DNA of 64,000 nucleotides from contig JAIXQF010000004.1 of assembly GCA_027484085.1 (NCBI GenBank), positions 506,162 to 570,161 of the forward strand, read 5' to 3'. How positions within the stretch are numbered: position 1 is the stretch's first letter; each line of letters opens with the position of its first letter. Position numbers and translations under genes: made by a program. Shown piece after piece: positions 1 through 64,000 of this stretch. A model generated the notes under the pieces. The model saw only the letters and a list, made by a program, of their open reading frames with translations, made no database searches and was not told where the DNA came from. Origin of the DNA: Actinomycetales bacterium. GTDB lineage: Bacteria; Actinomycetota; Actinomycetes; S36-B12; UBA5976.

Positions 1-738
1 AACTGTGAAATCGTTCTTTCTAATGGTGACCAGATTCTCACGACTGCAGCGCCAGCTGGTCCAGCATTCGAAGCAGCCTCCATCGCTTGTGGCATGCGCG
101 CAGCTGATGGTGCAATCGAAGTTGTTCAGGTAACAGATGAAGGAATAAAGCTCGGAGTTATTGGAGATGCGACGCCAGTTGGCATTTGCGGCTCAGGACT
201 CGTGGACGCCGTTTATGTGTTGCATAAAGCGAAACTGATTGATGATTCTGGCCGATTTGTAACAGATGAAGAGGCATTGCAAATTGCCCCGCATCTAGCC
301 TCACGCCTTTTAACGCGCGAAGCTGGAGATCGAATTTTCGTTTTGCATTGGGATGGCGAAGAACCAACGGTTTACTTGTCGCAGCGCGATGTTCGGGAAT
401 TGCAATTTGCAAAAGCTTCGATCGCTACCGGTTGGAGACTTCTGCTTGAAGAAGTAGGGCTGGTTGACGAAGATGTCCAGCAAGTATTGCTCGCTGGCTC
501 ATTTGGTTCGTATCTTTCACCTGCATCGGCAATCGGCATCGGTCTAGTGCCAAAGCTTCCAGTCATGCGAATTGTTAGCGCTGGAAACGTTGCTGGTGAA
601 GGCGCAAAGATGGTTCTGCTTTCCAGTACGGAACGAAGCGGTGCAACCACGTTGCTTGATGAAGTTGATTACGTCGAGCTTTCAGATCGCCCAGATTTCA
701 ATGACAAGTTCTTCTTGGAGTTGGCACTTCCATCATGA
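1..738 (+). CDS. ASKHA-domain corrinoid activation protein (RACo/RamA-like, DUF4445), C-terminal part
   Basis: The reading frame is open from base 1, so only the last 245 residues are present and the start lies upstream of the window. The visible part is the C-terminal ASKHA-type ATPase domain of DUF4445 proteins: an AGPAFEGA-like stretch, ICGSG near visible residue 62, LAGSFGSY near 164, and a closing GNVAGEGAK glycine-rich segment. Members such as RACo, RamA and the cobalamin reactivator of split methionine synthases use ATP and an N-terminal 2Fe-2S domain (not visible here) to re-reduce inactive Co(II) corrinoid to Co(I). It overlaps the DUF1638 gene by ATGA, so they are translationally coupled. 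The family call is firm. The corrinoid partner is not visible and must lie upstream. Confidence 0.85.
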   Translation, partial: NCEIVLSNGDQILTTAAPAGPAFEAASIACGMRAADGAIEVVQVTDEGIKLGVIGDATPVGICGSGLVDAVYVLHKAKLIDDSGRFVTDEEALQIAPHLASRLLTREAGDRIFVLHWDGEEPTVYLSQRDVRELQFAKASIATGWRLLLEEVGLVDEDVQQVLLAGSFGSYLSPASAIGIGLVPKLPVMRIVSAGNVAGEGAKMVLLSSTERSGATTLLDEVDYVELSDRPDFNDKFFLELALPS

Positions 739-1328
739 GCGTCGCAGTTATAGCTTGTGGGGCATTAGCCGCCCATGTTCACGAGATTGCAGATCGACGT
801 AATCTCACCTTGCGAATTGAACCAATAAACCCAATGCTTCACAATCGACCAGAAGGCATCGCGCCTGAAGTTGAAAAAATGATTCTGGAATTGCAGCCCA
901 TCCACGAGCAGGTTGCAATTGCGTACGCAGACTGCGGTACTTATGGCGCCATTGATGAACTTTGCGATAAGTACCAAGTCTCTCGCTTGTCCGGTGACCA
1001 TTGCTATGACGTTTTTGCAACTGCCGAGAAAATGAAGGCAGAGTTTGAGGCAGTTCCAGGCACATACGTATTCACTGATTATTTGGTAAAAACATTTCGT
1101 CGTAGCGTAATGACGGAAATGGGACTGGATCGCTACCCAGAGTTACGTGATGACTACTTCCATTCGTACAAGCGCGTCTTATGGCTAGCTCAACATCAAA
1201 CCCCAGAACTTGAAGCAGCCGCGCATGATGCTGCTTCCTTAATCGGCCTACCGCTTGAGATAATTCAAGTAGGAGACCAGCACCTTGAAGAGCAATTAAT
1301 GAAACTAATTGGAGCGTCAAGTGAGTAA
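735..1328 (+). CDS. DUF1638 family protein
   Basis: A 197-residue cytosolic protein that starts at the ATG overlapping the stop of the ASKHA gene. Family hallmarks are ACGAL at the N-terminus, LHN near residue 35, YADCGTYG near residues 64-71 and GDHCYD near 87-92. The cysteines at 8, 67, 77 and 90 suggest a metal- or cofactor-binding role. DUF1638 genes occur beside corrinoid methyltransferase modules (MttB superfamily, corrinoid proteins, RACo-like activators) in methanogens, acetogens and Rhodobacteraceae, but no biochemical function is known to me. The operon position, between a corrinoid activator and a formate dehydrogenase, supports a C1 role. Its 3' end overlaps the next gene by 8 bp. 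Confidence 0.8.
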   Translation: MSVAVIACGALAAHVHEIADRRNLTLRIEPINPMLHNRPEGIAPEVEKMILELQPIHEQVAIAYADCGTYGAIDELCDKYQVSRLSGDHCYDVFATAEKMKAEFEAVPGTYVFTDYLVKTFRRSVMTEMGLDRYPELRDDYFHSYKRVLWLAQHQTPELEAAAHDAASLIGLPLEIIQVGDQHLEEQLMKLIGASSE

Positions 1329-1782
1329 TTACTCAGAAGAAAGCATTCTCAACTTCTTGGGACCTTACAAGGGAGAAGCCTCAGCTATTCTGCGCTCTTT
1401 GCAATTGGTGCAGGAGCTACTTGGCTATGTACCCGATAGCGCGCTGGATTTAATTGCCAAGAATTCCAACGTTTCCCGCGCTGAGGTTTATGGCGTATTC
1501 ACTTTTTACAGTGACTTCCGATCGACTCCGCCAGCCAAGGTTGTTGTAAAGGTGTGCGTTGCCGAAGCCTGCCAAGCATCTGGAAGCGCTCAACTAATTT
1601 CTGAATTGCACGACAAGGGGTATGACATCCATAAGGGAAACATCAAGGATGACATTCAAATGGAGCAAACATTTTGTCTAGGAAATTGTGCGCTTGGCCC
1701 CTCGGCAATGGTTAATGGTGCACCGATTGGCAGAGCCACATGCGAGCGGATCTTTTCGGCAACATCAGCGGTGACAGCATGA
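1321..1782 (+). CDS. fdsG: NAD-dependent formate dehydrogenase gamma subunit (NuoE-like)
   Basis: A 153-residue thioredoxin-fold 2Fe-2S protein of the NuoE/FdsG type. The four cluster cysteines are visible as C79-x4-C84 and C119-x3-C123 (CVAEAC and CLGNC), and the usual N-terminal helical region with VYGVFTFY is present. I chose the GTG at 1321 because GGAG lies 6 bases upstream; a TTG 12 bases earlier is the alternative. In cytosolic Fds-type formate dehydrogenases this subunit sits beside the NAD/FMN subunit and extends the electron path. The stop overlaps the next start (ATGA), giving tight coupling with fdsB. Confidence 0.9.
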   Translation: MSNYSEESILNFLGPYKGEASAILRSLQLVQELLGYVPDSALDLIAKNSNVSRAEVYGVFTFYSDFRSTPPAKVVVKVCVAEACQASGSAQLISELHDKGYDIHKGNIKDDIQMEQTFCLGNCALGPSAMVNGAPIGRATCERIFSATSAVTA

Positions 1783-3323
1783 CAAAAGTTTTCGTGCCAA
1801 TGGATTCGGCAGCCCTATCAATGGGAGCAAATGAAGTCGCTCAGGCGATTTCCGAGCACGCTGCTAAAAATGGACTTGACGTAACAATCGTTCGAAATGG
1901 TTCCCGGGGAATGCTTTGGCTCGAGCCACTGGTAGAAGTCGAAACCCCTGCCGGACGAGTTGGTTATGCAAATGTTTCTGCTGATCAAATTCCAGAACTC
2001 CTTTCAGCTGGTCTGCTTAATGGCGATTCCCATGATTCGTGCCTTGGAATTGTTGAAGAATTAGAGATTTTAAGGAATCAAACCCGCATCACGTTCGCTC
2101 GTGTGGGCATTATTGATCCGCTTTCGTTAGTTGAGTATGAATCACACGGTGGCCTTAAAGGTTTACGAAATGCAATAGCCATGTCACCTGCTCAGGTAGT
2201 GGCTGAGGTAACTGATTCGGGGTTGCGCGGCCGTGGTGGTGCTGGCTTCCCGGCTGGAATTAAGTGGAACACAGTACTTAACACCGAATCTGATCAGAAA
2301 TACATCTGTTGTAATGCTGACGAAGGTGACAGCGGAACTTTTGCTGATCGAATGCTGATGGAGGGCGATCCATTCACTTTGATCGAAGGCATGATCATTG
2401 CTGGAATCGCTGTCGGTGCAACAGAGGGTTTGATTTACGTCAGGTCTGAATACCCACATGCCATTGATGTATTGAATCAAGCAATTGCGATTGCGAATGA
2501 AAACAAATTGCTGGGCGATTCCGTGTTGGGCTCCGGGTTCAAATTCAAACTAGAAGTTCGAGTTGGTGCGGGTAGCTACGTTTGTGGTGAAGAAACTGCA
2601 ATGTTGGAAAGCCTAGAAGGCAAGCGTGGAATGGTTCGGGCCAAGCCACCTATTCCTGCACTAGTTGGTTTGTTTGGAAAACCAACTGTCATCAACAATG
2701 TGATGACCCTGGCAGCAGTGCCGATGATTTTGGCAGATGGTGCCGCTTCTTATCAAACTTTTGGAGTAGATCGCTCTCGCGGCACTCAAGTCTTCCAACT
2801 CGCAGGCAACATCTTGCGCGGCGGAATTGTGGAGCTCCCGTTTGGCATCACGCTAGGTGAGCTTGTAGACACAATCGGTGGTGGAACTTACAGCGGACGT
2901 CCAATTAAGACGGTTCAAATCGGGGGACCGCTTGGCGCTTACCTTGGAACTGAATCTTGGGATGTTCAGATGGGCTATGAATCGTTAGCCGAAGTTGGTG
3001 GAATGTTGGGCCACGGCGGCATCGTAGTTTTTGATGACACCGTAAACATGGCAAAACAAGCCCGCTTTGCAATGGAATTCTGTGCTGAAGAATCATGTGG
3101 CAAGTGCACACCATGTCGCATTGGGTCTACTCGAGGCGTGGAAGTTATTGATCGCATTGTTGCCGGTGAGGATCAGGCTAAGAACTTGGAACTACTCGAG
3201 GATCTTTGTGAAGTTATGACTGATGGCTCATTATGTGCAATGGGTGGATTGACACCACTTCCAGTTCGAAGCGCACTCAAGTTATTTCCTGCCGATTTTG
3301 GTATAAAAGTAGAGGTGAAGTGA
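1779..3323 (+). CDS. fdsB: NAD-dependent formate dehydrogenase beta subunit (NuoF-like, FMN/NAD binding)
   Basis: A 514-residue NuoF homologue that reduces NAD+ with electrons from formate. An N-terminal segment of about 100 residues precedes the core, as in other Fds/Hox diaphorase subunits. The FMN/NAD glycine-rich loop GRGGAGFPAG is at 151-160, the NADEGDSGTF signature follows, then GSYVCGEET. The N3-type 4Fe-4S cluster is held by C440-x2-C443-x2-C446 and C486. The start is the ATG overlapping the fdsG stop. The absence of any membrane-subunit genes nearby argues against respiratory complex I. Confidence 0.92.
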   Translation: MTKVFVPMDSAALSMGANEVAQAISEHAAKNGLDVTIVRNGSRGMLWLEPLVEVETPAGRVGYANVSADQIPELLSAGLLNGDSHDSCLGIVEELEILRNQTRITFARVGIIDPLSLVEYESHGGLKGLRNAIAMSPAQVVAEVTDSGLRGRGGAGFPAGIKWNTVLNTESDQKYICCNADEGDSGTFADRMLMEGDPFTLIEGMIIAGIAVGATEGLIYVRSEYPHAIDVLNQAIAIANENKLLGDSVLGSGFKFKLEVRVGAGSYVCGEETAMLESLEGKRGMVRAKPPIPALVGLFGKPTVINNVMTLAAVPMILADGAASYQTFGVDRSRGTQVFQLAGNILRGGIVELPFGITLGELVDTIGGGTYSGRPIKTVQIGGPLGAYLGTESWDVQMGYESLAEVGGMLGHGGIVVFDDTVNMAKQARFAMEFCAEESCGKCTPCRIGSTRGVEVIDRIVAGEDQAKNLELLEDLCEVMTDGSLCAMGGLTPLPVRSALKLFPADFGIKVEVK

Positions 3324-6172
3324 TGACAATACTTTCAGATCCACGAGGCACAATGCCGATGCGTTCTGGCATCGGGGAAGCCGATTACGGCACTCCAAAA
3401 TCAACTTCTGACGTCATGGTCAGTGTGACTATCGACGGTGAAACTCACGTAGTTCCTGAAGGCACTTCCGTAATGCGCGCGGCTGGTGAAGCAGGTTGCG
3501 ACATTCCAAAGCTTTGTGCCACTGATTCACTTCAGCCATTTGGCTCTTGCCGAATGTGCATCATTGAAATCGATGGTCGTCGCGGCACTCCAGCTTCGTG
3601 CACCACACCTGTTGAAGACGGCATGGTCGTTCGCACCCAAACTGCAAAAGTTGCCAAACTTCGCAAGAACGTAATGGAGCTTTACATTTCCGACCACCCA
3701 CTTGATTGCTTGACTTGCTCAGCAAATGGTGACTGTGAACTTCAAGACATGGCTGGCGTAGCTGGTCTTCGTGAAGTTCGGTACGGAATGGACGGCAAAA
3801 ACCACTTAGATGCTCCTACTGATTCGTCTAACCCATACTTTTCATTCGATGAAAGTAAGTGCATCGTCTGTAATCGCTGTGTCAGAGCCTGTGATGAAGT
3901 CCAAGGCACACTTGCACTCACTATCGAAGGTCGCGGCTTCAATTCCAAGGTAAGTCCAGGTGGCCTGAACTTCCTTTCGAGTGAATGTGTTTCCTGTGGT
4001 GCTTGCGTCCAGGCTTGCCCAACTGCGACTTTGCAAGAAAAGTCTGTTATCGATCTAGGTATGCCAACTCGCACTGTTCAAACAACATGTGCGTATTGCG
4101 GTGTCGGATGCTCGTTCAATGCCGAACTACGTGGCGATGAGTTGGTGCGCATGGTTCCAACTAAGACTGGTGGCGCAAATGAAGGCCATAGTTGCGTAAA
4201 GGGCCGATTCGCATGGGGCTATGCCTCACACTCCGATCGGATCACAAAGCCAATGCTTCGCGAAAAGATCACTGATGAATGGCGCGAAGTTTCGTGGGAT
4301 GAAGCAATTCAATACACAGCAACCAAGTTAAAGGCGATTCAAGAAAAGTACGGCGACAACAGCATTGGTGGCATCACGTCATCCCGTTGTACCAACGAAG
4401 AAATCTTCGTAGTTCAGAAAATGATCCGCGCAGCGTTCGGAAATAACAATGTTGATACTTGTGCGAGAGTTTGCCATTCGCCGACTGGCTATGGCCTGAG
4501 CACCACTTATGGCACGTCAGCTGGTACGCAGGACTTTAAGTCCGTTGCGAATTCAGATGTAATTGTTGTTATTGGCGCTAATCCAACCGACGCGCATCCG
4601 GTATTTGCATCCCGCATGAAGCGCCGTATCCGTGAAGGCGCGAACTTAATCGTCATTGATCCACGCAAAATCGACCTGGTTGAATCTGCACACATCAAGG
4701 CCGATCACCACTTGCAGCTACAGCCAGGTACCAACGTTGCTGTCATCAATGCCATTGCACATGTAATCGCAACTGAAGGCTTAATTGACGAAGAATTCGT
4801 GGCAGAGCGATGCGATCCAGGTCCGTTCAATCGCTGGCGCAAATTCATTGAGCTTCCAGAAAACAGCCCAGAAGTTGTTGAAGCGCAATCGGGTGTGCCA
4901 GCCGAAACAATTCGTCAAGCAGCTCGCCTTTACGCAACTGGCAAGAATGCAGCCATTTATTACGGCTTAGGCGTTACCGAGCATTCCCAAGGTTCAACCA
5001 TGGTTATGGGTATGGCTAACTTGGCTATGGCAACTGGCAACATCGGTCGCGATGGTGTTGGTGTCAACCCACTTCGTGGACAGAACAACGTTCAGGGTGC
5101 TTGCGATATGGGCTCATTCCCACATGAACTATCGGGCTACCGCCACGTATCTGACAATGCAGTCCGCGAGCAATTTGAAATGCTTTGGGATGTAAAGCTG
5201 ATGTCTGATCCAGGCATGCGAATTCCAAACATGTTCGATAACGCAATCTCCGGAGAATTCCGTGGTTTGTTTGTGCACGGCGAAGACATTGCACAATCCG
5301 ATCCAAACACTAAGCATGTTGAGCATGCATTGACTTCGATGGATCTTGTGGTTGTTCAGGATTTGTTCCTAAATGAAACTTCAAAATTTGCACACGTATT
5401 CTTGCCAGGTACTTCATTCTTGGAAAAGGATGGAACTTTTACTAATGCCGAACGTCGTATCAACCGAGTTCGCCCAGTAATGGCTGCCAAGAACGGCAAA
5501 CAAGAGTGGCAAATCATTTGTGAGTTGGCTCAGGCTATGGGCTATGAAATGCATTACGACAATGCCGCTCAAATCATGGATGAGATTGCCGCGATCACTC
5601 CAACTTTCAAGGGCGTGAGCTTTGCCATGCTGGATGAGGTTGGAAGTGTGCAGTGGCCATGTAATGATGCAGCGCCAACCGGAACTCCGATCATGCACGT
5701 AGATGGTTTCGTTCGCGGCCAGGGTCAATTCATGGAGACACCATTTGTCCCGACTGAAGAACGCTCGAATCGTAAGTTCCCGTTATTGCTTACAACAGGT
5801 CGTATCTTGAGTCAGTACAACGTAGGCGCACAGACTCGTAGAACTGCAAACGTCACTTGGCATCCAGAGGACATCTTGGAAATCCATGAATCCGACGCAG
5901 CGTTACGCGGAATTGTGGATGGTCAGAAAATTGCAGTATCAAGTCGCATCGGTGAAACTATCCTCACGGCTTTGGTGAGCGAACGAGTTCCTGCTGGCGT
6001 GGTACACACTACTTTCCACCACCCAACTAGTGGAGCCAACGTTGTGACTACTGAGTATTCAGACTGGGCTACAAACTGTCCAGAGTTCAAGGTAACGGCT
6101 GTTGAGATTCGTCCAGCAGATTCAAGCGCGGCACCAACCAACACGCTTGAATCAGTTTTGACCAAGGCTTAA
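3323..6172 (+). CDS. fdsA: NAD-dependent formate dehydrogenase alpha subunit (molybdenum, cysteine type)
   Basis: A 949-residue catalytic subunit that oxidises formate to CO2 at a bis-MGD molybdenum centre. From the N-terminus it has a plant-type 2Fe-2S domain, the NuoG-like His/Cys cluster (DHPLDCLTC...CELQ), two ferredoxin 4Fe-4S sites (CIVCNRCVRAC, CVSCGACVQACP), the 4Fe-4S site of the Mo domain (C256-x2-C259-x3-C263), and then the catalytic domain. The metal ligand is C384 followed by H385 (RVCHSPTG), encoded TGC, so it is not a selenoprotein; the equivalent in Rhodobacter capsulatus is C386. The ATG at 3323 touches the fdsB stop and has AGAGGTG upstream. Molybdenum rather than tungsten is inferred from the adjacent moeA and mobA-like genes. 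Confidence 0.95.
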   Translation: MTILSDPRGTMPMRSGIGEADYGTPKSTSDVMVSVTIDGETHVVPEGTSVMRAAGEAGCDIPKLCATDSLQPFGSCRMCIIEIDGRRGTPASCTTPVEDGMVVRTQTAKVAKLRKNVMELYISDHPLDCLTCSANGDCELQDMAGVAGLREVRYGMDGKNHLDAPTDSSNPYFSFDESKCIVCNRCVRACDEVQGTLALTIEGRGFNSKVSPGGLNFLSSECVSCGACVQACPTATLQEKSVIDLGMPTRTVQTTCAYCGVGCSFNAELRGDELVRMVPTKTGGANEGHSCVKGRFAWGYASHSDRITKPMLREKITDEWREVSWDEAIQYTATKLKAIQEKYGDNSIGGITSSRCTNEEIFVVQKMIRAAFGNNNVDTCARVCHSPTGYGLSTTYGTSAGTQDFKSVANSDVIVVIGANPTDAHPVFASRMKRRIREGANLIVIDPRKIDLVESAHIKADHHLQLQPGTNVAVINAIAHVIATEGLIDEEFVAERCDPGPFNRWRKFIELPENSPEVVEAQSGVPAETIRQAARLYATGKNAAIYYGLGVTEHSQGSTMVMGMANLAMATGNIGRDGVGVNPLRGQNNVQGACDMGSFPHELSGYRHVSDNAVREQFEMLWDVKLMSDPGMRIPNMFDNAISGEFRGLFVHGEDIAQSDPNTKHVEHALTSMDLVVVQDLFLNETSKFAHVFLPGTSFLEKDGTFTNAERRINRVRPVMAAKNGKQEWQIICELAQAMGYEMHYDNAAQIMDEIAAITPTFKGVSFAMLDEVGSVQWPCNDAAPTGTPIMHVDGFVRGQGQFMETPFVPTEERSNRKFPLLLTTGRILSQYNVGAQTRRTANVTWHPEDILEIHESDAALRGIVDGQKIAVSSRIGETILTALVSERVPAGVVHTTFHHPTSGANVVTTEYSDWATNCPEFKVTAVEIRPADSSAAPTNTLESVLTKA

Positions 6173-6174
6173 CC

Positions 6175-6390
6175 GTGGATATTTCAATTCTGACTCGAAT
6201 GGCTGGTGACATTGAACGAAATGTCCCCATACATGAAGAGACCTACTTGAGAATCTCTGAGCACTTGGTTAAGTTCTGGACGCCAAAGATGCGTTCCGAC
6301 TTTTACAAACACGTCACAGCTAATCGTGAAGACTTTAGCGAGACTTTGAATAAAGTCGTTGATGAACTTCGCGCGAAAGCGAATGCTTAG
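6175..6390 (+). CDS. fdsD: Formate dehydrogenase delta subunit (FdsD)
   Basis: A 71-residue protein starting with GTG two bases after fdsA. It carries the FdsD signature: an N-terminal LxRMAxxI segment, then EHLVKFWTPKMRxxFxxH. FdsD is the small subunit found only with Fds-type NAD-linked formate dehydrogenases and is needed for the active complex. Its presence settles the identity of the operon. It ends convergently with moeA, overlapping it by 4 bp, and no obvious hairpin terminator lies between them. Confidence 0.88.
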   Translation: MDISILTRMAGDIERNVPIHEETYLRISEHLVKFWTPKMRSDFYKHVTANREDFSETLNKVVDELRAKANA

Positions 6391-7559
6391 TTAACTCGCC
6401 ACGGAAGTGGAAGTACGCGGATCAAAGTGCCAGCAGGGTTTTCACCTGGTGACACAACTCCAAGTCCATCTGCCTGGGAGAGCCCACGCAACATCGCCGA
6501 GCCACGGAACTCAGTAATTTCGGCAACGCCTGACGATAAAACAACTGGAACTACTCGGGTTCGGTCACAAGCAAATACCTTAGCAAGTGGGACTTTTGCC
6601 ATGCGATACTCAGTTTGCCCAGACAGTCCACGCAATGCTGGCGCTACAACTGTCAAAAAACTTACGAGGGCAGCAAGCGGATTACCTGGCAGCCCTGCAA
6701 CGAGTTTTCCATCAGGAAGTTTGGCTAGAAGCGTGGGATGACCAGGGCGCATCTGGATTTCGCTAACTATGTATTGTGCGTCTAGTTCTGAGAGCGCAGC
6801 CCGCAGGTAATCATGCTCCCCGAAAGAACTGCCGCCTGTAACAATGACAATGTCACCATCGGCAGTTTTGATGGCTGCTAGAAGTTTGGCTAGATCATCA
6901 TCACAATTAACACTTGAACTAACATTTGCACCTAGGTACTGCGCCCACGGCGTGACTTGCACTGAAAGTGAATCACGAATTTGACCAGGGCCAGGCGTGC
7001 CAGATGAAGCCAATTCACTTCCTGTAACCACTACGGTTACAACGGGCTGCGGGTAAACCAAAACATCATCGATAGCTGAACTTGCAGCCAACCCAGCGAT
7101 TGCTGGCGTGAGAAGGTTCCCAGCTGTGGAAATTGTTTCGCCTGTAAGCGCCTCATCACCAGGTTTACGAATGTGTTGCCCGGGAGTGAAGGAACTCTTG
7201 CTTGCCACATCTCCGTCAAACAATGTTGCCAATTCTTGTGGAATCACAAATGCAGCATGAGGAGGTAGGTGAGCTCCGGTACTTACTTTCAGTGCACATC
7301 CAGACTCGAGGTATGGCAAGAAACTTCCCGCGTGCAATTCGCCCACTATTCGCCATGGTCCTAGTCCAAAAACTGCGTAGCCATCCATCATCGCGGTATG
7401 AGCAGGTGGTAAATCGATGCCTGAAGTTAAATCTTGGGCCAGCACTTTGTTGATGGCTTCAGCCAGTGGCAACTTGATCGCCGGTTTTGGCGCGACCGAT
7501 TCGAAGCTAAGTGCAACAGCGGAGTCCCATTCCACATTGTGATTCATCTCCGCTGTCAT
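6387..7559 (-). CDS. moeA: Molybdopterin molybdenumtransferase
   Basis: MoeA inserts molybdate into adenylylated molybdopterin. Features seen are the N-terminal DLPPAHTAMMDGYAV region, the central VTGGSSFGEHDYL motif of the MPT-binding domain, and the C-terminal PGNPLAALVSF motif. Several ATG starts are possible (7565, 7559, 7550). I take 7559 because a TAGATT -10-like box ends 6 bases upstream, which would suit a leaderless message; there is no convincing Shine-Dalgarno sequence. About 390 residues, normal for the family. It is divergent from the MobA fusion gene and convergent with the formate dehydrogenase operon it presumably supports. Confidence 0.9.
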   Translation of the reverse strand: MTAEMNHNVEWDSAVALSFESVAPKPAIKLPLAEAINKVLAQDLTSGIDLPPAHTAMMDGYAVFGLGPWRIVGELHAGSFLPYLESGCALKVSTGAHLPPHAAFVIPQELATLFDGDVASKSSFTPGQHIRKPGDEALTGETISTAGNLLTPAIAGLAASSAIDDVLVYPQPVVTVVVTGSELASSGTPGPGQIRDSLSVQVTPWAQYLGANVSSSVNCDDDLAKLLAAIKTADGDIVIVTGGSSFGEHDYLRAALSELDAQYIVSEIQMRPGHPTLLAKLPDGKLVAGLPGNPLAALVSFLTVVAPALRGLSGQTEYRMAKVPLAKVFACDRTRVVPVVLSSGVAEITEFRGSAMLRGLSQADGLGVVSPGENPAGTLIRVLPLPWRVN

Positions 7560-7564
7560 ATACA

Positions 7565-7571
7565 TAATCTA
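7565..7571. promoter_or_regulatory. Possible two-way -10 element between moeA and the mobA fusion
   Basis: The bases TAATCTA read TAGATTA on the other strand, so each strand offers a TAnnnT -10 box. The boxes end about 6 bases before ATG 7559 (minus) and 9 bases before ATG 7580 (plus). The space between the genes is too short for ordinary leaders, so leaderless transcription both ways is plausible. This is inference from spacing only. Confidence 0.3.
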
Positions 7572-7579
7572 CCGAACCC

Positions 7580-8434
7580 ATGCCATGCTTTATAACTATG
7601 AGCGAGGTAACTGAATCAATTCCAGATTCGATCGTTGTTGCAGGCGGTAAGGCCGCACGCATGGGCGGCTTAGACAAGGTAATGCTCCCGCTAGGGCTCA
7701 TGGGAAGCGCATTGCTTACAGAAGTGATTAATGCCTGCCCTGGAAAAGTTTTTATTGTTGGCTCACGTCGTGAGTTAGACATAGCAGGAAATGGGAATGT
7801 GAATTGGGTTCCCGACTTAAATCCAGGCGGGGGACCAGCGGCTGGGATTTGGTCAGCTCTGAAAAGTGTTTCTACTGAGTATGTTTTCATCTCAGCAGCA
7901 GATCAAACGCTCTCAATTGAGAACGTTTCGAAAGTCATTACTGCCGCTCAGAGCCATGATGGAGCTTGGGCCATTCGATCCGATGGTAGCGGGCAGCCTT
8001 TGTGCGCCTGCGTGCGGACAGAGCTGTTGCAGGAATTACTTGAACCAACGCAGGGAATAAATCAGTCTCCGCTGCGACTACTTTCCACACTCAACATGGT
8101 CGGTGTGACAGTAAGTCCGGATCAAGTCGTTGACTTCGATACATGGCAAGATGTTTCTAAGGCAATTAAGGAAAGCGATGCAATGGATCAAGTAACTCAA
8201 ATGTGGCTGGCACGCGTAGCAACTTTACTGGATGTTGATCAACACGAAATGCTGACTTCCGAATTACTTGACCTAACTCGTGAAGTTGCACATGGTGTTG
8301 AAAGAAAATCTGCACCACTTACTACTTTCCTTCTTGGTTACGCAGCCGGCAAAGATTCTTTAAAGCACGAAGAAGTAAGTAAGTTAATCGAAGCAGTTTC
8401 AAACGCAGTAACAGAGTGGCAGATCGTTGACTAG
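7580..8434 (+). CDS. MobA-like NTP transferase fused to a DUF6457 domain
   Basis: A 284-residue protein. Residues 15-190 are a MobA-type molybdenum cofactor guanylyltransferase domain: VVAGGKAARMGGLDK is the nucleotide-binding loop, PDLNPGGGPAAGI follows, and SAADQ replaces the usual metal-binding AxDxP. Residues 200-284 match DUF6457 (LTREVAHGVERKSAPLTTF, GYAAG), a helical domain of unknown role often encoded with Mo-enzyme genes in actinobacteria. The product would make the guanylyl form of the cofactor needed by formate dehydrogenase. The start may be ATG 7580 or ATG 7598; neither has a clear ribosome site. It overlaps fdhD by about 8 bp if fdhD starts at TTG. Confidence 0.8.
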   Translation: MPCFITMSEVTESIPDSIVVAGGKAARMGGLDKVMLPLGLMGSALLTEVINACPGKVFIVGSRRELDIAGNGNVNWVPDLNPGGGPAAGIWSALKSVSTEYVFISAADQTLSIENVSKVITAAQSHDGAWAIRSDGSGQPLCACVRTELLQELLEPTQGINQSPLRLLSTLNMVGVTVSPDQVVDFDTWQDVSKAIKESDAMDQVTQMWLARVATLLDVDQHEMLTSELLDLTREVAHGVERKSAPLTTFLLGYAAGKDSLKHEEVSKLIEAVSNAVTEWQIVD

Positions 8435-9254
8435 TCAAGAACCAATGAATCCAACGCAGCGGATTCAGGTTTTCAAAACAAAATCCAGCACTACAACTAG
8501 CGATCATGTAGTTGGTGAAGAGCCATTAGAAATTCGAATCGATGGTGGCGCAGGATTACACCAATTAGCTATCACCATGCGAACTCCAGGAGCGGACATT
8601 GAATTGGGCGCTGGATTTCTCTGGACCGAAGGCCTGTTGCGCACTCGAGAAGATTTAATCGGAATCACCACTTGTAAAGACAAAGAACTAACTCCGCGGG
8701 AACAAGAAAACGTGATCGTGGCACGAGTGGCTCCAGATGCGCCCGCGGTAACTCGCACACTTGAACGCCGATTCACGATTTCCAGTGCTTGTGGCGTTTG
8801 TGGTTCGACACATATTGATGATTTGCGAGGTCGAGGCTGCTCGAATGTCATCGCACCTGGAATTTCGGAATCTGAATTACTGAAGTTGCCAGAATTAATG
8901 CGCCCTAAACAAAAGCTTTTTGATAAGACTGGGGGATTGCACGCTGCTGGACTTTTTGACCCACAAGGGAAGTTAGTAGTTGTCCGCGAAGATGTTGGCC
9001 GTCATAACGCAGTCGACAAAGTTATCGGCTACGCATTAATGAATGATTTATTACCTCTAGATGGATATTCCTTAGCAATTTCTGGTCGAGGCGGCTTTGA
9101 GATTATTCAGAAGGCAATCTCGGCGAGAATTTCTGCAGTGGTTGCAGTTTCTGCGCCAACTTCATTAGCCGTTGAAACAGCTCGGGAGTTTGGTCTTACT
9201 TTGTATGGGTTTACTCGCGACGACTCGGCGACAAAATATTCGCCATTAACTTAA
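8427..9254 (+). CDS. fdhD: Formate dehydrogenase accessory sulfurtransferase FdhD
   Basis: FdhD hands sulfur from a cysteine desulfurase to the Mo cofactor of formate dehydrogenase. The conserved flexible loop SACGVCGS with C122 and C125, VVREDVGRHNAVDKVIG in the second half, and SGRGGFEIIQKA near the C-terminus are all visible. The frame opens with TTG 8427, preceded by GAGTGG; ATG 8445, six codons further in, is an alternative with a weaker ribosome site. Its link with the mobA fusion and the neighbouring fds genes makes this a dedicated formate dehydrogenase maturation set, comparable with fdsC in R. capsulatus. Confidence 0.92.
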   Translation: MTSQEPMNPTQRIQVFKTKSSTTTSDHVVGEEPLEIRIDGGAGLHQLAITMRTPGADIELGAGFLWTEGLLRTREDLIGITTCKDKELTPREQENVIVARVAPDAPAVTRTLERRFTISSACGVCGSTHIDDLRGRGCSNVIAPGISESELLKLPELMRPKQKLFDKTGGLHAAGLFDPQGKLVVVREDVGRHNAVDKVIGYALMNDLLPLDGYSLAISGRGGFEIIQKAISARISAVVAVSAPTSLAVETAREFGLTLYGFTRDDSATKYSPLT

Positions 9255-9275
9255 ACTCCAAGATAGGTAATTGTT

Positions 9276-9929
9276 CTAGCAGTTGCACTTGCCACGACAA
9301 TCACAGTCACCACAAGCTAGTTCACCTGCCCAGGCCTCTCGACCTTCACTTATAGCAAATCCTGCGATCACCAGGCTAGCCACACTGTCTACCCAGCTCC
9401 AACCAAACAAGTAGAACGCAATAAGACCAGCCAGGGTCGACACCGAAAGCCAGGCACATAGTTGAGTCTCTTTTGCATCTGCTATTAACAACTTGGATTC
9501 CAATTTTCGACCAGTTGTCAATTTCGCGTGCGCTAAAAATGGCATTATTGCAATCGACAGTGCAGTGAGAGCAATTCCAGCAGTACTCACTTCTGTAGAT
9601 CGTTCAGTAATCAGATTTCGAATGCTGGCAAAAGTTACAAAGCCAGCCAACAGAAAAAAAGTGAGAGCGATTAGCCTTAAAGATTTTCGTTCTTTATCTT
9701 CATCAAATTCGTGTGAAAAAAAGGTTGCCCTTAATCTTGCTAGCACCAAGACGGCAGCAAATATTTCAATACCTGAATCGACCCCAAAGCCAATTAGTGA
9801 AATAAAGCCCGCTGTGATACCTGCGGCAATCGCGATAAAACTCTCGAAAAGGTTGTAAGCGATTGTGAACTTCTCTAGTCGGATTCCTCGAAGCTGGAAT
9901 TTCTTAATGCTCGCTGCATCCATTGGCAT
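9276..9929 (-). CDS. Cation-diffusion-facilitator-like transporter with cysteine-rich tail
   Basis: A 217-residue membrane protein with five or six hydrophobic segments. The first contains FGVDSGIEIFAA and a later one DAKET and WVDSVASL, placed as the paired acidic residues of the CDF/TMEM163-like cation transporter superfamily. The last 15 residues form a very cysteine-dense tail (CGDCDCRGKC) that could bind a soft metal. Likely an efflux carrier for Zn or a similar ion; the actual ion cannot be told. It ends convergently with fdhD and is probably unrelated to it. Confidence 0.65.
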   Translation of the reverse strand: MPMDAASIKKFQLRGIRLEKFTIAYNLFESFIAIAAGITAGFISLIGFGVDSGIEIFAAVLVLARLRATFFSHEFDEDKERKSLRLIALTFFLLAGFVTFASIRNLITERSTEVSTAGIALTALSIAIMPFLAHAKLTTGRKLESKLLIADAKETQLCAWLSVSTLAGLIAFYLFGWSWVDSVASLVIAGFAISEGREAWAGELACGDCDCRGKCNC

Positions 9930-9958
9930 GAAATAGAACTTAGCAGGGTGCGAAAAAA

Positions 9959-10142
9959 TGGGGTGAGTGACGGGACTTGAACCCGCGACGTCCTGCCGCT
10001 TTCGCTCAGCAGGCCGTCAGCGGATTTAACCACATATTAGAAACTGGATCTGCGCCTGACGTCCTGCCGCTTTCGCTCAGCAGGCCGTCAGCGGATTTAC
10101 AAACTTGGGGTGAGTGACGGGACTTGAACCCGCGACGTCCTG
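9959..10142. repeat. Direct repeats containing the tRNA-His 3' half and a 42-bp hairpin unit
   Basis: A 37-bp segment, the 3' part of tRNA-His including its CCA, occurs at 9959-9995 and again inside the tRNA at 10106-10142, same orientation. A second 42-bp unit occurs at 9987-10028 and 10058-10099 and overlaps the first by the 9 bases GACGTCCTG. On the minus strand the unit reads CCGCTGACGGCCTGC then TGAGCGAAAGCGG, with pairing CCTGC/GCAGG and CCGCT/AGCGG. The copies of each repeat are identical. This resembles att-site remnants or local template switching. No ORF of value is present. Confidence 0.85.
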
Positions 10143-10182
10143 GACCACAACCAGGTGCTCTACCAGCTGAGCTACACCCACC
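10106..10182 (-). tRNA. tRNA-His (GTG anticodon)
   Basis: A complete cloverleaf on the minus strand: acceptor GTGGGTG pairs with CACTCAC, D arm GCTCAGCTGGTAGAGC, anticodon GTG at 10146-10148, T arm GCGGGTTCAAGTCCCGT. There is an extra G-1 opposite discriminator C73, the histidine identity element. CCA is encoded. It lies downstream of orn, as in many actinobacteria. Confidence 0.95.
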
Positions 10183-10243
10183 ATGTTGCAACAGATTGCT
10201 CTGCAGCGAACTTCCCCATTCTATTCAGGGAAGCGTAGTTGGG

Positions 10244-10855
10244 CTAATTTGGTGTGTGATTGGCGGCAATCTCTTTGGCCTTTGAAGTATCTGGGCCAGG
10301 AAGTTCCACGAAAACTGCTTCGCGGTAGTACCTCAATTCGTTAATCGAATCCAAGATGTCGCCTAATGCTCGATGGTTTCCAGTCTTGGTCGGACTGGCA
10401 AAGTACGTACGCGGATACCAGCGGCGAACAAGTTCTTTAATGCTGGAAACATCAATGATTCGGTAATGCAGGTAAGAGTCGACTCTTGGCATATCCCGTT
10501 GCAAGAAGATCCGATCCACATGAACACTCGAGCCAGCCAGCGGAGCCTTATTTGCCTCTGGAATATGCGAAGAAATGTATTCAAACAATTGTTCTTCAGC
10601 AACTTCTAGTGAAACACCACTTGGAATTTCAGGAAGTAATCCCGATTCAGTATGCATGTTGACCACGAAGGGATCCATTGTTTCTAGACGCTCGGCTGGA
10701 GCCTGAATAACGATGTTTAAGCCCTCGGCAACTACTTCGAGTTGAGCGTTAGTAATCACGCAAGCAATTTCAACCAACAGATCGTTCTTGAAATCTAATC
10801 CGGTCATCTCGCAATCTATCCAGACGATGCGGTCAGACTCTTGGTTTTCGCTCAT
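10244..10855 (-). CDS. orn: Oligoribonuclease
   Basis: A 203-residue DEDDh-family 3'-5' exonuclease that degrades 2-5 nt RNA and pGpG. The catalytic motifs are visible: WIDCEMTGLD at the N-terminus (Asp, Glu), the MDPFVVNMH region, and HRALGDILDSI carrying the His/Asp pair. It is slightly longer than the E. coli enzyme because of a C-terminal extension. It is transcribed toward tRNA-His. Essential in many bacteria. Confidence 0.95.
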   Translation of the reverse strand: MSENQESDRIVWIDCEMTGLDFKNDLLVEIACVITNAQLEVVAEGLNIVIQAPAERLETMDPFVVNMHTESGLLPEIPSGVSLEVAEEQLFEYISSHIPEANKAPLAGSSVHVDRIFLQRDMPRVDSYLHYRIIDVSSIKELVRRWYPRTYFASPTKTGNHRALGDILDSINELRYYREAVFVELPGPDTSKAKEIAANHTPN

Positions 10856-10931
10856 TGCTCAAGGCTATTAGACGGCTCGTAATGCGATGGCCTGCGGGGG
10901 CAAGGTAGGTAAATGACGTAGAGTCAAAGTT

Positions 10932-11123
10932 ATGAAACGTATTTCGATCGCCCTAGTTTTGGTTGGGCTTGGATGTTTTGTTGCTTTTCAAATGATCGGC
11001 TCATCCATAGCTGATGATGGCACATTGACTGAACCATTCTTTTTGATTCCCATTGCATGGGCTCTCATTTTGCTAGGTGGGATTCTGGCAGTTGCGACAG
11101 TTATCAAGGGTCGAATCAAGTAA
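10932..11123 (+). CDS. Small two-helix membrane protein (DUF3955-like)
   Basis: A 63-residue protein with two predicted membrane helices (residues 5-25 and 38-58) and a short basic C-terminus (IKGRIK). Between the helices lies DDGTLTEPFFLIPIAW, which resembles the conserved centre of DUF3955 proteins, though I make this link from memory of the motif. ATG 10932 has only a weak upstream ribosome site. Function unknown. Confidence 0.6.
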   Translation: MKRISIALVLVGLGCFVAFQMIGSSIADDGTLTEPFFLIPIAWALILLGGILAVATVIKGRIK

Positions 11124-11166
11124 CGATCACACCAAATTCAACTTTCTTTGACGGTAAACTAGAGCT

Positions 11167-12183
11167 ATGACTCGTTACGGATCTATGTATGGCCCAAATA
11201 TCACTTTCTTAGGTGTCGATGAATGCGACATCGATGTCCCAGACACATATGCAGATGCTGATGTAGTAATTGTGGGAGCGCCATTTGATGGTGGCACCAG
11301 TTACCGATCTGGAGCCCGCTTTGGCCCTAAGGCCATGCGTGAAGTTTGCAACGAAGAACATAACGGTTCCCGTGAAAGCATGGCGCTTCGAGTTAATGGT
11401 TTGAAAGATCTTCGCGTCTATGACATGGGCGATGTTGAAATGTATTCAGGTGATGCGGTTAAGTCTTGCGAAAACCTAGAAAAGGTAATCGAAAAAATTG
11501 CAGCCTCTGGCGCAATTCCGCTAGTACTTGGTGGCGATCACACTGTGACATGGCCAAACGTCACTGGCGTTGCCCGCGGCGCAGACATGTGGGGAAGAGT
11601 TGGCGTAATCCATTTCGATGCTCATGCTGACACTGGTGACATTGCCTTTGGATCGCTGGTAGGTCATGGCCAACCAATGCGACTTTTGATTGACAGCGGC
11701 GCAGTTCGTGGAGATCGCTTTATTCAGGTTGGTCTTCGTGGCTATTGGCCACCACCAGACATTCTTGACTGGATGGCAGCTCAAGGAATGCGCTCTTACG
11801 AGATGACCGAGATTGTGCATCGCGGCTTAAAAGAATGTATTGATGAGGCGATCGCGCTTGCATTGCAGGAATGCGATGCGATCTATCTCAGCGTTGACAT
11901 TGATGTGGTTGATCCAGGTTCAGCACCTGGAACCGGAACACCTGAACCAGGTGGCCTGACTTCGCGCGAACTCCTAGATACTGTTCGCCGAATGGCATAC
12001 CAGCTTCCAATCGTTGGTGTAGACGTGGTTGAAGTCAGCCCGCCTTATGATCACGCGGACATCACGGCGCTACTTGGTAACCGAGTTGTCCTTGAGGTTC
12101 TTTCGGGAATGGCACGTCGTCGCAGAGATGATCGTGATGGCACTACTTGGAATCCAGGCCAACCAATCCTTGACGGACGCTAA
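11167..12183 (+). CDS. Agmatinase-family ureohydrolase
   Basis: A 338-residue binuclear-metal hydrolase of the arginase/agmatinase family. Metal ligands are seen in GGDHTVTWP, HFDAHADT and SVDIDVVDPG, followed by GTGTPEPGGLTSREL. It would hydrolyse a guanidino compound to an amine plus urea. Agmatine is the default prediction, but guanidinobutyrate, guanidinopropionate or guanidine are possible because substrate loops diverge in this family. No urease or polyamine gene is adjacent. It ends convergently with the photolyase gene with a 4-bp overlap. A second family member, HutG, is at 59348. Confidence 0.75.
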   Translation: MTRYGSMYGPNITFLGVDECDIDVPDTYADADVVIVGAPFDGGTSYRSGARFGPKAMREVCNEEHNGSRESMALRVNGLKDLRVYDMGDVEMYSGDAVKSCENLEKVIEKIAASGAIPLVLGGDHTVTWPNVTGVARGADMWGRVGVIHFDAHADTGDIAFGSLVGHGQPMRLLIDSGAVRGDRFIQVGLRGYWPPPDILDWMAAQGMRSYEMTEIVHRGLKECIDEAIALALQECDAIYLSVDIDVVDPGSAPGTGTPEPGGLTSRELLDTVRRMAYQLPIVGVDVVEVSPPYDHADITALLGNRVVLEVLSGMARRRRDDRDGTTWNPGQPILDGR

Positions 12184-13655
12184 ATAGTTCCGTTATCAAG
12201 GCCGGTTAAGACTTCTTGCGCTCTAACTCGTAGTTCAGGTAAATCGCTTAAGCGCTTTAGTCCGTTCACTTGTTGTCCCATTCGGTGATTCTTTGCAAAC
12301 GCCTCTTTGTTTCGATCCAAGAAGTCCCAGTACAAGGTTGTGAACGGACAGGCGTTATCGCCAACACGCAACTTCGGATCGTAGTGACACCCCTTACAAG
12401 ACTGGGTCATTCGATTTATGTATGCGCCGCCAGCTGCGTAAGGCTTTGTCATCAACTTTCCACCATCCGCGTGTAATCCCATGCCAATCACATTCGGCAC
12501 CATTACCCACTCGGTTGCGTCTATGAACTGCTCACGCATCCAATCCAAGAATTCAATTGGCTTGGTTCCGGTTATCAGAGCTAAGTTACTCAAGATCATC
12601 AGGCGCGGAATGTGATGCGTCCAAGCCCTGGTTTCTATGTCAGAAACAATTGTCTTAACGCAGTTCATCTTGGTCTTGGTTGAATCCTGAAACAGCGGAA
12701 GTAGCTTTCGATCTGCTACAAGCTGATTGTTATCTCGATAATCAGCGCCGAGGTGCCAATACATTCCATTTAGATACTCGCGCCAGCCAATGATTTGGCG
12801 AACAAAAGCTTCGACCGAGCCAATTGGGGCATGCCCGGCGTGGTATTCCAGCAAGACTGCATCGATGACTTCGGAAGCGTGCAGTAAACCGTTGTTCAGG
12901 TACGGACTTAGTAGTGAGTGATGTAAAGCCCAACTGTCGGCCGATACTGCATCCTCGTAAGGGCCAAAATCTACGAGGCTGGTCTTTATGAAGTGAGCTA
13001 ACTGAGCCAGCGCACCCGCGCGAGTGGTGGCCCAAGTCTTAGTTGGTTCCATTCCAAGTTCAGCGCACACCTCGAGATCGATTTCATCGCGCTCATGTTC
13101 CAGATACGCAGGCCAGGTGTAATTCTTGGGAGGCGGCAGGCGATTGTCTTTGTCATAGTTCCAAACGCCGGTATCAGGTTTTCCATTTTCAACCATGATG
13201 TTTAAACGAATTCGTTGCGCCCGATAAAAGGTTTCCATCAGAAATGACTTTTGCTTGTCAGCCCAGAGTTTGAAATCTACTCGCGAAGTTAAGAAAAAAT
13301 CATTTGGAACGTATTGAACGCCATATTCTTCAAGTTGGTTGAACTGAAGAAATGAGGATGGCTCAGCGGCATAAATTGGCAGCTCGCCAAGACTCTTTCG
13401 AACCGCATTTAGGCCATCAATAGTTGTTGGGCTTTTTAGGTAAGTAACTTCAAATCCAGCGAGCTCTAATTCCTTGACGAAGTGTCGAGCGGAGGAAATC
13501 AAAAAGAATAAGCGCTCTTTGTGCCACGGGCGACCAGAAGTCATTCGGGCACTTTCAATCAAGACAATGTGATCGTTCTTAGGATCAGCATCCTTCAAAA
13601 CCCCGTAGCTGAGATTCAGGTGATCAAAGGGAATGTAAAGGATTCGCTTGGTCAC
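12180..13655 (-). CDS. phrB: Iron-sulfur (6-4) photolyase (FeS-BCP / PhrB type)
   Basis: A 491-residue cryptochrome/photolyase of the prokaryotic iron-sulfur class, which repairs (6-4) photoproducts in blue light with FAD. The 4Fe-4S ligands C332, C420, C423 and C436 have spacings 88/3/13, the same as in Agrobacterium PhrB. The C-terminal FAD region ([22 protein letters not shown]) is intact. The GTG start at 13655 overlaps the TGA of the upstream DUF2256 gene, so translation is coupled. The presence of a UV repair enzyme suits a sunlit habitat. Confidence 0.92.
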
Positions 13656-13792
13656 TTGGATTTACATTTCTCGGAGCAGTACTTAACGTTTTCCCAGTCG
13701 CGCTGCCACTTTTTGCGCCACTCAAACTCCAGGCCGCATGCGGCGCAGACTTTAGGGGCAAAACCATTTTTGGTCTGAGCAACTCTAGGCAC
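13652..13792 (-). CDS. DUF2256 small zinc-finger-like protein
   Basis: A 46-residue ORF from GTG 13792 to TGA. It has four cysteines as C16-x2-C19 and C39-x3-C43 around the conserved [19 protein letters not shown] core of DUF2256. Such proteins are commonly encoded next to FeS-BCP photolyases. The stop overlaps the phrB start (GTGA), so it is a coupled two-gene unit. A role with the photolyase, for example in metal or cluster handling, is inference only. A TAGGGT box 6 bases before the GTG suggests a leaderless transcript. Confidence 0.8.
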
Positions 13793-13798
13793 GTCTAA

Positions 13799-13804
13799 AC
13801 CCTA
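13799..13804 (-). promoter_or_regulatory. Candidate -10 box for the DUF2256-phrB unit
   Basis: TAGGGT on the minus strand lies 6 bases before the GTG of the DUF2256 gene, the spacing expected for a leaderless actinobacterial transcript. No ribosome site is visible. No confident -35 was identified. Confidence 0.35.
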
Positions 13805-13955
13805 TGGCCCATTGGTTTGAGGGGCAGTTTCTGGGCTAAAAGTCCCCAAATTTCAGGTTCTTAAGTCCTAAAGATTCCCGAAAGACTTGTCAGACCCTAG
13901 ACGTACTCTTTTTGCAACGGCCAGTTTCTGGCCTGCAAAACAAGGGGTATGCAAT

Positions 13956-16496
13956 ATGTCTAATCTGTTCAGCACTTCGCGCCAACGAGTTCTCGGCGTA
14001 GTCAGCTTGGCTTTGTCCAGCTTGCTTGTTGTGGGTTTGGTGAGTCCAACTAGCGCTGCGACTTGGGCGGATTTCGCAATCCCTGATAACGGAATAGTTG
14101 TATTCCAGGCCGGGGACATCGGCTATGCCGTAACGCCAGCCTGCCAACCTCGCTTGAACGTAACTCATGCCGATGGAAGTAAAGGTTCCCATGCCTTGAA
14201 CACAACTCCTGAATTTCTTCGAGACATCGGCCTAACCGGTTGCTACACCGAACTTGGGAATGTTCGATCAAGTGACAGCTTTGAATGGTGGACAATCAAC
14301 GGCACTACCCCTGCTGCTGAAATGCCAATCATTGAAATAACAGACATTATTGCTACTCCTGGCGACAAGACAATAAACCTAACTTGGAATGTTTCCAACA
14401 ACCCAGAATGGATTGATCGATACTGGTTCTATTTTGAGCGCCGAAGCGTTGGTGGCTTGTATTCCAAGATGGTCAGTGGCAATAACTTAAGCGCGACCCT
14501 AAATGTCGTTGCCAATTCCGATGACTGGAAAATCACAATGGCACCGATGCTACGTCTCAGCGGCCGGGTTCCGGAGCGATTATTTAATGCATCTGCAAAT
14601 GTCATGCCTCTTGCCCCAGCAGCGGTCGCATTGCAGCCAGGCGACAAGTCGCTCTCAGTCTTCTTCGAACCAGGTGCAAATGATCCAGCCAAGATCGCGA
14701 GTTACGTAGTGCGAGTTTCGCCAGGGGATGCTGAGTTCACAACTACAGGAAAATCCTTAACTATTACTTCGGGAATCCAAAACAACGTCGAGTATCAAGT
14801 CAGTGTTCGTGCGGTGAATGCCGTTGGAGCAGGGGACTGGACGGATAGCAATCGGGTAACGACACGATCTGCGCCGAAGTTAGCAACCAATGTATCAGCT
14901 AGTGCAGTTGGAGAGCGCGGCGCCAGAGTCAGTTGGACGGCGGCAAGCGGCGATGTCACTGGTTATCGAGTTACCAGCGTCACGACTGGTGAAGTGAAAG
15001 TGGTTTCTGCTCGCCAAACCGCTGTTGTCTTTACTGATGTGGTGGGAAGTCGTTCACGTTCAGCCACCAACTCATTTACTGTTGCAACGATTAATGACTA
15101 TCTATCAACTATTCCGGCAGCAACAACCACGACTGCTTTCATTCCAGATCGAGCTGTTGCGGTAGCGACATCCGCGGCAAAAAACGCAATTGAAGTAAGT
15201 TGGTCAGCCCCGGCAGACATCGAGACGCCAATTAATAAGTACAGCGTTGAACTACTGGGCGCTAGCAACAATGTGGTTGCCATCCTTGAGACTGCAACAC
15301 CAAGCGCCCTATTTCAAAATTTGAGCAGCGGAGATCGTTACCGAGCTCGGGTTTACGTGCACACTGCCTGGGGAAGAAGTGCTGCAAGTTTGCAGTCCAA
15401 TCAGTCAACGGTTCAAGGTGTACCAAGTGCACCAAGCAATGCGCTCGTTCGCCAAGTTACTAACGAGGAACCAGCATTATCGGTTCAACTCGGAACCGTT
15501 TCTGCAAACGGATGTGCGATTGCATCTTGGAGTGCGACTGCGAGTTGGGTGAATTCAACGGGAGTGACATTTGTACGTGAACTTAATTCCACAGACCAAA
15601 ATGCAGCACTTGTGTTTTCACAGTTGGCTCTGGGAGTAGAGCATTCGATTGCGATCTCTGCAACAAACTGCTGGGGACAGGGTGCCGTCGCCAATTACAC
15701 AATTACCCCGCTGGCACTACCGACACCAGTTACCAATGTGAACCTGTCGTTTACAACTTCTGGGGAGTTAGTTGCCATCTGGTCACCGAGTTCCAATGTT
15801 GATGTGTCTTCTGTTCTGGTCACCTTGAATCCGGGCAACGTCAGCTACCGAGTTTCTTCGACTACGACAAAAGTTGTTTTCAGTGACGTAACACTTGGTC
15901 AGTGGTATCAAGTGAGTGTTACTGCACGAAACTCAGCCGGTAACAGCGAAACTGTAACAAGCGCCGACGTTTTCGCTGCGCTAGCACCAGGTCAAGTAAA
16001 TGATCTAACAATCACAGTGGATGAAAAAACCGCAATCGCAACTGCTAGCTGGAATCCGCCGTCATTTAGTGGCGCATTGATTTCGGGATACCGGATTTGG
16101 ATTGATGGACAAGAACCACAGGACGTCACAGAAAGCTCTGTTGAGATTGAGGGGCTAGTTGCGGGTGCTAGGTATTCGTTTACGGTTGTGGCGCTTTCCG
16201 ACATTGGCAATGGGCAACCGGCAACAATTGAGTTTGGGCTTGCCAACGATCCAATCATTCAAGAGTCTGAGCCTGGGGTGGTTGTGATTTGGGCATTACC
16301 AAGCTCACTACGTTCCGTTAAGAGTGTCGAAATCCAGAAGAAGGTTGGCACTAAGTGGAAGACGATTGCCACAGTGAAGGCTAAATCTGGCAAGTACACA
16401 ATTGCCAAATCAAAGAAAACTGACACCTTCCGAGTCCAAGCACTTGTCACAAAGAAGAAGCAGGTTTCCCTGAAGATCAAGGTTGTGCGGAAGTAG
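13956..16496 (+). CDS. Secreted multi-domain fibronectin type III protein
   Basis: An 846-residue exported protein. ATG 13956 is preceded by AAGGGG at 7 bases and is followed by a signal peptide (basic SRQR, hydrophobic core, cut near SAA at about residue 34). Residues 35-130 form a small unrecognised domain with two cysteines. About seven fibronectin type III repeats follow, recognisable by recurring GYRVxV and Y-x-V-x-A-x-N-x-G motifs. The last 80 residues are lysine-rich (VEIQKKVGTKWKTI onwards) with no LPxTG or membrane anchor. Likely a cell-surface or shed adhesive protein; ligand unknown. An in-frame upstream start at 13887 lacks a ribosome site and would put residues before the signal peptide. 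Confidence 0.8.
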   Translation: MSNLFSTSRQRVLGVVSLALSSLLVVGLVSPTSAATWADFAIPDNGIVVFQAGDIGYAVTPACQPRLNVTHADGSKGSHALNTTPEFLRDIGLTGCYTELGNVRSSDSFEWWTINGTTPAAEMPIIEITDIIATPGDKTINLTWNVSNNPEWIDRYWFYFERRSVGGLYSKMVSGNNLSATLNVVANSDDWKITMAPMLRLSGRVPERLFNASANVMPLAPAAVALQPGDKSLSVFFEPGANDPAKIASYVVRVSPGDAEFTTTGKSLTITSGIQNNVEYQVSVRAVNAVGAGDWTDSNRVTTRSAPKLATNVSASAVGERGARVSWTAASGDVTGYRVTSVTTGEVKVVSARQTAVVFTDVVGSRSRSATNSFTVATINDYLSTIPAATTTTAFIPDRAVAVATSAAKNAIEVSWSAPADIETPINKYSVELLGASNNVVAILETATPSALFQNLSSGDRYRARVYVHTAWGRSAASLQSNQSTVQGVPSAPSNALVRQVTNEEPALSVQLGTVSANGCAIASWSATASWVNSTGVTFVRELNSTDQNAALVFSQLALGVEHSIAISATNCWGQGAVANYTITPLALPTPVTNVNLSFTTSGELVAIWSPSSNVDVSSVLVTLNPGNVSYRVSSTTTKVVFSDVTLGQWYQVSVTARNSAGNSETVTSADVFAALAPGQVNDLTITVDEKTAIATASWNPPSFSGALISGYRIWIDGQEPQDVTESSVEIEGLVAGARYSFTVVALSDIGNGQPATIEFGLANDPIIQESEPGVVVIWALPSSLRSVKSVEIQKKVGTKWKTIATVKAKSGKYTIAKSKKTDTFRVQALVTKKKQVSLKIKVVRK

Positions 16497-16527
16497 TACT
16501 TTCGGCAATCCATTGATCAGAACCTTG

Positions 16528-16600
16528 TACGCCCGAGAGGACTCGAACCTCCAACCAACAGGGTAGAAACCTGGTGCTCTATCCATTGAGCTACGGGCGC
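16528..16600 (-). tRNA. tRNA-Arg (TCT anticodon)
   Basis: Cloverleaf on the minus strand: acceptor GCGCCCG/CGGGCGT, D arm GCTCAATGGATAGAGC, anticodon loop TTTCTAC, T arm with GGTTCGAGTCC. Pair 27-43 is mismatched (C/T). CCA is not encoded (CAA follows the discriminator). There is no sign of duplicated 3' ends. Confidence 0.93.
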
Positions 16601-16681
16601 ATTGCTAGCAGGAAACCCGCGAGCGCTCCAATTCTATCTATGGAAAACCACTTGTGTTTTGCGCACGTTAGACTCTGACTC

Positions 16682-18379
16682 ATGGCTGAGTTCATTTATA
16701 CCCTTGCAAAAGCACGTAAAGCCCACGGCGACAAGGTCATCTTGGATGATGTAACCCTGTCCTTCTTACCTGGCGCCAAAATTGGCGTTGTTGGCCCCAA
16801 CGGTGCAGGTAAATCGACCTTGCTGAAGATCATGGCTGGTGTCGAGAAGATTTCTAATGGCGATGCCATGTTGTCAGCTGGCTACACCGTTGGCATGTTG
16901 GCTCAGGAACCAGACCTAGACGATTCAAAGAACGTTATTGAGAATGTCCAAGAAGGCGTTGCTGAAACTATGGCAATGCTGGCTCGCTTTAATGAAGTTT
17001 CCGCTCAAATGGCTGATCCAGATGCGGACTTCGATTCCTTGATGGCCGAAATGGGAACTCTGCAAGAAGCCATAGATCATAAGAATGCCTGGGACCTTGA
17101 TAACCAGCTTGAGCAGGCAATGGACGCACTTCGTTGCCCACCAAGTGATGCTGACGTAAGCGTTCTCTCCGGTGGCGAGCGTCGCCGCGTTGCGTTATGC
17201 AAGCTTTTATTGCAGCAGCCTGACCTATTACTTCTCGACGAACCAACTAACCACCTTGATGCCGAAAGCGTTAACTGGCTAGAGCAACATTTGGAAAAGT
17301 ACCCAGGAACAGTTATCGCGATTACTCACGATAGATACTTCCTCGACAACGTTGCGCAGTGGATTCTGGAACTTGACCGTGGTCGTGCCTACCCATACGA
17401 AGGCAACTACTCGACATACTTGGAAAAGAAGCAAGCTCGCCTAAAAGTTGAAGGCGCAAAAGATGCGAAACTTTCTAAGCGACTACAAGAAGAACTTGAA
17501 TGGGTGCGTTCGAATGCGAAGGCTCGCCAGACTAAGAGCCGCGCACGTCTTGATCGCTACGAAGAGATGGCAATTGAGGCGGAAAAGACTCGCAAGATGG
17601 ACTTTGAAGAAATTCAGATTCCACCGGGCCCACGCTTAGGTAACGTAGTAATTGAAGCTGACAAACTTGGTAAAGGTTTTGGCGATCGCATTTTGATGGA
17701 TGACTTGTCATTCACATTGCCGCGCAACGGCATTATCGGTGTGATCGGACCTAATGGTGTTGGTAAAACTACTTTGTTCCGCATGATTGTTGCAGCAGCA
17801 ACAGGGGATACCAGCGACGCCTCAACTCAGCCAGACTCTGGATCGCTTCGGGTTGGAGAAACCGTAAAGCTTTCTTATGTTGACCAGAGTCGTGCAGGTC
17901 TAGATCCAACTAAGAACGTTTGGGAAGTTGTTTCCGATGGTCTGGACTGGATCAAAGTTGGCGCCGTTGAAATGCCATCTCGCGCTTACATTGGAGCATT
18001 TGGCTTCAAGGGCCCGGATCAGCAGAAGCCGTCAGGTGTTCTTTCCGGTGGTGAGCGAAATCGCTTGAACCTGGCTTTAACTTTGAAGCAGGGTGGAAAC
18101 GTTTTACTCCTTGACGAACCAACTAACGATTTAGATGTTGAAACTCTAGGATCCTTGGAAAACGCGCTACTTGAATTCCCTGGTTGCGCGGTGATCACAT
18201 CCCACGATCGCTGGTTCCTGGACCGCATCGCAACTCATATTTTGGCTTACGAAGGCGATTCAAATTGGTTCTGGTTTGAGGGCAACTTCGAGTCCTACGA
18301 AAAGAACAAGATTGATCGCTTGGGCGCAGACGCTGCCAGACCACATCGCGCAACGTATCGCAAACTAACTCGCGGTTAG
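16682..18379 (+). CDS. ettA: Energy-dependent translational throttle protein EttA (ABC-F)
   Basis: A 565-residue soluble ABC-F ATPase with two nucleotide-binding domains and no membrane segments. First domain: Walker A GPNGAGKST, signature LSGGERRR, Walker B LLLLDEPTNHLD. Second: GPNGVGKTT, LSGGERNR, LLLDEPTNDLD. A charged linker lies between them. EttA binds the ribosomal E site and gates the first peptide bond according to ATP/ADP ratio. The thioesterase gene starts 3 bases after its stop, a pairing that is conserved in actinobacteria. Confidence 0.95.
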   Translation: MAEFIYTLAKARKAHGDKVILDDVTLSFLPGAKIGVVGPNGAGKSTLLKIMAGVEKISNGDAMLSAGYTVGMLAQEPDLDDSKNVIENVQEGVAETMAMLARFNEVSAQMADPDADFDSLMAEMGTLQEAIDHKNAWDLDNQLEQAMDALRCPPSDADVSVLSGGERRRVALCKLLLQQPDLLLLDEPTNHLDAESVNWLEQHLEKYPGTVIAITHDRYFLDNVAQWILELDRGRAYPYEGNYSTYLEKKQARLKVEGAKDAKLSKRLQEELEWVRSNAKARQTKSRARLDRYEEMAIEAEKTRKMDFEEIQIPPGPRLGNVVIEADKLGKGFGDRILMDDLSFTLPRNGIIGVIGPNGVGKTTLFRMIVAAATGDTSDASTQPDSGSLRVGETVKLSYVDQSRAGLDPTKNVWEVVSDGLDWIKVGAVEMPSRAYIGAFGFKGPDQQKPSGVLSGGERNRLNLALTLKQGGNVLLLDEPTNDLDVETLGSLENALLEFPGCAVITSHDRWFLDRIATHILAYEGDSNWFWFEGNFESYEKNKIDRLGADAARPHRATYRKLTRG

Positions 18380-18382
18380 TCG

Positions 18383-18784
18383 ATGCCAGCGTTAACGATC
18401 CCAGTTCATTTGCGCTGGGGTGATATGGATATCTTCAAGCACATTAACAACGTTGCCTATGTTGGTTACCTGGAAGATGCTCGCGTAGCTCTGCTAGCAA
18501 ATGCAGGTTTTGCACCAGACTTAGATGGTTTCGGGCAATTAGTAGTTCGGCACGAGATTGATTACGTTAAGCCATTGGTATTTCAGCCTGAGCCTATTGA
18601 GATGACGGTTTGGATTGAATCAATGGGTAACACTTCGTATGTAATCGGCTACTCGATGCACGATGGTGAAGTTGAATACCTTCGGGCCAAAACCACCATG
18701 GTTTGCATGGATATGGAACGCGGTCGCCCTGGACGGATACCAGCCGAACTTCGCGAAACTTACACGCGGTTAATGCGAAGCTGA
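18383..18784 (+). CDS. Hotdog-fold acyl-CoA thioesterase (4HBT/YbgC type)
   Basis: A 133-residue single hotdog domain. The family motif RWGDMDIFKHINNVAYVGYLEDAR contains the catalytic Asp and the HxNN(V/A)xY helix start, and VRHEIDYVKPL follows as in YbgC/FadM-like enzymes. It likely hydrolyses short- or medium-chain acyl-CoA. It follows ettA by 3 bases and is probably co-transcribed, equivalent to the gene after ettA in mycobacteria. It overlaps the convergent MFS gene by 15 bp. Confidence 0.85.
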   Translation: MPALTIPVHLRWGDMDIFKHINNVAYVGYLEDARVALLANAGFAPDLDGFGQLVVRHEIDYVKPLVFQPEPIEMTVWIESMGNTSYVIGYSMHDGEVEYLRAKTTMVCMDMERGRPGRIPAELRETYTRLMRS

Positions 18785-20053
18785 ATTAGCTTTTTCAGCT
18801 TGGGCAAGAGTTGGAATCTTCTTAAGCAAGAACATGCAACCTGCAGCAATTAAGCAAAGGATTGCGGCTGTGTACCAAGCAATTTCATAGTCACCATTTG
18901 TCTCACGGATCCAGCCAGCAAATGAGGCAGCAATTGCAGCTCCAATCATGTGGAATGCAAACACCCAGCCGTAAACCACCCCCGAGCGCGCCAAGCCAAA
19001 GTATTCGCGACACAGTTGGACGGTTGGCGGAACCGTTGCAATCCAGTCCAGGCCATAAAACACAATAAAGAAAATAAGTGGTGGATTAACATGCGGACCC
19101 AGCACTACTGGAATGGTAAGAAGTGCCAATCCACGCATACCGTAAAAGAAAACTAGGAGCCACATTGAGCTAACTTTGTCCGTCAGGTAACCGGAGCCAA
19201 TAGTCCCGATCAGATCAAAGATTCCGATAAAGGCTAATAGTGATGCTGCAGTCGTTGCTGGCATCCCGTGATCATGAGCCGCCGGAATGAAGTGAGTACC
19301 AATCAAACCGTTCGTTGACCAACCACAAACGAAAAATGTAAACGCTAAAACCCAGAACGCTGGGTGGCGCATAGCGGTCAGCAAGACTTCAATTGCCCCG
19401 CGAGCGGTAGCAGGGGCAGCTGGTCCCATTTCAGGCTCTTCTGTGGCGCCATAGGGAAGTTGACCAACATCAGATGGCCGATCGCGAAGAAATACAAACA
19501 CAATCGGGGCAAGTACTGCACAGAAAGTTGCAACGGTAATTGAAGCACTTCGCCAACCGTTGGAATCAATCATGAAGGTCAGCAGCGGCAAGAAGATCAT
19601 TGATCCAGTTGCGTATCCAGCAGAGAACATTCCCGTTACTAAACCGCGTCGCTTAACAAACCATCGGTTAGCAACTGCAGCTCCAAAAACTAATGCCAGA
19701 CAGCCAGTTCCGAATCCTACGAAAAGCCCCCAGAGAACTACTAAGTGCCAACTTTGCGTCATCAAGGTAGTTAGATAAAGACCCGAAGCGACTAGCAGCA
19801 ATGCAGACGCAACAACTCGTCGCATTGAAAAGCGTTCAATTAAAGTGGCTGCAAATGGAGCAGTGATCCCATACATCAGTAGGTGTAGCGCAACGGCGCC
19901 AGATGTCAGACTTCGGGACCATCCAAACTCTTCTTCGAGCGGAACGAGCATTACGCCTGTAGTTGACCTAAAAGCTGCTGCTGAAATCAAAGTTAGAAAA
20001 GTTATTGCAACAATCCACCACGCTCGATGAATTCGCGAAAGCCCTAACAACAT
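18770..20053 (-). CDS. MFS transporter (monocarboxylate/oxalate-formate-like)
   Basis: A 427-residue protein with 12 hydrophobic segments in two halves separated by a cytosolic loop (residues about 195-215, RPSDVGQLPYGATEEPE). The first loop has RFSMRRV, and helix 4-5 contains GTGCLALVFGAAVANRWF. This pattern (NRWFVKRRGLVTG) resembles the OxlT/monocarboxylate branch of MFS. The substrate could be a small carboxylate but cannot be fixed from sequence. It sits alone between backbone genes on the opposite strand. Confidence 0.75.
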   Translation of the reverse strand: MLLGLSRIHRAWWIVAITFLTLISAAAFRSTTGVMLVPLEEEFGWSRSLTSGAVALHLLMYGITAPFAATLIERFSMRRVVASALLLVASGLYLTTLMTQSWHLVVLWGLFVGFGTGCLALVFGAAVANRWFVKRRGLVTGMFSAGYATGSMIFLPLLTFMIDSNGWRSASITVATFCAVLAPIVFVFLRDRPSDVGQLPYGATEEPEMGPAAPATARGAIEVLLTAMRHPAFWVLAFTFFVCGWSTNGLIGTHFIPAAHDHGMPATTAASLLAFIGIFDLIGTIGSGYLTDKVSSMWLLVFFYGMRGLALLTIPVVLGPHVNPPLIFFIVFYGLDWIATVPPTVQLCREYFGLARSGVVYGWVFAFHMIGAAIAASFAGWIRETNGDYEIAWYTAAILCLIAAGCMFLLKKIPTLAQAEKANSASH

Positions 20054-20092
20054 GTTGCAAGGCTATCGGTCAACCAGAATCTATATCGGCAG

Positions 20093-20467
20093 TTAAGGAG
20101 TATTCACCAAACTGTGGGCAGCCGAAACTAGGTAAGTCCACAGTTGTTCTCGCAAATCCTCATCCATTTGAATTTGGGAGAGTGAAGCATGCATGTGATA
20201 AATCCATCGGTCTCGGGCGTCACCGTCGATTACGAATGGCATGTGTCGCATGCGAAGTCGTGGATGTCCACGCTCTTCCTGGTAGATCGATGGCCCACCC
20301 CAGTATTGCTGCAAAAAAAGGGTTAAGTGTCGGCGAGATTCGGTTAAGTCCTGATCCACATACATCGGGCGCAAGACCTCATCGGTCTCAATACCTTCGT
20401 AAAAACCATCGACTAGTTTGACGAAGAATTCTCCGCCACCAACTGCATCAAAAAGTGATTGCTCCAC
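20093..20467 (-). CDS. glbO: Group II truncated hemoglobin (GlbO type)
   Basis: A 124-residue 2-on-2 globin. The proximal histidine is in LRMRHMPF, and the B/E-helix region has FYEGIETDEVLRPMY and LTLFLQQYWGGP, hallmark segments of group II. These proteins bind O2 and NO and are often linked to oxidative or nitrosative stress. GlbO lies close to pepN and the Rv2466c-like gene in mycobacteria, and the same order is kept here. It is followed after 4 bases, upstream on the strand, by the SDR gene. Confidence 0.92.
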   Translation of the reverse strand: MEQSLFDAVGGGEFFVKLVDGFYEGIETDEVLRPMYVDQDLTESRRHLTLFLQQYWGGPSIYQEERGHPRLRMRHMPFVIDGDARDRWIYHMHASLSQIQMDEDLREQLWTYLVSAAHSLVNTP

Positions 20468-20471
20468 GCCT

Positions 20472-21965
20472 CTATTTTGCCGTATTCGCTGCGTAATTCT
20501 GTGCGTCTAGTTTTCTAGCGGCCTTCGTTATGTTCCTGGTCATCGAACCAAAGACAAACCCATGAAACGGCCAGACCGACCACCAATACAAGTGACCCGA
20601 CAGCCCCTTTGGATGATAAATCGCGTGCTGGTGATACATGGTTTCGCCCGCATCATTTTGTTCAACGCGTAGTTCGAGCCACGCAAGACCTGGCAGGTGC
20701 ATCTCAGCTCGAAGTCTTAGTAGTTCCCCAGGGACACACTCTTCAACTCGCCAGAAATCTACAATCTCGCCAGCGAGCAACTTGTTGGGATCGCGCCGAC
20801 CGCGTCGAATTCCTGGACCGCCAAAGAATCGATCAATCAGTCCACGGGTTTCCCAAGCCAACGGGAAGGAATACCAACCGTTTTCGCCGCCAATACCTTC
20901 GATGATTCGCCAAAGGGATTCTCGAGTTGCGTGCGCTGGTACGTAACGGTCATCTGTGTACAGCGAGCCGCCCGCCCAATCGGGATCTGTTGGTAGGGGA
21001 TCGCTTGGTTCGCCAACCATAGAAGCCGATGACCAGCGGGATGTCACGTTTGCCTGCTTAATTCTTGTCAGCGCAATTGCAACTGAATCTTCAAATCCAA
21101 GCAACCCTTCAGGTGGATCCGGGATGTATTGCTTAATGTCATGTTCAGCGCAGATCACTTCAGTTTTCAAGCTATCAACTAATGGCCGAGCAATATTTTT
21201 TGGTACTGGTGTTACCAGGCCGATCCAACGTGCCGATAAACCAGGGGACAAGATGTTGATTGGCAGGATTATTCTTTTCCGCAGACCCGCAACCTTTGCA
21301 TAGCCATGCATCATTTTTTGGTAAGTCAAAACGTCAGGCCCACCAATATCAAATGTGCGGTTGAGTCCAGCTGGAAGATTTCGCGCTTCCATTAAGTAGC
21401 GCAAGACATCGCGAATTGAAATTGGTTGGATTTTGGTGCGGACCCAGCGAGGCGTGATCATCGCCGGAAGTCGCTCAGTTAAGTAGCGAAGCATCTCAAA
21501 TGAAAGGCTTCCGGACCCGATGATTACGGCTGCGCCAAAAGCGATGGTTGGAACTCCAGAACTTAGGAAAATATTTCCAACTTCAGCACGTGATCGTAAG
21601 TGCGGGGAGAGTTTTGGATCATTTTGCAGCCCACCGAGATAAATGATTTTGCCGACTTTATTGGCCTTAGCTGCTTGAGCAAACACGTCAGCCGTGTGAC
21701 GTTCGATTTCTTCGAAGTCACCTGCGCTTCCGATGGCATGAATTAAGTAGTACGCGACATCAACATCGCGAAGTGCTTCATCAGAAACATCTGGATCATC
21801 TGCAGTGCCAACGACAATCTCAACTTGGTCATGCCAGGGATGTTGCGAGATTCGCTCTGGATGCCTTACGAGAACTCGAACTCGTGCGCCTTCCGCTAGT
21901 AAGCGCGGGATTAGGCGACCACCGATGTAGCCAGTGGCTCCAGTGACAAGGCAAAGTTGGGACAT
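20472..21965 (-). CDS. SDR oxidoreductase fused to DUF2867
   Basis: A 497-residue two-domain protein. Residues 1-290 form an atypical NAD(P)-binding SDR (TGATGYIGGRLIP at the N-terminus, DVAYYLIH, LGGLQND). Residues 330-485 match DUF2867 (a START/SRPBCC-like fold), with GGENGWYSFP and PGLAWLELRV and the hydrophobic YWWSVWPFHG near the end. Found in actinobacteria and cyanobacteria with no assigned reaction; a redox role on a hydrophobic substrate is inference. It is upstream of glbO on the same strand and likely co-transcribed. Confidence 0.8.
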   Translation of the reverse strand: MSQLCLVTGATGYIGGRLIPRLLAEGARVRVLVRHPERISQHPWHDQVEIVVGTADDPDVSDEALRDVDVAYYLIHAIGSAGDFEEIERHTADVFAQAAKANKVGKIIYLGGLQNDPKLSPHLRSRAEVGNIFLSSGVPTIAFGAAVIIGSGSLSFEMLRYLTERLPAMITPRWVRTKIQPISIRDVLRYLMEARNLPAGLNRTFDIGGPDVLTYQKMMHGYAKVAGLRKRIILPINILSPGLSARWIGLVTPVPKNIARPLVDSLKTEVICAEHDIKQYIPDPPEGLLGFEDSVAIALTRIKQANVTSRWSSASMVGEPSDPLPTDPDWAGGSLYTDDRYVPAHATRESLWRIIEGIGGENGWYSFPLAWETRGLIDRFFGGPGIRRGRRDPNKLLAGEIVDFWRVEECVPGELLRLRAEMHLPGLAWLELRVEQNDAGETMYHQHAIYHPKGLSGHLYWWSVWPFHGFVFGSMTRNITKAARKLDAQNYAANTAK

Positions 21966-22010
21966 ACCTAAGTGTTACGGGTTATTTCCGAACGCGCAGG
22001 TTGGGGTTAC

Positions 22011-22538
22011 TTACTTTTCCCAGCTCGTGTTTTGGCTGTGGTTAGCCACATTCAAAATCTCACCATTTCGTACGTACCAAAGCACACCAGCTTCGTCACG
22101 TACTTTTGTGGTGCGCAAGGCAACCGCTTCAACTTTGCCTTTGACCGTACCAAATTCGACAACATCACCGATTCCAAATTGGTCTTCCAGAATCAGGAAG
22201 AGACCAGAAATGAAGTCCTTGACCAGGGTTTGAGCACCAAAGCCCAGCGCAACGCCTGCAATTCCAGCACTAGCTAGAAGTGGCCCAATATTCACTCCGA
22301 AGACCGAAAGCACCATCAAGGCCGTAGTTCCCCAAATGACGACGGAGGTGAAGGTGTTTAAAACCGTGGAAATTGTCTCGCTTCGTTGGTCCCGCCGCTC
22401 ACTCGCGCCAAAGGCCTTGCGTAGCAGGCGATTACTTGCGCGGGCCAAAATGTTTCGGGAAACAAATGCGACCAAGATAATGACGATTATCTTCAGGGGT
22501 TCCCCGAGGAACCATGCGAGGAATTCGGAATAAGTCAT
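22011..22538 (-). CDS. Small mechanosensitive channel (MscS family)
   Basis: About 175 residues from ATG 22538; an in-frame ATG at 22595 would add 19 charged residues. There are two upstream membrane segments, then the pore-lining TM3 (GIAGVALGFGAQTLVKDFISGLFLILEDQFGIGD) and the start of the beta domain (VKGKVEAVALRTTKVRDEAG). The protein stops soon after this domain, so it lacks the large cytosolic cage of E. coli MscS, as in many short actinobacterial homologues. It would release solutes on hypo-osmotic shock. It is divergent from the small membrane protein at 22617. Confidence 0.85.
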   Translation of the reverse strand: MTYSEFLAWFLGEPLKIIVIILVAFVSRNILARASNRLLRKAFGASERRDQRSETISTVLNTFTSVVIWGTTALMVLSVFGVNIGPLLASAGIAGVALGFGAQTLVKDFISGLFLILEDQFGIGDVVEFGTVKGKVEAVALRTTKVRDEAGVLWYVRNGEILNVANHSQNTSWEK

Positions 22539-22616
22539 ACCTCTATCTTTGCGACAATCGACTGGCTTGTCTTGGGTCCAAGTCGTGTCGAACAAGGTTT
22601 ATCGTAAAGTAGAGGC

Positions 22617-22934
22617 ATGAAGACAAGCATTCGTCGCCTTTGGTCCAGTACATCAGTTGCTGCTGTTTTGATTTCTACTTCAGCAGCGCCAGCATTTGCA
22701 GAATCCACCAAACGCGATGACGGTGACCAACCAGGCGAACCAATGGGAACACTCAATGCCATTCTTTGGTTCGTTGTGTTGCCGCTTGCAATCTCAGGCA
22801 TCATTGCACTTTTGACTATGGGGCCAAGTTGGACCAGCGCCGCTCGCAAATCAACTCGTGACGGTTACCTAGATGACCCAACACTTGCTGACCGCGAAGT
22901 TTCAAGTAGCGATCGCTCCCAAATCGGCTACTAA
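22617..22934 (+). CDS. Small membrane protein with signal-like N-terminus
   Basis: A 105-residue protein. Residues 1-28 look like a signal peptide or first helix (SIRRLWSS then a hydrophobic stretch ending APAFA). Residues 45-67 are a strong membrane helix (LNAILWFVVLPLAISGIIALL). The C-terminal tail is polar and rich in Ser/Asp/Arg. A TAAAGT box 6 bases before the ATG, or alternatively AGAGG as a ribosome site, precedes the start. I do not recognise the family. It is adjacent to the MscS-type gene but divergent. Confidence 0.65.
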   Translation: MKTSIRRLWSSTSVAAVLISTSAAPAFAESTKRDDGDQPGEPMGTLNAILWFVVLPLAISGIIALLTMGPSWTSAARKSTRDGYLDDPTLADREVSSSDRSQIGY

Positions 22935-22969
22935 TTAATCTCAGCCGCTGATTCAGGTCGGATTAAGCG

Positions 22970-25513
22970 TTAGCTTGCATCAAATGCTTGGCAGCGCAGC
23001 GAACGCGCAACGTTATCTCGCAGTTCACGCACCAACCGGATCGCGCCAACATCACTTGATCCGCTGATAAATGCATCAGCCTTTGCCAGGATCTCCGGGG
23101 AACCAAGCAACGATGGGAACAAACCTAAAGTAAGGGTTTGAGCAATCTCATTTGTGCGAGTTTCCCAAACATCAGCAATAACAGCGAAGTACTTGTCTAC
23201 GTATGGCACAAGCAGTTCGCGTTGATCAGGTTGTGAGAATCCGCCAACTGTTGATTCAAGTAGCGCATTGGCAAGGTTATGGTTTTCAATGACCGCATTC
23301 CAAGCAATTAACTTAGCTTCAGCTGTTGGAATTCCAGCGCGTGCAGATGCAGCTTGGCGCTGACCGCCAGCAGTGTTATCCCGCTCCAATTCTTGATCAA
23401 TAGCCACCTCAGGCAATTCACCCAAAGCAACCAATCGAGCAACAAGTTGCCAGCGCAAGTCAGTGTCGACTACTAATCCCGCAGGGGTCGCACTGCCATC
23501 AAGCCAGCCGGCGATAAGTGCAATGTGGTCTTTAGTTCTGGCTAAGCCGGCAATGTTTTTGACGAATGCAAGTTGATGATCGCTACCAGGCTCGGTTTTT
23601 GCCAAGGCTTCGATCAGTGCGGCAGCTAACGCATCGCGATTTGCGGCGCGGTTTTCTGGATTACCAAATTGTTCAATTGCTGATCGTGCTTGAAGGAGTA
23701 ATTGCTGAGCGACGCCGATTTCGATACTTCCAAGATCGGCACTGAGCACCATGTTTAAGTAATCGGTGGTACGCATTTCGGCATCCCGAGTCATATCCCA
23801 AGCTGCGCCCCAAATCAGGGCGCGGGAAACGCTGTCTTCGATGTCTCGCAACCCAGTTGCAGAGGTCTTTGCTGATTCCTCATCTAGGCGAATCTTTACA
23901 AAGGTGTAATCACCATCATTGAGTAGCAATAGATCTGCAGCTGGCATGCCAACTAACTCTGGCACTTCAGTCCGTGCACCATCGACGTCAATTTCGATTC
24001 GACTGTCGCGCTTAATTTTTGAACCAGAACGGTTATACAGACCGATTCCGATGTGATGTGGGCGAAGTAATTGATCCACACCCTCAGGCGCCACAGGTGG
24101 TTCTTGAATTACAACTACGGATTTGTATTTTCCGTCTTCAATTTCGATTTCTGGACGCAGCGTGTTAACGCCAGCTGTTTGTAGCCAGCGCTGGGTCCAA
24201 TCTTTCAAGGAGCGACCACTTGCCGCTTCAAGCTCTACCAGCAAGTCCGATAATTCAGTGTTGCCCCAGGCATGCTTCTTGAAGTACTCACGGATACCTG
24301 CAAAGAAAGCGTCCTCGCCAACCCAGGCAACCAATTGCCGAAGCGCTGAAGCGCCCTTTGCATAGGTAATGCCGTCAAAGTTAACTTCAACTGCATCTAA
24401 GTCGAACATGTCTGCAACGATTGGGTGAGTAGTTGGCAGTTGATCTTGGCGATATCCCCAGGCCTTGCGTTGGTTTACGAAATTGACCCACGCCTCTTTG
24501 TATTGAGTTGCTTGAACTGAGGCATGATGGGCAGCCCATTCTGCGAAACTTTCGTTTAACCACAGGTCGTCCCACCACTTCATGGTGACTAAGTCGCCAA
24601 ACCACATGTGAGCCATTTCGTGCAGGACGGTATTAGCGCGCTGTTCGTAAGTTGCCCGAGTCACCTTGCTACGGAATACGTAACTTTCATGATGGGTAAC
24701 ACAGCCAGCGTTTTCCATCGCTCCCGCATTGAATTCTGGAACGAATAGCTGATCGTATTTTTCAAATGGATAACCGAAATCGAAAGCTTCTTCAAAGTAC
24801 TTAAAACCTTGCTTAGTAACAGTGAACAGATCTTCAGGATCAAGATATTCAGCAAGTGAGTTACGGCAAAACAATCCAAGGGGATAAGTTCCAAATTTTC
24901 CTTGGTACTCATCGCGCACTTCGCAGTAAGGCCCAGCAACGATCGCCGTGATGTAGGTTGACATTTTCTTCGTTGCAGGAAACTCCCATTTCGCGACGCC
25001 ATCACGAACCGGAGTGGTGGTCGGAGTAATCGAATTGCTTGTGACTTTCCAGTGATCTGGAGCGGTCACAGTAAAGGTGAAGGTCGCCTTTATGTCAGGC
25101 TGATCAAAACACGCGAAAACGCGACGAGCGTCAGCAATTTCAAATTGCGTATATAGGTAAACCTCATCATCAACGGGGTCAATGAAGCGATGCAATCCCT
25201 CGCCGGTGTTCATGTACGCAGCTTCGGCTTCAACTACTAGAACGTTGTGGGTTTTCAAATTGTGTAGTGGAATGCGAAAGCCATCGTGGGTAGAGGTATC
25301 GAGGGATTCACCATTTAGTTCAATTCGTTGAACCTTGGGAGCGATGAAGTCGATCCAAGTTGAGTTACCTTCACGAGCAGTGAAGTGGACAGTAGTTCGG
25401 CTACCAAAAGTGTCATCGCGAGTCGATAGATCCAGCTCCACCTCGTAGTTTTGCGCCTGAACAACTGCAGAACGTTCACTTGCTTCCAACCTAGTGATGT
25501 TGGTGCTGGACAT
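22970..25513 (-). CDS. pepN: Aminopeptidase N (M1 metallopeptidase)
   Basis: An 847-residue M1 zinc aminopeptidase that trims N-terminal residues from peptides in the cytosol. GAMENAG (substrate-binding) and HEMAHMWFGDLVT with the downstream NESFAEW glutamate form the HExxH-x18-E zinc site. The C-terminal ERAP1-like domain is complete. I chose ATG 25513, which has GGAG 5 bases upstream, over a longer frame starting at 25714 whose extra 67 residues are not family-like. The gene lies beside the DsbA-like gene in divergent orientation, as pepN does in mycobacteria. Confidence 0.95.
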   Translation of the reverse strand: MSSTNITRLEASERSAVVQAQNYEVELDLSTRDDTFGSRTTVHFTAREGNSTWIDFIAPKVQRIELNGESLDTSTHDGFRIPLHNLKTHNVLVVEAEAAYMNTGEGLHRFIDPVDDEVYLYTQFEIADARRVFACFDQPDIKATFTFTVTAPDHWKVTSNSITPTTTPVRDGVAKWEFPATKKMSTYITAIVAGPYCEVRDEYQGKFGTYPLGLFCRNSLAEYLDPEDLFTVTKQGFKYFEEAFDFGYPFEKYDQLFVPEFNAGAMENAGCVTHHESYVFRSKVTRATYEQRANTVLHEMAHMWFGDLVTMKWWDDLWLNESFAEWAAHHASVQATQYKEAWVNFVNQRKAWGYRQDQLPTTHPIVADMFDLDAVEVNFDGITYAKGASALRQLVAWVGEDAFFAGIREYFKKHAWGNTELSDLLVELEAASGRSLKDWTQRWLQTAGVNTLRPEIEIEDGKYKSVVVIQEPPVAPEGVDQLLRPHHIGIGLYNRSGSKIKRDSRIEIDVDGARTEVPELVGMPAADLLLLNDGDYTFVKIRLDEESAKTSATGLRDIEDSVSRALIWGAAWDMTRDAEMRTTDYLNMVLSADLGSIEIGVAQQLLLQARSAIEQFGNPENRAANRDALAAALIEALAKTEPGSDHQLAFVKNIAGLARTKDHIALIAGWLDGSATPAGLVVDTDLRWQLVARLVALGELPEVAIDQELERDNTAGGQRQAASARAGIPTAEAKLIAWNAVIENHNLANALLESTVGGFSQPDQRELLVPYVDKYFAVIADVWETRTNEIAQTLTLGLFPSLLGSPEILAKADAFISGSSDVGAIRLVRELRDNVARSLRCQAFDAS

Positions 25514-25594
25514 AGATACTCCCGAATTTTTCCTGATTGACTCCATCTTGACACCTGATGCTGATGCCCGCAGATGCGGGTCTAATCTGAATTC

Positions 25595-26209
25595 ATGACT
25601 GAAACAAATAGCACTGCAGATTTTTGGTTTGATCCCATTTGCCCCTGGGCGTGGATCGCCTCGCGCTGGATGCTCGAAGTTGAACATGTTCGCCCCGTTA
25701 CTACGAACTGGCATGTCATGTCGTTGGCAGTTCTAAACGAAGGACGCGAGCTACCTGAAAAGTATGTTGACTTAATGAAGCGTGCTTGGGGACCCGTGCG
25801 CGTTGTTATTGCCGCAGAACAAAAGCATGGCAACAAAGTAGTTGGACCCCTTTACACCGCACTTGGCACACGAATTCATGATCAAGGTCGAGGCGATGAT
25901 TACCTACCGGTTATTGCAGAAGCACTGGCCGAATGTGGACTTGAAGAAAACCTGATTGAAGCAGCTTTGGTAACCGATCACGATGAAGCTCTAAAGAAGA
26001 GTCATCATGAAGGCATGGATCCAGTTGGTATGGATGTTGGTACCCCAGTTATTCATGTAAATGGAACCGCATTCTTTGGGCCAGTAGTAACCCCAATCCC
26101 ACGCGGCGAAGCAGCCGGCAAGCTATGGGACGGCGTAGTGCTGGTCGCAAGCACAGATGGCTTCTTTGAATTGAAGCGAACCCGCACTCGGGATCCAATT
26201 TTCGATTAA
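25595..26209 (+). CDS. DsbA-family protein, Rv2466c-like (mycothiol-dependent reductase type)
   Basis: A 204-residue thioredoxin-fold protein very similar along its length to Mycobacterium Rv2466c: [69 protein letters not shown]. The active-site motif is C-P-W-A, so the second cysteine of the CPWC found in Rv2466c is replaced by alanine. This implies a monothiol mechanism, for example with mycothiol, if the enzyme is active. It is adjacent to pepN and rpiB as in mycobacteria. Confidence 0.88.
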
Positions 26210-26239
26210 GTTTTGCTCAATACGAGTCAAGGAGAAAAC

Positions 26240-26686
26240 ATGCGCGTTCATTTAGCCACTGATCATGCTGGACTGGAATTCAAGGACGAGTTAACTCGCC
26301 ACTTAACCAGCAAGGGTTATGAAGTAGTCGATCATGGCGCTTATGAATACGACGCGGAAGATGACTACCCAGCGTTTTGTATCGCCGCTGCGCAAGCTGT
26401 GGCTGCGGAGCCGGGCTCACTTGGTGTTGTCTTCGGTGGCTCTGGAAATGGTGAACAAATCGCAGCAAATAAAGTTGTTGGTGTTAGAGCAGCGCTTGCC
26501 TGGAGCATCGCCACTGCACAACTTGCAAAGGAACACAATGATGCAAACGTTGTGGGGATTGGCGCTCGCCAACATTCCCAAGAAGAAGCTTTCGCAATCA
26601 TCGAAGCCTTTTTAGAAACTCCGTTTAGCCAAGCCGAACGTCACATCCGCCGAATTGGGCAGATCGCTGAGTACGAATCCCGCTAG
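26240..26686 (+). CDS. rpiB: Ribose-5-phosphate isomerase B
   Basis: A 148-residue RpiB/LacAB-family isomerase interconverting ribose-5-phosphate and ribulose-5-phosphate. The N-terminus VHLATDHAGLEFK and the loop GGSGNGEQIAANKV are seen. That loop has the actinobacterial form with Glu rather than the catalytic Cys of E. coli RpiB. ATG 26240 has AAGGAG upstream. It follows the Rv2466c-like gene by about 30 bases and is probably in the same operon. The 3' end overlaps the convergent amine oxidase gene by 4 bp. Confidence 0.95.
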   Translation: MRVHLATDHAGLEFKDELTRHLTSKGYEVVDHGAYEYDAEDDYPAFCIAAAQAVAAEPGSLGVVFGGSGNGEQIAANKVVGVRAALAWSIATAQLAKEHNDANVVGIGARQHSQEEAFAIIEAFLETPFSQAERHIRRIGQIAEYESR

Positions 26687-28620
26687 TGATTGCAAGTGCA
26701 AGGCTGAGTTGAATCACCCTTGCAACGCAAGCAAGTTGCCATTGATGGCGCAACATCCATTGCTGGGCTGCGCTTAAAGAATCCAACTGGCTTCAAGGTG
26801 AATCCCAAACGTTCAACTGGCATTACTGGCCAATCTTCAAGTCTTGGAATGTGATTTAAGCCAAATACGTACCACATCACAACATCTTCATTTTCAAGTG
26901 ATCGATTGGCTTGCGACCAACGCGGCAAGCCATCGCCACCTGCATGTTGATATGGATATTCGCCAGCTGGGTACCGTTCTGCCTTGGAATTCTTAGTCAC
27001 CCAGAGATGTCGGTACATGAAGCCAGCGCGCTTACCAATAACGGATTCTGGATCTGCAAACGGTAAACAATTCACGTTTCCAAGAATCTTGAATCCAACT
27101 GGTTGACCCACATGGTTTTTCTTATTTGGGTTAATAATTTTCCAGTACCGAGACTTGGCGAGATCAAGGAGGCGAGCTGCATCGCTTTCAGATTTGATTA
27201 CATCCTGGGAAGTTACGTAGGCGCTACCATGCGGATTCTCTGGACCAAATGGAGTGGCAACAGAGTCAACTTCGATAACAGTGTTTGTGCCACCGTCTAT
27301 GTCTAGGTCAAGGCGTGCACAGAACGTGTGCTGGTGATACGGCGCCCACAACCCTTCTTCCAATTGTGTTGCTGAAGGATGTGGAACACCAGGTGCATCT
27401 GAAAGCGTAAGCAAGATTCCGGTTAGTTTTGCTTCAAACTCAACACTGCCATCTTGGTAGAAGTACCAGTAGTAGCCATATTCGTAATTGTTAATCGTGA
27501 CAATCGATGAAACTACAAAGCGACGGCCGCGGCGAACTTCGACATGGCCATCAACGTCAACGTGCTTCCAGAGAATTCCGAAATCTTCTTCATGCATGCA
27601 AATTGCATTTTTGATTTCTTTTACATTGCCTTCAGGCGTTAGGTGGGCTACGTCGAGATAAACAATTTCACCAAGGCAATCGCAGCCAAGGGTTAGAGAG
27701 TTTGTGTAGTTTCCTAATCCGTATTCACCGGTGTCGAATGCGTTTTTGCGATAGGTACCCTGACTTGGATCACCGTAAGGAATAACCAGCTCTGCAATTG
27801 AAAGGCGATACCCGATTCGTCGTTCGACGCCATTGTCATCAAATCGAACATCATGGATAACTAGGCCTTCACGCTGATCCCAGCCCACGCGAAAGTTCCA
27901 ACGCTCCCAATTAACTTTCCAACCTTCGATTTCGCAGGACACTCCATCCTTTTGAACAATCTGAAGATCTTTAAGTTTGACGTGACCGCCAGTTTGGGAG
28001 AGTCGGAAATCACCAGATGCCATTGGTGTTGGCGTTACTTCACCATCTTCAATATCGACAACTTCTAGAGTTTGTAAATCAATAATCGCGTACAACCCAT
28101 TTATCGGATGTGCGTACATATTCGAATCTTGATTTGGCTTCATCCACATTGGCGTCCAAACTAAACGCCTGCCGTCATCTAGATACTTTGGAATCTGAGC
28201 GCCAATTGGCCAGGTTTCGATATGCACCTGTTCGTCTGGATCGGTAACTCCACGGCGGATTAGTGCTTCGCGAATTCTTGAGTCAGCTTTCGCTACTGCC
28301 ATTGCGGCTGTTGATTCAGTACTTAAGACGGGTGACTTTGCGCCCTCTATCAATTTCCAGCTACGAACTTCGCCCGTTGTAGTTATGACGCCTTCATAAA
28401 CTTCAGCGGTGCTTCGATCCAGAATTGCGAGCCTAGCAGCACGAACTAGTTCGTCACCGGCGTTCCAGGCAAGGACCTCTGCTTTGTTCGGTTCTTCTAG
28501 TTGGCACATCGCAACTAGGTGACGCTCGGTTAAGTTCCAGGCCGTTTTTGCATGATTAAAAACAGTGCTTAATTCATCAGAAGATAACGGGTCAAGAGGA
28601 TGTGCAAAATTGGTTGACAT
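26683..28620 (-). CDS. Copper amine oxidase (primary-amine oxidase)
   Basis: A 645-residue topaquinone enzyme that converts primary amines to aldehyde, NH3 and H2O2. The TPQ precursor is Y379 in TINNYEYG, the catalytic base D296 is in AFDTGEYG; both match the positions in the Arthrobacter enzyme (382, 298) closely. Copper ligands are seen in HQHTF and downstream. There is no signal peptide, so it is probably cytosolic. The last 14 residues carry an unusual cysteine motif (CLRCKGDSTQPCTCNH). Possible substrates include phenethylamine, histamine or putrescine. It is inserted between rpiB and tig on the opposite strand. Confidence 0.93.
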   Translation of the reverse strand: MSTNFAHPLDPLSSDELSTVFNHAKTAWNLTERHLVAMCQLEEPNKAEVLAWNAGDELVRAARLAILDRSTAEVYEGVITTTGEVRSWKLIEGAKSPVLSTESTAAMAVAKADSRIREALIRRGVTDPDEQVHIETWPIGAQIPKYLDDGRRLVWTPMWMKPNQDSNMYAHPINGLYAIIDLQTLEVVDIEDGEVTPTPMASGDFRLSQTGGHVKLKDLQIVQKDGVSCEIEGWKVNWERWNFRVGWDQREGLVIHDVRFDDNGVERRIGYRLSIAELVIPYGDPSQGTYRKNAFDTGEYGLGNYTNSLTLGCDCLGEIVYLDVAHLTPEGNVKEIKNAICMHEEDFGILWKHVDVDGHVEVRRGRRFVVSSIVTINNYEYGYYWYFYQDGSVEFEAKLTGILLTLSDAPGVPHPSATQLEEGLWAPYHQHTFCARLDLDIDGGTNTVIEVDSVATPFGPENPHGSAYVTSQDVIKSESDAARLLDLAKSRYWKIINPNKKNHVGQPVGFKILGNVNCLPFADPESVIGKRAGFMYRHLWVTKNSKAERYPAGEYPYQHAGGDGLPRWSQANRSLENEDVVMWYVFGLNHIPRLEDWPVMPVERLGFTLKPVGFFKRSPAMDVAPSMATCLRCKGDSTQPCTCNH

Positions 28621-28675
28621 TAGACAAGCCTAATAAACCTAAAGGGTTGCTGTCCTTGAGATCTTCAATAATCTC

Positions 28676-28897
28676 GGTCGCCCGCGAGTCACATGTTCGT
28701 GCAGAGCGCTTCGCCTGTTATGGAGTGGGTGACCTTGCCAATCGATCTTCGATTGGCCAATGAAAACCGCCGAACCTTCGGTTCGATCCCGGTCGCCCGC
28801 GGGCAAGAGAGCGTGATTCAAATCTATTGATTTGAATTAAATGAGCACTGTCCGGCGGTCGCCCGCGGAATGAGCGGAGCGAATGGAGCGGGTGACC
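28676..28897. repeat. Cluster of direct and inverted copies of the tRNA-Gly 3' end with hairpins
   Basis: The tRNA-Gly end (minus strand) has a 14-bp direct copy at 28721-28734 (one mismatch, ending at CCA). A 22-bp inverted copy of T arm plus acceptor lies at 28779-28800 (one mismatch). The shorter box GGTCGCCCGC recurs at 28676-28685, 28791-28800 and 28857-28866. Boxes plus tRNA end form imperfect hairpins, for example 28857-28866 with 28888-28897. Two perfect 9-bp hairpins lie between the copies: 28737-28757 (GCCAATCGA stem) and 28816-28837 (ATTCAAATC stem). No plausible ORF is present. Confidence 0.85.
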
Positions 28898-28957
28898 GGG
28901 ATCGAACCGGCATGGCCAGCTTGGAAGGCTGGGGCTCTACCATTGAGCTACACCCGC
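28884..28957 (-). tRNA. tRNA-Gly (TCC anticodon)
   Basis: Cloverleaf on the minus strand: acceptor GCGGGTG/CACCCGC, D arm GCTCAATGGTAGAGC, anticodon stem CCAGC/GCTGG with loop CTTCCAA (TCC), T arm CCGGTTCGATCCCGG, discriminator T, CCA encoded. The 3' end borders a repeat cluster derived from the same tRNA end. Confidence 0.94.
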
Positions 28958-29026
28958 GTAGCCAATGTTTCAATTGGCTGGGATTTAGACTATCGCATTA
29001 TTTCTACTAGTATCGAACAGCAAGAT

Positions 29027-29099
29027 CGGGGCGTAGCGTAGTGGCTAGCGCGCCTGCTTTGGGAGCAGGAGACCGAGAGTTCGAGTCTCTCCGCCCCGA
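29027..29099 (+). tRNA. tRNA-Pro (TGG anticodon)
   Basis: Cloverleaf on the plus strand: acceptor CGGGGCG/CGCCCCG, the D arm GCGTAGTGGCTAGCGC, anticodon stem CCTGC/GCAGG with loop TTTGGGA (TGG), T arm GAGAGTTCGAGTCTCTC. CCA is not encoded. It lies upstream of tig, as tRNA-Pro does in several actinobacteria. Confidence 0.94.
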
Positions 29100-29108
29100 C
29101 TCGTAGTT

Positions 29109-29143
29109 GTGGAGTCCGCCCTATTGATTAGGGCGGGCTCTAC
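29109..29143 (+). other. Hairpin between tRNA-Pro and tig
   Basis: A 15-bp stem with three G-T pairs (GTGGAGTCCGCCCTA with TAGGGCGGGCTCTAC) and loop TTGAT. No T-run follows, so it is more likely an RNA-processing or attenuating structure than an intrinsic terminator. Confidence 0.6.
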
Positions 29144-29185
29144 ACATCTAACGCCTAAGAAAAACGCCTAATAAATAGGAGAGCC

Positions 29186-30520
29186 GTGAAGAGCGCCGTA
29201 GAAAACATTTCCCCATCCCGCATCAAGATCACAATCGAGATGCCGTTTGCTGACTTACAGCCATCCTTGGATTCGGCATACGCGCGCATCAGCTCCCAGG
29301 TAAACATTCCAGGATTCCGAAAAGGAAAAATTCCGAATCGCATTATTGACCAGCGTGTTGGACGAGGCGTCGTGCTTGAAGAAGCGGTCAACGATGCAAT
29401 TCCATCCGGCCTGGCACAAGCGATGATTGAAAACAAAATTGTTCAACTAGGTCGTCCAGAAGTTGATGTAACAACTCTTGATGAAGAAGCTGGATTGATC
29501 TTCACGGCTGAACTAGATATCCGACCTGAGTTCGATCTACCTAAGTTCGATTCACTAAAGGTTGTCGTAGATAACGCTGAAGTAACTGTGGATCAAGTTG
29601 AAGAGCAGCTAACAGCGCTTCGCGGCCGCTTCGGCGCTCTTAAGGAAGTATCACGCGCTGCAAAAGATGGCGACGTACTTCTTGTTGATCTAAGCGGCGA
29701 CCATGAAGGTCAAGTTGTTGAAGAACTAGCGGCAACTGCATTTAGCTACGAACTTGGTTCCGATGACATGGTGCCTGGATTCGACGATGCAGTTCGCGGT
29801 GCTCAGGCTGACGAGGTTCGTCACTTCCTATTCACACCTTCTGCTGGTCAGTGGAGTGGCAAGGGCATCACAGTGAAGGTAGAAGTGAAGGCAGTCCGTG
29901 AGCGCGAATTGCCAGATGCTGACGACCAGTTCGCACAGCTTGCAAGTGAGTTCGACACAATCGGCGAACTACGCGAAGACATTCGCACTCGTCTTGGTCG
30001 CGTTCGCTTGATTGAACAGGCTTACCAAGCTCGCGATCTCACGCATGATGCATTGATGGAAGCCGTAAAGTTTGATATTCCAGAACGCACCATTCAGGAT
30101 GAAATCGACGCTCACTTCGAAGATGGTCACGGTGACGAAGCACATAAAGCTGAATTTGAAACCAACACTCGCAATGGCCTAAAGTCCCGCATCGTTTTAG
30201 ACAAAATTGCTGAAGTCGAAGACTTGCAAGTTAACGATGCAGAACTTTCGCAGTGGTTGATTCAAGAAGCGCAGCGCTACAACATGGCACCAGATCAGTT
30301 TGCGGATCAATTAGTTCAAGCCGGTCAGGTTCAAGGTGCGGTTTCAGAGGTGCGCCGGGCGAAGGCACTGGCACATGTCCTAGAAAACGTCAGCGTTGTA
30401 GACAAATCTGGCAACAAAATTGATCTTGAGTCAGTTCTACGCGGCGATGAATCCGATGCGGACTTCGACGCTGAATTCGATGCCAGCTCAGATGAGGAAA
30501 ACTTCGAGGCTGACGAATAG
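29186..30520 (+). CDS. tig: Trigger factor
   Basis: A 444-residue ribosome-associated chaperone and prolyl isomerase. The ribosome-binding signature is seen near residue 44 (PGFRKGKIPNRI), the PPIase domain at about 155-240 (GDVLLVDLSGDHEG), and the C-terminal helical domain ends in an acidic tail (DESDADFDAEFD...EADE). The GTG start has AGGAG at 29177. The final codons and stop are part of a 41-bp tandem repeat running into the intergenic region. Leads the tig-clpP1-clpP2-clpX block. Confidence 0.96.
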   Translation: MKSAVENISPSRIKITIEMPFADLQPSLDSAYARISSQVNIPGFRKGKIPNRIIDQRVGRGVVLEEAVNDAIPSGLAQAMIENKIVQLGRPEVDVTTLDEEAGLIFTAELDIRPEFDLPKFDSLKVVVDNAEVTVDQVEEQLTALRGRFGALKEVSRAAKDGDVLLVDLSGDHEGQVVEELAATAFSYELGSDDMVPGFDDAVRGAQADEVRHFLFTPSAGQWSGKGITVKVEVKAVRERELPDADDQFAQLASEFDTIGELREDIRTRLGRVRLIEQAYQARDLTHDALMEAVKFDIPERTIQDEIDAHFEDGHGDEAHKAEFETNTRNGLKSRIVLDKIAEVEDLQVNDAELSQWLIQEAQRYNMAPDQFADQLVQAGQVQGAVSEVRRAKALAHVLENVSVVDKSGNKIDLESVLRGDESDADFDAEFDASSDEENFEADE

Positions 30521-30614
30521 TCAGTCTCGAAGCGAGTAAACACCGCGAGGCTGACGAATAGTCAGTCTCGAAGCGAGTAAACACCGCGAGGCTGACGAAT
30601 AGTCAGTCTCGAAG
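30506..30614 (+). repeat. 41-bp tandem repeat (2.7 copies) spanning the tig stop codon
   Basis: Units begin at 30506, 30547 and 30588 with a period of exactly 41 bp and no mismatch in the overlap of copies; the third is truncated after 27 bp. Each unit contains the hairpin GAGGCTGAC-GAATA-GTCAGTCTC, in which TAG is the tig stop in the first copy. The rest of the unit reads GAAGCGAGTAAACACCGC. Three stacked hairpins would follow tig mRNA and could act as terminator-like or RNA-stabilising elements. There is no clear T-run. Confidence 0.95.
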
Positions 30615-30694
30615 TGGTTTAGCCCCTAGGCATCTCCAACGCTAGGAGCGAACATGACCATGTCGCCCCTGCCGATGTCAGGCCTACCCCTTAG

Positions 30695-30714
30695 TGTTTA
30701 GTTGTTACTAAACA
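30695..30714. promoter_or_regulatory. Perfect inverted repeat before clpP1
   Basis: TGTTTAGT-TGTT-ACTAAACA, an 8-bp inverted repeat with 4-base loop, ends 4 bases before the AGGAG ribosome site of clpP1. It could be an operator or an mRNA hairpin that affects ribosome access. It does not look like the GC-rich ClgR box described for clpP in other actinobacteria. Confidence 0.5.
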
Positions 30715-30727
30715 TTTAGGAGTATTT

Positions 30728-31363
30728 GTGAGCGGCATCGAGGTACCGGGATTAACACTTCCGGAAGCACGCACCCCGTCCCCATCAGGTCAGCAATTTG
30801 GCGATTCGGTTTACCAGCGCCTTTTGCAAGATCGCATCATTTTCATGGGAACCCAAGTTGCAGATGAAATGGCAAATGCAATTTGCGCCCAGATTTTGCT
30901 GCTAGCCGCAGATGATCCTGAAAAAGACATTTTCCTTTACATCAACTCTCCAGGTGGATCCATCAGCGCAGGCATGGCTATTTACGACACCATGCAGTTC
31001 GTCAAGAATGACGTCGCAACTGTTGCCATGGGCCTAGCCGCATCGATGGGCCAATTCCTACTTTGCGCCGGTGCTCCGGGTAAGCGCTACTCATTGCCAC
31101 ACGCTCGCATCATGATGCATCAGCCTTCAGGTGGCATTGGCGGAACGGCTGCTGACATCAAGATTCAGGCAGAGCAGATGAAATTTACTAAGGCAAAAAT
31201 GGCTGAGCTAATTGCTGAGCACACTGGCCAAACAGTGGAAACGGTTACTGAAGATTCAGATCGTGATCGTTGGTTCACCGCAGAAGAAGCAAAAGACTAT
31301 GGTTTCGTCGATCATGTTGTGCGCAGCGCGCGCGACGTGGCTGGCGAAGGCGGAACGGCATAA
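30728..31363 (+). CDS. clpP1: ATP-dependent Clp protease proteolytic subunit 1
   Basis: A 211-residue serine protease subunit. Catalytic Ser106 (AASMGQF) and His131 (IMMHQPSGG) are visible, with the aspartate in the DSDRDRW segment. GTG 30728 has AGGAG 5 bases upstream. In actinobacteria ClpP1 and ClpP2 form a mixed two-ring tetradecamer that works with ClpX or ClpC. It is followed after 12 bases by clpP2, with AGGGGAG as ribosome site. Confidence 0.96.
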
Positions 31364-31375
31364 GGGGAGACTCAC

Positions 31376-31993
31376 ATGGATTATTCACCACAATCGAGAT
31401 ACATTCTTCCGAGCTACATCGAGCGCACTCCGCAGGGCGTACGCGAATATAACCCTTACGCGAAGCTTTTTGAAGAAAGAATCGTTTTCTTGGGCGTCCA
31501 GATTGACGATGCTTCGGCAGATGACGTTATGGCACAGCTACTCGTGCTTGAGTCACTTGACCCAGAACGCGACATTCAGATGTACATCAACTCACCGGGT
31601 GGTTCTTACACTGCGATGACCGCAATTTACGACACTATGCAGTTCGTAAAGTGCAACGTCCAGACTGTGTGCTTGGGACAGGCTGCATCAGCTGCTTCAG
31701 TTCTTCTTGCGGCCGGAACACCAGGCAAGCGTTTTGCACTTCCACATGCAAGAGTTTTGATTCACCAGCCATACACCGAAGGTGGTGGCCAAGGTTCTGA
31801 CATCGAGATTCAGGCCAATGAGATTTTGCGTATGCGTGACGAGATGGAAGGAATCTTCTCTCATCACACTGGACGTTCGGTTGAGGACATTCGTCGCGAT
31901 ATGGATCGCGACAAAATCCTTACTGCACCTGAAGCCAAGGAATACGGCATCATCGATCAGGTGTTAACAACTCGCGTTCCGCTGAACAAATAG
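31376..31993 (+). CDS. clpP2: ATP-dependent Clp protease proteolytic subunit 2
   Basis: A 205-residue paralogue of ClpP1 with Ser105 (AASAASVLL) and His130 ([12 protein letters not shown]). The N-terminal [27 protein letters not shown] region is typical of actinobacterial ClpP2, which docks the ATPase partner. Same operon as clpP1. A short hairpin, not followed by a T-run, separates it from clpX. Confidence 0.96.
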
Positions 31994-31994
31994 C

Positions 31995-32023
31995 TTTTCC
32001 TTTGGCGTGTACGCCAATGGAAA
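31995..32023 (+). other. Hairpin between clpP2 and clpX
   Basis: TTTCC-T-TTGGCG pairs with CGCCAA-T-GGAAA around a TGTA loop. The stem begins 2 bases after the clpP2 stop codon. There is no downstream T-run, so an mRNA-processing or stability role is more likely than termination. Confidence 0.55.
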
Positions 32024-32097
32024 TTGCTTGATTCAAGGTACTTTAGAAGAACGCTCGAAGTATCTGTCCACACTTATTCCCCCGGGAGGTGACCACT

Positions 32098-33378
32098 ATG
32101 GCTCGTATCGGCGAAAGTGGCGACCTGTTGAAGTGTTCGTTCTGCGGCAAGAGCCAAAAGCAAGTCAAGAAATTGATTGCTGGCCCTGCGGTTTACATTT
32201 GTGACGAATGCATTGACTTGTGCAATGAAATCATTGAAGAAGAATTAGGCGAGTCAGTAAATCTGGGCTGGGATGAACTTCCAAAGCCACGTGAGATTTT
32301 TGCTTTCCTTGACCAGTACGTAATTGGTCAGGAAGTCGCAAAGAAGTCCCTTTCCGTAGCGGTATACAACCACTACAAGCGAGTTCAGGCTGGCGCCAAT
32401 GAATCTTCCCGTGAAGAAGGCGTTGAATTAGCCAAGTCCAACATTTTGCTCTTGGGTCCAACTGGATCAGGTAAGACGCTGTTGGCCCAAACTTTAGCGC
32501 GCATGCTTAATGTGCCATTTGCTATTGCAGACGCCACGGCATTGACCGAAGCTGGATACGTCGGTGAAGACGTAGAAAACATTTTGCTTAAGTTGATCCA
32601 AGCAGCTGACTATGACGTCAAGAAGGCTGAAACCGGAATCATCTACATCGATGAAATCGACAAGGTTGCTCGTAAGAGTGAAAACCCATCGATTACTCGC
32701 GATGTATCCGGTGAAGGCGTTCAGCAGGCACTACTAAAGATTCTTGAAGGCACAACCGCTTCAGTTCCACCACAAGGTGGTCGCAAGCACCCACACCAAG
32801 AATTTATTCAAATCGACACCAGCAATGTTCTGTTTATCGTTGGCGGTGCGTTTGCAGGTCTAGATCAGATTATTCGTCAGCGCGTTGGCAAGAAGGCGCT
32901 TGGCTTCACTGCAAACATTGAGCAAGAAGAAGTTAACGAACAAGACATTTTCTCCCAGGTCATGCCGGAAGACATGTTGAAGTTTGGAATGATTCCAGAA
33001 TTTATCGGACGCCTTCCGGTGTTTACCTCGGTTGCTCAGCTCGACAAAGAAGCCTTGGTGGCAGTACTTACAGAGCCAAAGAACGCTCTGGTTCGCCAAT
33101 ACCAAAAACTCTTTGATCTTGATGGCGTGGAACTTGAGTTCACTCAGGATGCACTCGAAGCAGTTGCCGAGCAGGCAATTCTTCGCGGCACTGGTGCTCG
33201 TGGACTTCGCGCAATCATGGAAGAAGTTTTGCTTTCAGTTATGTATGACGTGCCAAGCCGCGAAGACATAGCCCGAGTTGTGATTAACAGTGAAGTTGTG
33301 GCCAAGCACGTAAATCCAACATTGGTTCCGCGCGAAGCCCCGGCCGCTAAGCGCATCCCAAAGGAAAAAACCGCTTAA
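32098..33378 (+). CDS. clpX: ATP-dependent Clp protease ATP-binding subunit ClpX
   Basis: A 426-residue AAA+ unfoldase. The N-terminal zinc-binding domain has CSFC (about 14-17) and CDEC (about 36-39). The ATPase core has Walker A GPTGSGKT, Walker [10 protein letters not shown], the GYVGED pore loop and the [14 protein letters not shown] sensor-2 region. ATG 32098 is preceded by GGGAGG at 8 bases; an upstream in-frame GTG at 32089 overlaps that site. Delivers substrates to ClpP1P2. It ends 4 bases before the convergent valS stop. Confidence 0.97.
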
Positions 33379-33382
33379 GTAA

Positions 33383-35935
33383 TTAACTTTCGCTAGTTGG
33401 CGCGAGTTCGATCTCAACCGCGATTGGGCTCGCGCTTTCTTTGTACTCGAAACCGCTCTGAACTCGTCCAGCAGCAGCTAAATCGCCAGCGACTAACTTT
33501 GCTTTCGCAATGTCATCAGTCGGCGCATTGATTACTGCATGAGTGATCTCGGCCTTCATGGAAACCTTGGCTTCACTCTTTGACTTACGAAGCTGGGACA
33601 AAATCTCGGCGGACACTGCCAGTAATGAAACGTCACCATTGAATTCACGGAGTGAGGCTGAAGTTGGCCATGCTGACTTGTGCACGGAATCATCATGCGT
33701 CCAGGACCAGACTTCTTCTGTAACGAATGGCAAGAACGGAGCAAATAACTTAATCAAAGTATCGAGTGTGATGGTTAAGGCTGCCCGAGCTGAATTCGCA
33801 CCTGCATCACCAGCAAGTCCATATGCGCGATCCTTAACAAGTTCTAAGTGATCATCACAGAATGCCCAGAAGAAGACCTCCGCAGATTCCATAGCTTTGG
33901 TGTAGTTAAAGTTTTCAAATGCCTTAGTAGCCTCATCAATTACATCTGCCAAAGCAGCGAGCAAAGCCCTATCGATTGGCTCGGTGACTGCTTCTGGGGA
34001 CGCGCTGCCTTGAAGCAGAACAAATTTGCTGGCGTTAAGAATCTTGGTGGCTAACCGGCGACCAATCTTCATCTGACCGACATCAAATGCCGTGTCAGTT
34101 CCGGGGCGACCGCTTGCTGCCCAGTAACGAACACCATCGCTGCCATGCTCATCTAGAAGATCTAGGGGAGTCACTACGTTGCCTTTTGATTTCGACATCT
34201 TCTTGCGGTCTGGATCCAGGATCCAGCCCGAAATCAAAGCATGCTTCCAAGGTAGAACTTTTTCTTCAAGATGCGCGCGCACTACCGTGCTAAACAACCA
34301 GGTGCGGATGATTTCATGTGCTTGGGGACGAACATCAAATGGCCAGACGCGCTTCCAGAGATCTTCATCAAATCCCCAGCCACCAGCAATTTGTGGAGTC
34401 AAGGAAGAAGTAGCCCATGTGTCCATGACATCTGGGTCGCCCATGAATCCGCCAGGAACGCCACGTTGGTCTTCGGTGTAGCCAGCAGGTGCATCAGATG
34501 ACGGATCAATTGGAAGCGAAGCTGCATCGGGAACTAGCACTTGGTCCCAAATCGGGTTGCCATCTGAATCCAGCGCGTACCAAACGGGAACGGGTACGCC
34601 AAAGAAGCGCTGTCGAGAAATCAACCAGTCACCATTGAGGCCTTCGACCCAGTTCTGGTAACGAACCTTCATGTGATCTGGATGCCAAGTAATTTGCTGC
34701 CCGCTAGCTACCAACTCAGCGCGTAAGTCAGTATCGCGACCGCCGTTTCGGATGTACCACTGACGAGTCGTGACAATTTCAAGCGGCTTATCGCCCTTTT
34801 CAAAAAATTTAACTGGATGAACAATCTGTCTAATTTCACCTTCAAGATCGCCGGATTCCTTCAGGAGTTCTGCAATCTTCTCTTTAGCCGAGTGAGCCGT
34901 CAGGCCAGCTAGCGCAGCATATGCAGACTTGCCAAGATCTGATGTAATCCAGTCCGGAACTTCGGTAGTGATTCGTCCATCCCAGCCAATGATTGGACGT
35001 GTTGGTAATTGAAGTTCACGCCACCAAGTTACGTCGGTGGTGTCTCCGAAAGTACAGATCATTGCGATACCGGAACCCTTTTCCGGATCTGCCAAGGTGT
35101 GGGCAAGAACTGGAACTTCAACACCAAAAATTGGTGAGGTAACAGTTGTGCCAAAAAGAGGTTGGTATCGCTCATCATCTGGGTGCGCCACAAGTGCGAC
35201 ACAAGCCGGAATTAGTTCTGGACGTGTGGTTTCGATGAAAAGTGGATTGCCGTCTGGCTTGTGGAATGAGATCCGGTGGTAAGCACCTGGGCGTTCCCGA
35301 TCTTCCAATTCGGCTTGCGCAACTGCAGTGCGGAAAGTTACATCCCAAAGCGTTGGTGCCTCACTCTGGTAAGCCTCACCGCGTGAAAGATTGTTAAGGA
35401 ACATGCGCTGCGAAACTGCGCGAGCTCGGGCATCAATAGTTTGGTAAGTCAGATTCCAGTCAACGCTGGTGCCCAATCGGCGCCAAAGTTCTTCGAATGC
35501 TTTTTCATCTTCAACGGTTAATTGTTCACACAGCTCGACAAAGTTTCTGCGAGAAATCGCGATCTGGTCTTTGCCGGGTTCAGCAGGTGGTGCAAAGTTT
35601 GGATCGTAGGGAAGTGATGGATCGCAGCGAACGCCGAAGTAGTTCTGTACGCGTCGTTCAGTAGGAAGTCCATTGTCATCCCAACCCATTGGGTAGAAAA
35701 CGGACTTGCCGTTCATTCTTTGATATCGCGCAACACAATCAATATGTGTGTAAGAAAAGACGTGTCCAACGTGAAGAGAGCCACTGACAGTCGGGGGCGG
35801 GGTGTCAATGCTAAAAACATTTTCCCGAGGCGCACTGCGATCAAATGAATATGTTCCTGCTTGGTCCCAGGACTGCATCCATTTTGATTCCAAACCGTCA
35901 AGTGTTGGCTTTTCAGGCATTCGTTGCGCGCTCAT
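33383..35935 (-). CDS. valS: Valyl-tRNA synthetase (alternative, archaeal/rickettsial-like type)
   Basis: An 850-residue class Ia synthetase. The HIGH motif is GSLHVGH, preceded by DTPPPTVS, and KMSKS is KKMSKSKGNVV. FYPMGWDDNGLPTERRVQN matches the ValS branch of archaea, Rickettsia and some actinobacteria, rather than the common bacterial form (which reads PGMDHAGIATQ at this place). I chose ATG 35935; the frame remains open upstream to 36079 but those residues are not family-like. In most actinobacteria valS follows clpX on the same strand; here it occupies that locus in reverse orientation. Confidence 0.93.
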   Translation of the reverse strand: MSAQRMPEKPTLDGLESKWMQSWDQAGTYSFDRSAPRENVFSIDTPPPTVSGSLHVGHVFSYTHIDCVARYQRMNGKSVFYPMGWDDNGLPTERRVQNYFGVRCDPSLPYDPNFAPPAEPGKDQIAISRRNFVELCEQLTVEDEKAFEELWRRLGTSVDWNLTYQTIDARARAVSQRMFLNNLSRGEAYQSEAPTLWDVTFRTAVAQAELEDRERPGAYHRISFHKPDGNPLFIETTRPELIPACVALVAHPDDERYQPLFGTTVTSPIFGVEVPVLAHTLADPEKGSGIAMICTFGDTTDVTWWRELQLPTRPIIGWDGRITTEVPDWITSDLGKSAYAALAGLTAHSAKEKIAELLKESGDLEGEIRQIVHPVKFFEKGDKPLEIVTTRQWYIRNGGRDTDLRAELVASGQQITWHPDHMKVRYQNWVEGLNGDWLISRQRFFGVPVPVWYALDSDGNPIWDQVLVPDAASLPIDPSSDAPAGYTEDQRGVPGGFMGDPDVMDTWATSSLTPQIAGGWGFDEDLWKRVWPFDVRPQAHEIIRTWLFSTVVRAHLEEKVLPWKHALISGWILDPDRKKMSKSKGNVVTPLDLLDEHGSDGVRYWAASGRPGTDTAFDVGQMKIGRRLATKILNASKFVLLQGSASPEAVTEPIDRALLAALADVIDEATKAFENFNYTKAMESAEVFFWAFCDDHLELVKDRAYGLAGDAGANSARAALTITLDTLIKLFAPFLPFVTEEVWSWTHDDSVHKSAWPTSASLREFNGDVSLLAVSAEILSQLRKSKSEAKVSMKAEITHAVINAPTDDIAKAKLVAGDLAAAGRVQSGFEYKESASPIAVEIELAPTSES

Positions 35936-35977
35936 GATCCCTAATCCTAGACAATCAAAGACAATTAGAATGAATCC

Positions 35978-37327
35978 ATGACTTCGCCCGAAATCCAAGA
36001 ACTGATACGAGTCGAAGAGGTCTTGGAATCTCGCTGGCCAGAAACCAAAATTGAACCAAGTCTGGATCGAATCAGCCATTTAATGACCCTTTTGGGCGAC
36101 CCACAGTTTGCGTACCCAGTCATCCATGTGACTGGTACGAATGGAAAAACGTCAACCGCCCGAATGATCGAATCGTTGCTGAGTGCAATGGGCTTGCGGA
36201 CTGGACTAGTAACCAGCCCACATCTGCATCAAGTCACAGAGCGGATTCGAATCAGTGGCGAGCCAATACCAGCCGAGAAGTTTGTTGAGATTTATGACGA
36301 GCTTGAGCCTTACCTGGCAATTGTCGATAGCGAAAGTTTGGCTAGCGGCGGACCGGCTATGTCTTACTTCGAAGTTCTCACTGGAATGGCGTTTGCAGCG
36401 TTTGCGGATGCACCGGTTGATGTTGCCGTCGTAGAAGTTGGAATGGGTGGCGCATGGGATGCAACCAACGTGGTTGCCCCACAAGTGAGTGTGGTTACGC
36501 CAATTGGAATGGACCATGCTGACTACTTGGGTGACACTGTTGGAAAAATTGCAATTGAGAAATCAGGAATCATAAAGTCTGGTTCGATCGCCGTGCTTTC
36601 GTACCAAGACCCGGGTCCAGCTGAGGTTTTGTTAGCGCGCGCAGCCACAGTCGATGCGATGGTTGCTCGACAAGGTGTTGAGTTTTCGGTGCGGGATCGC
36701 GCCTTAGCTATTGGTGGCCAAGTACTGAACCTTGACGGCTTGAATGGTTCGTATGACGAAATTCTTTTGCCATTGTTTGGCGCACATCAAGCAGCTAACG
36801 CATCAGTTGCCCTTGCTGCAGTAGAAGCCTTCTTCGGCGGAACTTTAACGCTCAACATCGATGCAGTTCGCGAAGGTTTTGGGTCGGTGAGTTCACCAGG
36901 ACGATTAGAAGTGGTTCGTCGAAGCCCCACAGTAATTGTTGATGCGGCACATAACCCACATGGCGCAGCAGTGTTGGCAACTGCGCTCGAAGAATCATTT
37001 ACCTTCGAGCAAGTAATTGGTGTGATCTCAGTTATGGCCGATAAAGATGTGATTGGGGTTTTGCAAGCCCTCGAACCAGTGATGACAGATGTTGTAGTTA
37101 CTTGGAATGGTGCCCAACGAGCAATGTTGGCTACCGAAATTGCAGATCTGGCAATTCAGGTCTTTGGTGAAGATCGAGTGCATGTTGAATCGAATTTGAC
37201 CAGCGCGATAGATCGAGCCATTGCGATGGCAGACGAAGCCGGGATGAACGGCGTAGGTGTAGTTGTGACTGGATCAGTTGTCACTGCCGCATCTGCGCGA
37301 ACAATTATGGGAAAGACCAATACCTAG
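35978..37327 (+). CDS. folC: Folylpolyglutamate synthase / dihydrofolate synthase
   Basis: A 449-residue Mur-ligase-like enzyme adding glutamate to folates. The ATP loop VTGTNGKTSTARM is near residue 50, SPHLHQVTERIRI follows, and VDAAHNPHGA is in the C-terminal domain. It is the first gene of folC-DUF4233-ndk, as in other actinobacteria. Folate tailing also matters for the C1 genes at the start of the window. Confidence 0.95.
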   Translation: MTSPEIQELIRVEEVLESRWPETKIEPSLDRISHLMTLLGDPQFAYPVIHVTGTNGKTSTARMIESLLSAMGLRTGLVTSPHLHQVTERIRISGEPIPAEKFVEIYDELEPYLAIVDSESLASGGPAMSYFEVLTGMAFAAFADAPVDVAVVEVGMGGAWDATNVVAPQVSVVTPIGMDHADYLGDTVGKIAIEKSGIIKSGSIAVLSYQDPGPAEVLLARAATVDAMVARQGVEFSVRDRALAIGGQVLNLDGLNGSYDEILLPLFGAHQAANASVALAAVEAFFGGTLTLNIDAVREGFGSVSSPGRLEVVRRSPTVIVDAAHNPHGAAVLATALEESFTFEQVIGVISVMADKDVIGVLQALEPVMTDVVVTWNGAQRAMLATEIADLAIQVFGEDRVHVESNLTSAIDRAIAMADEAGMNGVGVVVTGSVVTAASARTIMGKTNT

Positions 37328-37342
37328 GGGCATGAGAATCAA

Positions 37343-37678
37343 ATGAAGGTAATGGGCAGTGCAATTTTGGTTTTTGAGGCCATCGTGCTTGGGTTATCAA
37401 TCCCAATTTCGGTCGTCGTTTACGACGTCGATAAGGCATTGACGCTATGGAGCACTTTTCTATTGATGGTGCTTTGCATCTTGGCTGTTGGTGGAGTCAG
37501 GCACGATAAGCGCGCGGCGATAACCACAGGAATTGTGGTTCAGGCGATCATTATTGCCGTTGGAATTTGGGTTCGGCCATTACTTTTCCCCGGAATTCTG
37601 TTCCTTTTGATTTGGGGATTGGCATATGTGATGAATAACAAAGTTGACGAGGCAAAGGCTGCCCGAGAAAACCTTTAG
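37343..37678 (+). CDS. DUF4233 family membrane protein
   Basis: A 111-residue protein with four predicted membrane helices and a charged C-terminal end ([12 protein letters not shown]). DUF4233 genes lie between folC and ndk across actinobacteria (Rv2446c in M. tuberculosis); the function is unknown. It starts 15 bases after folC and leads into ndk after 10 bases. Confidence 0.85.
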
Positions 37679-37688
37679 GATTAAGAAC

Positions 37689-38096
37689 ATGTCTGAACGC
37701 ACCCTTGTCCTTGTAAAGCCTGATGGCGTCGAACGCGGCCTTATCGGCGAAGTAATCTCTCGCATTGAGCGCAAAGGTTTCAAAATCGTTGCCTTAGAAA
37801 TGCGAACGCTAGAGCGTTCTATCGCCGAGACTCACTACGCCGAGCACGTCGACAAGCCATTCTTTAAAGATCTAGTTGATTTCATCAGTGGCGGTCCACT
37901 AGTAGCTGCGGTAATTGAAGGCAACGAAGCGATTTCTGCCTGGAGAACCATGATGGGCGCAACAAATCCTGTCAACGCAGCCATGGGCACAATTCGTGGT
38001 GACCTTGCGACTGAAACACAACTAAACGTTTCGCATGGATCGGATTCACCAGAATCTGCTGCCCGCGAGATTGCACTATTTTTCCCAAAACTGTAA
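37689..38096 (+). CDS. ndk: Nucleoside diphosphate kinase
   Basis: A 135-residue enzyme that transfers phosphate between NTPs and NDPs. [15 protein letters not shown] is at the N-terminus, and the phosphohistidine lies in [15 protein letters not shown] 37689 has AGGATTAAG upstream; the longer frame is discarded since the family begins at MSERTLVL. Confidence 0.97.
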
Positions 38097-38106
38097 AGGG
38101 TTAAAG

Positions 38107-40059
38107 ATGACGGTCCAGTCTGTATTTCCGGCACTGGAACAGTTATTGCCTCGGGTGCAAAAACCTGTTCAATACGTAGGCGGCGAGCTTAACGCTGTCG
38201 TAAAGCCATGGGATGACGCCGCAGTTCGCTGGTGCTTGATGTATCCCGACGCTTACGAAGTTGGTATTCCCAACCAAGGCGTTCAGATTTTGTATGAAGT
38301 ACTTAATGAGCGCGCTGACACTTTATGTGAACGCACTTATGCAGTCTGGCCTGATCTTGAAAAGTTGATGCGGGAAAACGGTGTTCCACAATTCACCGTC
38401 GATGCTCACCGTCCAGTCGGCGCCTTTGATGCACTTGGCGTTTCATTCGCTACGGAACTGGGCTACACGAACATGCTCACCGCAATTGATTTAGCTGGAG
38501 TGCCACTTCACGCAGTTGATCGCGATGAGACCCACCCGTTAGTAATTGCTGGTGGACATGCCGCCTTTAATCCGGAAGCGATCTCCACATTTATCGATGG
38601 TGCAGTTCTTGGTGATGGGGAACAGGCAGTGCTTGCAATTACAGACATCATCGCTGATTTCAAGAATCAAGGAAGCCCTGGCGGACGCGATGAACTTTTG
38701 ATGCGTCTGGCCAAGTCAGGCGTTATGTATGTCCCTGCGTTTTACGATGTCGAATATTTAGAAGACGGACGAATTCGTCGAGTTTCACCTAACCGTCCAG
38801 GCGTGCCATGGCGTGTAGCCAAGCACACCGTCATGGACCTAGACGAATGGCCATTTCCTAAGGCACCGCTAGTACCAATTGCAGAAAGTGTTCACGAGCG
38901 CATGAGCGTGGAGATCTTCCGCGGCTGTACTCGTGGCTGCCGTTTCTGTCAGGCGGGCATGATTACTCGTCCGGTACGCGAACGTTCAATGACCACTATT
39001 GCTGACATGGTTGCAAATGGTTTGGAAAAGACCGGTTATGAAGAAATCGGTCTACTGTCGCTTTCCAGCGCAGATCACTCTGAAATTGCTGAAATTGCAA
39101 AGGGATTAGCCGATAGGTACGAAGACACCCAAACTTCACTTTCACTTCCTAGTACTCGAGTGGATGCCTTCAACATCGACTTAGCTAATGAACTTTCTCG
39201 CAACGGTCGTCGCAGCGGATTAACTTTTGCTCCTGAGGGCGGCAGCGAACGAATTCGTAAAGTCATCAACAAAATGGTTACTGAAGAAGATTTGATTCGC
39301 ACTGTTACGGCTGCGTATGCATCCGGATGGCGTCAAGTTAAGTTGTACTTCATGTGTGGCTTGCCAACCGAAGAAGATGAAGACGTATTACAAATCGCTC
39401 GACTCGCTCACGAAGTTATCAAAGCTGGTCGCGAAGCATCAGGTCGTAAAGACATCCGATGCACCGTTTCAATTGGCGGATTTGTGCCAAAGCCTCACAC
39501 TCCATTCCAGTGGGCTGCTCAACTTGATCATGAAACAACCGATTCACGTCTGTACAAATTGCGAGATGCAATTCGCCAAGATCGGGAATTTGGAAAGTCA
39601 ATCGGCGTTCGCTACCACGATGGCAAGCCTGGCGTCGTTGAAGGTTTGCTATCTCGTGGCGATCGCCGCGTTGGAAAAGTAATTGAACAGGTTTGGCGTG
39701 ACGGTCAGCGGTTTGACGGCTGGAGCGAGCACTTCTCGTACGACCGATGGATGGCCGCAGCTGAAATTGCGTTCGCAGATGAACCTGTTGATGTTAATTG
39801 GTACACCATCAGAGAGCGCGACTTGTCAGAAGTTCTTGCTTGGGATCACTTAGACTCAGGGCTGGACAAAGAATGGCTTTGGGATGATTGGCAAGATGCG
39901 TTATCTGAAGTAGAAGTTGATGACTGTCGTTGGACTCCTTGCTTCGATTGTGGAGTTTGCGATCACATGGGTACCGAAATCCAAGTGGGTCCAACTAATG
40001 CAGTGATGCTTCCAATGCCGACGATTCCATCGCGGGTAGTTGTAAACAGTGGCACGTGA
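38107..40059 (+). CDS. TIGR03960-type B12-binding radical SAM protein
   Basis: A 650-residue protein. An N-terminal part (about 1-190) has the cobalamin-binding-like fold of the family, followed by a radical SAM core with FRGCTRGCRFCQAG (CxxxCxxC cluster) and SLPSTRVDAFN. The C-terminal part contains CFDCGVCDHMG, a possible metal site. TIGR03960 is almost always paired with a TIGR03936/DUF2344 gene, as here, and lies upstream of rne. The reaction is unknown to me. The next gene overlaps it by 11 bp. Confidence 0.88.
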   Translation: MTVQSVFPALEQLLPRVQKPVQYVGGELNAVVKPWDDAAVRWCLMYPDAYEVGIPNQGVQILYEVLNERADTLCERTYAVWPDLEKLMRENGVPQFTVDAHRPVGAFDALGVSFATELGYTNMLTAIDLAGVPLHAVDRDETHPLVIAGGHAAFNPEAISTFIDGAVLGDGEQAVLAITDIIADFKNQGSPGGRDELLMRLAKSGVMYVPAFYDVEYLEDGRIRRVSPNRPGVPWRVAKHTVMDLDEWPFPKAPLVPIAESVHERMSVEIFRGCTRGCRFCQAGMITRPVRERSMTTIADMVANGLEKTGYEEIGLLSLSSADHSEIAEIAKGLADRYEDTQTSLSLPSTRVDAFNIDLANELSRNGRRSGLTFAPEGGSERIRKVINKMVTEEDLIRTVTAAYASGWRQVKLYFMCGLPTEEDEDVLQIARLAHEVIKAGREASGRKDIRCTVSIGGFVPKPHTPFQWAAQLDHETTDSRLYKLRDAIRQDREFGKSIGVRYHDGKPGVVEGLLSRGDRRVGKVIEQVWRDGQRFDGWSEHFSYDRWMAAAEIAFADEPVDVNWYTIRERDLSEVLAWDHLDSGLDKEWLWDDWQDALSEVEVDDCRWTPCFDCGVCDHMGTEIQVGPTNAVMLPMPTIPSRVVVNSGT

Positions 40060-40792
40060 TCGCGATCCTGGCCGCGAGATCATTCCGGCGGTTCAAAAGT
40101 TAAGGATTCAGCACGCCAAGCGGGATCGACTTCGCTTTACATCGCATCGTGATTTCCAGCGTGCGTTCGAACGTGCATTGAAGCGGGCTGGTGTTCCAAT
40201 GGCTTACAGTGCAGGTTTCTCGCCGCATCCAAAAATTTCTTACGCAAACGCGGCTCCTACTGGTGTAGCCAGTGAAGCTGAGTACGTAGAAATTGGTGTG
40301 GTTCAGGTTGTCGACCCGGACAAACTCCTGACAGTTCTCGACGAGGTCTTGCCGCCAGGCCTAGATATCCTCGCGGTTGTTGAGGCTCGGACGCCAGATT
40401 TTGTTGCGCGCTTGGAGGCGAGCCACTGGCGAATTGAGCTGCCAGGAACGTCTGTGGCCACGCTTGAGCAGGCACTGGAAACCTTTATGGCCAGTGATGA
40501 GGTCCTGGTGGATCGCCTAACAAAGTCCGGAATTCGTACGTTTGACGCCAGAACCGCGGTAATTCGAGCAAATGTGGAGTTGGGCTCTGACTGTGCCATA
40601 CTTCAAGTAGTCGTTCGGCATGGCGTGCCAGCTGTTCGACCAGACGATGTTCTGGCAGCTCTGAAAAAAGTTGCGGACTTCGCCCAGGAGATCCCACCTC
40701 GGGTAACTCGACTGGCGCAAGGTCCTTTGCTTGAAGATGGTTGGTCCGTGGGTGATCCTTTCACCTTGGATCGTGAAGCCACACAAGCTTGA
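40049..40792 (+). CDS. TIGR03936/DUF2344 family protein
   Basis: A 247-residue protein starting at GTG inside the end of the radical SAM gene. Conserved features are RLRFTSHRDFQRAFERALKRAGVP and YSAGFSPHPKISYA near the N-terminus. In many bacteria it is fused to, or next to, the TIGR03960 protein. The position before ribonuclease E and two ribosomal protein genes suggests a link to RNA or translation, but this is inference; the molecular role is unknown. Confidence 0.85.
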   Translation: MARDRDPGREIIPAVQKLRIQHAKRDRLRFTSHRDFQRAFERALKRAGVPMAYSAGFSPHPKISYANAAPTGVASEAEYVEIGVVQVVDPDKLLTVLDEVLPPGLDILAVVEARTPDFVARLEASHWRIELPGTSVATLEQALETFMASDEVLVDRLTKSGIRTFDARTAVIRANVELGSDCAILQVVVRHGVPAVRPDDVLAALKKVADFAQEIPPRVTRLAQGPLLEDGWSVGDPFTLDREATQA

Positions 40793-40891
40793 GCCCTACA
40801 TCGTCACTACATAGGCTTATGCGCCCTAGGGCGTGAGTGTACGCAAGACCAGTGCTTCGGCATTGATTTTGTGCGATAGGAGACGACTTTC

Positions 40892-42940
40892 ATGTCGGAT
40901 AACGAAGTAACACCAGAACCTAAACCACGTCGTCGTGCCGCTGGCCGTCCCGCTGGACCACCAGTAGACGCGCCTGCAGATGCATCAGACAAGGCACCAG
41001 CTAAGGCTGCTGCTAAAAAGAAGGCTCCTGTAGTCAAGAAGGCACCGATTGCAGTTCCGGTTTTCCAATCAGCGCCAGTGACCACAGCCCCAGCTAAGAA
41101 AAAAGCTGCTGCTAAGTCTGCGAGTACTGATGAAACGCTTTCGGTCGCCAAAAAGGGACAGACCAAAAAGGCACCTGCAAAAAAGGTTGCTGTCTCCGAT
41201 TCAGGCGAAACTGCTGAGTCAACTCCAAACGAGAATTCTGAAGTTAGCGAAGAGCGCACCGGTGGTAATAACCGAAATCGCAATCGCAATCGCCGTGGTG
41301 GCAAAAATAAGAATCGTGGCAAGACAAACAACGCCTCCGACACTTCAGATCAAGAAGAAGTAAATGCCGAAGCCGGTGACGAGGATTCAACTGACCCAAA
41401 TGAGTCAGCAGAATCAGCTTCGGCTCGCAAGCGCAGCCGCAAGCGCACTCGTGATGGCTCAGACAATGAGTCTGGCTCGACTCGGTTAGATGCCAAGCGC
41501 GCCCGTCGTCGTGATGGACGAGATAACGGACGTCGCCGTGCACCAATCTTGACCGAATCAGAATTCCTAGCCCGTCGCGAAAACGTCGAGCGTGTAATGG
41601 TTGTGCGCCAGCAAGGTGCCCGAACTCAGATCGCAGTCCTAGAAGATGGAATTGTTGTTGAGCACTACATCAATCAATCGAGCAGTGGATCACTAGTTGG
41701 CAACGTTTACTTAGGACGCGTCCAAAATGTTTTACCAGGCATGGAAGCTGCATTCGTTGACATCGGCAAGGGACGAAATGCCGTTCTTTATGCTGGCGAA
41801 GTTAACTGGGACGCAGCTGGACTTGATGGACAGCCAAAGAAAATTGAAACCGCGCTTAAGCCTGGTGATCCAGTATTAGTTCAAGTAACAAAGGATCCAG
41901 TTGGCCAAAAGGGCGCTCGACTAACAAGTCAGATTTCCTTGCCGGGTCGTTTCTTGGTTTACGTTCCAAACAACCCAATGACTGGCATCTCACGCAAACT
42001 TCCAGATCGTGAGCGCTCACGCCTAAAGACAATTTTGAAGGCAGTAGTTCCGGAAGATGCTGGCGTAATTGTTCGCACGGCATCTGAAGGTGCCAGCGAA
42101 GAAGAGTTGGGTCGCGACGTAGCAAGATTGGCTGCGCAGTGGATTGACATTGAAGCAAAATCAAAGACTGCTTCCCCTCCAACTATGCTTTACGGCGAGC
42201 CAGATATTTCAATCAAGGTAGTTCGCGACATCTTCAACGAAGACGTCAAGAAGCTAATTGTTTCTGGTGCTGACGCTTGGGAAACAGTTGAGCAGTATGT
42301 AACTTATGTAGCGCCAGATCTAGCAGATCGTCTTGAAAAATATGTCGGCACAACTGACGTGTTTACTGAGTACCGAATTGATGAGCAGATCGCGAAGGCA
42401 CTTGATCGCAAGGTTTATCTGCCTTCCGGTGGTTCTCTTGTAATTGACCGCACTGAAGCGATGACTGTTGTCGATGTGAACACTGGCAAGTTCATCGGCC
42501 AGGGCGGCAACTTGGAGCAGACGGTTACAAAGAACAACATGGAAGCTGCTGAGGAAATTGTTCGCCAGCTGAGACTGCGTGACATCGGTGGCATCATCGT
42601 TATCGACTTCATCGACATGGTTTTGGAAAGCAATCGCGATCAAGTGATTCGCCGCCTAATTGAATGTCTGGGCCGGGATCGCACGAAGCACCAGGTAGCA
42701 GAAGTGACCTCACTCGGACTGGTTCAAATGACCCGCAAGCGCATTGGCGCTGGGTTACTTGAGGTGTTTAGCGAGTCTTGCGATCATTGCCAAGGCCGTG
42801 GCGCGGTAGTAAACATGGATGGCCATGACGCCTCAAAAACCCCTAAAAATAAGGGTAAAAGAGACAATCGAGACCATTCTCACGACCATTCCACAGATTC
42901 AACCCCCGATTCAACCCCCGAAGAGCCTGTCTCGGTTTGA
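40892..42940 (+). CDS. rne: Ribonuclease E/G
   Basis: A 682-residue endoribonuclease. Residues 1-210 are a low-complexity region rich in Lys/Ala, Asn/Arg (NNRNRNRNRRGGKNKN) and acidic stretches. The S1 domain starts near residue 250 (GNVYLGRVQNVLPGMEAAFVDIG). The DNase-like catalytic domain has VVDVNTGKFIGQG and IVIDFIDM with the metal-binding aspartates, then the Zn-link CDHCQGRG. This N-terminal disordered arrangement is typical of actinobacterial RNase E. An AGGAG site precedes the ATG. Confidence 0.94.
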   Translation: MSDNEVTPEPKPRRRAAGRPAGPPVDAPADASDKAPAKAAAKKKAPVVKKAPIAVPVFQSAPVTTAPAKKKAAAKSASTDETLSVAKKGQTKKAPAKKVAVSDSGETAESTPNENSEVSEERTGGNNRNRNRNRRGGKNKNRGKTNNASDTSDQEEVNAEAGDEDSTDPNESAESASARKRSRKRTRDGSDNESGSTRLDAKRARRRDGRDNGRRRAPILTESEFLARRENVERVMVVRQQGARTQIAVLEDGIVVEHYINQSSSGSLVGNVYLGRVQNVLPGMEAAFVDIGKGRNAVLYAGEVNWDAAGLDGQPKKIETALKPGDPVLVQVTKDPVGQKGARLTSQISLPGRFLVYVPNNPMTGISRKLPDRERSRLKTILKAVVPEDAGVIVRTASEGASEEELGRDVARLAAQWIDIEAKSKTASPPTMLYGEPDISIKVVRDIFNEDVKKLIVSGADAWETVEQYVTYVAPDLADRLEKYVGTTDVFTEYRIDEQIAKALDRKVYLPSGGSLVIDRTEAMTVVDVNTGKFIGQGGNLEQTVTKNNMEAAEEIVRQLRLRDIGGIIVIDFIDMVLESNRDQVIRRLIECLGRDRTKHQVAEVTSLGLVQMTRKRIGAGLLEVFSESCDHCQGRGAVVNMDGHDASKTPKNKGKRDNRDHSHDHSTDSTPDSTPEEPVSV

Positions 42941-42992
42941 CCCTAAGGCCCTTAAGTCCGTAACCTTATGAGGCTTAAGACTTAGGGTTTTC
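42941..42992 (+). terminator. Hairpin with short T-run between rne and rplU
   Basis: CCCTAAG...CTTAAG at 42941-42956 pairs with CTTAAG-A-CTTAGGG at 42974-42987, followed by TTTTC. It could terminate rne or act as a leader attenuator for rplU-rpmA. A choice cannot be made from sequence alone. Confidence 0.55.
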
Positions 42993-43026
42993 ACCCGAAA
43001 CAAGCATTAGTTCAAGGAGATACCTC

Positions 43027-43623
43027 GTGTACGCGATCGTTCGTGCTGGTGGCCGCCAGGAGAAAGTTGCCGTTGGCGACCTAATTAGCCTTGACCGCGT
43101 TCAAGCCAAGCCAGGCGAGACAGTGGTACTTCCAACTGTCTTGATCGTGGATGGCGACAAGGTCAACACCGACGCTAAGGGCGTCACCGTTACTGCTGAA
43201 GTTATCGACCACAACCGTGGACCAAAAATCGAAATTCTTCGTTACAAGAACAAGACTGGTTACCGTCGTCGTCAAGGACACCGTTCCGACTTAACTGATG
43301 TGCAAATCATTTCTATCGGTAGCGAGAAAATCGCTGCTGGTGACAAAGCAACTGCAAAGGCTAAGCCAGTAGTTGCCAAGAAGGCTGCTCCTGCAAAGGC
43401 TGTTGCCGCAAGCAAGCCGGCTGCTGCTGAAGCTGCACCTGTTGTAGAAGCAGATGAAAAGCCAGTAGCAAAGAAAGCTGCTGCTCCAGCTGCTAAGAAA
43501 GCTGCTCCTGCAAAGAAAGCAGTTTCTTCTGATTCCGATGCAAAGGCGACTAAAGCGCCTGCATCGGCTGCAAAGAAAGCTGCCCCAGCGAAAAAAGCTG
43601 CTCCAAAGAAGACAGAGAAGTAG
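43027..43623 (+). CDS. rplU: Ribosomal protein bL21 with long Ala/Lys-rich C-terminal extension
   Basis: Residues 1-102 are a normal bL21 core ([37 protein letters not shown]). A further 96 residues form a low-complexity tail of KKAAPAK-type repeats, like histone H1 or Hc1-type proteins. Typical bL21 is about 103 residues, so length is nearly doubled. The GTG start has AAGGAG upstream. Co-transcribed with rpmA, 9 bases away. Confidence 0.95.
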
Positions 43624-43632
43624 GTATAACTC

Positions 43633-43887
43633 ATGGCTCATAAAAAGGGTGCCTCCAGTACCAGAAACGGTCGCGATTCAAATGCACAGCGTTTGGGCGT
43701 AAAGCGTTTCGGTGGCCAGGTTGTTAACGCCGGAGAAATCATTGTTCGCCAGCGCGGAACACATTTTCACCCAGGTGAAAACGTTGGCCGTGGTGGAGAT
43801 GACACATTGTTCGCATTAGCTGCTGGCGCTGTTCAGTTCGGTAGCCGTCGCGGACGTCGTGTTATCAACATTGTCCCTGCGGAATAA
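43633..43887 (+). CDS. rpmA: Ribosomal protein bL27
   Basis: An 84-residue protein with the conserved N-terminus [16 protein letters not shown] and [21 protein letters not shown]. No Firmicutes-type cleavable extension. The stop codon lies in the loop of the hairpin GCGGAA-TAA-TTCCGC (43879-43893), and a separate intrinsic terminator follows. Confidence 0.97.
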
Positions 43888-43910
43888 TTCCGCGGAATTT
43901 TTGTAGATTG

Positions 43911-43940
43911 GCGGGTCCGGTTCGGGCCCGCTTTTCTTTT
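43911..43940 (+). terminator. Intrinsic terminator after rpmA
   Basis: GCGGGTCC-GGTTC-GGGCCCGC, an 8-bp stem with one G-T pair, followed by TTTTCTTTT. It lies between rpmA and the ribosome site of obgE (GGAAAGGAG), so obgE may have read-through or its own promoter. Confidence 0.85.
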
Positions 43941-43954
43941 GGAAAGGAGAAGTA

Positions 43955-45454
43955 ATGACATCGTTTATCGATCAAGTAACTCTCCACGTCCAAGGCGGCA
44001 ACGGTGGGCACGGTTGCGCCTCGGTTCACCGCGAGAAATTCAAACCACTAGGTGGCCCAGACGGCGGTAACGGTGGTAACGGTGGCGACGTAGTTCTAGT
44101 CGTGGACCCTTCAGTAACTACGCTTCTAGATTTTCACCGCAGTCCACATCGCAGTGCAGGTAATGGCAAGCCAGGTCAAGGCGACCATCGCAATGGCGCA
44201 TATGGCGAGCACCTTGAATTAGCAGTTCCAGAAGGAACGGTTGTTTCGCTTTCTGACGGCACCGTTCTAACTGACATGCTCGGCGTTGGGACCCGTTTCG
44301 TAGTTGCCTCAGGCGGCCGTGGTGGTCTTGGTAACGCAGCTCTTGCTTCCACAAAACGAAAAGCACCTGGCTTTGCGTTGTTGGGTGAAAAGGGTGTTAC
44401 GCGCGATGTAATCCTTGAGCTTAAAACTGTTGCTGATGTTGGTTTAGTTGGCTACCCAAGTGCAGGCAAGTCATCTTTGATTGCAGCCATGTCTGCAGCA
44501 AGACCAAAAATTGCCGACTACCCGTTCACCACATTAGAGCCGAATCTAGGTGTGGTTCGTTCCGGCGAAATGATTTTCACCATGGCAGATGTGCCTGGAC
44601 TGATTCCAGGTGCAAGTGAAGGCAAAGGCCTTGGGCTGGAATTCCTTCGCCACATTGAGCGCTGTGCCGCAATTGTGCATGTCTTGGACTGTGCGACTCT
44701 AGAACCTAATCGTGATCCGCTTACCGATCTAGATGTAATTGAAAATGAATTGCGTCAATACGGCGGGCTAGAAGATCGTCCACGCGTTGTCGTACTTAAC
44801 AAGATTGATATTCCAGAAGGTCGCGAGCTAGCGGAATTTGTTCTGCCCGATCTTCACGAACGCGGTTATCAGACATTCTTAGTTTCGGCTGTCAGCCATG
44901 AAGGACTTCGCGAACTTGGTTTTGCATTGGCTGAAATTGTTAAGGCTTCTCGTGCTGAAGCAATCTTTGCTGCCGAAAATCGCCCAAGAGTTATCGTCAC
45001 ACCAAAATCAGTTGATGACTCTGGCTTTACTGTCACGGCAGAGAAGTCAGGTGCCGAGACAATTCGTTATCGAGTTGTTGGTGAGCGTCCAGAGCGCTGG
45101 ATTCATCAAACAGACTTTGCAAATGATGAAGCGGTTGGCTACTTGGCAGATCGCCTGGCCAGAGCGGGCATTGAATTGGAACTAGCCAAAGCTGGGGCAG
45201 TAGCTGGCGATGAAGTTGTAATTGGTGAAGGTCCGAGCGCCGTCGTATTCGATTGGGCTCCGACTGCTGGCGACTTGCATCAAGGGCCACGTGGTACCGA
45301 TCAGCGCCTTTATGACAAGCGCCGACTTAGCGCGGATGAACGTCTTGCAATCCACAGAATTCGCCAGTACGGAACTGGTGAACCTGAGGAAGTTATCGAT
45401 CCGCTGATCATCGAGGACTTTGAAGAAGAAATTGATTCCGAAGACTTGAATTAA
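43955..45454 (+). CDS. obgE: GTPase Obg/CgtA
   Basis: A 499-residue ribosome-assembly GTPase. The glycine-rich Obg fold is residues 1-158 ([31 protein letters not shown]), the G domain has G1 [10 protein letters not shown]3 DVPGLI and NKID, and a C-terminal OCT domain (about 345-425) is followed by an acidic tail. ATG 43955 has AAAGGAG. Standard backbone gene. Confidence 0.96.
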
Positions 45455-45476
45455 TTTTTCTATCAGTAACTAAGAA

Positions 45477-46598
45477 CTAACCAGGCAGTTGCCACTGCGG
45501 TGTAATTTGCTTTCCACCGAGCGCTAATTCTGCCGTAATCTTTCCAATAGTCGGAACAAATTTGAATCCATGACCCGAACACGGAGAACAAACTGTAATC
45601 GGCCCACGACGATCCAGAATGAAATCTTCCTCTGGGGTGTTTGTAAACAAACAAGTTGTTGCCGTTGCTGAATCTAAGTCCAAGCCAGGAAACCAGTGTG
45701 AGACGTATTGCTTCATTTCTTCTAAGTGCTTCTGACTAATTTCAAAATCCCGGTTATCTGGATCTATGGCAGTGCGATCACTCCAGGTCCCGACCTTAAA
45801 GCCTTCACCAGGCGTATAGAGGCCGTAAGCACTTGCCTCGAGCGGAGATCCGCCTCGACCATTTGCACCATGATGTAAGAAACTTGGCCAAAGTGATTCG
45901 GATTCCAGGCCAGCAATTGGCTGAAAGTGCGCCGGTTGGCCGGCGTCAACAATTAATTTTGGAAGTTCAATGATGTGTCCAACAAGCTTTTCAACCCAAC
46001 CACCAGCGGCAACAACTAAAGACGGTGTTCGCCAAGTCTTCGTTGCCGTTTCGACGATGGCATGATCGCCGTCAAGATGAATGGAAAGTACTGGGGTGTT
46101 TAGATGAACATTCCCACCTAGTTCTTGCGTCCTTCGAATCAAAGTGGATACGGTTTTGTCTGCAAAGCAGCGCCCGCCATCGGGACTGTATATAACGTGA
46201 TCTTCAAAATTCATTCCAGGCCAGCGATCATGTGCTTCGGCAGCATTCATGCGCTCATAACTGCGATCGTGGCGATCTAGGCTAATTGCAATCTCGTCAA
46301 TTGCCTCTTTGTAACCATGATCAAGTTGGCCATTTTGTTCGAGTAGGTGTTCACCTGAATCTGATTCCAGTTCTCGCCAATCGGGTAGTGCTCGAGCTGC
46401 CAAATCTGTGTAAAGGGGAGCGCGGTATGAAAGGCGAAAAATTCGTGAGCCACCGTGCGAGCTGCCTTTGTTGTGAGCGACACCAAACTGTTCAATTAGC
46501 GCCACATCTTTACCCTGAAGGGCGAGCTGCCATGCGGTAGCGCTACCCATTGCACCGGCACCGATTACAACGTGATCAATGTGCTCCAAGGTAAACAC
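45477..46598 (-). CDS. Monomeric sarcosine oxidase / N-methyl amino acid oxidase family
   Basis: A 373-residue FAD oxidase. The dinucleotide-binding motif VVIGAGAMGSATAWQLA is at the N-terminus. C316 in TTCLFTNTPEEDF matches the covalent-flavin cysteine of monomeric sarcosine oxidase (C315), and GHGFKFVPTIGK is the C-terminal FAD/substrate motif. Expected reaction: N-methyl amino acid + O2 to amino acid, formaldehyde and H2O2; N-methyltryptophan or pipecolate-like substrates are alternatives. The start is GTG 46598. It lies against the direction of obgE and nadD, where proB and proA sit in many relatives. Confidence 0.88.
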   Translation of the reverse strand: MFTLEHIDHVVIGAGAMGSATAWQLALQGKDVALIEQFGVAHNKGSSHGGSRIFRLSYRAPLYTDLAARALPDWRELESDSGEHLLEQNGQLDHGYKEAIDEIAISLDRHDRSYERMNAAEAHDRWPGMNFEDHVIYSPDGGRCFADKTVSTLIRRTQELGGNVHLNTPVLSIHLDGDHAIVETATKTWRTPSLVVAAGGWVEKLVGHIIELPKLIVDAGQPAHFQPIAGLESESLWPSFLHHGANGRGGSPLEASAYGLYTPGEGFKVGTWSDRTAIDPDNRDFEISQKHLEEMKQYVSHWFPGLDLDSATATTCLFTNTPEEDFILDRRGPITVCSPCSGHGFKFVPTIGKITAELALGGKQITPQWQLPG

Positions 46599-46649
46599 CC
46601 CTCTGATTCGGCGATTAGCACCACACTAGTTGCAAGTATTCTTAGGAGC

Positions 46650-47216
46650 ATGAAGGTTGGCATATTGGGCGGGACTTTTGACCCAATACATATCGGACAT
46701 TTGATTGCTGCCAGCTCGGTATATGAAGCCCTGAACCTAGACTCCATAGTTTTCATACCTGCAGGTGATCCTTGGCAAAAGCGGGATCGCGAACTAAGTA
46801 GCGGTAGAGATCGTTTTGAAATGGTCAAGTTGGCGACGAGTGATGATGATCGCTTTGAGGCGAGTGACATTGAGATCTCCAGGAGCGGACCAACTTACGC
46901 CATTGATACTGTGCGCGAATGGAAGCGATTGAATCCATCCGATGAGTTGTATTGGATCGTTGGCTCTGATGCCTTGAGTGGAATTCCAAGCTGGCACGAA
47001 TGGGAAGCTTTTGTTAGCGAAGTCACCGTAGTTGCCGTTAATCGAATTGGGCAAACCGCCTCAGTGCCATTTGATGTGGTTTCAGTAGAAATGCCAGAAG
47101 TGCGAATTTCTGCAACTGAACTGCGAGATAGATTCACAAACAAACTGGACACTAAATACTTGGTTCCGCAAAAAGTGAGTGAATACATTTCAGATCAAGG
47201 CTTGTATCAAGCGTGA
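46650..47216 (+). CDS. nadD: Nicotinate-nucleotide adenylyltransferase
   Basis: A 188-residue enzyme of NAD synthesis. GGTFDPIHIGHL is the nucleotidyltransferase HxGH loop and ISATELRDRF is the second motif. ATG 46650 has TAGGAG 5 bases upstream; the longer open frame is discarded. It overlaps the following LCP gene by 4 bp. Confidence 0.95.
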   Translation: MKVGILGGTFDPIHIGHLIAASSVYEALNLDSIVFIPAGDPWQKRDRELSSGRDRFEMVKLATSDDDRFEASDIEISRSGPTYAIDTVREWKRLNPSDELYWIVGSDALSGIPSWHEWEAFVSEVTVVAVNRIGQTASVPFDVVSVEMPEVRISATELRDRFTNKLDTKYLVPQKVSEYISDQGLYQA

Positions 47217-48004
47217 ACCGAATCCCGCCTTTCCTAAAGTGGTTAATCAGTTCGATCCTGGGCATTGCTTTGTTAACCGGAATCTTTGTAGTTCGAGGCG
47301 ATGGGCAAGCCGTACCGCTGCCCGCCGAGATAACTGCAAGTCCGACTGCAAGTCCAACCGCAGACCCAGCAACCGACATAAACAACTTGATGATTGCCTT
47401 GGTTGACTCAAAGCAAAAAATCGTGTCCATCACAGTACTTCGGCAATCAGTTGACGGCACCAAACTCGCAATTGTGAACATTGACCCAGCCACATTGATA
47501 GTTCCGCCAGGACAAGGATTTGTCCCCATAAGTGAAGCGGGATTGCAAGGCTCATTCGATGGCGTTGACCAAGCGATTTCTGGTGCTCTTGGAATTCCAA
47601 TTGATGGGTCAATCTACTTTCCCCGTCTGGCATTGGCAGGTCTTGTTGATGGTGTTGGCGGTGTAACAGTTAACTCGGAAAACCTCTACCGGGTAAGCGA
47701 AGCAGGGGAGCCGGCTCAATACGTGCGTTATGGAAGTTCACTGTTAACCGGTGGACAGGCAGCTGGATACGCAATGGTGAAATCAAAATTCGAAACCACA
47801 GATCAATTTATGAAACGGACAAATCAAATTTTGCGAGCCGTGCTTGAAAATCAGCAAGGTGATCAAGCACGGGTTCAGGAAGTGCTCTCTGCATTAGGTT
47901 CGTTGGCGCAATCAAATGTTCCAACCCAAAACATCGCGCGACTAATCGTTGAACTGCGCGCAGCCAATGCGTGGTCAAGTGCCAGTATTTCGCGCGCACC
48001 CTAG
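47213..48004 (+). CDS. Divergent LCP (LytR-CpsA-Psr) family protein
   Basis: A 263-residue protein with one N-terminal membrane helix (residues 9-27), a Pro/Thr/Ala-rich spacer, and an extracytoplasmic LCP-like domain (VDGVGGVTVNSENLY, LTGGQAAGYAMVKSK, RTNQILRAVL). The usual IPRDT is replaced by IDPATLIVPPG and the YVRTR segment by MVKSKF, so several phosphate-binding arginines are missing. LCP proteins attach polymers to peptidoglycan; this one may be inactive or altered. GTG 47213 overlaps the nadD stop. A gene of this kind between nadD and rsfS is common in actinobacteria. Confidence 0.75.
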   Translation: MNRIPPFLKWLISSILGIALLTGIFVVRGDGQAVPLPAEITASPTASPTADPATDINNLMIALVDSKQKIVSITVLRQSVDGTKLAIVNIDPATLIVPPGQGFVPISEAGLQGSFDGVDQAISGALGIPIDGSIYFPRLALAGLVDGVGGVTVNSENLYRVSEAGEPAQYVRYGSSLLTGGQAAGYAMVKSKFETTDQFMKRTNQILRAVLENQQGDQARVQEVLSALGSLAQSNVPTQNIARLIVELRAANAWSSASISRAP

Positions 48005-48038
48005 TAATTAAGTAGTCTTAGAGTCTCGATGAGAAAGT

Positions 48039-48407
48039 GTGGAGTTTGTGGCTGCATCTGAACATGCCCTGAAGATTGCAAAAATTGCGGCGCAAGCGGC
48101 TTATGACAAAAAAGCAGAGAACATTGTCTTGCTTGATGTGAGCGAACACTTGGTAATTACCGACATCTTCTTAATTGCATCAGCCGACAACGAACGCCAA
48201 GTGGGCGCCATCGTCGATGCGATTGAAGCCGCGCTGGATGCAATTGACGTTGATCCGATTCGCCGCGAAGGCAACCGCGAAGGGCGCTGGGTGCTATTGG
48301 ATTACTTCGACATTGTGGTTCATGTGCAACAAGACGAAGAACGAAGCCTTTATGACCTCGAACGCCTATGGAGCGATTGTCCGCACATTCCCGTGGAATT
48401 GGTATGA
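48039..48407 (+). CDS. rsfS: Ribosomal silencing factor RsfS
   Basis: A 122-residue DUF143/Iojap protein that binds bL14/uL14 and blocks subunit joining. ENIVLLDVSEHLVITDIFLIASADNERQV and WVLLDYFDIVVHVQ are the conserved blocks. The start is GTG 48039 with GAGAAAG upstream, or GTG 48048 with GGAG very close. The stop overlaps the next gene (ATGA). Confidence 0.93.
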   Translation: MEFVAASEHALKIAKIAAQAAYDKKAENIVLLDVSEHLVITDIFLIASADNERQVGAIVDAIEAALDAIDVDPIRREGNREGRWVLLDYFDIVVHVQQDEERSLYDLERLWSDCPHIPVELV

Positions 48408-49063
48408 GCGCTCGTCGCTTAGTTCTGTGGCGTCACGGGCAAACGGTTTGGAATGCCGAAAGCCGTCATCAGGGACAAACCGATATTCCGCTTAATGAAG
48501 TTGGCATCGAGCAAGCTCGCCATGCTGCGCAAACTTTGTTAGCAATGAAGCCGACTCACGTGATTGCAAGCGATCTGTCTCGAGCGCTTGAAACAGGTCG
48601 AACACTGTCAGACCTTGCCGGAATTGGCCTAACGGTTGATGCACGCTTAAGAGAAACCTATGCTGCCGAATGGCAAGGCATGACTCGTGATGAAATCATC
48701 GCTAAGTACCCAGAAGATTATGCGGCTTGGGGTGGTGACTCGGAGATTAGACCTGGCGGCGGAGAAACCAGATGGGAAGTTTCCGAACGTGTAATTGAAG
48801 CGATTGAAAGCGCGTTAGTCGACATTCCAGCTGGTGGCACTTTAGTTGTTGCTTCGCATGGTGGCGCGTTGCGATCTGCACTTGGGCGGCTTTTGGGGTT
48901 AGCCCCCGAACAGTGGACGATACTTGGCGTTCTTGCCAATGCACAATGGTCGGTGCTATCTGAACTAGATGAGAATCAGCCAAAGTTGCCAGAGTTGAAG
49001 TGGCGATTACAGGAATACAACGCCGGATCGTTGCCAGAGCCTGCAATTGGTGATGACAAGTAA
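48404..49063 (+). CDS. Histidine phosphatase (phosphoglycerate-mutase-like)
   Basis: A 219-residue enzyme with the LWRHGQTVWN phosphohistidine motif and SHGGALRSALG near residue 150. The gene after rsfS in M. tuberculosis is GpgP (glucosyl-3-phosphoglycerate phosphatase), and the same function is a fair guess here, but the family includes cobalamin and sugar phosphatases. ATG 48404 overlaps rsfS by 4 bp. tRNA-Ala follows after 24 bases. Confidence 0.88.
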   Translation: MSARRLVLWRHGQTVWNAESRHQGQTDIPLNEVGIEQARHAAQTLLAMKPTHVIASDLSRALETGRTLSDLAGIGLTVDARLRETYAAEWQGMTRDEIIAKYPEDYAAWGGDSEIRPGGGETRWEVSERVIEAIESALVDIPAGGTLVVASHGGALRSALGRLLGLAPEQWTILGVLANAQWSVLSELDENQPKLPELKWRLQEYNAGSLPEPAIGDDK

Positions 49064-49087
49064 CGTCCACTAACATTGACAAGGTTC

Positions 49088-49257
<170 letters not shown>

Positions 49258-49258
<1 letters not shown>

Positions 49259-49296
49259 CAAAACATGAGACACCTTCGGGTGTCTTTTGTTTTGTT
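49258..49296 (+). terminator. Second terminator after the tRNA-Ala end copy
   Basis: GACACC-TTCG-GGTGTC with the stable TTCG loop is flanked by outer ACAAAAC/GTTTTGT pairing and T-rich sequence. It follows the copied tRNA end exactly as the first terminator follows the true end, but with a different stem sequence. Confidence 0.85.
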
Positions 49297-49327
49297 AAGT
49301 AAGCCCATTGGATTCGGGAGAAACGCC

Positions 49328-49454
49328 TGCAAAAACTTCTGAGGAAAAACTACGGAGGGAGCGTCGGTCCCCAGATTTCATGCTGATCCACAGGATCTGC
49401 ATACTGAAATTGGGGACGCGAGCGGAGCGTTTTAACGAAGAAGGTTTTTGCAGA
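49328..49454. other. Long imperfect hairpin in the 317-base gap before the racemase-like gene
   Basis: Arms CTGCAAAAACTTCT (49328-49341) and AGAAGGTTTTTGCAG (49440-49454) pair with one bulge. Inside, GTCCCCAGATTTCA (about 49368-49381) pairs with TGAAATTGGGGAC, and GATCC/GGATC forms the tip. The stretch 49164-49480 holds no credible gene; apart from this structure it contains the two terminators and the tRNA-end copy. It could be a palindromic element or a structured RNA on either strand. Confidence 0.75.
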
Positions 49455-49480
49455 AGCGCATGTACGCATCCGGTAGCTTT

Positions 49481-50530
49481 CTACCAGATGTCACCCAAGG
49501 TGTAACCCGTCTGGAATGGATCGGTTGGATCGATTTCCCAAGTAGCGGTTCCTGTAACCCAGGCACTGCCTCTGATGGTTGGCACCACTGCATCGTATGG
49601 ACCGATTTTGGTTGGATCGTTCACTTGGCCGTAGAACTTGGTGCCAAGAAAACTCATGTGCGAAAACTCTTCACCGATTGCCAGTTGTCCTCGAGTGTAA
49701 AGTCCTGACATTCGAGCTGACGTGCCAGTTCCGCAAGGGGATCGGTCCAGCATGCCTTTCCAAGTTTCTGGATCCGCGGTTAAGTTGTCCCCAGTTAGCA
49801 CTGCGGAGTTACGCGCTTGCTTTCCAGGTTCGCGATCTCCGTTGTGCAAGATTACGATGCCAACTTTGTTAATGCTCGGATTCTCTGGATGCTCAAACTG
49901 CAGTTGTTCGTTAACTGCATATTTGATTGCTGCACCAGCGCGGGTTATCGCTTTGGCATTTTCTGGTTTGATTTCAAGACCTACGTTGGCAATGTTGGTT
50001 TGGGCGAAGAACTGGCCACCGAAAACTAAATCAACTGGAATCGGTCCATACTCTGGGACGTCAACAATCTTGTCGATGTAAACCGTAAAGGCAGGGACAT
50101 TTCGAATTGAAACATCGAGTACTTTGCCGTCCTGGCAACGCGCAAGTACGGAAATAGTTCCAACGGCCGTATCGATGGTCACTGTTGTTTCTGGTTCGTG
50201 CATTTTTACAATGCCTTTTTCCAGGACTGCAGTGACCGCACACATCGTGTTACTGCCGGACATTGCAGTAAAGCCACCTTGCTCCAGAACAATGATTCCA
50301 AAATCCGACTCGGCGTTTACCGGTGGCAAGATGAATACGCCACAAAGCGCTGGATAGCCACGAGGCTCATGCAAGATGGCATGCCGGAACCAATCTAAAT
50401 TGGCTTCGCAGTAGTCAAACCGCTCTTTCATGGTCTCGCCCTTAACCAGGTGAGCCATGTTGGTGATTACTCGGCCGCCTTCGCCTTCAGCGTGGGCTTC
50501 GATGGTTTCGATAATCAGTTTTTCAGCCAT
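49481..50530 (-). CDS. Proline racemase superfamily protein (Ser/Cys type; hydroxyproline epimerase or dehydratase candidate)
   Basis: A 349-residue member of the proline racemase / 4-hydroxyproline epimerase / trans-3-hydroxyproline dehydratase family. The second catalytic cysteine is present (C266 in DRSPCGTGTSA), but the first (MCGH in racemases) is Ser91 in AMSGSNT. Members with a changed first residue are usually dehydratases or show mixed activity, so a 3-hydroxy- or 4-hydroxyproline-like substrate is likely but unproven. It is the last gene of a four-gene minus-strand unit, 2 bases after the DapA-like gene, which would fit deamination of pyrroline-hydroxycarboxylate. Confidence 0.8.
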   Translation of the reverse strand: MAEKLIIETIEAHAEGEGGRVITNMAHLVKGETMKERFDYCEANLDWFRHAILHEPRGYPALCGVFILPPVNAESDFGIIVLEQGGFTAMSGSNTMCAVTAVLEKGIVKMHEPETTVTIDTAVGTISVLARCQDGKVLDVSIRNVPAFTVYIDKIVDVPEYGPIPVDLVFGGQFFAQTNIANVGLEIKPENAKAITRAGAAIKYAVNEQLQFEHPENPSINKVGIVILHNGDREPGKQARNSAVLTGDNLTADPETWKGMLDRSPCGTGTSARMSGLYTRGQLAIGEEFSHMSFLGTKFYGQVNDPTKIGPYDAVVPTIRGSAWVTGTATWEIDPTDPFQTGYTLGDIW

Positions 50531-50532
50531 AG

Positions 50533-51429
50533 CTAAACCGTCTTAACTCCTGCTGCGTTAAGCAGTTTCGCAAAGTGCGCTTTTTGCTCGCTGGACAGTG
50601 CTAACCCTGGCGCTCGCACTGGACCAACTGGCGCGCCAATTAATTCACAACCAGCCTTAATGCCTGCGTAGTAGTTCACTGACTCTAAGAAATCGCAAAT
50701 TGGCCAAATCTTTTTCCAAAGCTCTCTACCTGCCGACAAATCATTATCAACAGCAAGTGCGTTGTACAGAGCCACTGCTAATTCAGGAATCACGGTCGCA
50801 GTTCCCCAAACTGAGGCTTCCGCGCCACTGGCAAGGCCAAAGAAGGTCAAAGTATCCCAACCATTGAATGCCTTGATTTTGTCTGAGCGGTTAGCAAGCA
50901 GATCCGCCATGGTCACTGCATCGCCTGAGGTGTCCTTTAGGTATTTCACTCCTGGAATTTCGCCAAGTTGGGCAATCTGTTCAGCATTCAGAGTTACGCC
51001 AGTTGAACTTGGAATGTTGTAATACATAACCGGAATTGAAATAGATTCAGCAACTGAACGCATAAATACTTGAAGTTCTTCGAAGTTGGGCGCTGCGTAA
51101 AACGGCGGCAACAGCATGACGCCCGTGGATCCTGACTTTTCAGCATGTTGCGCTAATGAAATGGCCTCTTTAGTTGATGTGGAACCAACGCCTGCAAATA
51201 CATGACAACGACCCGCAGCTGCCTCGTTTACAACTTCAAAGACTCGACGGTATTCCTGTGGGGTCAATGTCATGAATTCACCTGTGGTCCCGGTGGGAAC
51301 AACGCCATGGATTCCAGCATCAACCAAGCGATTTATTTGGGCGTGCATCGCTGGTTCATCTAGCGCGCTGCCATCTGCAGTAAATGGTGTCGTGATTGCA
51401 GCAAGGATTCCACGAATTTCAGCGGCCAT
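50533..51429 (-). CDS. DapA-family aldolase/deaminase (not the lysine-pathway enzyme by context)
   Basis: A 298-residue TIM-barrel lyase of the dihydrodipicolinate synthase / N-acetylneuraminate lyase family. PTGTTGEF, YYNIPSSTG (Tyr) and KYLKDTSGD (Schiff-base Lys) are the active-site motifs. Its partner genes are catabolic, so a role such as pyrroline-4-hydroxy-2-carboxylate deaminase or a 2-keto acid aldolase is more likely than lysine synthesis. It lies 25 bases after the EthD gene and 2 bases before the racemase-like gene. Confidence 0.82.
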   Translation of the reverse strand: MAAEIRGILAAITTPFTADGSALDEPAMHAQINRLVDAGIHGVVPTGTTGEFMTLTPQEYRRVFEVVNEAAAGRCHVFAGVGSTSTKEAISLAQHAEKSGSTGVMLLPPFYAAPNFEELQVFMRSVAESISIPVMYYNIPSSTGVTLNAEQIAQLGEIPGVKYLKDTSGDAVTMADLLANRSDKIKAFNGWDTLTFFGLASGAEASVWGTATVIPELAVALYNALAVDNDLSAGRELWKKIWPICDFLESVNYYAGIKAGCELIGAPVGPVRAPGLALSSEQKAHFAKLLNAAGVKTV

Positions 51430-51454
51430 GATGTATCTCTCTATCTACTAACTA

Positions 51455-51754
51455 CTAAAGGATTTCGTTTTCAGTTACAAACATGCGTTCGCGAGCTGAA
51501 AGGTGAGCGAGGGAGTCCGCTGCGACAGCTTTTCCTGTTTCTGTGGCGTAAGCCGCTTCAAAGTCTTCTTTGGAATCAAACCAAAGTTCAGAAACGCCAT
51601 CGTAGGCACTTCCATCGTCAGCAAGGTTGAAAATAATTTTTCTCACACCCGGCAGTTGTGCTGCCTTGCCTGAGTGATCAACTAACCACCATTGCTTAAA
51701 GTCTTCGTGACTCATGTTCTCGCCACGCTTTAACAAAATGATTGCCTTAAACAT
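51455..51754 (-). CDS. EthD-domain protein
   Basis: A 99-residue dimeric alpha/beta-barrel (ferredoxin-like) protein. FKAIILLKRGENMSHEDFKQWWLVDHSG is the EthD start, and ELWFDSKEDFEAAYAT is the second conserved segment. EthD-like proteins include decarboxylases and isomerases of small carbon compounds and helpers of P450 ether cleavage. The ATG directly abuts the stop of the DUF1185 gene with no gap, so they are coupled. Substrate unknown. Confidence 0.8.
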   Translation of the reverse strand: MFKAIILLKRGENMSHEDFKQWWLVDHSGKAAQLPGVRKIIFNLADDGSAYDGVSELWFDSKEDFEAAYATETGKAVAADSLAHLSARERMFVTENEIL

Positions 51755-52321
51755 TTACTTCACCTTCGTTACGCGAGCATGTGGCCGACCACCGACAGAG
51801 TAAACAATTGCAATTACCATTTCATTGGCGCGAGGGGCATCACCAATGGTTAGTTCTGCTGAATCCATGTCATCGAATTCCCAGCGATCATCTTTGTTAC
51901 CAATTGGCATAGTTATAGAGGCACCAGGCCCGGCAACCTTTTTGGTGCCAGGAATGATGTCAGCGCCGCCACCAATTGCAGCGCGCACGGATGCGCCAAA
52001 TCTCGGATGCAGAACGGCGGCAGTATGTTCTAGTTCGCCATCTGTGCCGACGATCGCGCCCTTGCCATAGCCACGAATGTCAGCTGCACTTAAGCCCAGG
52101 GCTTCGAGGGCTTTGACGGCTCGCTTGGCCAGGTTGGCAGTGACTTCGATACTCATCATTTCGAGTTCAGTCAGATCTTTCACCAAGGCTTTTCCAGCCA
52201 GGGGATTGGTTACCACTGCGGCAGCAATGACCTTGACGGTCGCTGGGGACACCTCAGTGCCACTTTCGCGCAGGGTTTCTTGGGTCGATACTACAATTGT
52301 GCGAATTTCAGTCATGGACAT
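51755..52321 (-). CDS. DUF1185 (amino acid synthesis family) protein
   Basis: A 188-residue protein of PF06684/DUF1185, recognised by IRTIVVSTQETLRESG, AAVVTNPLAGKA, GYGKGAIVG and HPRFGASVRAAIGGG. Despite the family name, its members are often near aldehyde dehydrogenases and monooxygenases in catabolic clusters and have no firm reaction. ATG 52321 has GAGG 6 bases upstream. First gene of the minus-strand unit; divergent from mmsA with a 65-bp shared region. Confidence 0.82.
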   Translation of the reverse strand: MSMTEIRTIVVSTQETLRESGTEVSPATVKVIAAAVVTNPLAGKALVKDLTELEMMSIEVTANLAKRAVKALEALGLSAADIRGYGKGAIVGTDGELEHTAAVLHPRFGASVRAAIGGGADIIPGTKKVAGPGASITMPIGNKDDRWEFDDMDSAELTIGDAPRANEMVIAIVYSVGGRPHARVTKVK

Positions 52322-52386
52322 AACCTACCTCGCTAACCATGGCCTTCACCCACTAGATTTGGGTATTACCGCAACAAGGAGAATCT

Positions 52387-53880
52387 ATGACTAACCACAT
52401 CACGCACTGGATCGATGGCAAAGCCTGGACTGGCAAAGCAGCCCGAACTGGTGAGGTTTATAACCCTGCAACCGGAAAATTGTCTGGAACTGTTGACTTC
52501 GCTTCAACTGCCGACATGGACGAAGCGGTAGCAGTTGCTAAGCGTGCTGGCGCCGAATGGGCAGCAACTTCGCTTTCAAAGCGCGTAACAATTCTCTTTG
52601 CCTTCCGCGAGATCCTAAATGCCCGCAAGGAAGAACTTGCTGCCATCATCACCGCTGAACACGGCAAGGTGCTTTCAGATGCACTTGGCGAAGTAATGCG
52701 CGGCCAGGAAGTTGTGGAGTTTGCATGCGGTATCCCACATCTTCTAAAGGGCGGTTACTCCGAAAGTGTTTCAACTGGCGTTGATGTTTACAGCATCCGT
52801 CAACCACTCGGCGTTGTTGGAATCATTTCACCATTCAACTTCCCAGCTATGGTTCCGATGTGGTTCTTCCCAATCGCAATCGCTGCTGGTAACTCTGTAA
52901 TTGTTAAGCCATCCGAAAAAGATCCAAGTGCTCAGAACTTCATCGCACAGATGTGGAAAGACGCGGGTCTTCCAGACGGTGTATTCAACGTTGTACATGG
53001 CGACAAAGAAGCAGTCGATCGCATTCTTACTCATCCCGACATCAAGGCAGTTAGCTTCGTAGGCTCAACTCCGATTGCTAAGTACATCTACGAAACTGGC
53101 ACTGCCCACGGCAAGCGAGTTCAGGCACTAGGTGGCGCAAAGAACCACATGGTTGTGCTTCCGGATGCTGACCTAGATCTTGCAGCAGACTCTGCAGTTA
53201 ACGCTGGCTTTGGTTCTGCAGGCGAGCGTTGCATGGCTATCTCGGCACTTGTCGCAGTTGGCCCAATTGCAGATGATTTGATCTCGAAGATAGAAGATCG
53301 CATGGGCAAGATCGTTACAGGTGATGGAACTCGTGGCACCGACATGGGACCACTTGTTACTGGCGTACACCGCGACAAGGTAAAGGGCTACATCGATACC
53401 GGTGTTGCTGAAGGCGCCAAGGTTGTTGTTGATGGTCGCGATGTAGTTCCAGATAGCGACGGTGAAGGCTACTTCATCGGCCCAACCTTGTTCGATAACG
53501 TCACCAAGGACATGACGATCTACAAGGAAGAAATCTTCGGACCAGTTCTTTCTGTAGTTCGTGCAGAAACATACGAAGAAGCCTTGAAGTTGATCAACGA
53601 TCATCCATACGGCAACGGAACCGCAATCTTCACTAACGATGGTGGAGCTGCCCGTCGCTTCCAGAATGAAGTTGAAGTTGGCATGATCGGCATCAATGTG
53701 CCAATCCCGGTTCCAATGGCTTACTTCTCATTCGGTGGTTGGAAAGCATCGCTATTCGGCGATACTCATGCCCACGGAACCGAAGGCGTTCACTTCTTTA
53801 CTCGTGGCAAGGTAGTAACCAGCCGTTGGTTGGATCCAAGCCATGGTGGATTGAACCTTGGCTTCCCAACAAACGGGTAA
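52387..53880 (+). CDS. mmsA: CoA-acylating methylmalonate-semialdehyde dehydrogenase type
   Basis: A 497-residue aldehyde dehydrogenase with the MmsA features: SPFNFPAMVPMWFFPIAIA, catalytic C282 in GSAGERCMAIS, GGAKNHMVV, and GGWKASLFGDTHAHG near the C-terminus. MmsA oxidises (methyl)malonate semialdehyde to acetyl- or propionyl-CoA in valine, inositol, beta-alanine and pyrimidine breakdown. AAGGAG precedes the ATG. Placed head-to-head with the DUF1185 unit, it may process the aldehyde that unit makes. Confidence 0.92.
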   Translation: MTNHITHWIDGKAWTGKAARTGEVYNPATGKLSGTVDFASTADMDEAVAVAKRAGAEWAATSLSKRVTILFAFREILNARKEELAAIITAEHGKVLSDALGEVMRGQEVVEFACGIPHLLKGGYSESVSTGVDVYSIRQPLGVVGIISPFNFPAMVPMWFFPIAIAAGNSVIVKPSEKDPSAQNFIAQMWKDAGLPDGVFNVVHGDKEAVDRILTHPDIKAVSFVGSTPIAKYIYETGTAHGKRVQALGGAKNHMVVLPDADLDLAADSAVNAGFGSAGERCMAISALVAVGPIADDLISKIEDRMGKIVTGDGTRGTDMGPLVTGVHRDKVKGYIDTGVAEGAKVVVDGRDVVPDSDGEGYFIGPTLFDNVTKDMTIYKEEIFGPVLSVVRAETYEEALKLINDHPYGNGTAIFTNDGGAARRFQNEVEVGMIGINVPIPVPMAYFSFGGWKASLFGDTHAHGTEGVHFFTRGKVVTSRWLDPSHGGLNLGFPTNG

Positions 53881-54775
53881 GCACCGCCAGCGATCTAACG
53901 GTCGCGCACTTGGAATTTCTGCTGTCGCCCTAGGGACAATTCTCTGGGGCACAGTGGGTCCAGTGGTAAGACTTTTCCCTGAGGACACCGAGTTTCAGTA
54001 TTCGTTGATTCGCAATTTATCGGGTACGGCCGCGCTCTGGTTAATGGTGCTTTTCTCTAAAAACAAAAAGCGATACACCAAGCAAGACATAATTCCGATT
54101 TTGGTCAGCGGTACAGGTGCTGCCTTGTTTTTCCCGCTATTCATTTTGTCTTTTCAGCTAACTGGCGTTGGCGTTGCCTCAGTAGTTTCAATTGGTGTGG
54201 CACCAATCTTTGTTGGGTTAATCGCCTGGATTGCTTTGAAACAGCCGCCGGGTAGGCAATGGCTTTATGGCACATTGGTTGCAGTCGCAGGAGTAGTGGC
54301 TTTGAACTGGCCAAGTGGCGATAGCACCGTCAACGTTTTGGGAATCGGCTTTGCGCTAGCCGCTGCATTTGGTTACTCATTGCAAGCTACCGGAATGGGC
54401 ATGATCTCTAAGCGCCACACACCTTTTCAGTGCGTGGCTCCAATGTTCACAATTGGGACTCTGTTTCAAGCGCCGCTTAGTTATGGCAAAGACTTTAGTT
54501 TTCTGCAAGACCCAGTCCTTTTGATGGGAACGCTTTACGGTGGTGTCGTTACAGTTGCGCTTGCTTACGCAATCTTCATTTTCGGCATTGCCAGAATCGG
54601 GGCAGCTACCGCAGTAACTGTTGGCTTGATGGAGCCACTTACTGCATCGATCCTTGGCGTAGTGCTGCTAAACGAAACGGTTTCTGCAATTGGCATTGTG
54701 GGATCGGTTTTGATTCTTACTGGATTGGTCATAGTAGGTCGGCCACCAAAATCTCAATCAGAAATTGTGGCTTAA
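53858..54775 (+). CDS. EamA/DMT family transporter
   Basis: A 305-residue protein with ten predicted helices in two EamA repeats (ALGTILWGTVGPVVR in the first, GMGMISKR between them, LMEPLTASILGVVLLNE in the second). A TTG at 53858 inside the mmsA end gives the longest frame; later starts are possible. It overlaps mmsA by 23 bp, so it is co-transcribed. Likely exports or imports a small amino acid-like metabolite of the same pathway. Confidence 0.82.
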   Translation: MASQQTGKHRQRSNGRALGISAVALGTILWGTVGPVVRLFPEDTEFQYSLIRNLSGTAALWLMVLFSKNKKRYTKQDIIPILVSGTGAALFFPLFILSFQLTGVGVASVVSIGVAPIFVGLIAWIALKQPPGRQWLYGTLVAVAGVVALNWPSGDSTVNVLGIGFALAAAFGYSLQATGMGMISKRHTPFQCVAPMFTIGTLFQAPLSYGKDFSFLQDPVLLMGTLYGGVVTVALAYAIFIFGIARIGAATAVTVGLMEPLTASILGVVLLNETVSAIGIVGSVLILTGLVIVGRPPKSQSEIVA

Positions 54776-54832
54776 GACTTAGGTTTCATCGCCACGAAAT
54801 CAGTCACAACGCGATACCTAATGACGCATTAG

Positions 54833-56356
54833 CTAGCGCAAGATTTTCGCTAACGCCCCGCTCGCAACTACATCCACCGCAGCTTGCATGTCAGGTGCCA
54901 AGAAGCGGTCAGGTCCTGGACCGTCGCTGGTTTTCCGTAATTCCGAAACTGCCTTGCCGGTGATTGGCGAAGGTTCAAGCGGCGCACGTAAGTCAAGAGC
55001 GCGAGCTGCGGTTAGATACTCGATGCCAACAATCTTGGTTAAATTAGCGATTGACTGACGAAGTTTGCGACCAGAACTCCAACCCATAGATACGTGATCT
55101 TCTTGCATTGCCGAACTTGGAATCGAATCAACACTGGCTGGTGATGCTAACCGCTTGTTTTCCGAAACCAACGCGGCTTGGGTGTATTGCGCAATCATTA
55201 AACCGGAATCCACACCAGGATCGTCTGCTAAAAATGGTGGCAATCCATGGGAGCGAGCTTTATCCAGCATGCGATCCGTTCGGCGTTCGCAAATTGAGCC
55301 TAGATCCGCAGCAGCTATTGCTAAGAAATCCAATACGTAAGCCACGGGTGCGCCATGGAAATTTCCATTGGAAGAAACGCGACCATCAGCAAGAACAACT
55401 GGATTATCGATGGCAGCTGCAAGTTCGCGCGTTGCCACCAAAGTTGCATGTGCAATAGTGTCACGAACTGCACCGGTAACTTGTGGCGCACAACGAAGTG
55501 AATATGCATCTTGCACAACTGAAGTGTCATTTATGTGCGATGCCACGATCGGGCTGCTCTTGAGGGCATTCAACATGTTTGCCGCACTTACTGCCTGACC
55601 AGGATGTGGTCGAAGCGGTGCGTGCAATTCGGGCAAGAACACTTGATCCGTTCCCAATAGCGCTTCGACACTCATGGCTGCAGTGACATCGACCGAATCA
55701 CATAGCATCGTTAAGTCATCGATTGCCATAATCAACATGCCGAGCATGCCGTCGGTGCCATTGATGAGGGCTAGACCTTCCTTTTCCCGAAGTTCTACGG
55801 GTTCAATGCCAGCGGCCTGCAAAGCTCCAGCAGCTGGCTTGATTTGCCCATCGCTATCAACTACTTCACCTTCACCCATCAGAACAAGCGCACAGTGGGC
55901 AAGTGGTGCTAAATCTCCGCTACAACCCAAAGAACCAAATTCGTAGACCGCAGGAGTGATTCCAGCATTCAAAATTGCAGCCATAGTTTCAACAACAACA
56001 GGTCGCACGCCGGTATGACCTGAACAGAGTGTCTTTAGGCGCAGCGTCATCAACGCGCGAGTCACTTCTCGTTCTACTAAATTGCCAAGTCCTGCGGCAT
56101 GCGAACGAATCAACGACTTTTGTAGTTGCACTCGGTAGTCGGGGGTGACATGTCGATTGGCAAGCGCACCGAATCCAGTGGAGATTCCATACACCGGATC
56201 TGGAGAAGAAGCTAAGGCATCGACACGGCTTCGTGTGTGCGCAACAGCCTCAATAGTGGCCGGCGCAATAACTACTTTGGCGTCATGGCGAGCAATAGCC
56301 AACACATCTTCAAACGCCATTCCGGCGGTATTGATTACCACTTCAGTACGACTCAT
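54833..56356 (-). CDS. hutH: Histidine ammonia-lyase
   Basis: A 507-residue enzyme converting histidine to urocanate and NH3. The MIO-forming triad is C145-S146-G147 (GSLGCSGDLAP) rather than the more usual Ala-Ser-Gly. As I recall, the Cys form is known in actinobacterial histidases, and the self-processing Ser and Gly are kept. Tyr in VYGISTGFG and the QDAYSLRC segment are conserved. ATG 56356 has GGAG upstream and overlaps the hutI stop by 4 bp. Last gene of the hutU-hutI-hutH operon. Confidence 0.95.
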   Translation of the reverse strand: MSRTEVVINTAGMAFEDVLAIARHDAKVVIAPATIEAVAHTRSRVDALASSPDPVYGISTGFGALANRHVTPDYRVQLQKSLIRSHAAGLGNLVEREVTRALMTLRLKTLCSGHTGVRPVVVETMAAILNAGITPAVYEFGSLGCSGDLAPLAHCALVLMGEGEVVDSDGQIKPAAGALQAAGIEPVELREKEGLALINGTDGMLGMLIMAIDDLTMLCDSVDVTAAMSVEALLGTDQVFLPELHAPLRPHPGQAVSAANMLNALKSSPIVASHINDTSVVQDAYSLRCAPQVTGAVRDTIAHATLVATRELAAAIDNPVVLADGRVSSNGNFHGAPVAYVLDFLAIAAADLGSICERRTDRMLDKARSHGLPPFLADDPGVDSGLMIAQYTQAALVSENKRLASPASVDSIPSSAMQEDHVSMGWSSGRKLRQSIANLTKIVGIEYLTAARALDLRAPLEPSPITGKAVSELRKTSDGPGPDRFLAPDMQAAVDVVASGALAKILR

Positions 56357-57546
56357 GCGAGATCTCCTTTTGTGAAAATGACTTTTCCATCTTTCCAAGT
56401 AGTGCTGATCATTGGCACACCTGGTCGGTAGGCCAAGTGAATGTAGCTTGGCGCATTCAGTAATGCAAAATCTGCTTTAGCCCCGATAGATAAATGGCCC
56501 ACATCGTCGCGACGAAGCGATATCGCACCGCCCATAGTTGCGGCAAATAGAGACTCGTCAACGGTCATATGCATTTCCCGCACCGCAAGGGCAATCATCA
56601 ACGGCATATTGGTTGTGAACGAACTACCTGGATTGCAGTCGGGGGAGAGCGCAACGACCGCGCCAGCATCTAACAAGTCCCGTCCGCGCGGATACTGTGG
56701 CGCACGTGTACTGAAGTCTGCCCCTGGAACTAATCCCGCAACCGTATTGCTCGCGGCAAGGGCCGCAATGTCATCATCGGTCAGATAAGTTAAATGATCC
56801 GCGCTGGCACAATCCAATTCGATGGCCATTGCAATTCCATCGCCTTGCTCCAATTGGTTCAGGTGAATTCGAGGGCTTAACTTCATTGCAATTCCGGCTT
56901 CTAAAATTCGTCGAGATTGCTCAACTGTGAATGCCCCACGATCACAAAAGACATCAATCCAGTGTGAGTGCGGCGCACAAGCATCAAGCATTTCACCGAT
57001 AACCAGATCAACGTATTCATCGGCATTAGAACTGAATTCTGGGGCAACAACATGGGCGCCCAGAAAGGTAACTTCATCCGTTAGCTCCGAAGCAATTCGC
57101 ACACTTCTCTCTTCGGTTGCTACATCTAGGCCGTAACCAGATTTGATTTCAATGGTAGTTGTGCCTGATTCGTGCATTTCATTAATCAAACTTCGAGCGA
57201 CGTCCCGAAGATGATCATCGCTAGCGCTGCGAGTGGCTGCGGTTGTGACCTTGATGCCGCCAGCAGAATATGGAACCCCTGCCATGCGAGCGGCAAATTC
57301 TTCGGATCGATCTCCGGCAAACATCAAATGCGAATGACTGTCCACAAAGCCAGGAATTATTGAGCGACCGCCGACATCAGTTTTTGGAAAGCTTGAATCC
57401 GCATCGCTTGTTTGGCCGACCCAAGTAACAATTCCATCAGTAACAGTGATTGCGGCATTGGTGATTACCCCAAGTTCGCCATCACCAATTGCTGAATTAT
57501 TGGTAACAAGTTGACTGATGTTGGTCAGCGTAAATGATTCACTCAT
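56353..57546 (-). CDS. hutI: Imidazolonepropionase
   Basis: A 397-residue amidohydrolase opening the imidazolone ring to N-formimino-glutamate. The metal-binding VDSHSHLMFAG, TTIEIKSGYGLD, and the later SPDCNPGSSF are visible. It lies 2 bases after hutU and overlaps hutH, giving tight coupling. Confidence 0.95.
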   Translation of the reverse strand: MSESFTLTNISQLVTNNSAIGDGELGVITNAAITVTDGIVTWVGQTSDADSSFPKTDVGGRSIIPGFVDSHSHLMFAGDRSEEFAARMAGVPYSAGGIKVTTAATRSASDDHLRDVARSLINEMHESGTTTIEIKSGYGLDVATEERSVRIASELTDEVTFLGAHVVAPEFSSNADEYVDLVIGEMLDACAPHSHWIDVFCDRGAFTVEQSRRILEAGIAMKLSPRIHLNQLEQGDGIAMAIELDCASADHLTYLTDDDIAALAASNTVAGLVPGADFSTRAPQYPRGRDLLDAGAVVALSPDCNPGSSFTTNMPLMIALAVREMHMTVDESLFAATMGGAISLRRDDVGHLSIGAKADFALLNAPSYIHLAYRPGVPMISTTWKDGKVIFTKGDLA

Positions 57547-57548
57547 GA

Positions 57549-59243
57549 TCAGAGCAGATCACCATTTGCATTTGTTGAATTGTGAGAGTGGGCATGCATT
57601 GGAATGTGAACGTTTCTCTCAGCTGCAACTTCGATTGCACGGTCGTAGCCAGCATCTACGTGACGAATCACACCCATACCTGGGTCATTAGTTAGGACCC
57701 GGGCAAGTTTCTGCGCAGCAAGGGCAGTTCCGTCAGCCACAGATACTTGGCCGGCGTGAATCGAACGACCGATGCCAACGCCACCACCGTGGTGAATGGA
57801 AACCCAAGAAGCGCCAGAGGAAATGTTGATCATGGCGTTTAGTAATGGCCAGTCTGCAATCGCATCAGAACCATCAAGCATGGCTTCGGATTCGCGATAA
57901 GGCGAAGCAACAGACCCACAGTCGAGATGATCGCGACCAATAACAATTGGTGCGCTTACTTCGCCGCTAGCAACCAACTCATTGAAAGCAAGTCCTGCCT
58001 TGTCGCGCTCGCCGTAACCTAACCAACAGATTCGAGCCGGCAGACCCTGGAATGCCACACGCTCTTGGGCCATGTTGATCCATCGGCGCAAGTGATCATT
58101 GTCCGGGAACAAATCCAGGACTGCTTGGTCTGTTCTCGCAATGTCCTTTGGGTCACCAGAAAGCGCGGCCCAACGGAATGGTCCTTTACCTTCGCAGAAA
58201 AGCGGGCGAATGTAAGCGGGAATGAAGCCAGGGAATTCAAAGGCGCGATCGTAACCACCCTTACGGGCTTCATCGCGGATGCTATTGCCGTAATCAAAAA
58301 CTTCAGCACCTTTATCCATGAACCCAACCATGGCTTCTACGTGCCTAGCCATGGACTCTTGCGCCCGCTTTGTGAATTCTTCTGGCTTTCGATCGGCGTA
58401 TTCCCGAGCTTCAGCAAAGTCCATGCCGGCTGGAATGTAATAGAGCGGATCGTGTGCCGAGGTTTGATCAGTGACAATGTCAGCGTCAACATCCATGGCA
58501 AGAAGTTTTGGAAGCACTTCGGCTGCGTTTCCGACTAATCCAACTGACAGTGGTCGGCGAGCTGCCTTGGCATCTAGGCAACGACGAACTGCATCGTCGA
58601 GATCGTTGGCAATTTCATCAAGGTAACGAGTTTCAACGCGACGTTGCAATCGAGTTGGATCGATGTCAATCATTAAGCAGACGCCATCGTTCATGGTTAC
58701 CGCCAATGGTTGCGCTCCACCCATTCCGCCGCAGCCACCAGTAATGGTTAGCGTTCCGGCTAAAGTGCCACCGAATCGCTTGGCAGCAACGGCAGCAAAA
58801 GTTTCGTAAGTGCCTTGCAGGATTCCTTGAGTTCCGATGTAGATCCAGGAGCCGGCAGTCATTTGGCCGTACATGGTCAATCCCATGTGCTCCAAGCGAC
58901 GAAATTCTGGCCAAGTTGCCCAGTCACCAACCAAGTTGGAATTTGCCAGAATTACTCTCGGCGCCCATTCGTGGGTCTGAAATACACCCACAGGTTTACC
59001 CGATTGAACCAACATGGTCTCGTCGTTTTCAAGATTGGTGAGCGTGCGCACAATGGCATCAAAGGATTCCCAATTGCGTGCCGCTTTGCCGGTGCCGCCA
59101 TAGACAACTAATTCGTCTGGGTACTCAGCTACCTCTGGATCTAGGTTGTTTTGCAACATTCGCAGGGCTGCCTCTTGCTGCCACCCTTTGGCCGTCAAAG
59201 CTGTGCCCCGAGCTGCTCGTACTGGGCGCGGTCCTGAAGTCAT
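57549..59243 (-). CDS. hutU: Urocanate hydratase
   Basis: A 564-residue urocanase that uses tightly bound NAD+. [16 protein letters not shown] at the N-terminus, the [20 protein letters not shown]-binding region and the [13 protein letters not shown] segment near the conserved cysteine ARICWLG are present. ATG 59243 has AAGGA 6-7 bases upstream. First gene of the minus-strand hut unit. Confidence 0.95.
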
Positions 59244-59347
59244 GTGAATCCTTAGGTTATTTACTATTAATCGAGGTTACTCGAGCCCATTGCCTCAAGT
59301 CCTCGGTATGGCCCAAGACTAGGGTTAAGTAACTGAAAGGGTGCGCA

Positions 59348-60265
59348 ATGACAACTTTGCCCAATGATGAATTTTGGCCACGTGCTGGCCACTGGCTTGA
59401 AGCAGGCTCAGACGCAGAAAAGACTGGGATCACAGTCGTTGGCGTAGGTGCGCACCTAACATCACTCACACCCACAGGCGCCGACAAAACTCCGGATGCA
59501 ATCCGTCAGGCGATGCACCGGTATTCAACATATTCCTGGGCACACGACATAGATATCGCTTCGGTCTCAGTTCGAGATGTCGGAAATATTCCTGATCCCG
59601 ATTGGGAAGAAGGCGAAGCTCGAGTTTTCGCAAAGATGGATGAGTTGCGTGGCAAACAAGATCTCCTTGTCGCACTCGGTGGCGACAATGCCATTACTTA
59701 TTCAGTTGGAAAAGGTTTGTGGGCCGATGAAATTGGCAAGGCCGGCTTAATCACGATTGATGCGCACCACGACATTCGCGAGGGTATTAGTAATGGCTCA
59801 CCTGTGCGCCGATTGATAGCCGCAGGGCTGCAAGGAACTCACATAGTTCAAATTGGAATCAGCGATTACGCGAATTCTCCGGAGTATGCCCGCCGAGTTA
59901 AGGAATACGGCATTACTGTCATTACCCGCGCAGAAATGCGAAATCGCTCACTTGAAGACATCATGGCGCAGGCAATAAGCATTGCCGGGGCCAGTCGGGG
60001 ACCTATTCATTACGACTTAGATGTCGATGTTTGTGACCGCTCGGTGACCCCAGCTTGCCCAGCCGCAACTCCGGGGGGCCTGTCCGCAGACGACGTCCGA
60101 GAACTGACATTTCTTGCCACATCCCACGCCTGTGTGACTAGCATGGACATTACTGAAATTGACGCCACGATTGATTCAACGGATGAGCGAACGATTCGTC
60201 TTGGCGCATTGTGTGTTTTGGAAGCAGCAGCTGGCGTTGCCAGTCGCTCAACAGTGAAGGAATGA
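59348..60265 (+). CDS. hutG: Formimidoylglutamase
   Basis: A 305-residue ureohydrolase-fold enzyme turning formiminoglutamate into glutamate and formamide. Metal motifs are GGDNAITYS, TIDAHHDIRE and HYDLDVDVCDRS. Position opposite hutU identifies the substrate better than the fold alone. AAAGGG precedes the ATG. The 105-bp region between hutU and hutG would hold both promoters; no local hut regulator gene is seen. Confidence 0.9.
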   Translation: MTTLPNDEFWPRAGHWLEAGSDAEKTGITVVGVGAHLTSLTPTGADKTPDAIRQAMHRYSTYSWAHDIDIASVSVRDVGNIPDPDWEEGEARVFAKMDELRGKQDLLVALGGDNAITYSVGKGLWADEIGKAGLITIDAHHDIREGISNGSPVRRLIAAGLQGTHIVQIGISDYANSPEYARRVKEYGITVITRAEMRNRSLEDIMAQAISIAGASRGPIHYDLDVDVCDRSVTPACPAATPGGLSADDVRELTFLATSHACVTSMDITEIDATIDSTDERTIRLGALCVLEAAAGVASRSTVKE

Positions 60266-60266
60266 A

Positions 60267-61697
60267 ATGACAACGCTAAAGAACTTTATCAATGGCAAAT
60301 TTGTAGATAGTTCAAGCAATGAAACTATGTCGTTTGAAAATCCGGCAATTGGTCAGGTTTACGGCACCGCACCACTTTCCCGTGACGCTGACGTTGACGC
60401 TGCGTTCAAGGCTGCGAGTGATGCCTTCTTGGGTTGGAAGCGCACCGCACCAGCTGATCGTTCACTTGCGCTATTTCGAATCGCAGATGCAATGGAAGCA
60501 CGCTCAGCTGAAATTGTTGCTGCTGAAATCCAAAACACCGGTAAGCCACTTTGGTGGATGCGCGATGCTGAGCTTCCGCAGTGCATCGATCACACTCGGT
60601 TCCACGCAACAATGGCCCGCAACTTACCTGGTTGGTCAACTGGAGAATTCCTAAGCGGATATGACTCATCAGTTCGACGCGAACCAGTAGGTGTTTGTGC
60701 GCAGGTAGCTCCGTGGAACTACCCACTACTTATGGCCGTATGGAAATTTGCGCCAGCACTTGCAATGGGTAACACCATCGTTTTGAAGCCTTCGGATACC
60801 ACGCCACACACTGCAAGCATCATGGCGGAAATCTTTGCTGAGCATTTGCCAGTTGGTGTTGCAAACATTATTTACGGTGATCGTGATACTGGTCGTGCCA
60901 TGGTTGCGCACAAGCGTCCAGATTTAGTTTCCATCACTGGTTCTGTTCGAGCAGGCATGGAAATTGCAGCAAGTGCCGCACCAGACCTAAAGCGCGTGCA
61001 TCTCGAGCTTGGCGGTAAAGCACCAGTGATTGTTTATGACGACTGCGACTTTGAAAAGACGGTGCAAGGTGTTGCCGAAGCAAACCTTTACAACGCCGGT
61101 CAAGACTGTGCCGCTGGAACTCGAGTTCTTGTGCAAGAGGGAATCGCAAAAGAATTCACTGCCGCACTTGCCAAGAAAGTTTCCGAATTCAAGTTCGGTG
61201 CCCCAGAAAATGATGATCATTTCTACGGCGCACTTAACAGCCAAAATCAACTCGATCGCGTACAAGGCTTCATTGATCGCTTGCCAAGTCATGCTGAGAT
61301 CTTGACCGGCGGCAAGGCGCAACGACTTAACGGTGGTTACTACTTCGAACCAACTTTGATCGCTGGCCTAAACCAGGATGACGAAATGATTCAGACTGAA
61401 GTATTTGCATCTGTGCAAACAATTCAAACCTTCAAAGATGAAGATCAAGCTATCCAGATGGCTAATGATGTTGACTTTGGATTGGCGGCATCGATTTGGT
61501 CAGAAAACCATGGCCGAGTCATCCGCACTTCACAGGATCTGGACTTTGGTCAGGTCTGGGTTAACTGCCATTTAGTTCAAGCCGCAGAAATGCCAAATGG
61601 TGGCTTCAAGCACTCCGGACACGGAAACGACTTGTCCACTGAAGCTATTGAGGGCTACACCCGCGTCAAGCACATTATGAGTTTGACCGGACGTTAA
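60267..61697 (+). CDS. Aldehyde dehydrogenase (aminobutyraldehyde/betaine-aldehyde type)
   Basis: A 476-residue NAD(P)-linked enzyme. The motifs are FAPALAMGNTIVLKPSD, LELGGKAPVIVYDD and catalytic C281 in NAGQDCAAG. The usual EVFGPV is EVFASV here. It starts 1 base after hutG, so the two are one unit, although the histidine pathway needs no aldehyde dehydrogenase. Gamma-aminobutyraldehyde is the best guess, which could link to the agmatinase and amine oxidase. Terminated by a strong hairpin. Confidence 0.82.
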   Translation: MTTLKNFINGKFVDSSSNETMSFENPAIGQVYGTAPLSRDADVDAAFKAASDAFLGWKRTAPADRSLALFRIADAMEARSAEIVAAEIQNTGKPLWWMRDAELPQCIDHTRFHATMARNLPGWSTGEFLSGYDSSVRREPVGVCAQVAPWNYPLLMAVWKFAPALAMGNTIVLKPSDTTPHTASIMAEIFAEHLPVGVANIIYGDRDTGRAMVAHKRPDLVSITGSVRAGMEIAASAAPDLKRVHLELGGKAPVIVYDDCDFEKTVQGVAEANLYNAGQDCAAGTRVLVQEGIAKEFTAALAKKVSEFKFGAPENDDHFYGALNSQNQLDRVQGFIDRLPSHAEILTGGKAQRLNGGYYFEPTLIAGLNQDDEMIQTEVFASVQTIQTFKDEDQAIQMANDVDFGLAASIWSENHGRVIRTSQDLDFGQVWVNCHLVQAAEMPNGGFKHSGHGNDLSTEAIEGYTRVKHIMSLTGR

Positions 61698-61710
61698 TTC
61701 CAAGCAGGTA

Positions 61711-61749
61711 GGCTAGGGGACTTAAGGGTTCCCTAGCCTTTTTGTTTGT
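61711..61749 (+). terminator. Intrinsic terminator after the hutG-aldehyde dehydrogenase unit
   Basis: GGCTAGGG pairs with CCCTAGCC (8 bp, extended by weak pairs) and is followed by a run of T interrupted by G (TTTTTGTTTG). It separates the unit from the carbamoyltransferase gene. Confidence 0.88.
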
Positions 61750-61771
61750 TTGAGCCTTCCCTGGAGTAACT

Positions 61772-62770
61772 ATGGATTTGAAGAACCGCGATTTCCTTAA
61801 GGAAATTGACTTCACGAGTGACGAATTCCTTTACTTAATTGATCTAGCAATCGCGCTCAAGGCTGAGAAGAAAGAGCGACGCGAAATCCAGCGCATGGTT
61901 GGGCGAAACATCGCGCTCATTTTTGAAAAATCTTCAACCCGAACTCGCTGCGCATTTGAAGTTGCTGCATTCGATCAAGGTGCCCACACCACTTACCTAG
62001 ATGGATTGTCGTCACAAGTTGGACATAAAGAATCCATCGCAGATACCGCTCGAGTTTTATCGCGGTATTACGATGCCATTCAATATCGCGGAAAGACGCA
62101 ATCACAAATTGCCGAGCTCGCGGAGTTTTCAGGAGTACCGGTCTATAACGGACTAACTGACGAGTGGCATCCGACGCAAATGTTGGCTGACTTTATGACG
62201 ATGATCGAACATTCGGGCAAGCGACCAAATGAGATTTCATTTACTTATGTTGGCGACGCCCGATCAAACATGGGCAATTCACTTTTGGTTACTTCAGCCT
62301 TGCTGGGTGCAGACATACGAATTGCGTCACCTAAAGCCTTGTGGCCAGCAGCGGATGTGCAAGAAATTGCCCAGAGTCTGTTAGCCAAGAGTGGGGGTTC
62401 GATTCTGTTAACAGAGGATATGGATGAAGCGCTTCCGGGCGCGGACTTCATTCATACAGATGTCTGGGTTTCAATGGGTGAGTCAGAAGAAGTATGGAAA
62501 GAGCGCGTAGAGCTGCTGGGCAGCTACCAAGTAAATGACGTTGCTTTAGCCAAAACTGGAAATCCAAATTCTAAGTTCATGCACTGTTTGCCAGGTTTCC
62601 ATAATGAACAAACCACCGTGGGCCGCGAAATTGCAAACAAGACTGGCATGCGTGACGGATTAGAAGTAACCCACGATGTTTTCGAATCAGAAGCTAGTGT
62701 GGTTTTTGATCAAGCCGAGAATCGCCTTCACACCATCAAAGCGATCATGGTCGCAACCATTGGGGACTAA
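61772..62770 (+). CDS. argF: Ornithine carbamoyltransferase
   Basis: A 332-residue enzyme joining ornithine and carbamoyl phosphate. [10 protein letters not shown] binds carbamoyl phosphate, [15 protein letters not shown] and [13 protein letters not shown] follow, and MHCLPGFHN holds the ornithine-site Cys (with Gly where Ala is usual). The length fits the long E. coli argI/arcB-like type. No other arginine-synthesis or arcABC genes are adjacent, so catabolic versus anabolic direction is open. The next gene starts directly after its stop. Confidence 0.92.
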
Positions 62771-63838
62771 GTGAGCAAATTATTCTCTGAGTTAAAAGTT
62801 GGCGGAGTCACCTTCAAGAATCGCGCTTGGGTTAGCCCAATGTGTCAATACTCAGCAGTCGAGGGCGTAATCCAGGACTGGCATGCGGTGCATTACGGAT
62901 CACTGATAACTGGTGGTGCGGGATTGGTAATGGTTGAAGCCAGTGCCGTCTCTCCAGAAGGCCGAATCTCGCCACGATGTGCCGGAATTTGGACGGATCA
63001 ACAAGCTCAGGTTTGGGCTGAAGTACCAAGATTTGCACAGCGCTTTGGCGTGAAAACTGGAATTCAGCTTGCTCACGCGGGGCGCAAAGCATCAACGCGT
63101 GTGCCGTGGGATGGAAGTGGCTCAGTGCCTCCAAGCGATGGCGGCTGGCAAACAATTGCACCATCAGCCGTTGCGTTTGAAGGTTATGCAACGCCACGCG
63201 AAATGACACTTGATGAAATTGAAGAACTAAAGGGCCAGTTTGCCGCTGCAGCTGAGCGCGCACTAGGCGCCGGTTTTGATGTCATTGAGATTCATGCTGC
63301 GCATGGCTATTTACTTCACGAATTCCTTTCACCAATTTCAAACAAAAGAACTGATGAGTATGGCGGAACGTTTGAAAATCGAATCCGACTACTTTGTGAA
63401 ATTGCCAGCTATGTTCGCTTGATCGTGCCTGCTTCCCACGCTCTGTTTGTGCGCATTTCCGCATCCGATTGGATCGAAGGCGGTTGGACGATCGAAGATT
63501 CAGTTGCGCTTTCCCGCGAACTTAAGGCACGCGGCGTTGACCTAGTTGATTGCTCGTCTGCAGGAATTTCACCCGAACAACAAATTGAAGTCGGCCCTGG
63601 TTATCAAGTTGAGTTTGCTCGACAGATCCAACAAGAAGCTGGAATTCTTACGAATGCAGTTGGCATGATCACGACCGGGGAGCAGGCCGAAGAGATCCTG
63701 TCCGATGGCGCAGTGTCTGCTGTAATGATCGCCAGATCAATGCTCGGTAATCCACGTTGGCCGATTCAAGCGGCCGCCGACCTAGGTGAAGAAATTCCTT
63801 GGCCGAATCAATATGCTCGTGGATTCACTGCCCGATAG
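62771..63838 (+). CDS. Old Yellow Enzyme family NADH:flavin oxidoreductase (YqjM/NamA-like)
   Basis: A 355-residue FMN TIM-barrel ene-reductase. The N-terminal SPMCQYSA has the YqjM-class cysteine, HAAHGYLLHEFLSP has the substrate-binding His pair, and IARSMLGNPRWP is the phosphate-binding end. The start is GTG 62771, zero bases after the carbamoyltransferase. It reduces activated C=C bonds; the natural substrate is unknown. The pairing with ornithine carbamoyltransferase is unusual. Confidence 0.9.
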   Translation: MSKLFSELKVGGVTFKNRAWVSPMCQYSAVEGVIQDWHAVHYGSLITGGAGLVMVEASAVSPEGRISPRCAGIWTDQQAQVWAEVPRFAQRFGVKTGIQLAHAGRKASTRVPWDGSGSVPPSDGGWQTIAPSAVAFEGYATPREMTLDEIEELKGQFAAAAERALGAGFDVIEIHAAHGYLLHEFLSPISNKRTDEYGGTFENRIRLLCEIASYVRLIVPASHALFVRISASDWIEGGWTIEDSVALSRELKARGVDLVDCSSAGISPEQQIEVGPGYQVEFARQIQQEAGILTNAVGMITTGEQAEEILSDGAVSAVMIARSMLGNPRWPIQAAADLGEEIPWPNQYARGFTAR

Positions 63839-63841
63839 TGG

Positions 63842-64000
63842 TTAGCGCTCTTCGACGACTTCAACATTTCGTCGAGTTGCCATAACTGATCCAATTAAAA
63901 CGAGTGGAAATCCGATAAGGATTCCAGTCGTGATTGGTTCACTCAGCACGAGAATGCCGAGAATAATTGCCACCGCCGGATTGATGTAGGTGATTACCGT
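63842..64000 (-). CDS. EamA/DMT family transporter, C-terminal part
   Basis: The last 52 codons of a minus-strand gene that enters from the right edge. The visible residues contain YINPAVAIILGILVLSEP, a classic EamA end motif, then a final helix and a charged tail (ATRRNVEVVEER). It is too short for a substrate prediction. It is convergent with the OYE gene, 3 bases apart. Confidence 0.8.
   Translation of the reverse strand, partial: TVITYINPAVAIILGILVLSEPITTGILIGFPLVLIGSVMATRRNVEVVEER

Follow-up and report, generated by a model that had tools for sequence, protein, structure and literature searches.

Stop-centred hairpin arrays with a common 12-mer behind tig and other genes in one genus of actinobacterial genomes

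The 3' end of the trigger factor gene tig, together with its stop codon and an inverted arm, is present three times in tandem in the window analysed here, a 64,000-nt stretch belonging to a genome of 1.80 Mb in 12 contigs (hereafter the own genome). A like layout was found at pyk, asd, rplL, groEL, nadE and two more genes: the gene's tail, copied in inverted orientation, forms a stop-centred palindrome, behind which stand the 12-mer CARTAARCACYG and then direct copies of the tail. At most sites the inverted copy comprises the last 8–18 bases of the gene and lies directly behind the stop codon, so that the stop lies at or next to the hairpin tip. The arms differ from gene to gene, while the 12-mer is, with exceptions, common to them. 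The relatives in the genus, given below by G numbers, are actinobacterial metagenome-assembled genomes, one of them titled Nanopelagicales, and are known mainly from metagenomes, probably of freshwater or lake habitats.

The genes at the locus follow the order tRNA-Pro, tig, clpP1, clpP2 and clpX, with clpP2 and clpX named by eye; tig, clpP1, asd, rplL, both groEL genes, pyk and nadE were checked with NCBIfam profiles. All features of the tig locus described in this paragraph lie on the forward strand. The tig coding sequence (29186..30520; TIGR00115, 318 bits against a cut-off of 180) ends with the stop codon TAG at 30518-30520, and its last codons, GAG GCT GAC GAA TAG, supply the 5' arm and the loop of hairpin 1 (30502..30532), a palindrome centred near the stop with a 13-pair stem, one G-U pair included, and the loop GAATA. 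Then come the first copy of the shared 12-mer (GAGTAAACACCG, 30534..30545, matching CARTAARCACYG at 11 of 12 positions), hairpin 2 (30546..30573), which repeats the tig tail in direct orientation, stop codon and inverted arm included, the second copy of the 12-mer (30575..30586), and hairpin 3 (30587..30614), the final direct copy, after which the sequence is unique. Between the array and clpP1 (30728..31363, same strand as tig and downstream of it), an inverted repeat, CGCTAGGAGCG, was read by eye at 30640..30650.

An earlier note on this DNA had described a 41-bp unit repeated 2.7 times without mismatch over the tig stop, and Tandem Repeats Finder returned exactly this at 30505-30614 (100% match, score 220, the next best of ten rows for the window scoring 52). 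The array is thus borne out, with the small correction that hairpin 1 begins at 30502, a few bases ahead of the start given in the note. The three stacked hairpins it proposed were recovered in the predicted fold of the 151-nt RNA 30490-30640, which has a free energy of -69.4 kcal/mol (z = -7.7), with none of 200 shuffled sequences as low. A chance repeat as the source of the array is ruled out by the repeat score of 220 and this fold z-score. As the 41-bp period is not divisible by three, successive copies fall in different reading frames, and read-through of the first stop would lead to the next one 19 codons on. A common genome word can likewise be dismissed, the tig linker having two matches in the own genome at up to three mismatches, both within the tig array.

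The tig array is not a canonical rho-independent terminator, as it has the G+C-rich hairpins and lacks the T-run in the pattern scan, which returned no terminator-like site in 30400-30800. A classic T-run hairpin was seen by eye further on at tig of G002, G021 and G019 and at rplL of the own genome. In Rfam, nothing scored above the gathering threshold for the array, and the three sub-threshold matches were to animal miRNAs, the best at 24 bits against a threshold of 83. Plasmid records gave 173 matches, and among the best 20 the named features were ordinary clp and tig homologues.

Across the genus, tig was found in 20 of 23 genomes, and 20 tig loci from 19 genomes were readable to the stop codon. 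Half of these loci carry at least two tail copies: three in the own genome, G022 and G020, two in G009, G021 and G019, two at each of the two tig loci of G002, at least four in G010 and at least three in G001, the last two with N gaps inside the array. The other ten, including that of G015, have a single copy. In every array the unit measures 40 or 41 bp. Inside the own genome, G022 and G020 the full units show no differences, and inside G001 they differ at two positions; between genomes they diverge into GGCTGAC, GGCCGAC and GGCAGAC types. The last copy is without all or part of its inverted arm in G009, G019 and G020, and in G010 it has no stop, ending in GAATGG. On the tig tree, the presence of the array requires two changes, compared with 8.7 in shuffles, and the arrays fall in a clade of ten rows, nine of which have one (G015 being the tenth), plus G019.

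Copy number is therefore far from the invariance that would have told against the earlier note, ranging between species from one to at least four tail copies. Between species, the array resembles a minisatellite (VNTR) in having tandem units whose number differs among relatives; minisatellite arrays at different loci would be unrelated, whereas here the 12-mer is common to tig, pyk, asd, rplL, groEL, nadE and two others. When two tig tails 20-45 bp apart were searched for across the order, 8 of 166 genomes were positive, all in this one genus, in a search that sees only arrays with this genus's tig tail; G010 escaped it because of its gap and changed last copy. In other genera of the family, no array was present at the 11 tig loci read, drawn from 16 genomes with a match. 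A contig of a close relative (L059) is labelled Bifidobacterium breve in the public record; this appears to be a labelling error, its tig being 86% identical to that of the present genus.

The earlier note had allowed that no other protein gene in related genomes might behave like tig, and nadE, asd, rplL, groEL and pyk all do. The genus-wide survey of loci covered tig, pyk and nadE. Of the 19 pyk loci read, five carry clear arrays (G013, the own genome, with 47 bp repeated 4.4 times at 98% match, G022, G001 and G020, the last with a different linker and no shared 12-mer), in two the second copy is degenerate or incomplete (G002, G014), in another two there is one hairpin or part of one (G010, G015), and nine have no array, one further locus being cut by a contig end. 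Among the bare loci are those of G003, G005 and G009, close relatives of genomes whose pyk is filled. At nadE, also read at 19 loci, a long palindrome over the stop, a 12-mer and a partial tail copy occur in G002 and G005 (both ATAAACACCG), G009 (ATAAGCACCG) and G013 (TTAAGCACGG), while G019 has the last 19 bases of the gene three times in a row, separated by a 10-bp linker, without the 12-mer.

At rplL and asd of the own genome, the stop palindrome leads into GAATAAATACTG or CAATAAGCAACG and from there into more hairpin copies, the asd array extending to the contig end. At groEL of G020, a palindrome whose 12-bp stem has TAA for a loop precedes part of the tail in copy, after which come another palindrome, with a stem of 7 bp, and CAGTAAACACCG; groEL of the own genome has a weak 12-mer only (CAGTAGAAACGG), and a second groEL (L087) and an ORF in L132 have a tail copy and no clear 12-mer. 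Two more genes, both named by eye, complete the set. A small gene like DUF3117 (L282, own genome C11) ends in a stop hairpin with a 15-bp stem followed directly, at about 640-770, by a 12-mer array in which a 15-bp repeat, CATCAATAARCACTG, occurs in 4.7 copies, and a monooxygenase-like gene of G020 (L101) has a stop hairpin, CAATAAGTACTG and a tail copy. As a separate observation, a 32-bp imperfect repeat occurs three times between ribF-like and rpsO-like genes of the own genome (L082, 13697-13820), with the stop codon outside it.

Among 1098 ORF ends in 1.21 Mb, nine repeat 12 or more of their final 25 nt without mismatch inside the next 160 nt, where shuffled pairing (20 shuffles) leads one to expect 0.1. 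These nine are five tig genes, nadE, two groEL and the ORF in L132; as L105, L112, L148, L149, L150 and the window were picked to include tig, the tig counts in these scans are not independent, four of the five lying in stretches chosen for tig and the fifth being the window, and the unbiased part is the other four ORFs. The 12-mer stands behind 6 of 25 stop-centred hairpins and behind 3 of 310 other hairpins, four of the six being tig. At 10 or more matches out of 12, it was found behind a strong hairpin at 15 places (698 words), compared with 8, 6 and 4 for control words; the 15 comprise five tig, two rplL, one asd, the L101 gene, three places downstream of tRNA-Gly on the opposite strand and three that are probably chance. 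Without tig, this unbiased scan is not strong, and the overall excess is modest.

Better evidence comes from the genus-wide search for RTAARCACCGC, where only the place of the word behind stop hairpins is unusual. The word itself, with 93 places by hand sum, is no commoner than its reversed control with 101. It stands right behind a stop hairpin at four non-tig places in three genes (nadE of G002 and G009, pyk of G013, groEL of G020), against about 0.01 predicted when the rates of 6/25 and 3/310 are applied by hand. When 70 distinct contexts were read by eye, tig and pyk stood out by a strong hairpin with a direct copy, groEL of G020 was also present with a weaker hairpin, and the rest were judged to be chance; the remainder of the 93 places are mostly tig and nadE. 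With one chosen representative for each of eight genes, 10 to 12 of the 12 positions match, a figure that shows the consensus and not its significance.

A general habit of placing hairpins over stop codons was considered and rejected: they occur at 3.0-3.2% of ORFs in the -10 to +10 bins and at 4.8-7.9% nearby. Stop hairpins are thus otherwise rarer than their neighbours, and the gene-end arrays form a special class. In 354,146 bases from other genera of the family, none of 137 words matching the 12-mer stood behind a strong hairpin (controls 1/130, 0/130 and 0/137), and a direct tail copy of at least 12 nt was found at 1 of 330 ORF ends. The restriction of the whole class to this genus is likely but not proven, since the rate in the genus predicts only about four places in a sample of that size.

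The arms follow the coding sequence from which they are copied, most clearly at pyk, where the replacement of GAT by AAT ahead of the stop has its matching change in the downstream arm. With G015, whose arm has a different length, and G014 left out, the pyk covariation score was 0.184 against 0.076 in shuffles (0/500 as high), falling to 0.078 or less when the arms were slid; three pairs change on both sides, which 27 of 500 shuffles reach, as do seven cells, which none does, and further pair types are no more numerous than in shuffles (366/500). At tig the covariation is weak (0.095 against 0.061, reached by 53 of 500 shuffles), the third position of the Ala codon pairing in several ways in five of the seven rows, with repeated sequences left out and G001 represented by a later unit, its first being hidden by the N gap. 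Matched arms in a hairpin usually count as proof that selection has acted on an RNA structure; in these arrays the arms come from the coding tail, copied in inverted orientation. A matched change of both arms is expected from hairpin selection and from template switching alike, the latter being able to create and keep perfect hairpins by writing both arms in one step, according to the part of PMC8794818 consulted. Since pyk arms track codon changes, and bare and filled versions occur in close relatives, these loci allow a test of whether template switching by itself is enough to build and repair terminator-like hairpins.

The parallel with tRNA genes drawn in the earlier note holds in outline. 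Taking as a case any copy of at least 12 nt of the 3' end within 700 nt downstream, 4 of 31 distinct tRNA genes scanned in the own genome (His, Ala, Phe and Met) repeat their 3' end, and further cases are tRNA Ser, Gly and Pro and, by eye, ssrA. Behind tRNA-His (window 9959-10181, reverse strand) there are two linker copies with a 71-bp period and a second copy of the last 37 bases; one such copy, close to its own tRNA sequence, is seen at tRNA-His of G015 (L110). Behind tRNA-Ala(GGC), at 49088-49300 of the window, two terminator-like hairpins enclose the linker GGAGCGAAGTGACGG and, after it, a repeat of the final 17 bases of the gene; in G020 a tandem pair with a 94-bp period stands at this place. 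Downstream of tRNA-Gly (window 28700-28957), parts of the tRNA 3' end were seen by eye to recur in both inverted and direct orientation, and on the opposite strand of this region a word resembling the tig 12-mer stands behind each of two hairpins. Also by eye, the tmRNA gene ssrA of G002 (L143, 380-770) shows a tandem pair with a 93-bp period and partial copies of the tmRNA end downstream.

We tentatively favour, with a confidence that stops a little short of even, a reading in which this class of gene-end arrays is made and evened out by template switching together with slippage, and in which the copies probably serve as U-less transcript ends between tig and clpP1. A template switch during replication at the gene end would write the inverted arm and keep it matched to the coding sequence, and slippage or unequal recombination would gain, lose and even out whole units. 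A ribosome on the tig stop would cover hairpin 1 and leave hairpins 2 and 3 clear; these could therefore halt RNA polymerase or block 3' exonucleases, and this offers a possible reason for having copies. As the pattern scan showed no T-run around the array, termination would rest on the U-less model. The array would then separate tig from clpP1P2, which is probably regulated on its own. The inverted repeat at 30640-30650 resembles the operator consensus of ClgR and is a candidate site, with a similar inverted repeat seen by eye at the same place before clpP1 in relatives; lying between the array and clpP1, it suggests that clpP1P2 probably starts its own transcript. Tuning by multiple hairpins of read-through into clpP1, or of mRNA stability, as the earlier note had put it, is plausible, and given the ClgR-like repeat, insulation would explain the layout no less well than a graded read-through. 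Should the units act on RNA, their copy number would be a simple evolutionary dial on transcript ends at tig, pyk, groEL and rplL.

Against this reading count the weak covariation at tig, the pair types that are not raised at pyk, the modest outcome of the unbiased word scan, the general scarcity of hairpins over stops and the missing T-run. Further points are that half of the tig loci are without an array, that the last tail copy in several relatives has no inverted arm, and that the arrays at pyk of G020 and nadE of G019 are without the 12-mer. The 12-mer, whose origin is the newest part of the finding, is not explained by template switching and would be either a selected protein-binding site or the mark of an insertion process.

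Neutral DNA instability is possible and, in our judgement, rather unlikely: gene-end palindromes would be hotspots of slippage and template switching, and the arrays would be tolerated behind the stop without any function. The variation in copy number fits it, as do the tig loci without an array (10/20), pyk being bare in G003, G005 and G009 beside filled close relatives, and the assembly gaps or contig end that fall in arrays (tig of G010 and G001, asd of the own genome). Random instability does not predict that unrelated genes carry one and the same 12-mer behind their stop palindromes, or that several species have arrays at tig and at pyk. The shared word would be accounted for by an undescribed DNA-writing process that places an inverted tail, a fixed 12-mer and a direct tail behind the stops of chosen core genes, and perhaps of tRNA genes, an idea that we consider unlikely. 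Were it true, the fixed part would be the signature of the machinery and the arms a copy of the target, with the cell or a tiny element as the builder.

Improbable, for its part, is the notion that the arrays are scars of a mobile element targeting gene 3' ends, each insertion leaving an inverted arm, the 12-mer and a tail copy. In its favour, eight genes share the 12-mer and have arms of their own, tig and pyk loci occur both filled and bare, and partial copies are seen at tRNA 3' ends, which are classic integrase targets. Against it stand the size of the units, which at about 41-47 bp hold no gene, and the arms, whose sequence comes from the target in each case and does not resemble a fixed attachment site. 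The Y1 transposase (REP/IS200-type, PF01797) was found in none of 23 genomes of the genus and in 5 of 14 control genomes, a search of this one family (other transposase and integrase families lay outside it) in which 13 of the 23 genomes are less than 90% complete and the count among those at least 90% complete is 0/10. Two exact unit patterns gave no match in viral contigs, and the tig region had no blastn match in 50,697 phage records. Nor was there any larger insert of the kind an integrase attachment-site remnant would show, the copies being a linker's distance apart at the 20 tig and 19 pyk loci, two tig N gaps remaining unread. An artefact of assembling a metagenome-type genome is scarcely credible, even if repeats are hard to assemble and two relatives have N gaps in the tig array, as the own tig array of 110 bp lies within ordinary read length and related arrays of differing sequence, each matching its own gene, occur in separately named assemblies.

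Among open-licence papers, we found no description of stop-centred palindromes with a common spacer, and the known systems share parts of the layout. REP palindromes, as presented in the part of PMC3733652 at hand, are alike in being short, often clustered, mostly downstream of genes and possibly RNA elements; they form one-palindrome families of high copy number bearing GTAG or CGTC tags, with RAYT genes often accompanying the GTAG type, whereas the palindrome here differs in each gene and the Y1 transposase is absent from the 23 genomes. A REP with RAYT is accordingly ruled out, there being no dispersed common palindrome and no such transposase in these genomes. The TAACTGA direct repeats of Beggiatoaceae, Cyanobacteria and Bacteroidetes are alike in repeating a short common word in intergenic tandem; in the Maribeggiatoa genome they lie mostly just upstream of start codons, in contrast to the gene-copied hairpin arm of the present arrays (PMC4679880, in the portion consulted). 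Template-switch hairpins, from the same partial view of PMC8794818, are alike in that one event writes the inverted copy and the arms stay matched; the common spacer and the tandem stop-codon copies are features of the arrays described here.

Hairpin clusters near stop codons have been proposed as intrinsic terminators without U tracts (PMC8355165, in the sections available). Such clusters consist of two or more hairpins with gaps of less than 15 bases, close to the stop codon and mostly within 80 nt of it. The tig array is like them in this spacing and in having no U tract: hairpins 1 and 2 span -18 to +53 of the tig stop at 13 bases from each other, and hairpin 3 starts at +67. Unlike the clusters covered in those sections, the hairpins here are stop-centred copies that include coding sequence and are spaced by a 12-mer common to several genes. 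By analogy with what those sections describe, it is these U-less hairpin-cluster terminators that the tig array would most resemble in the way it works.
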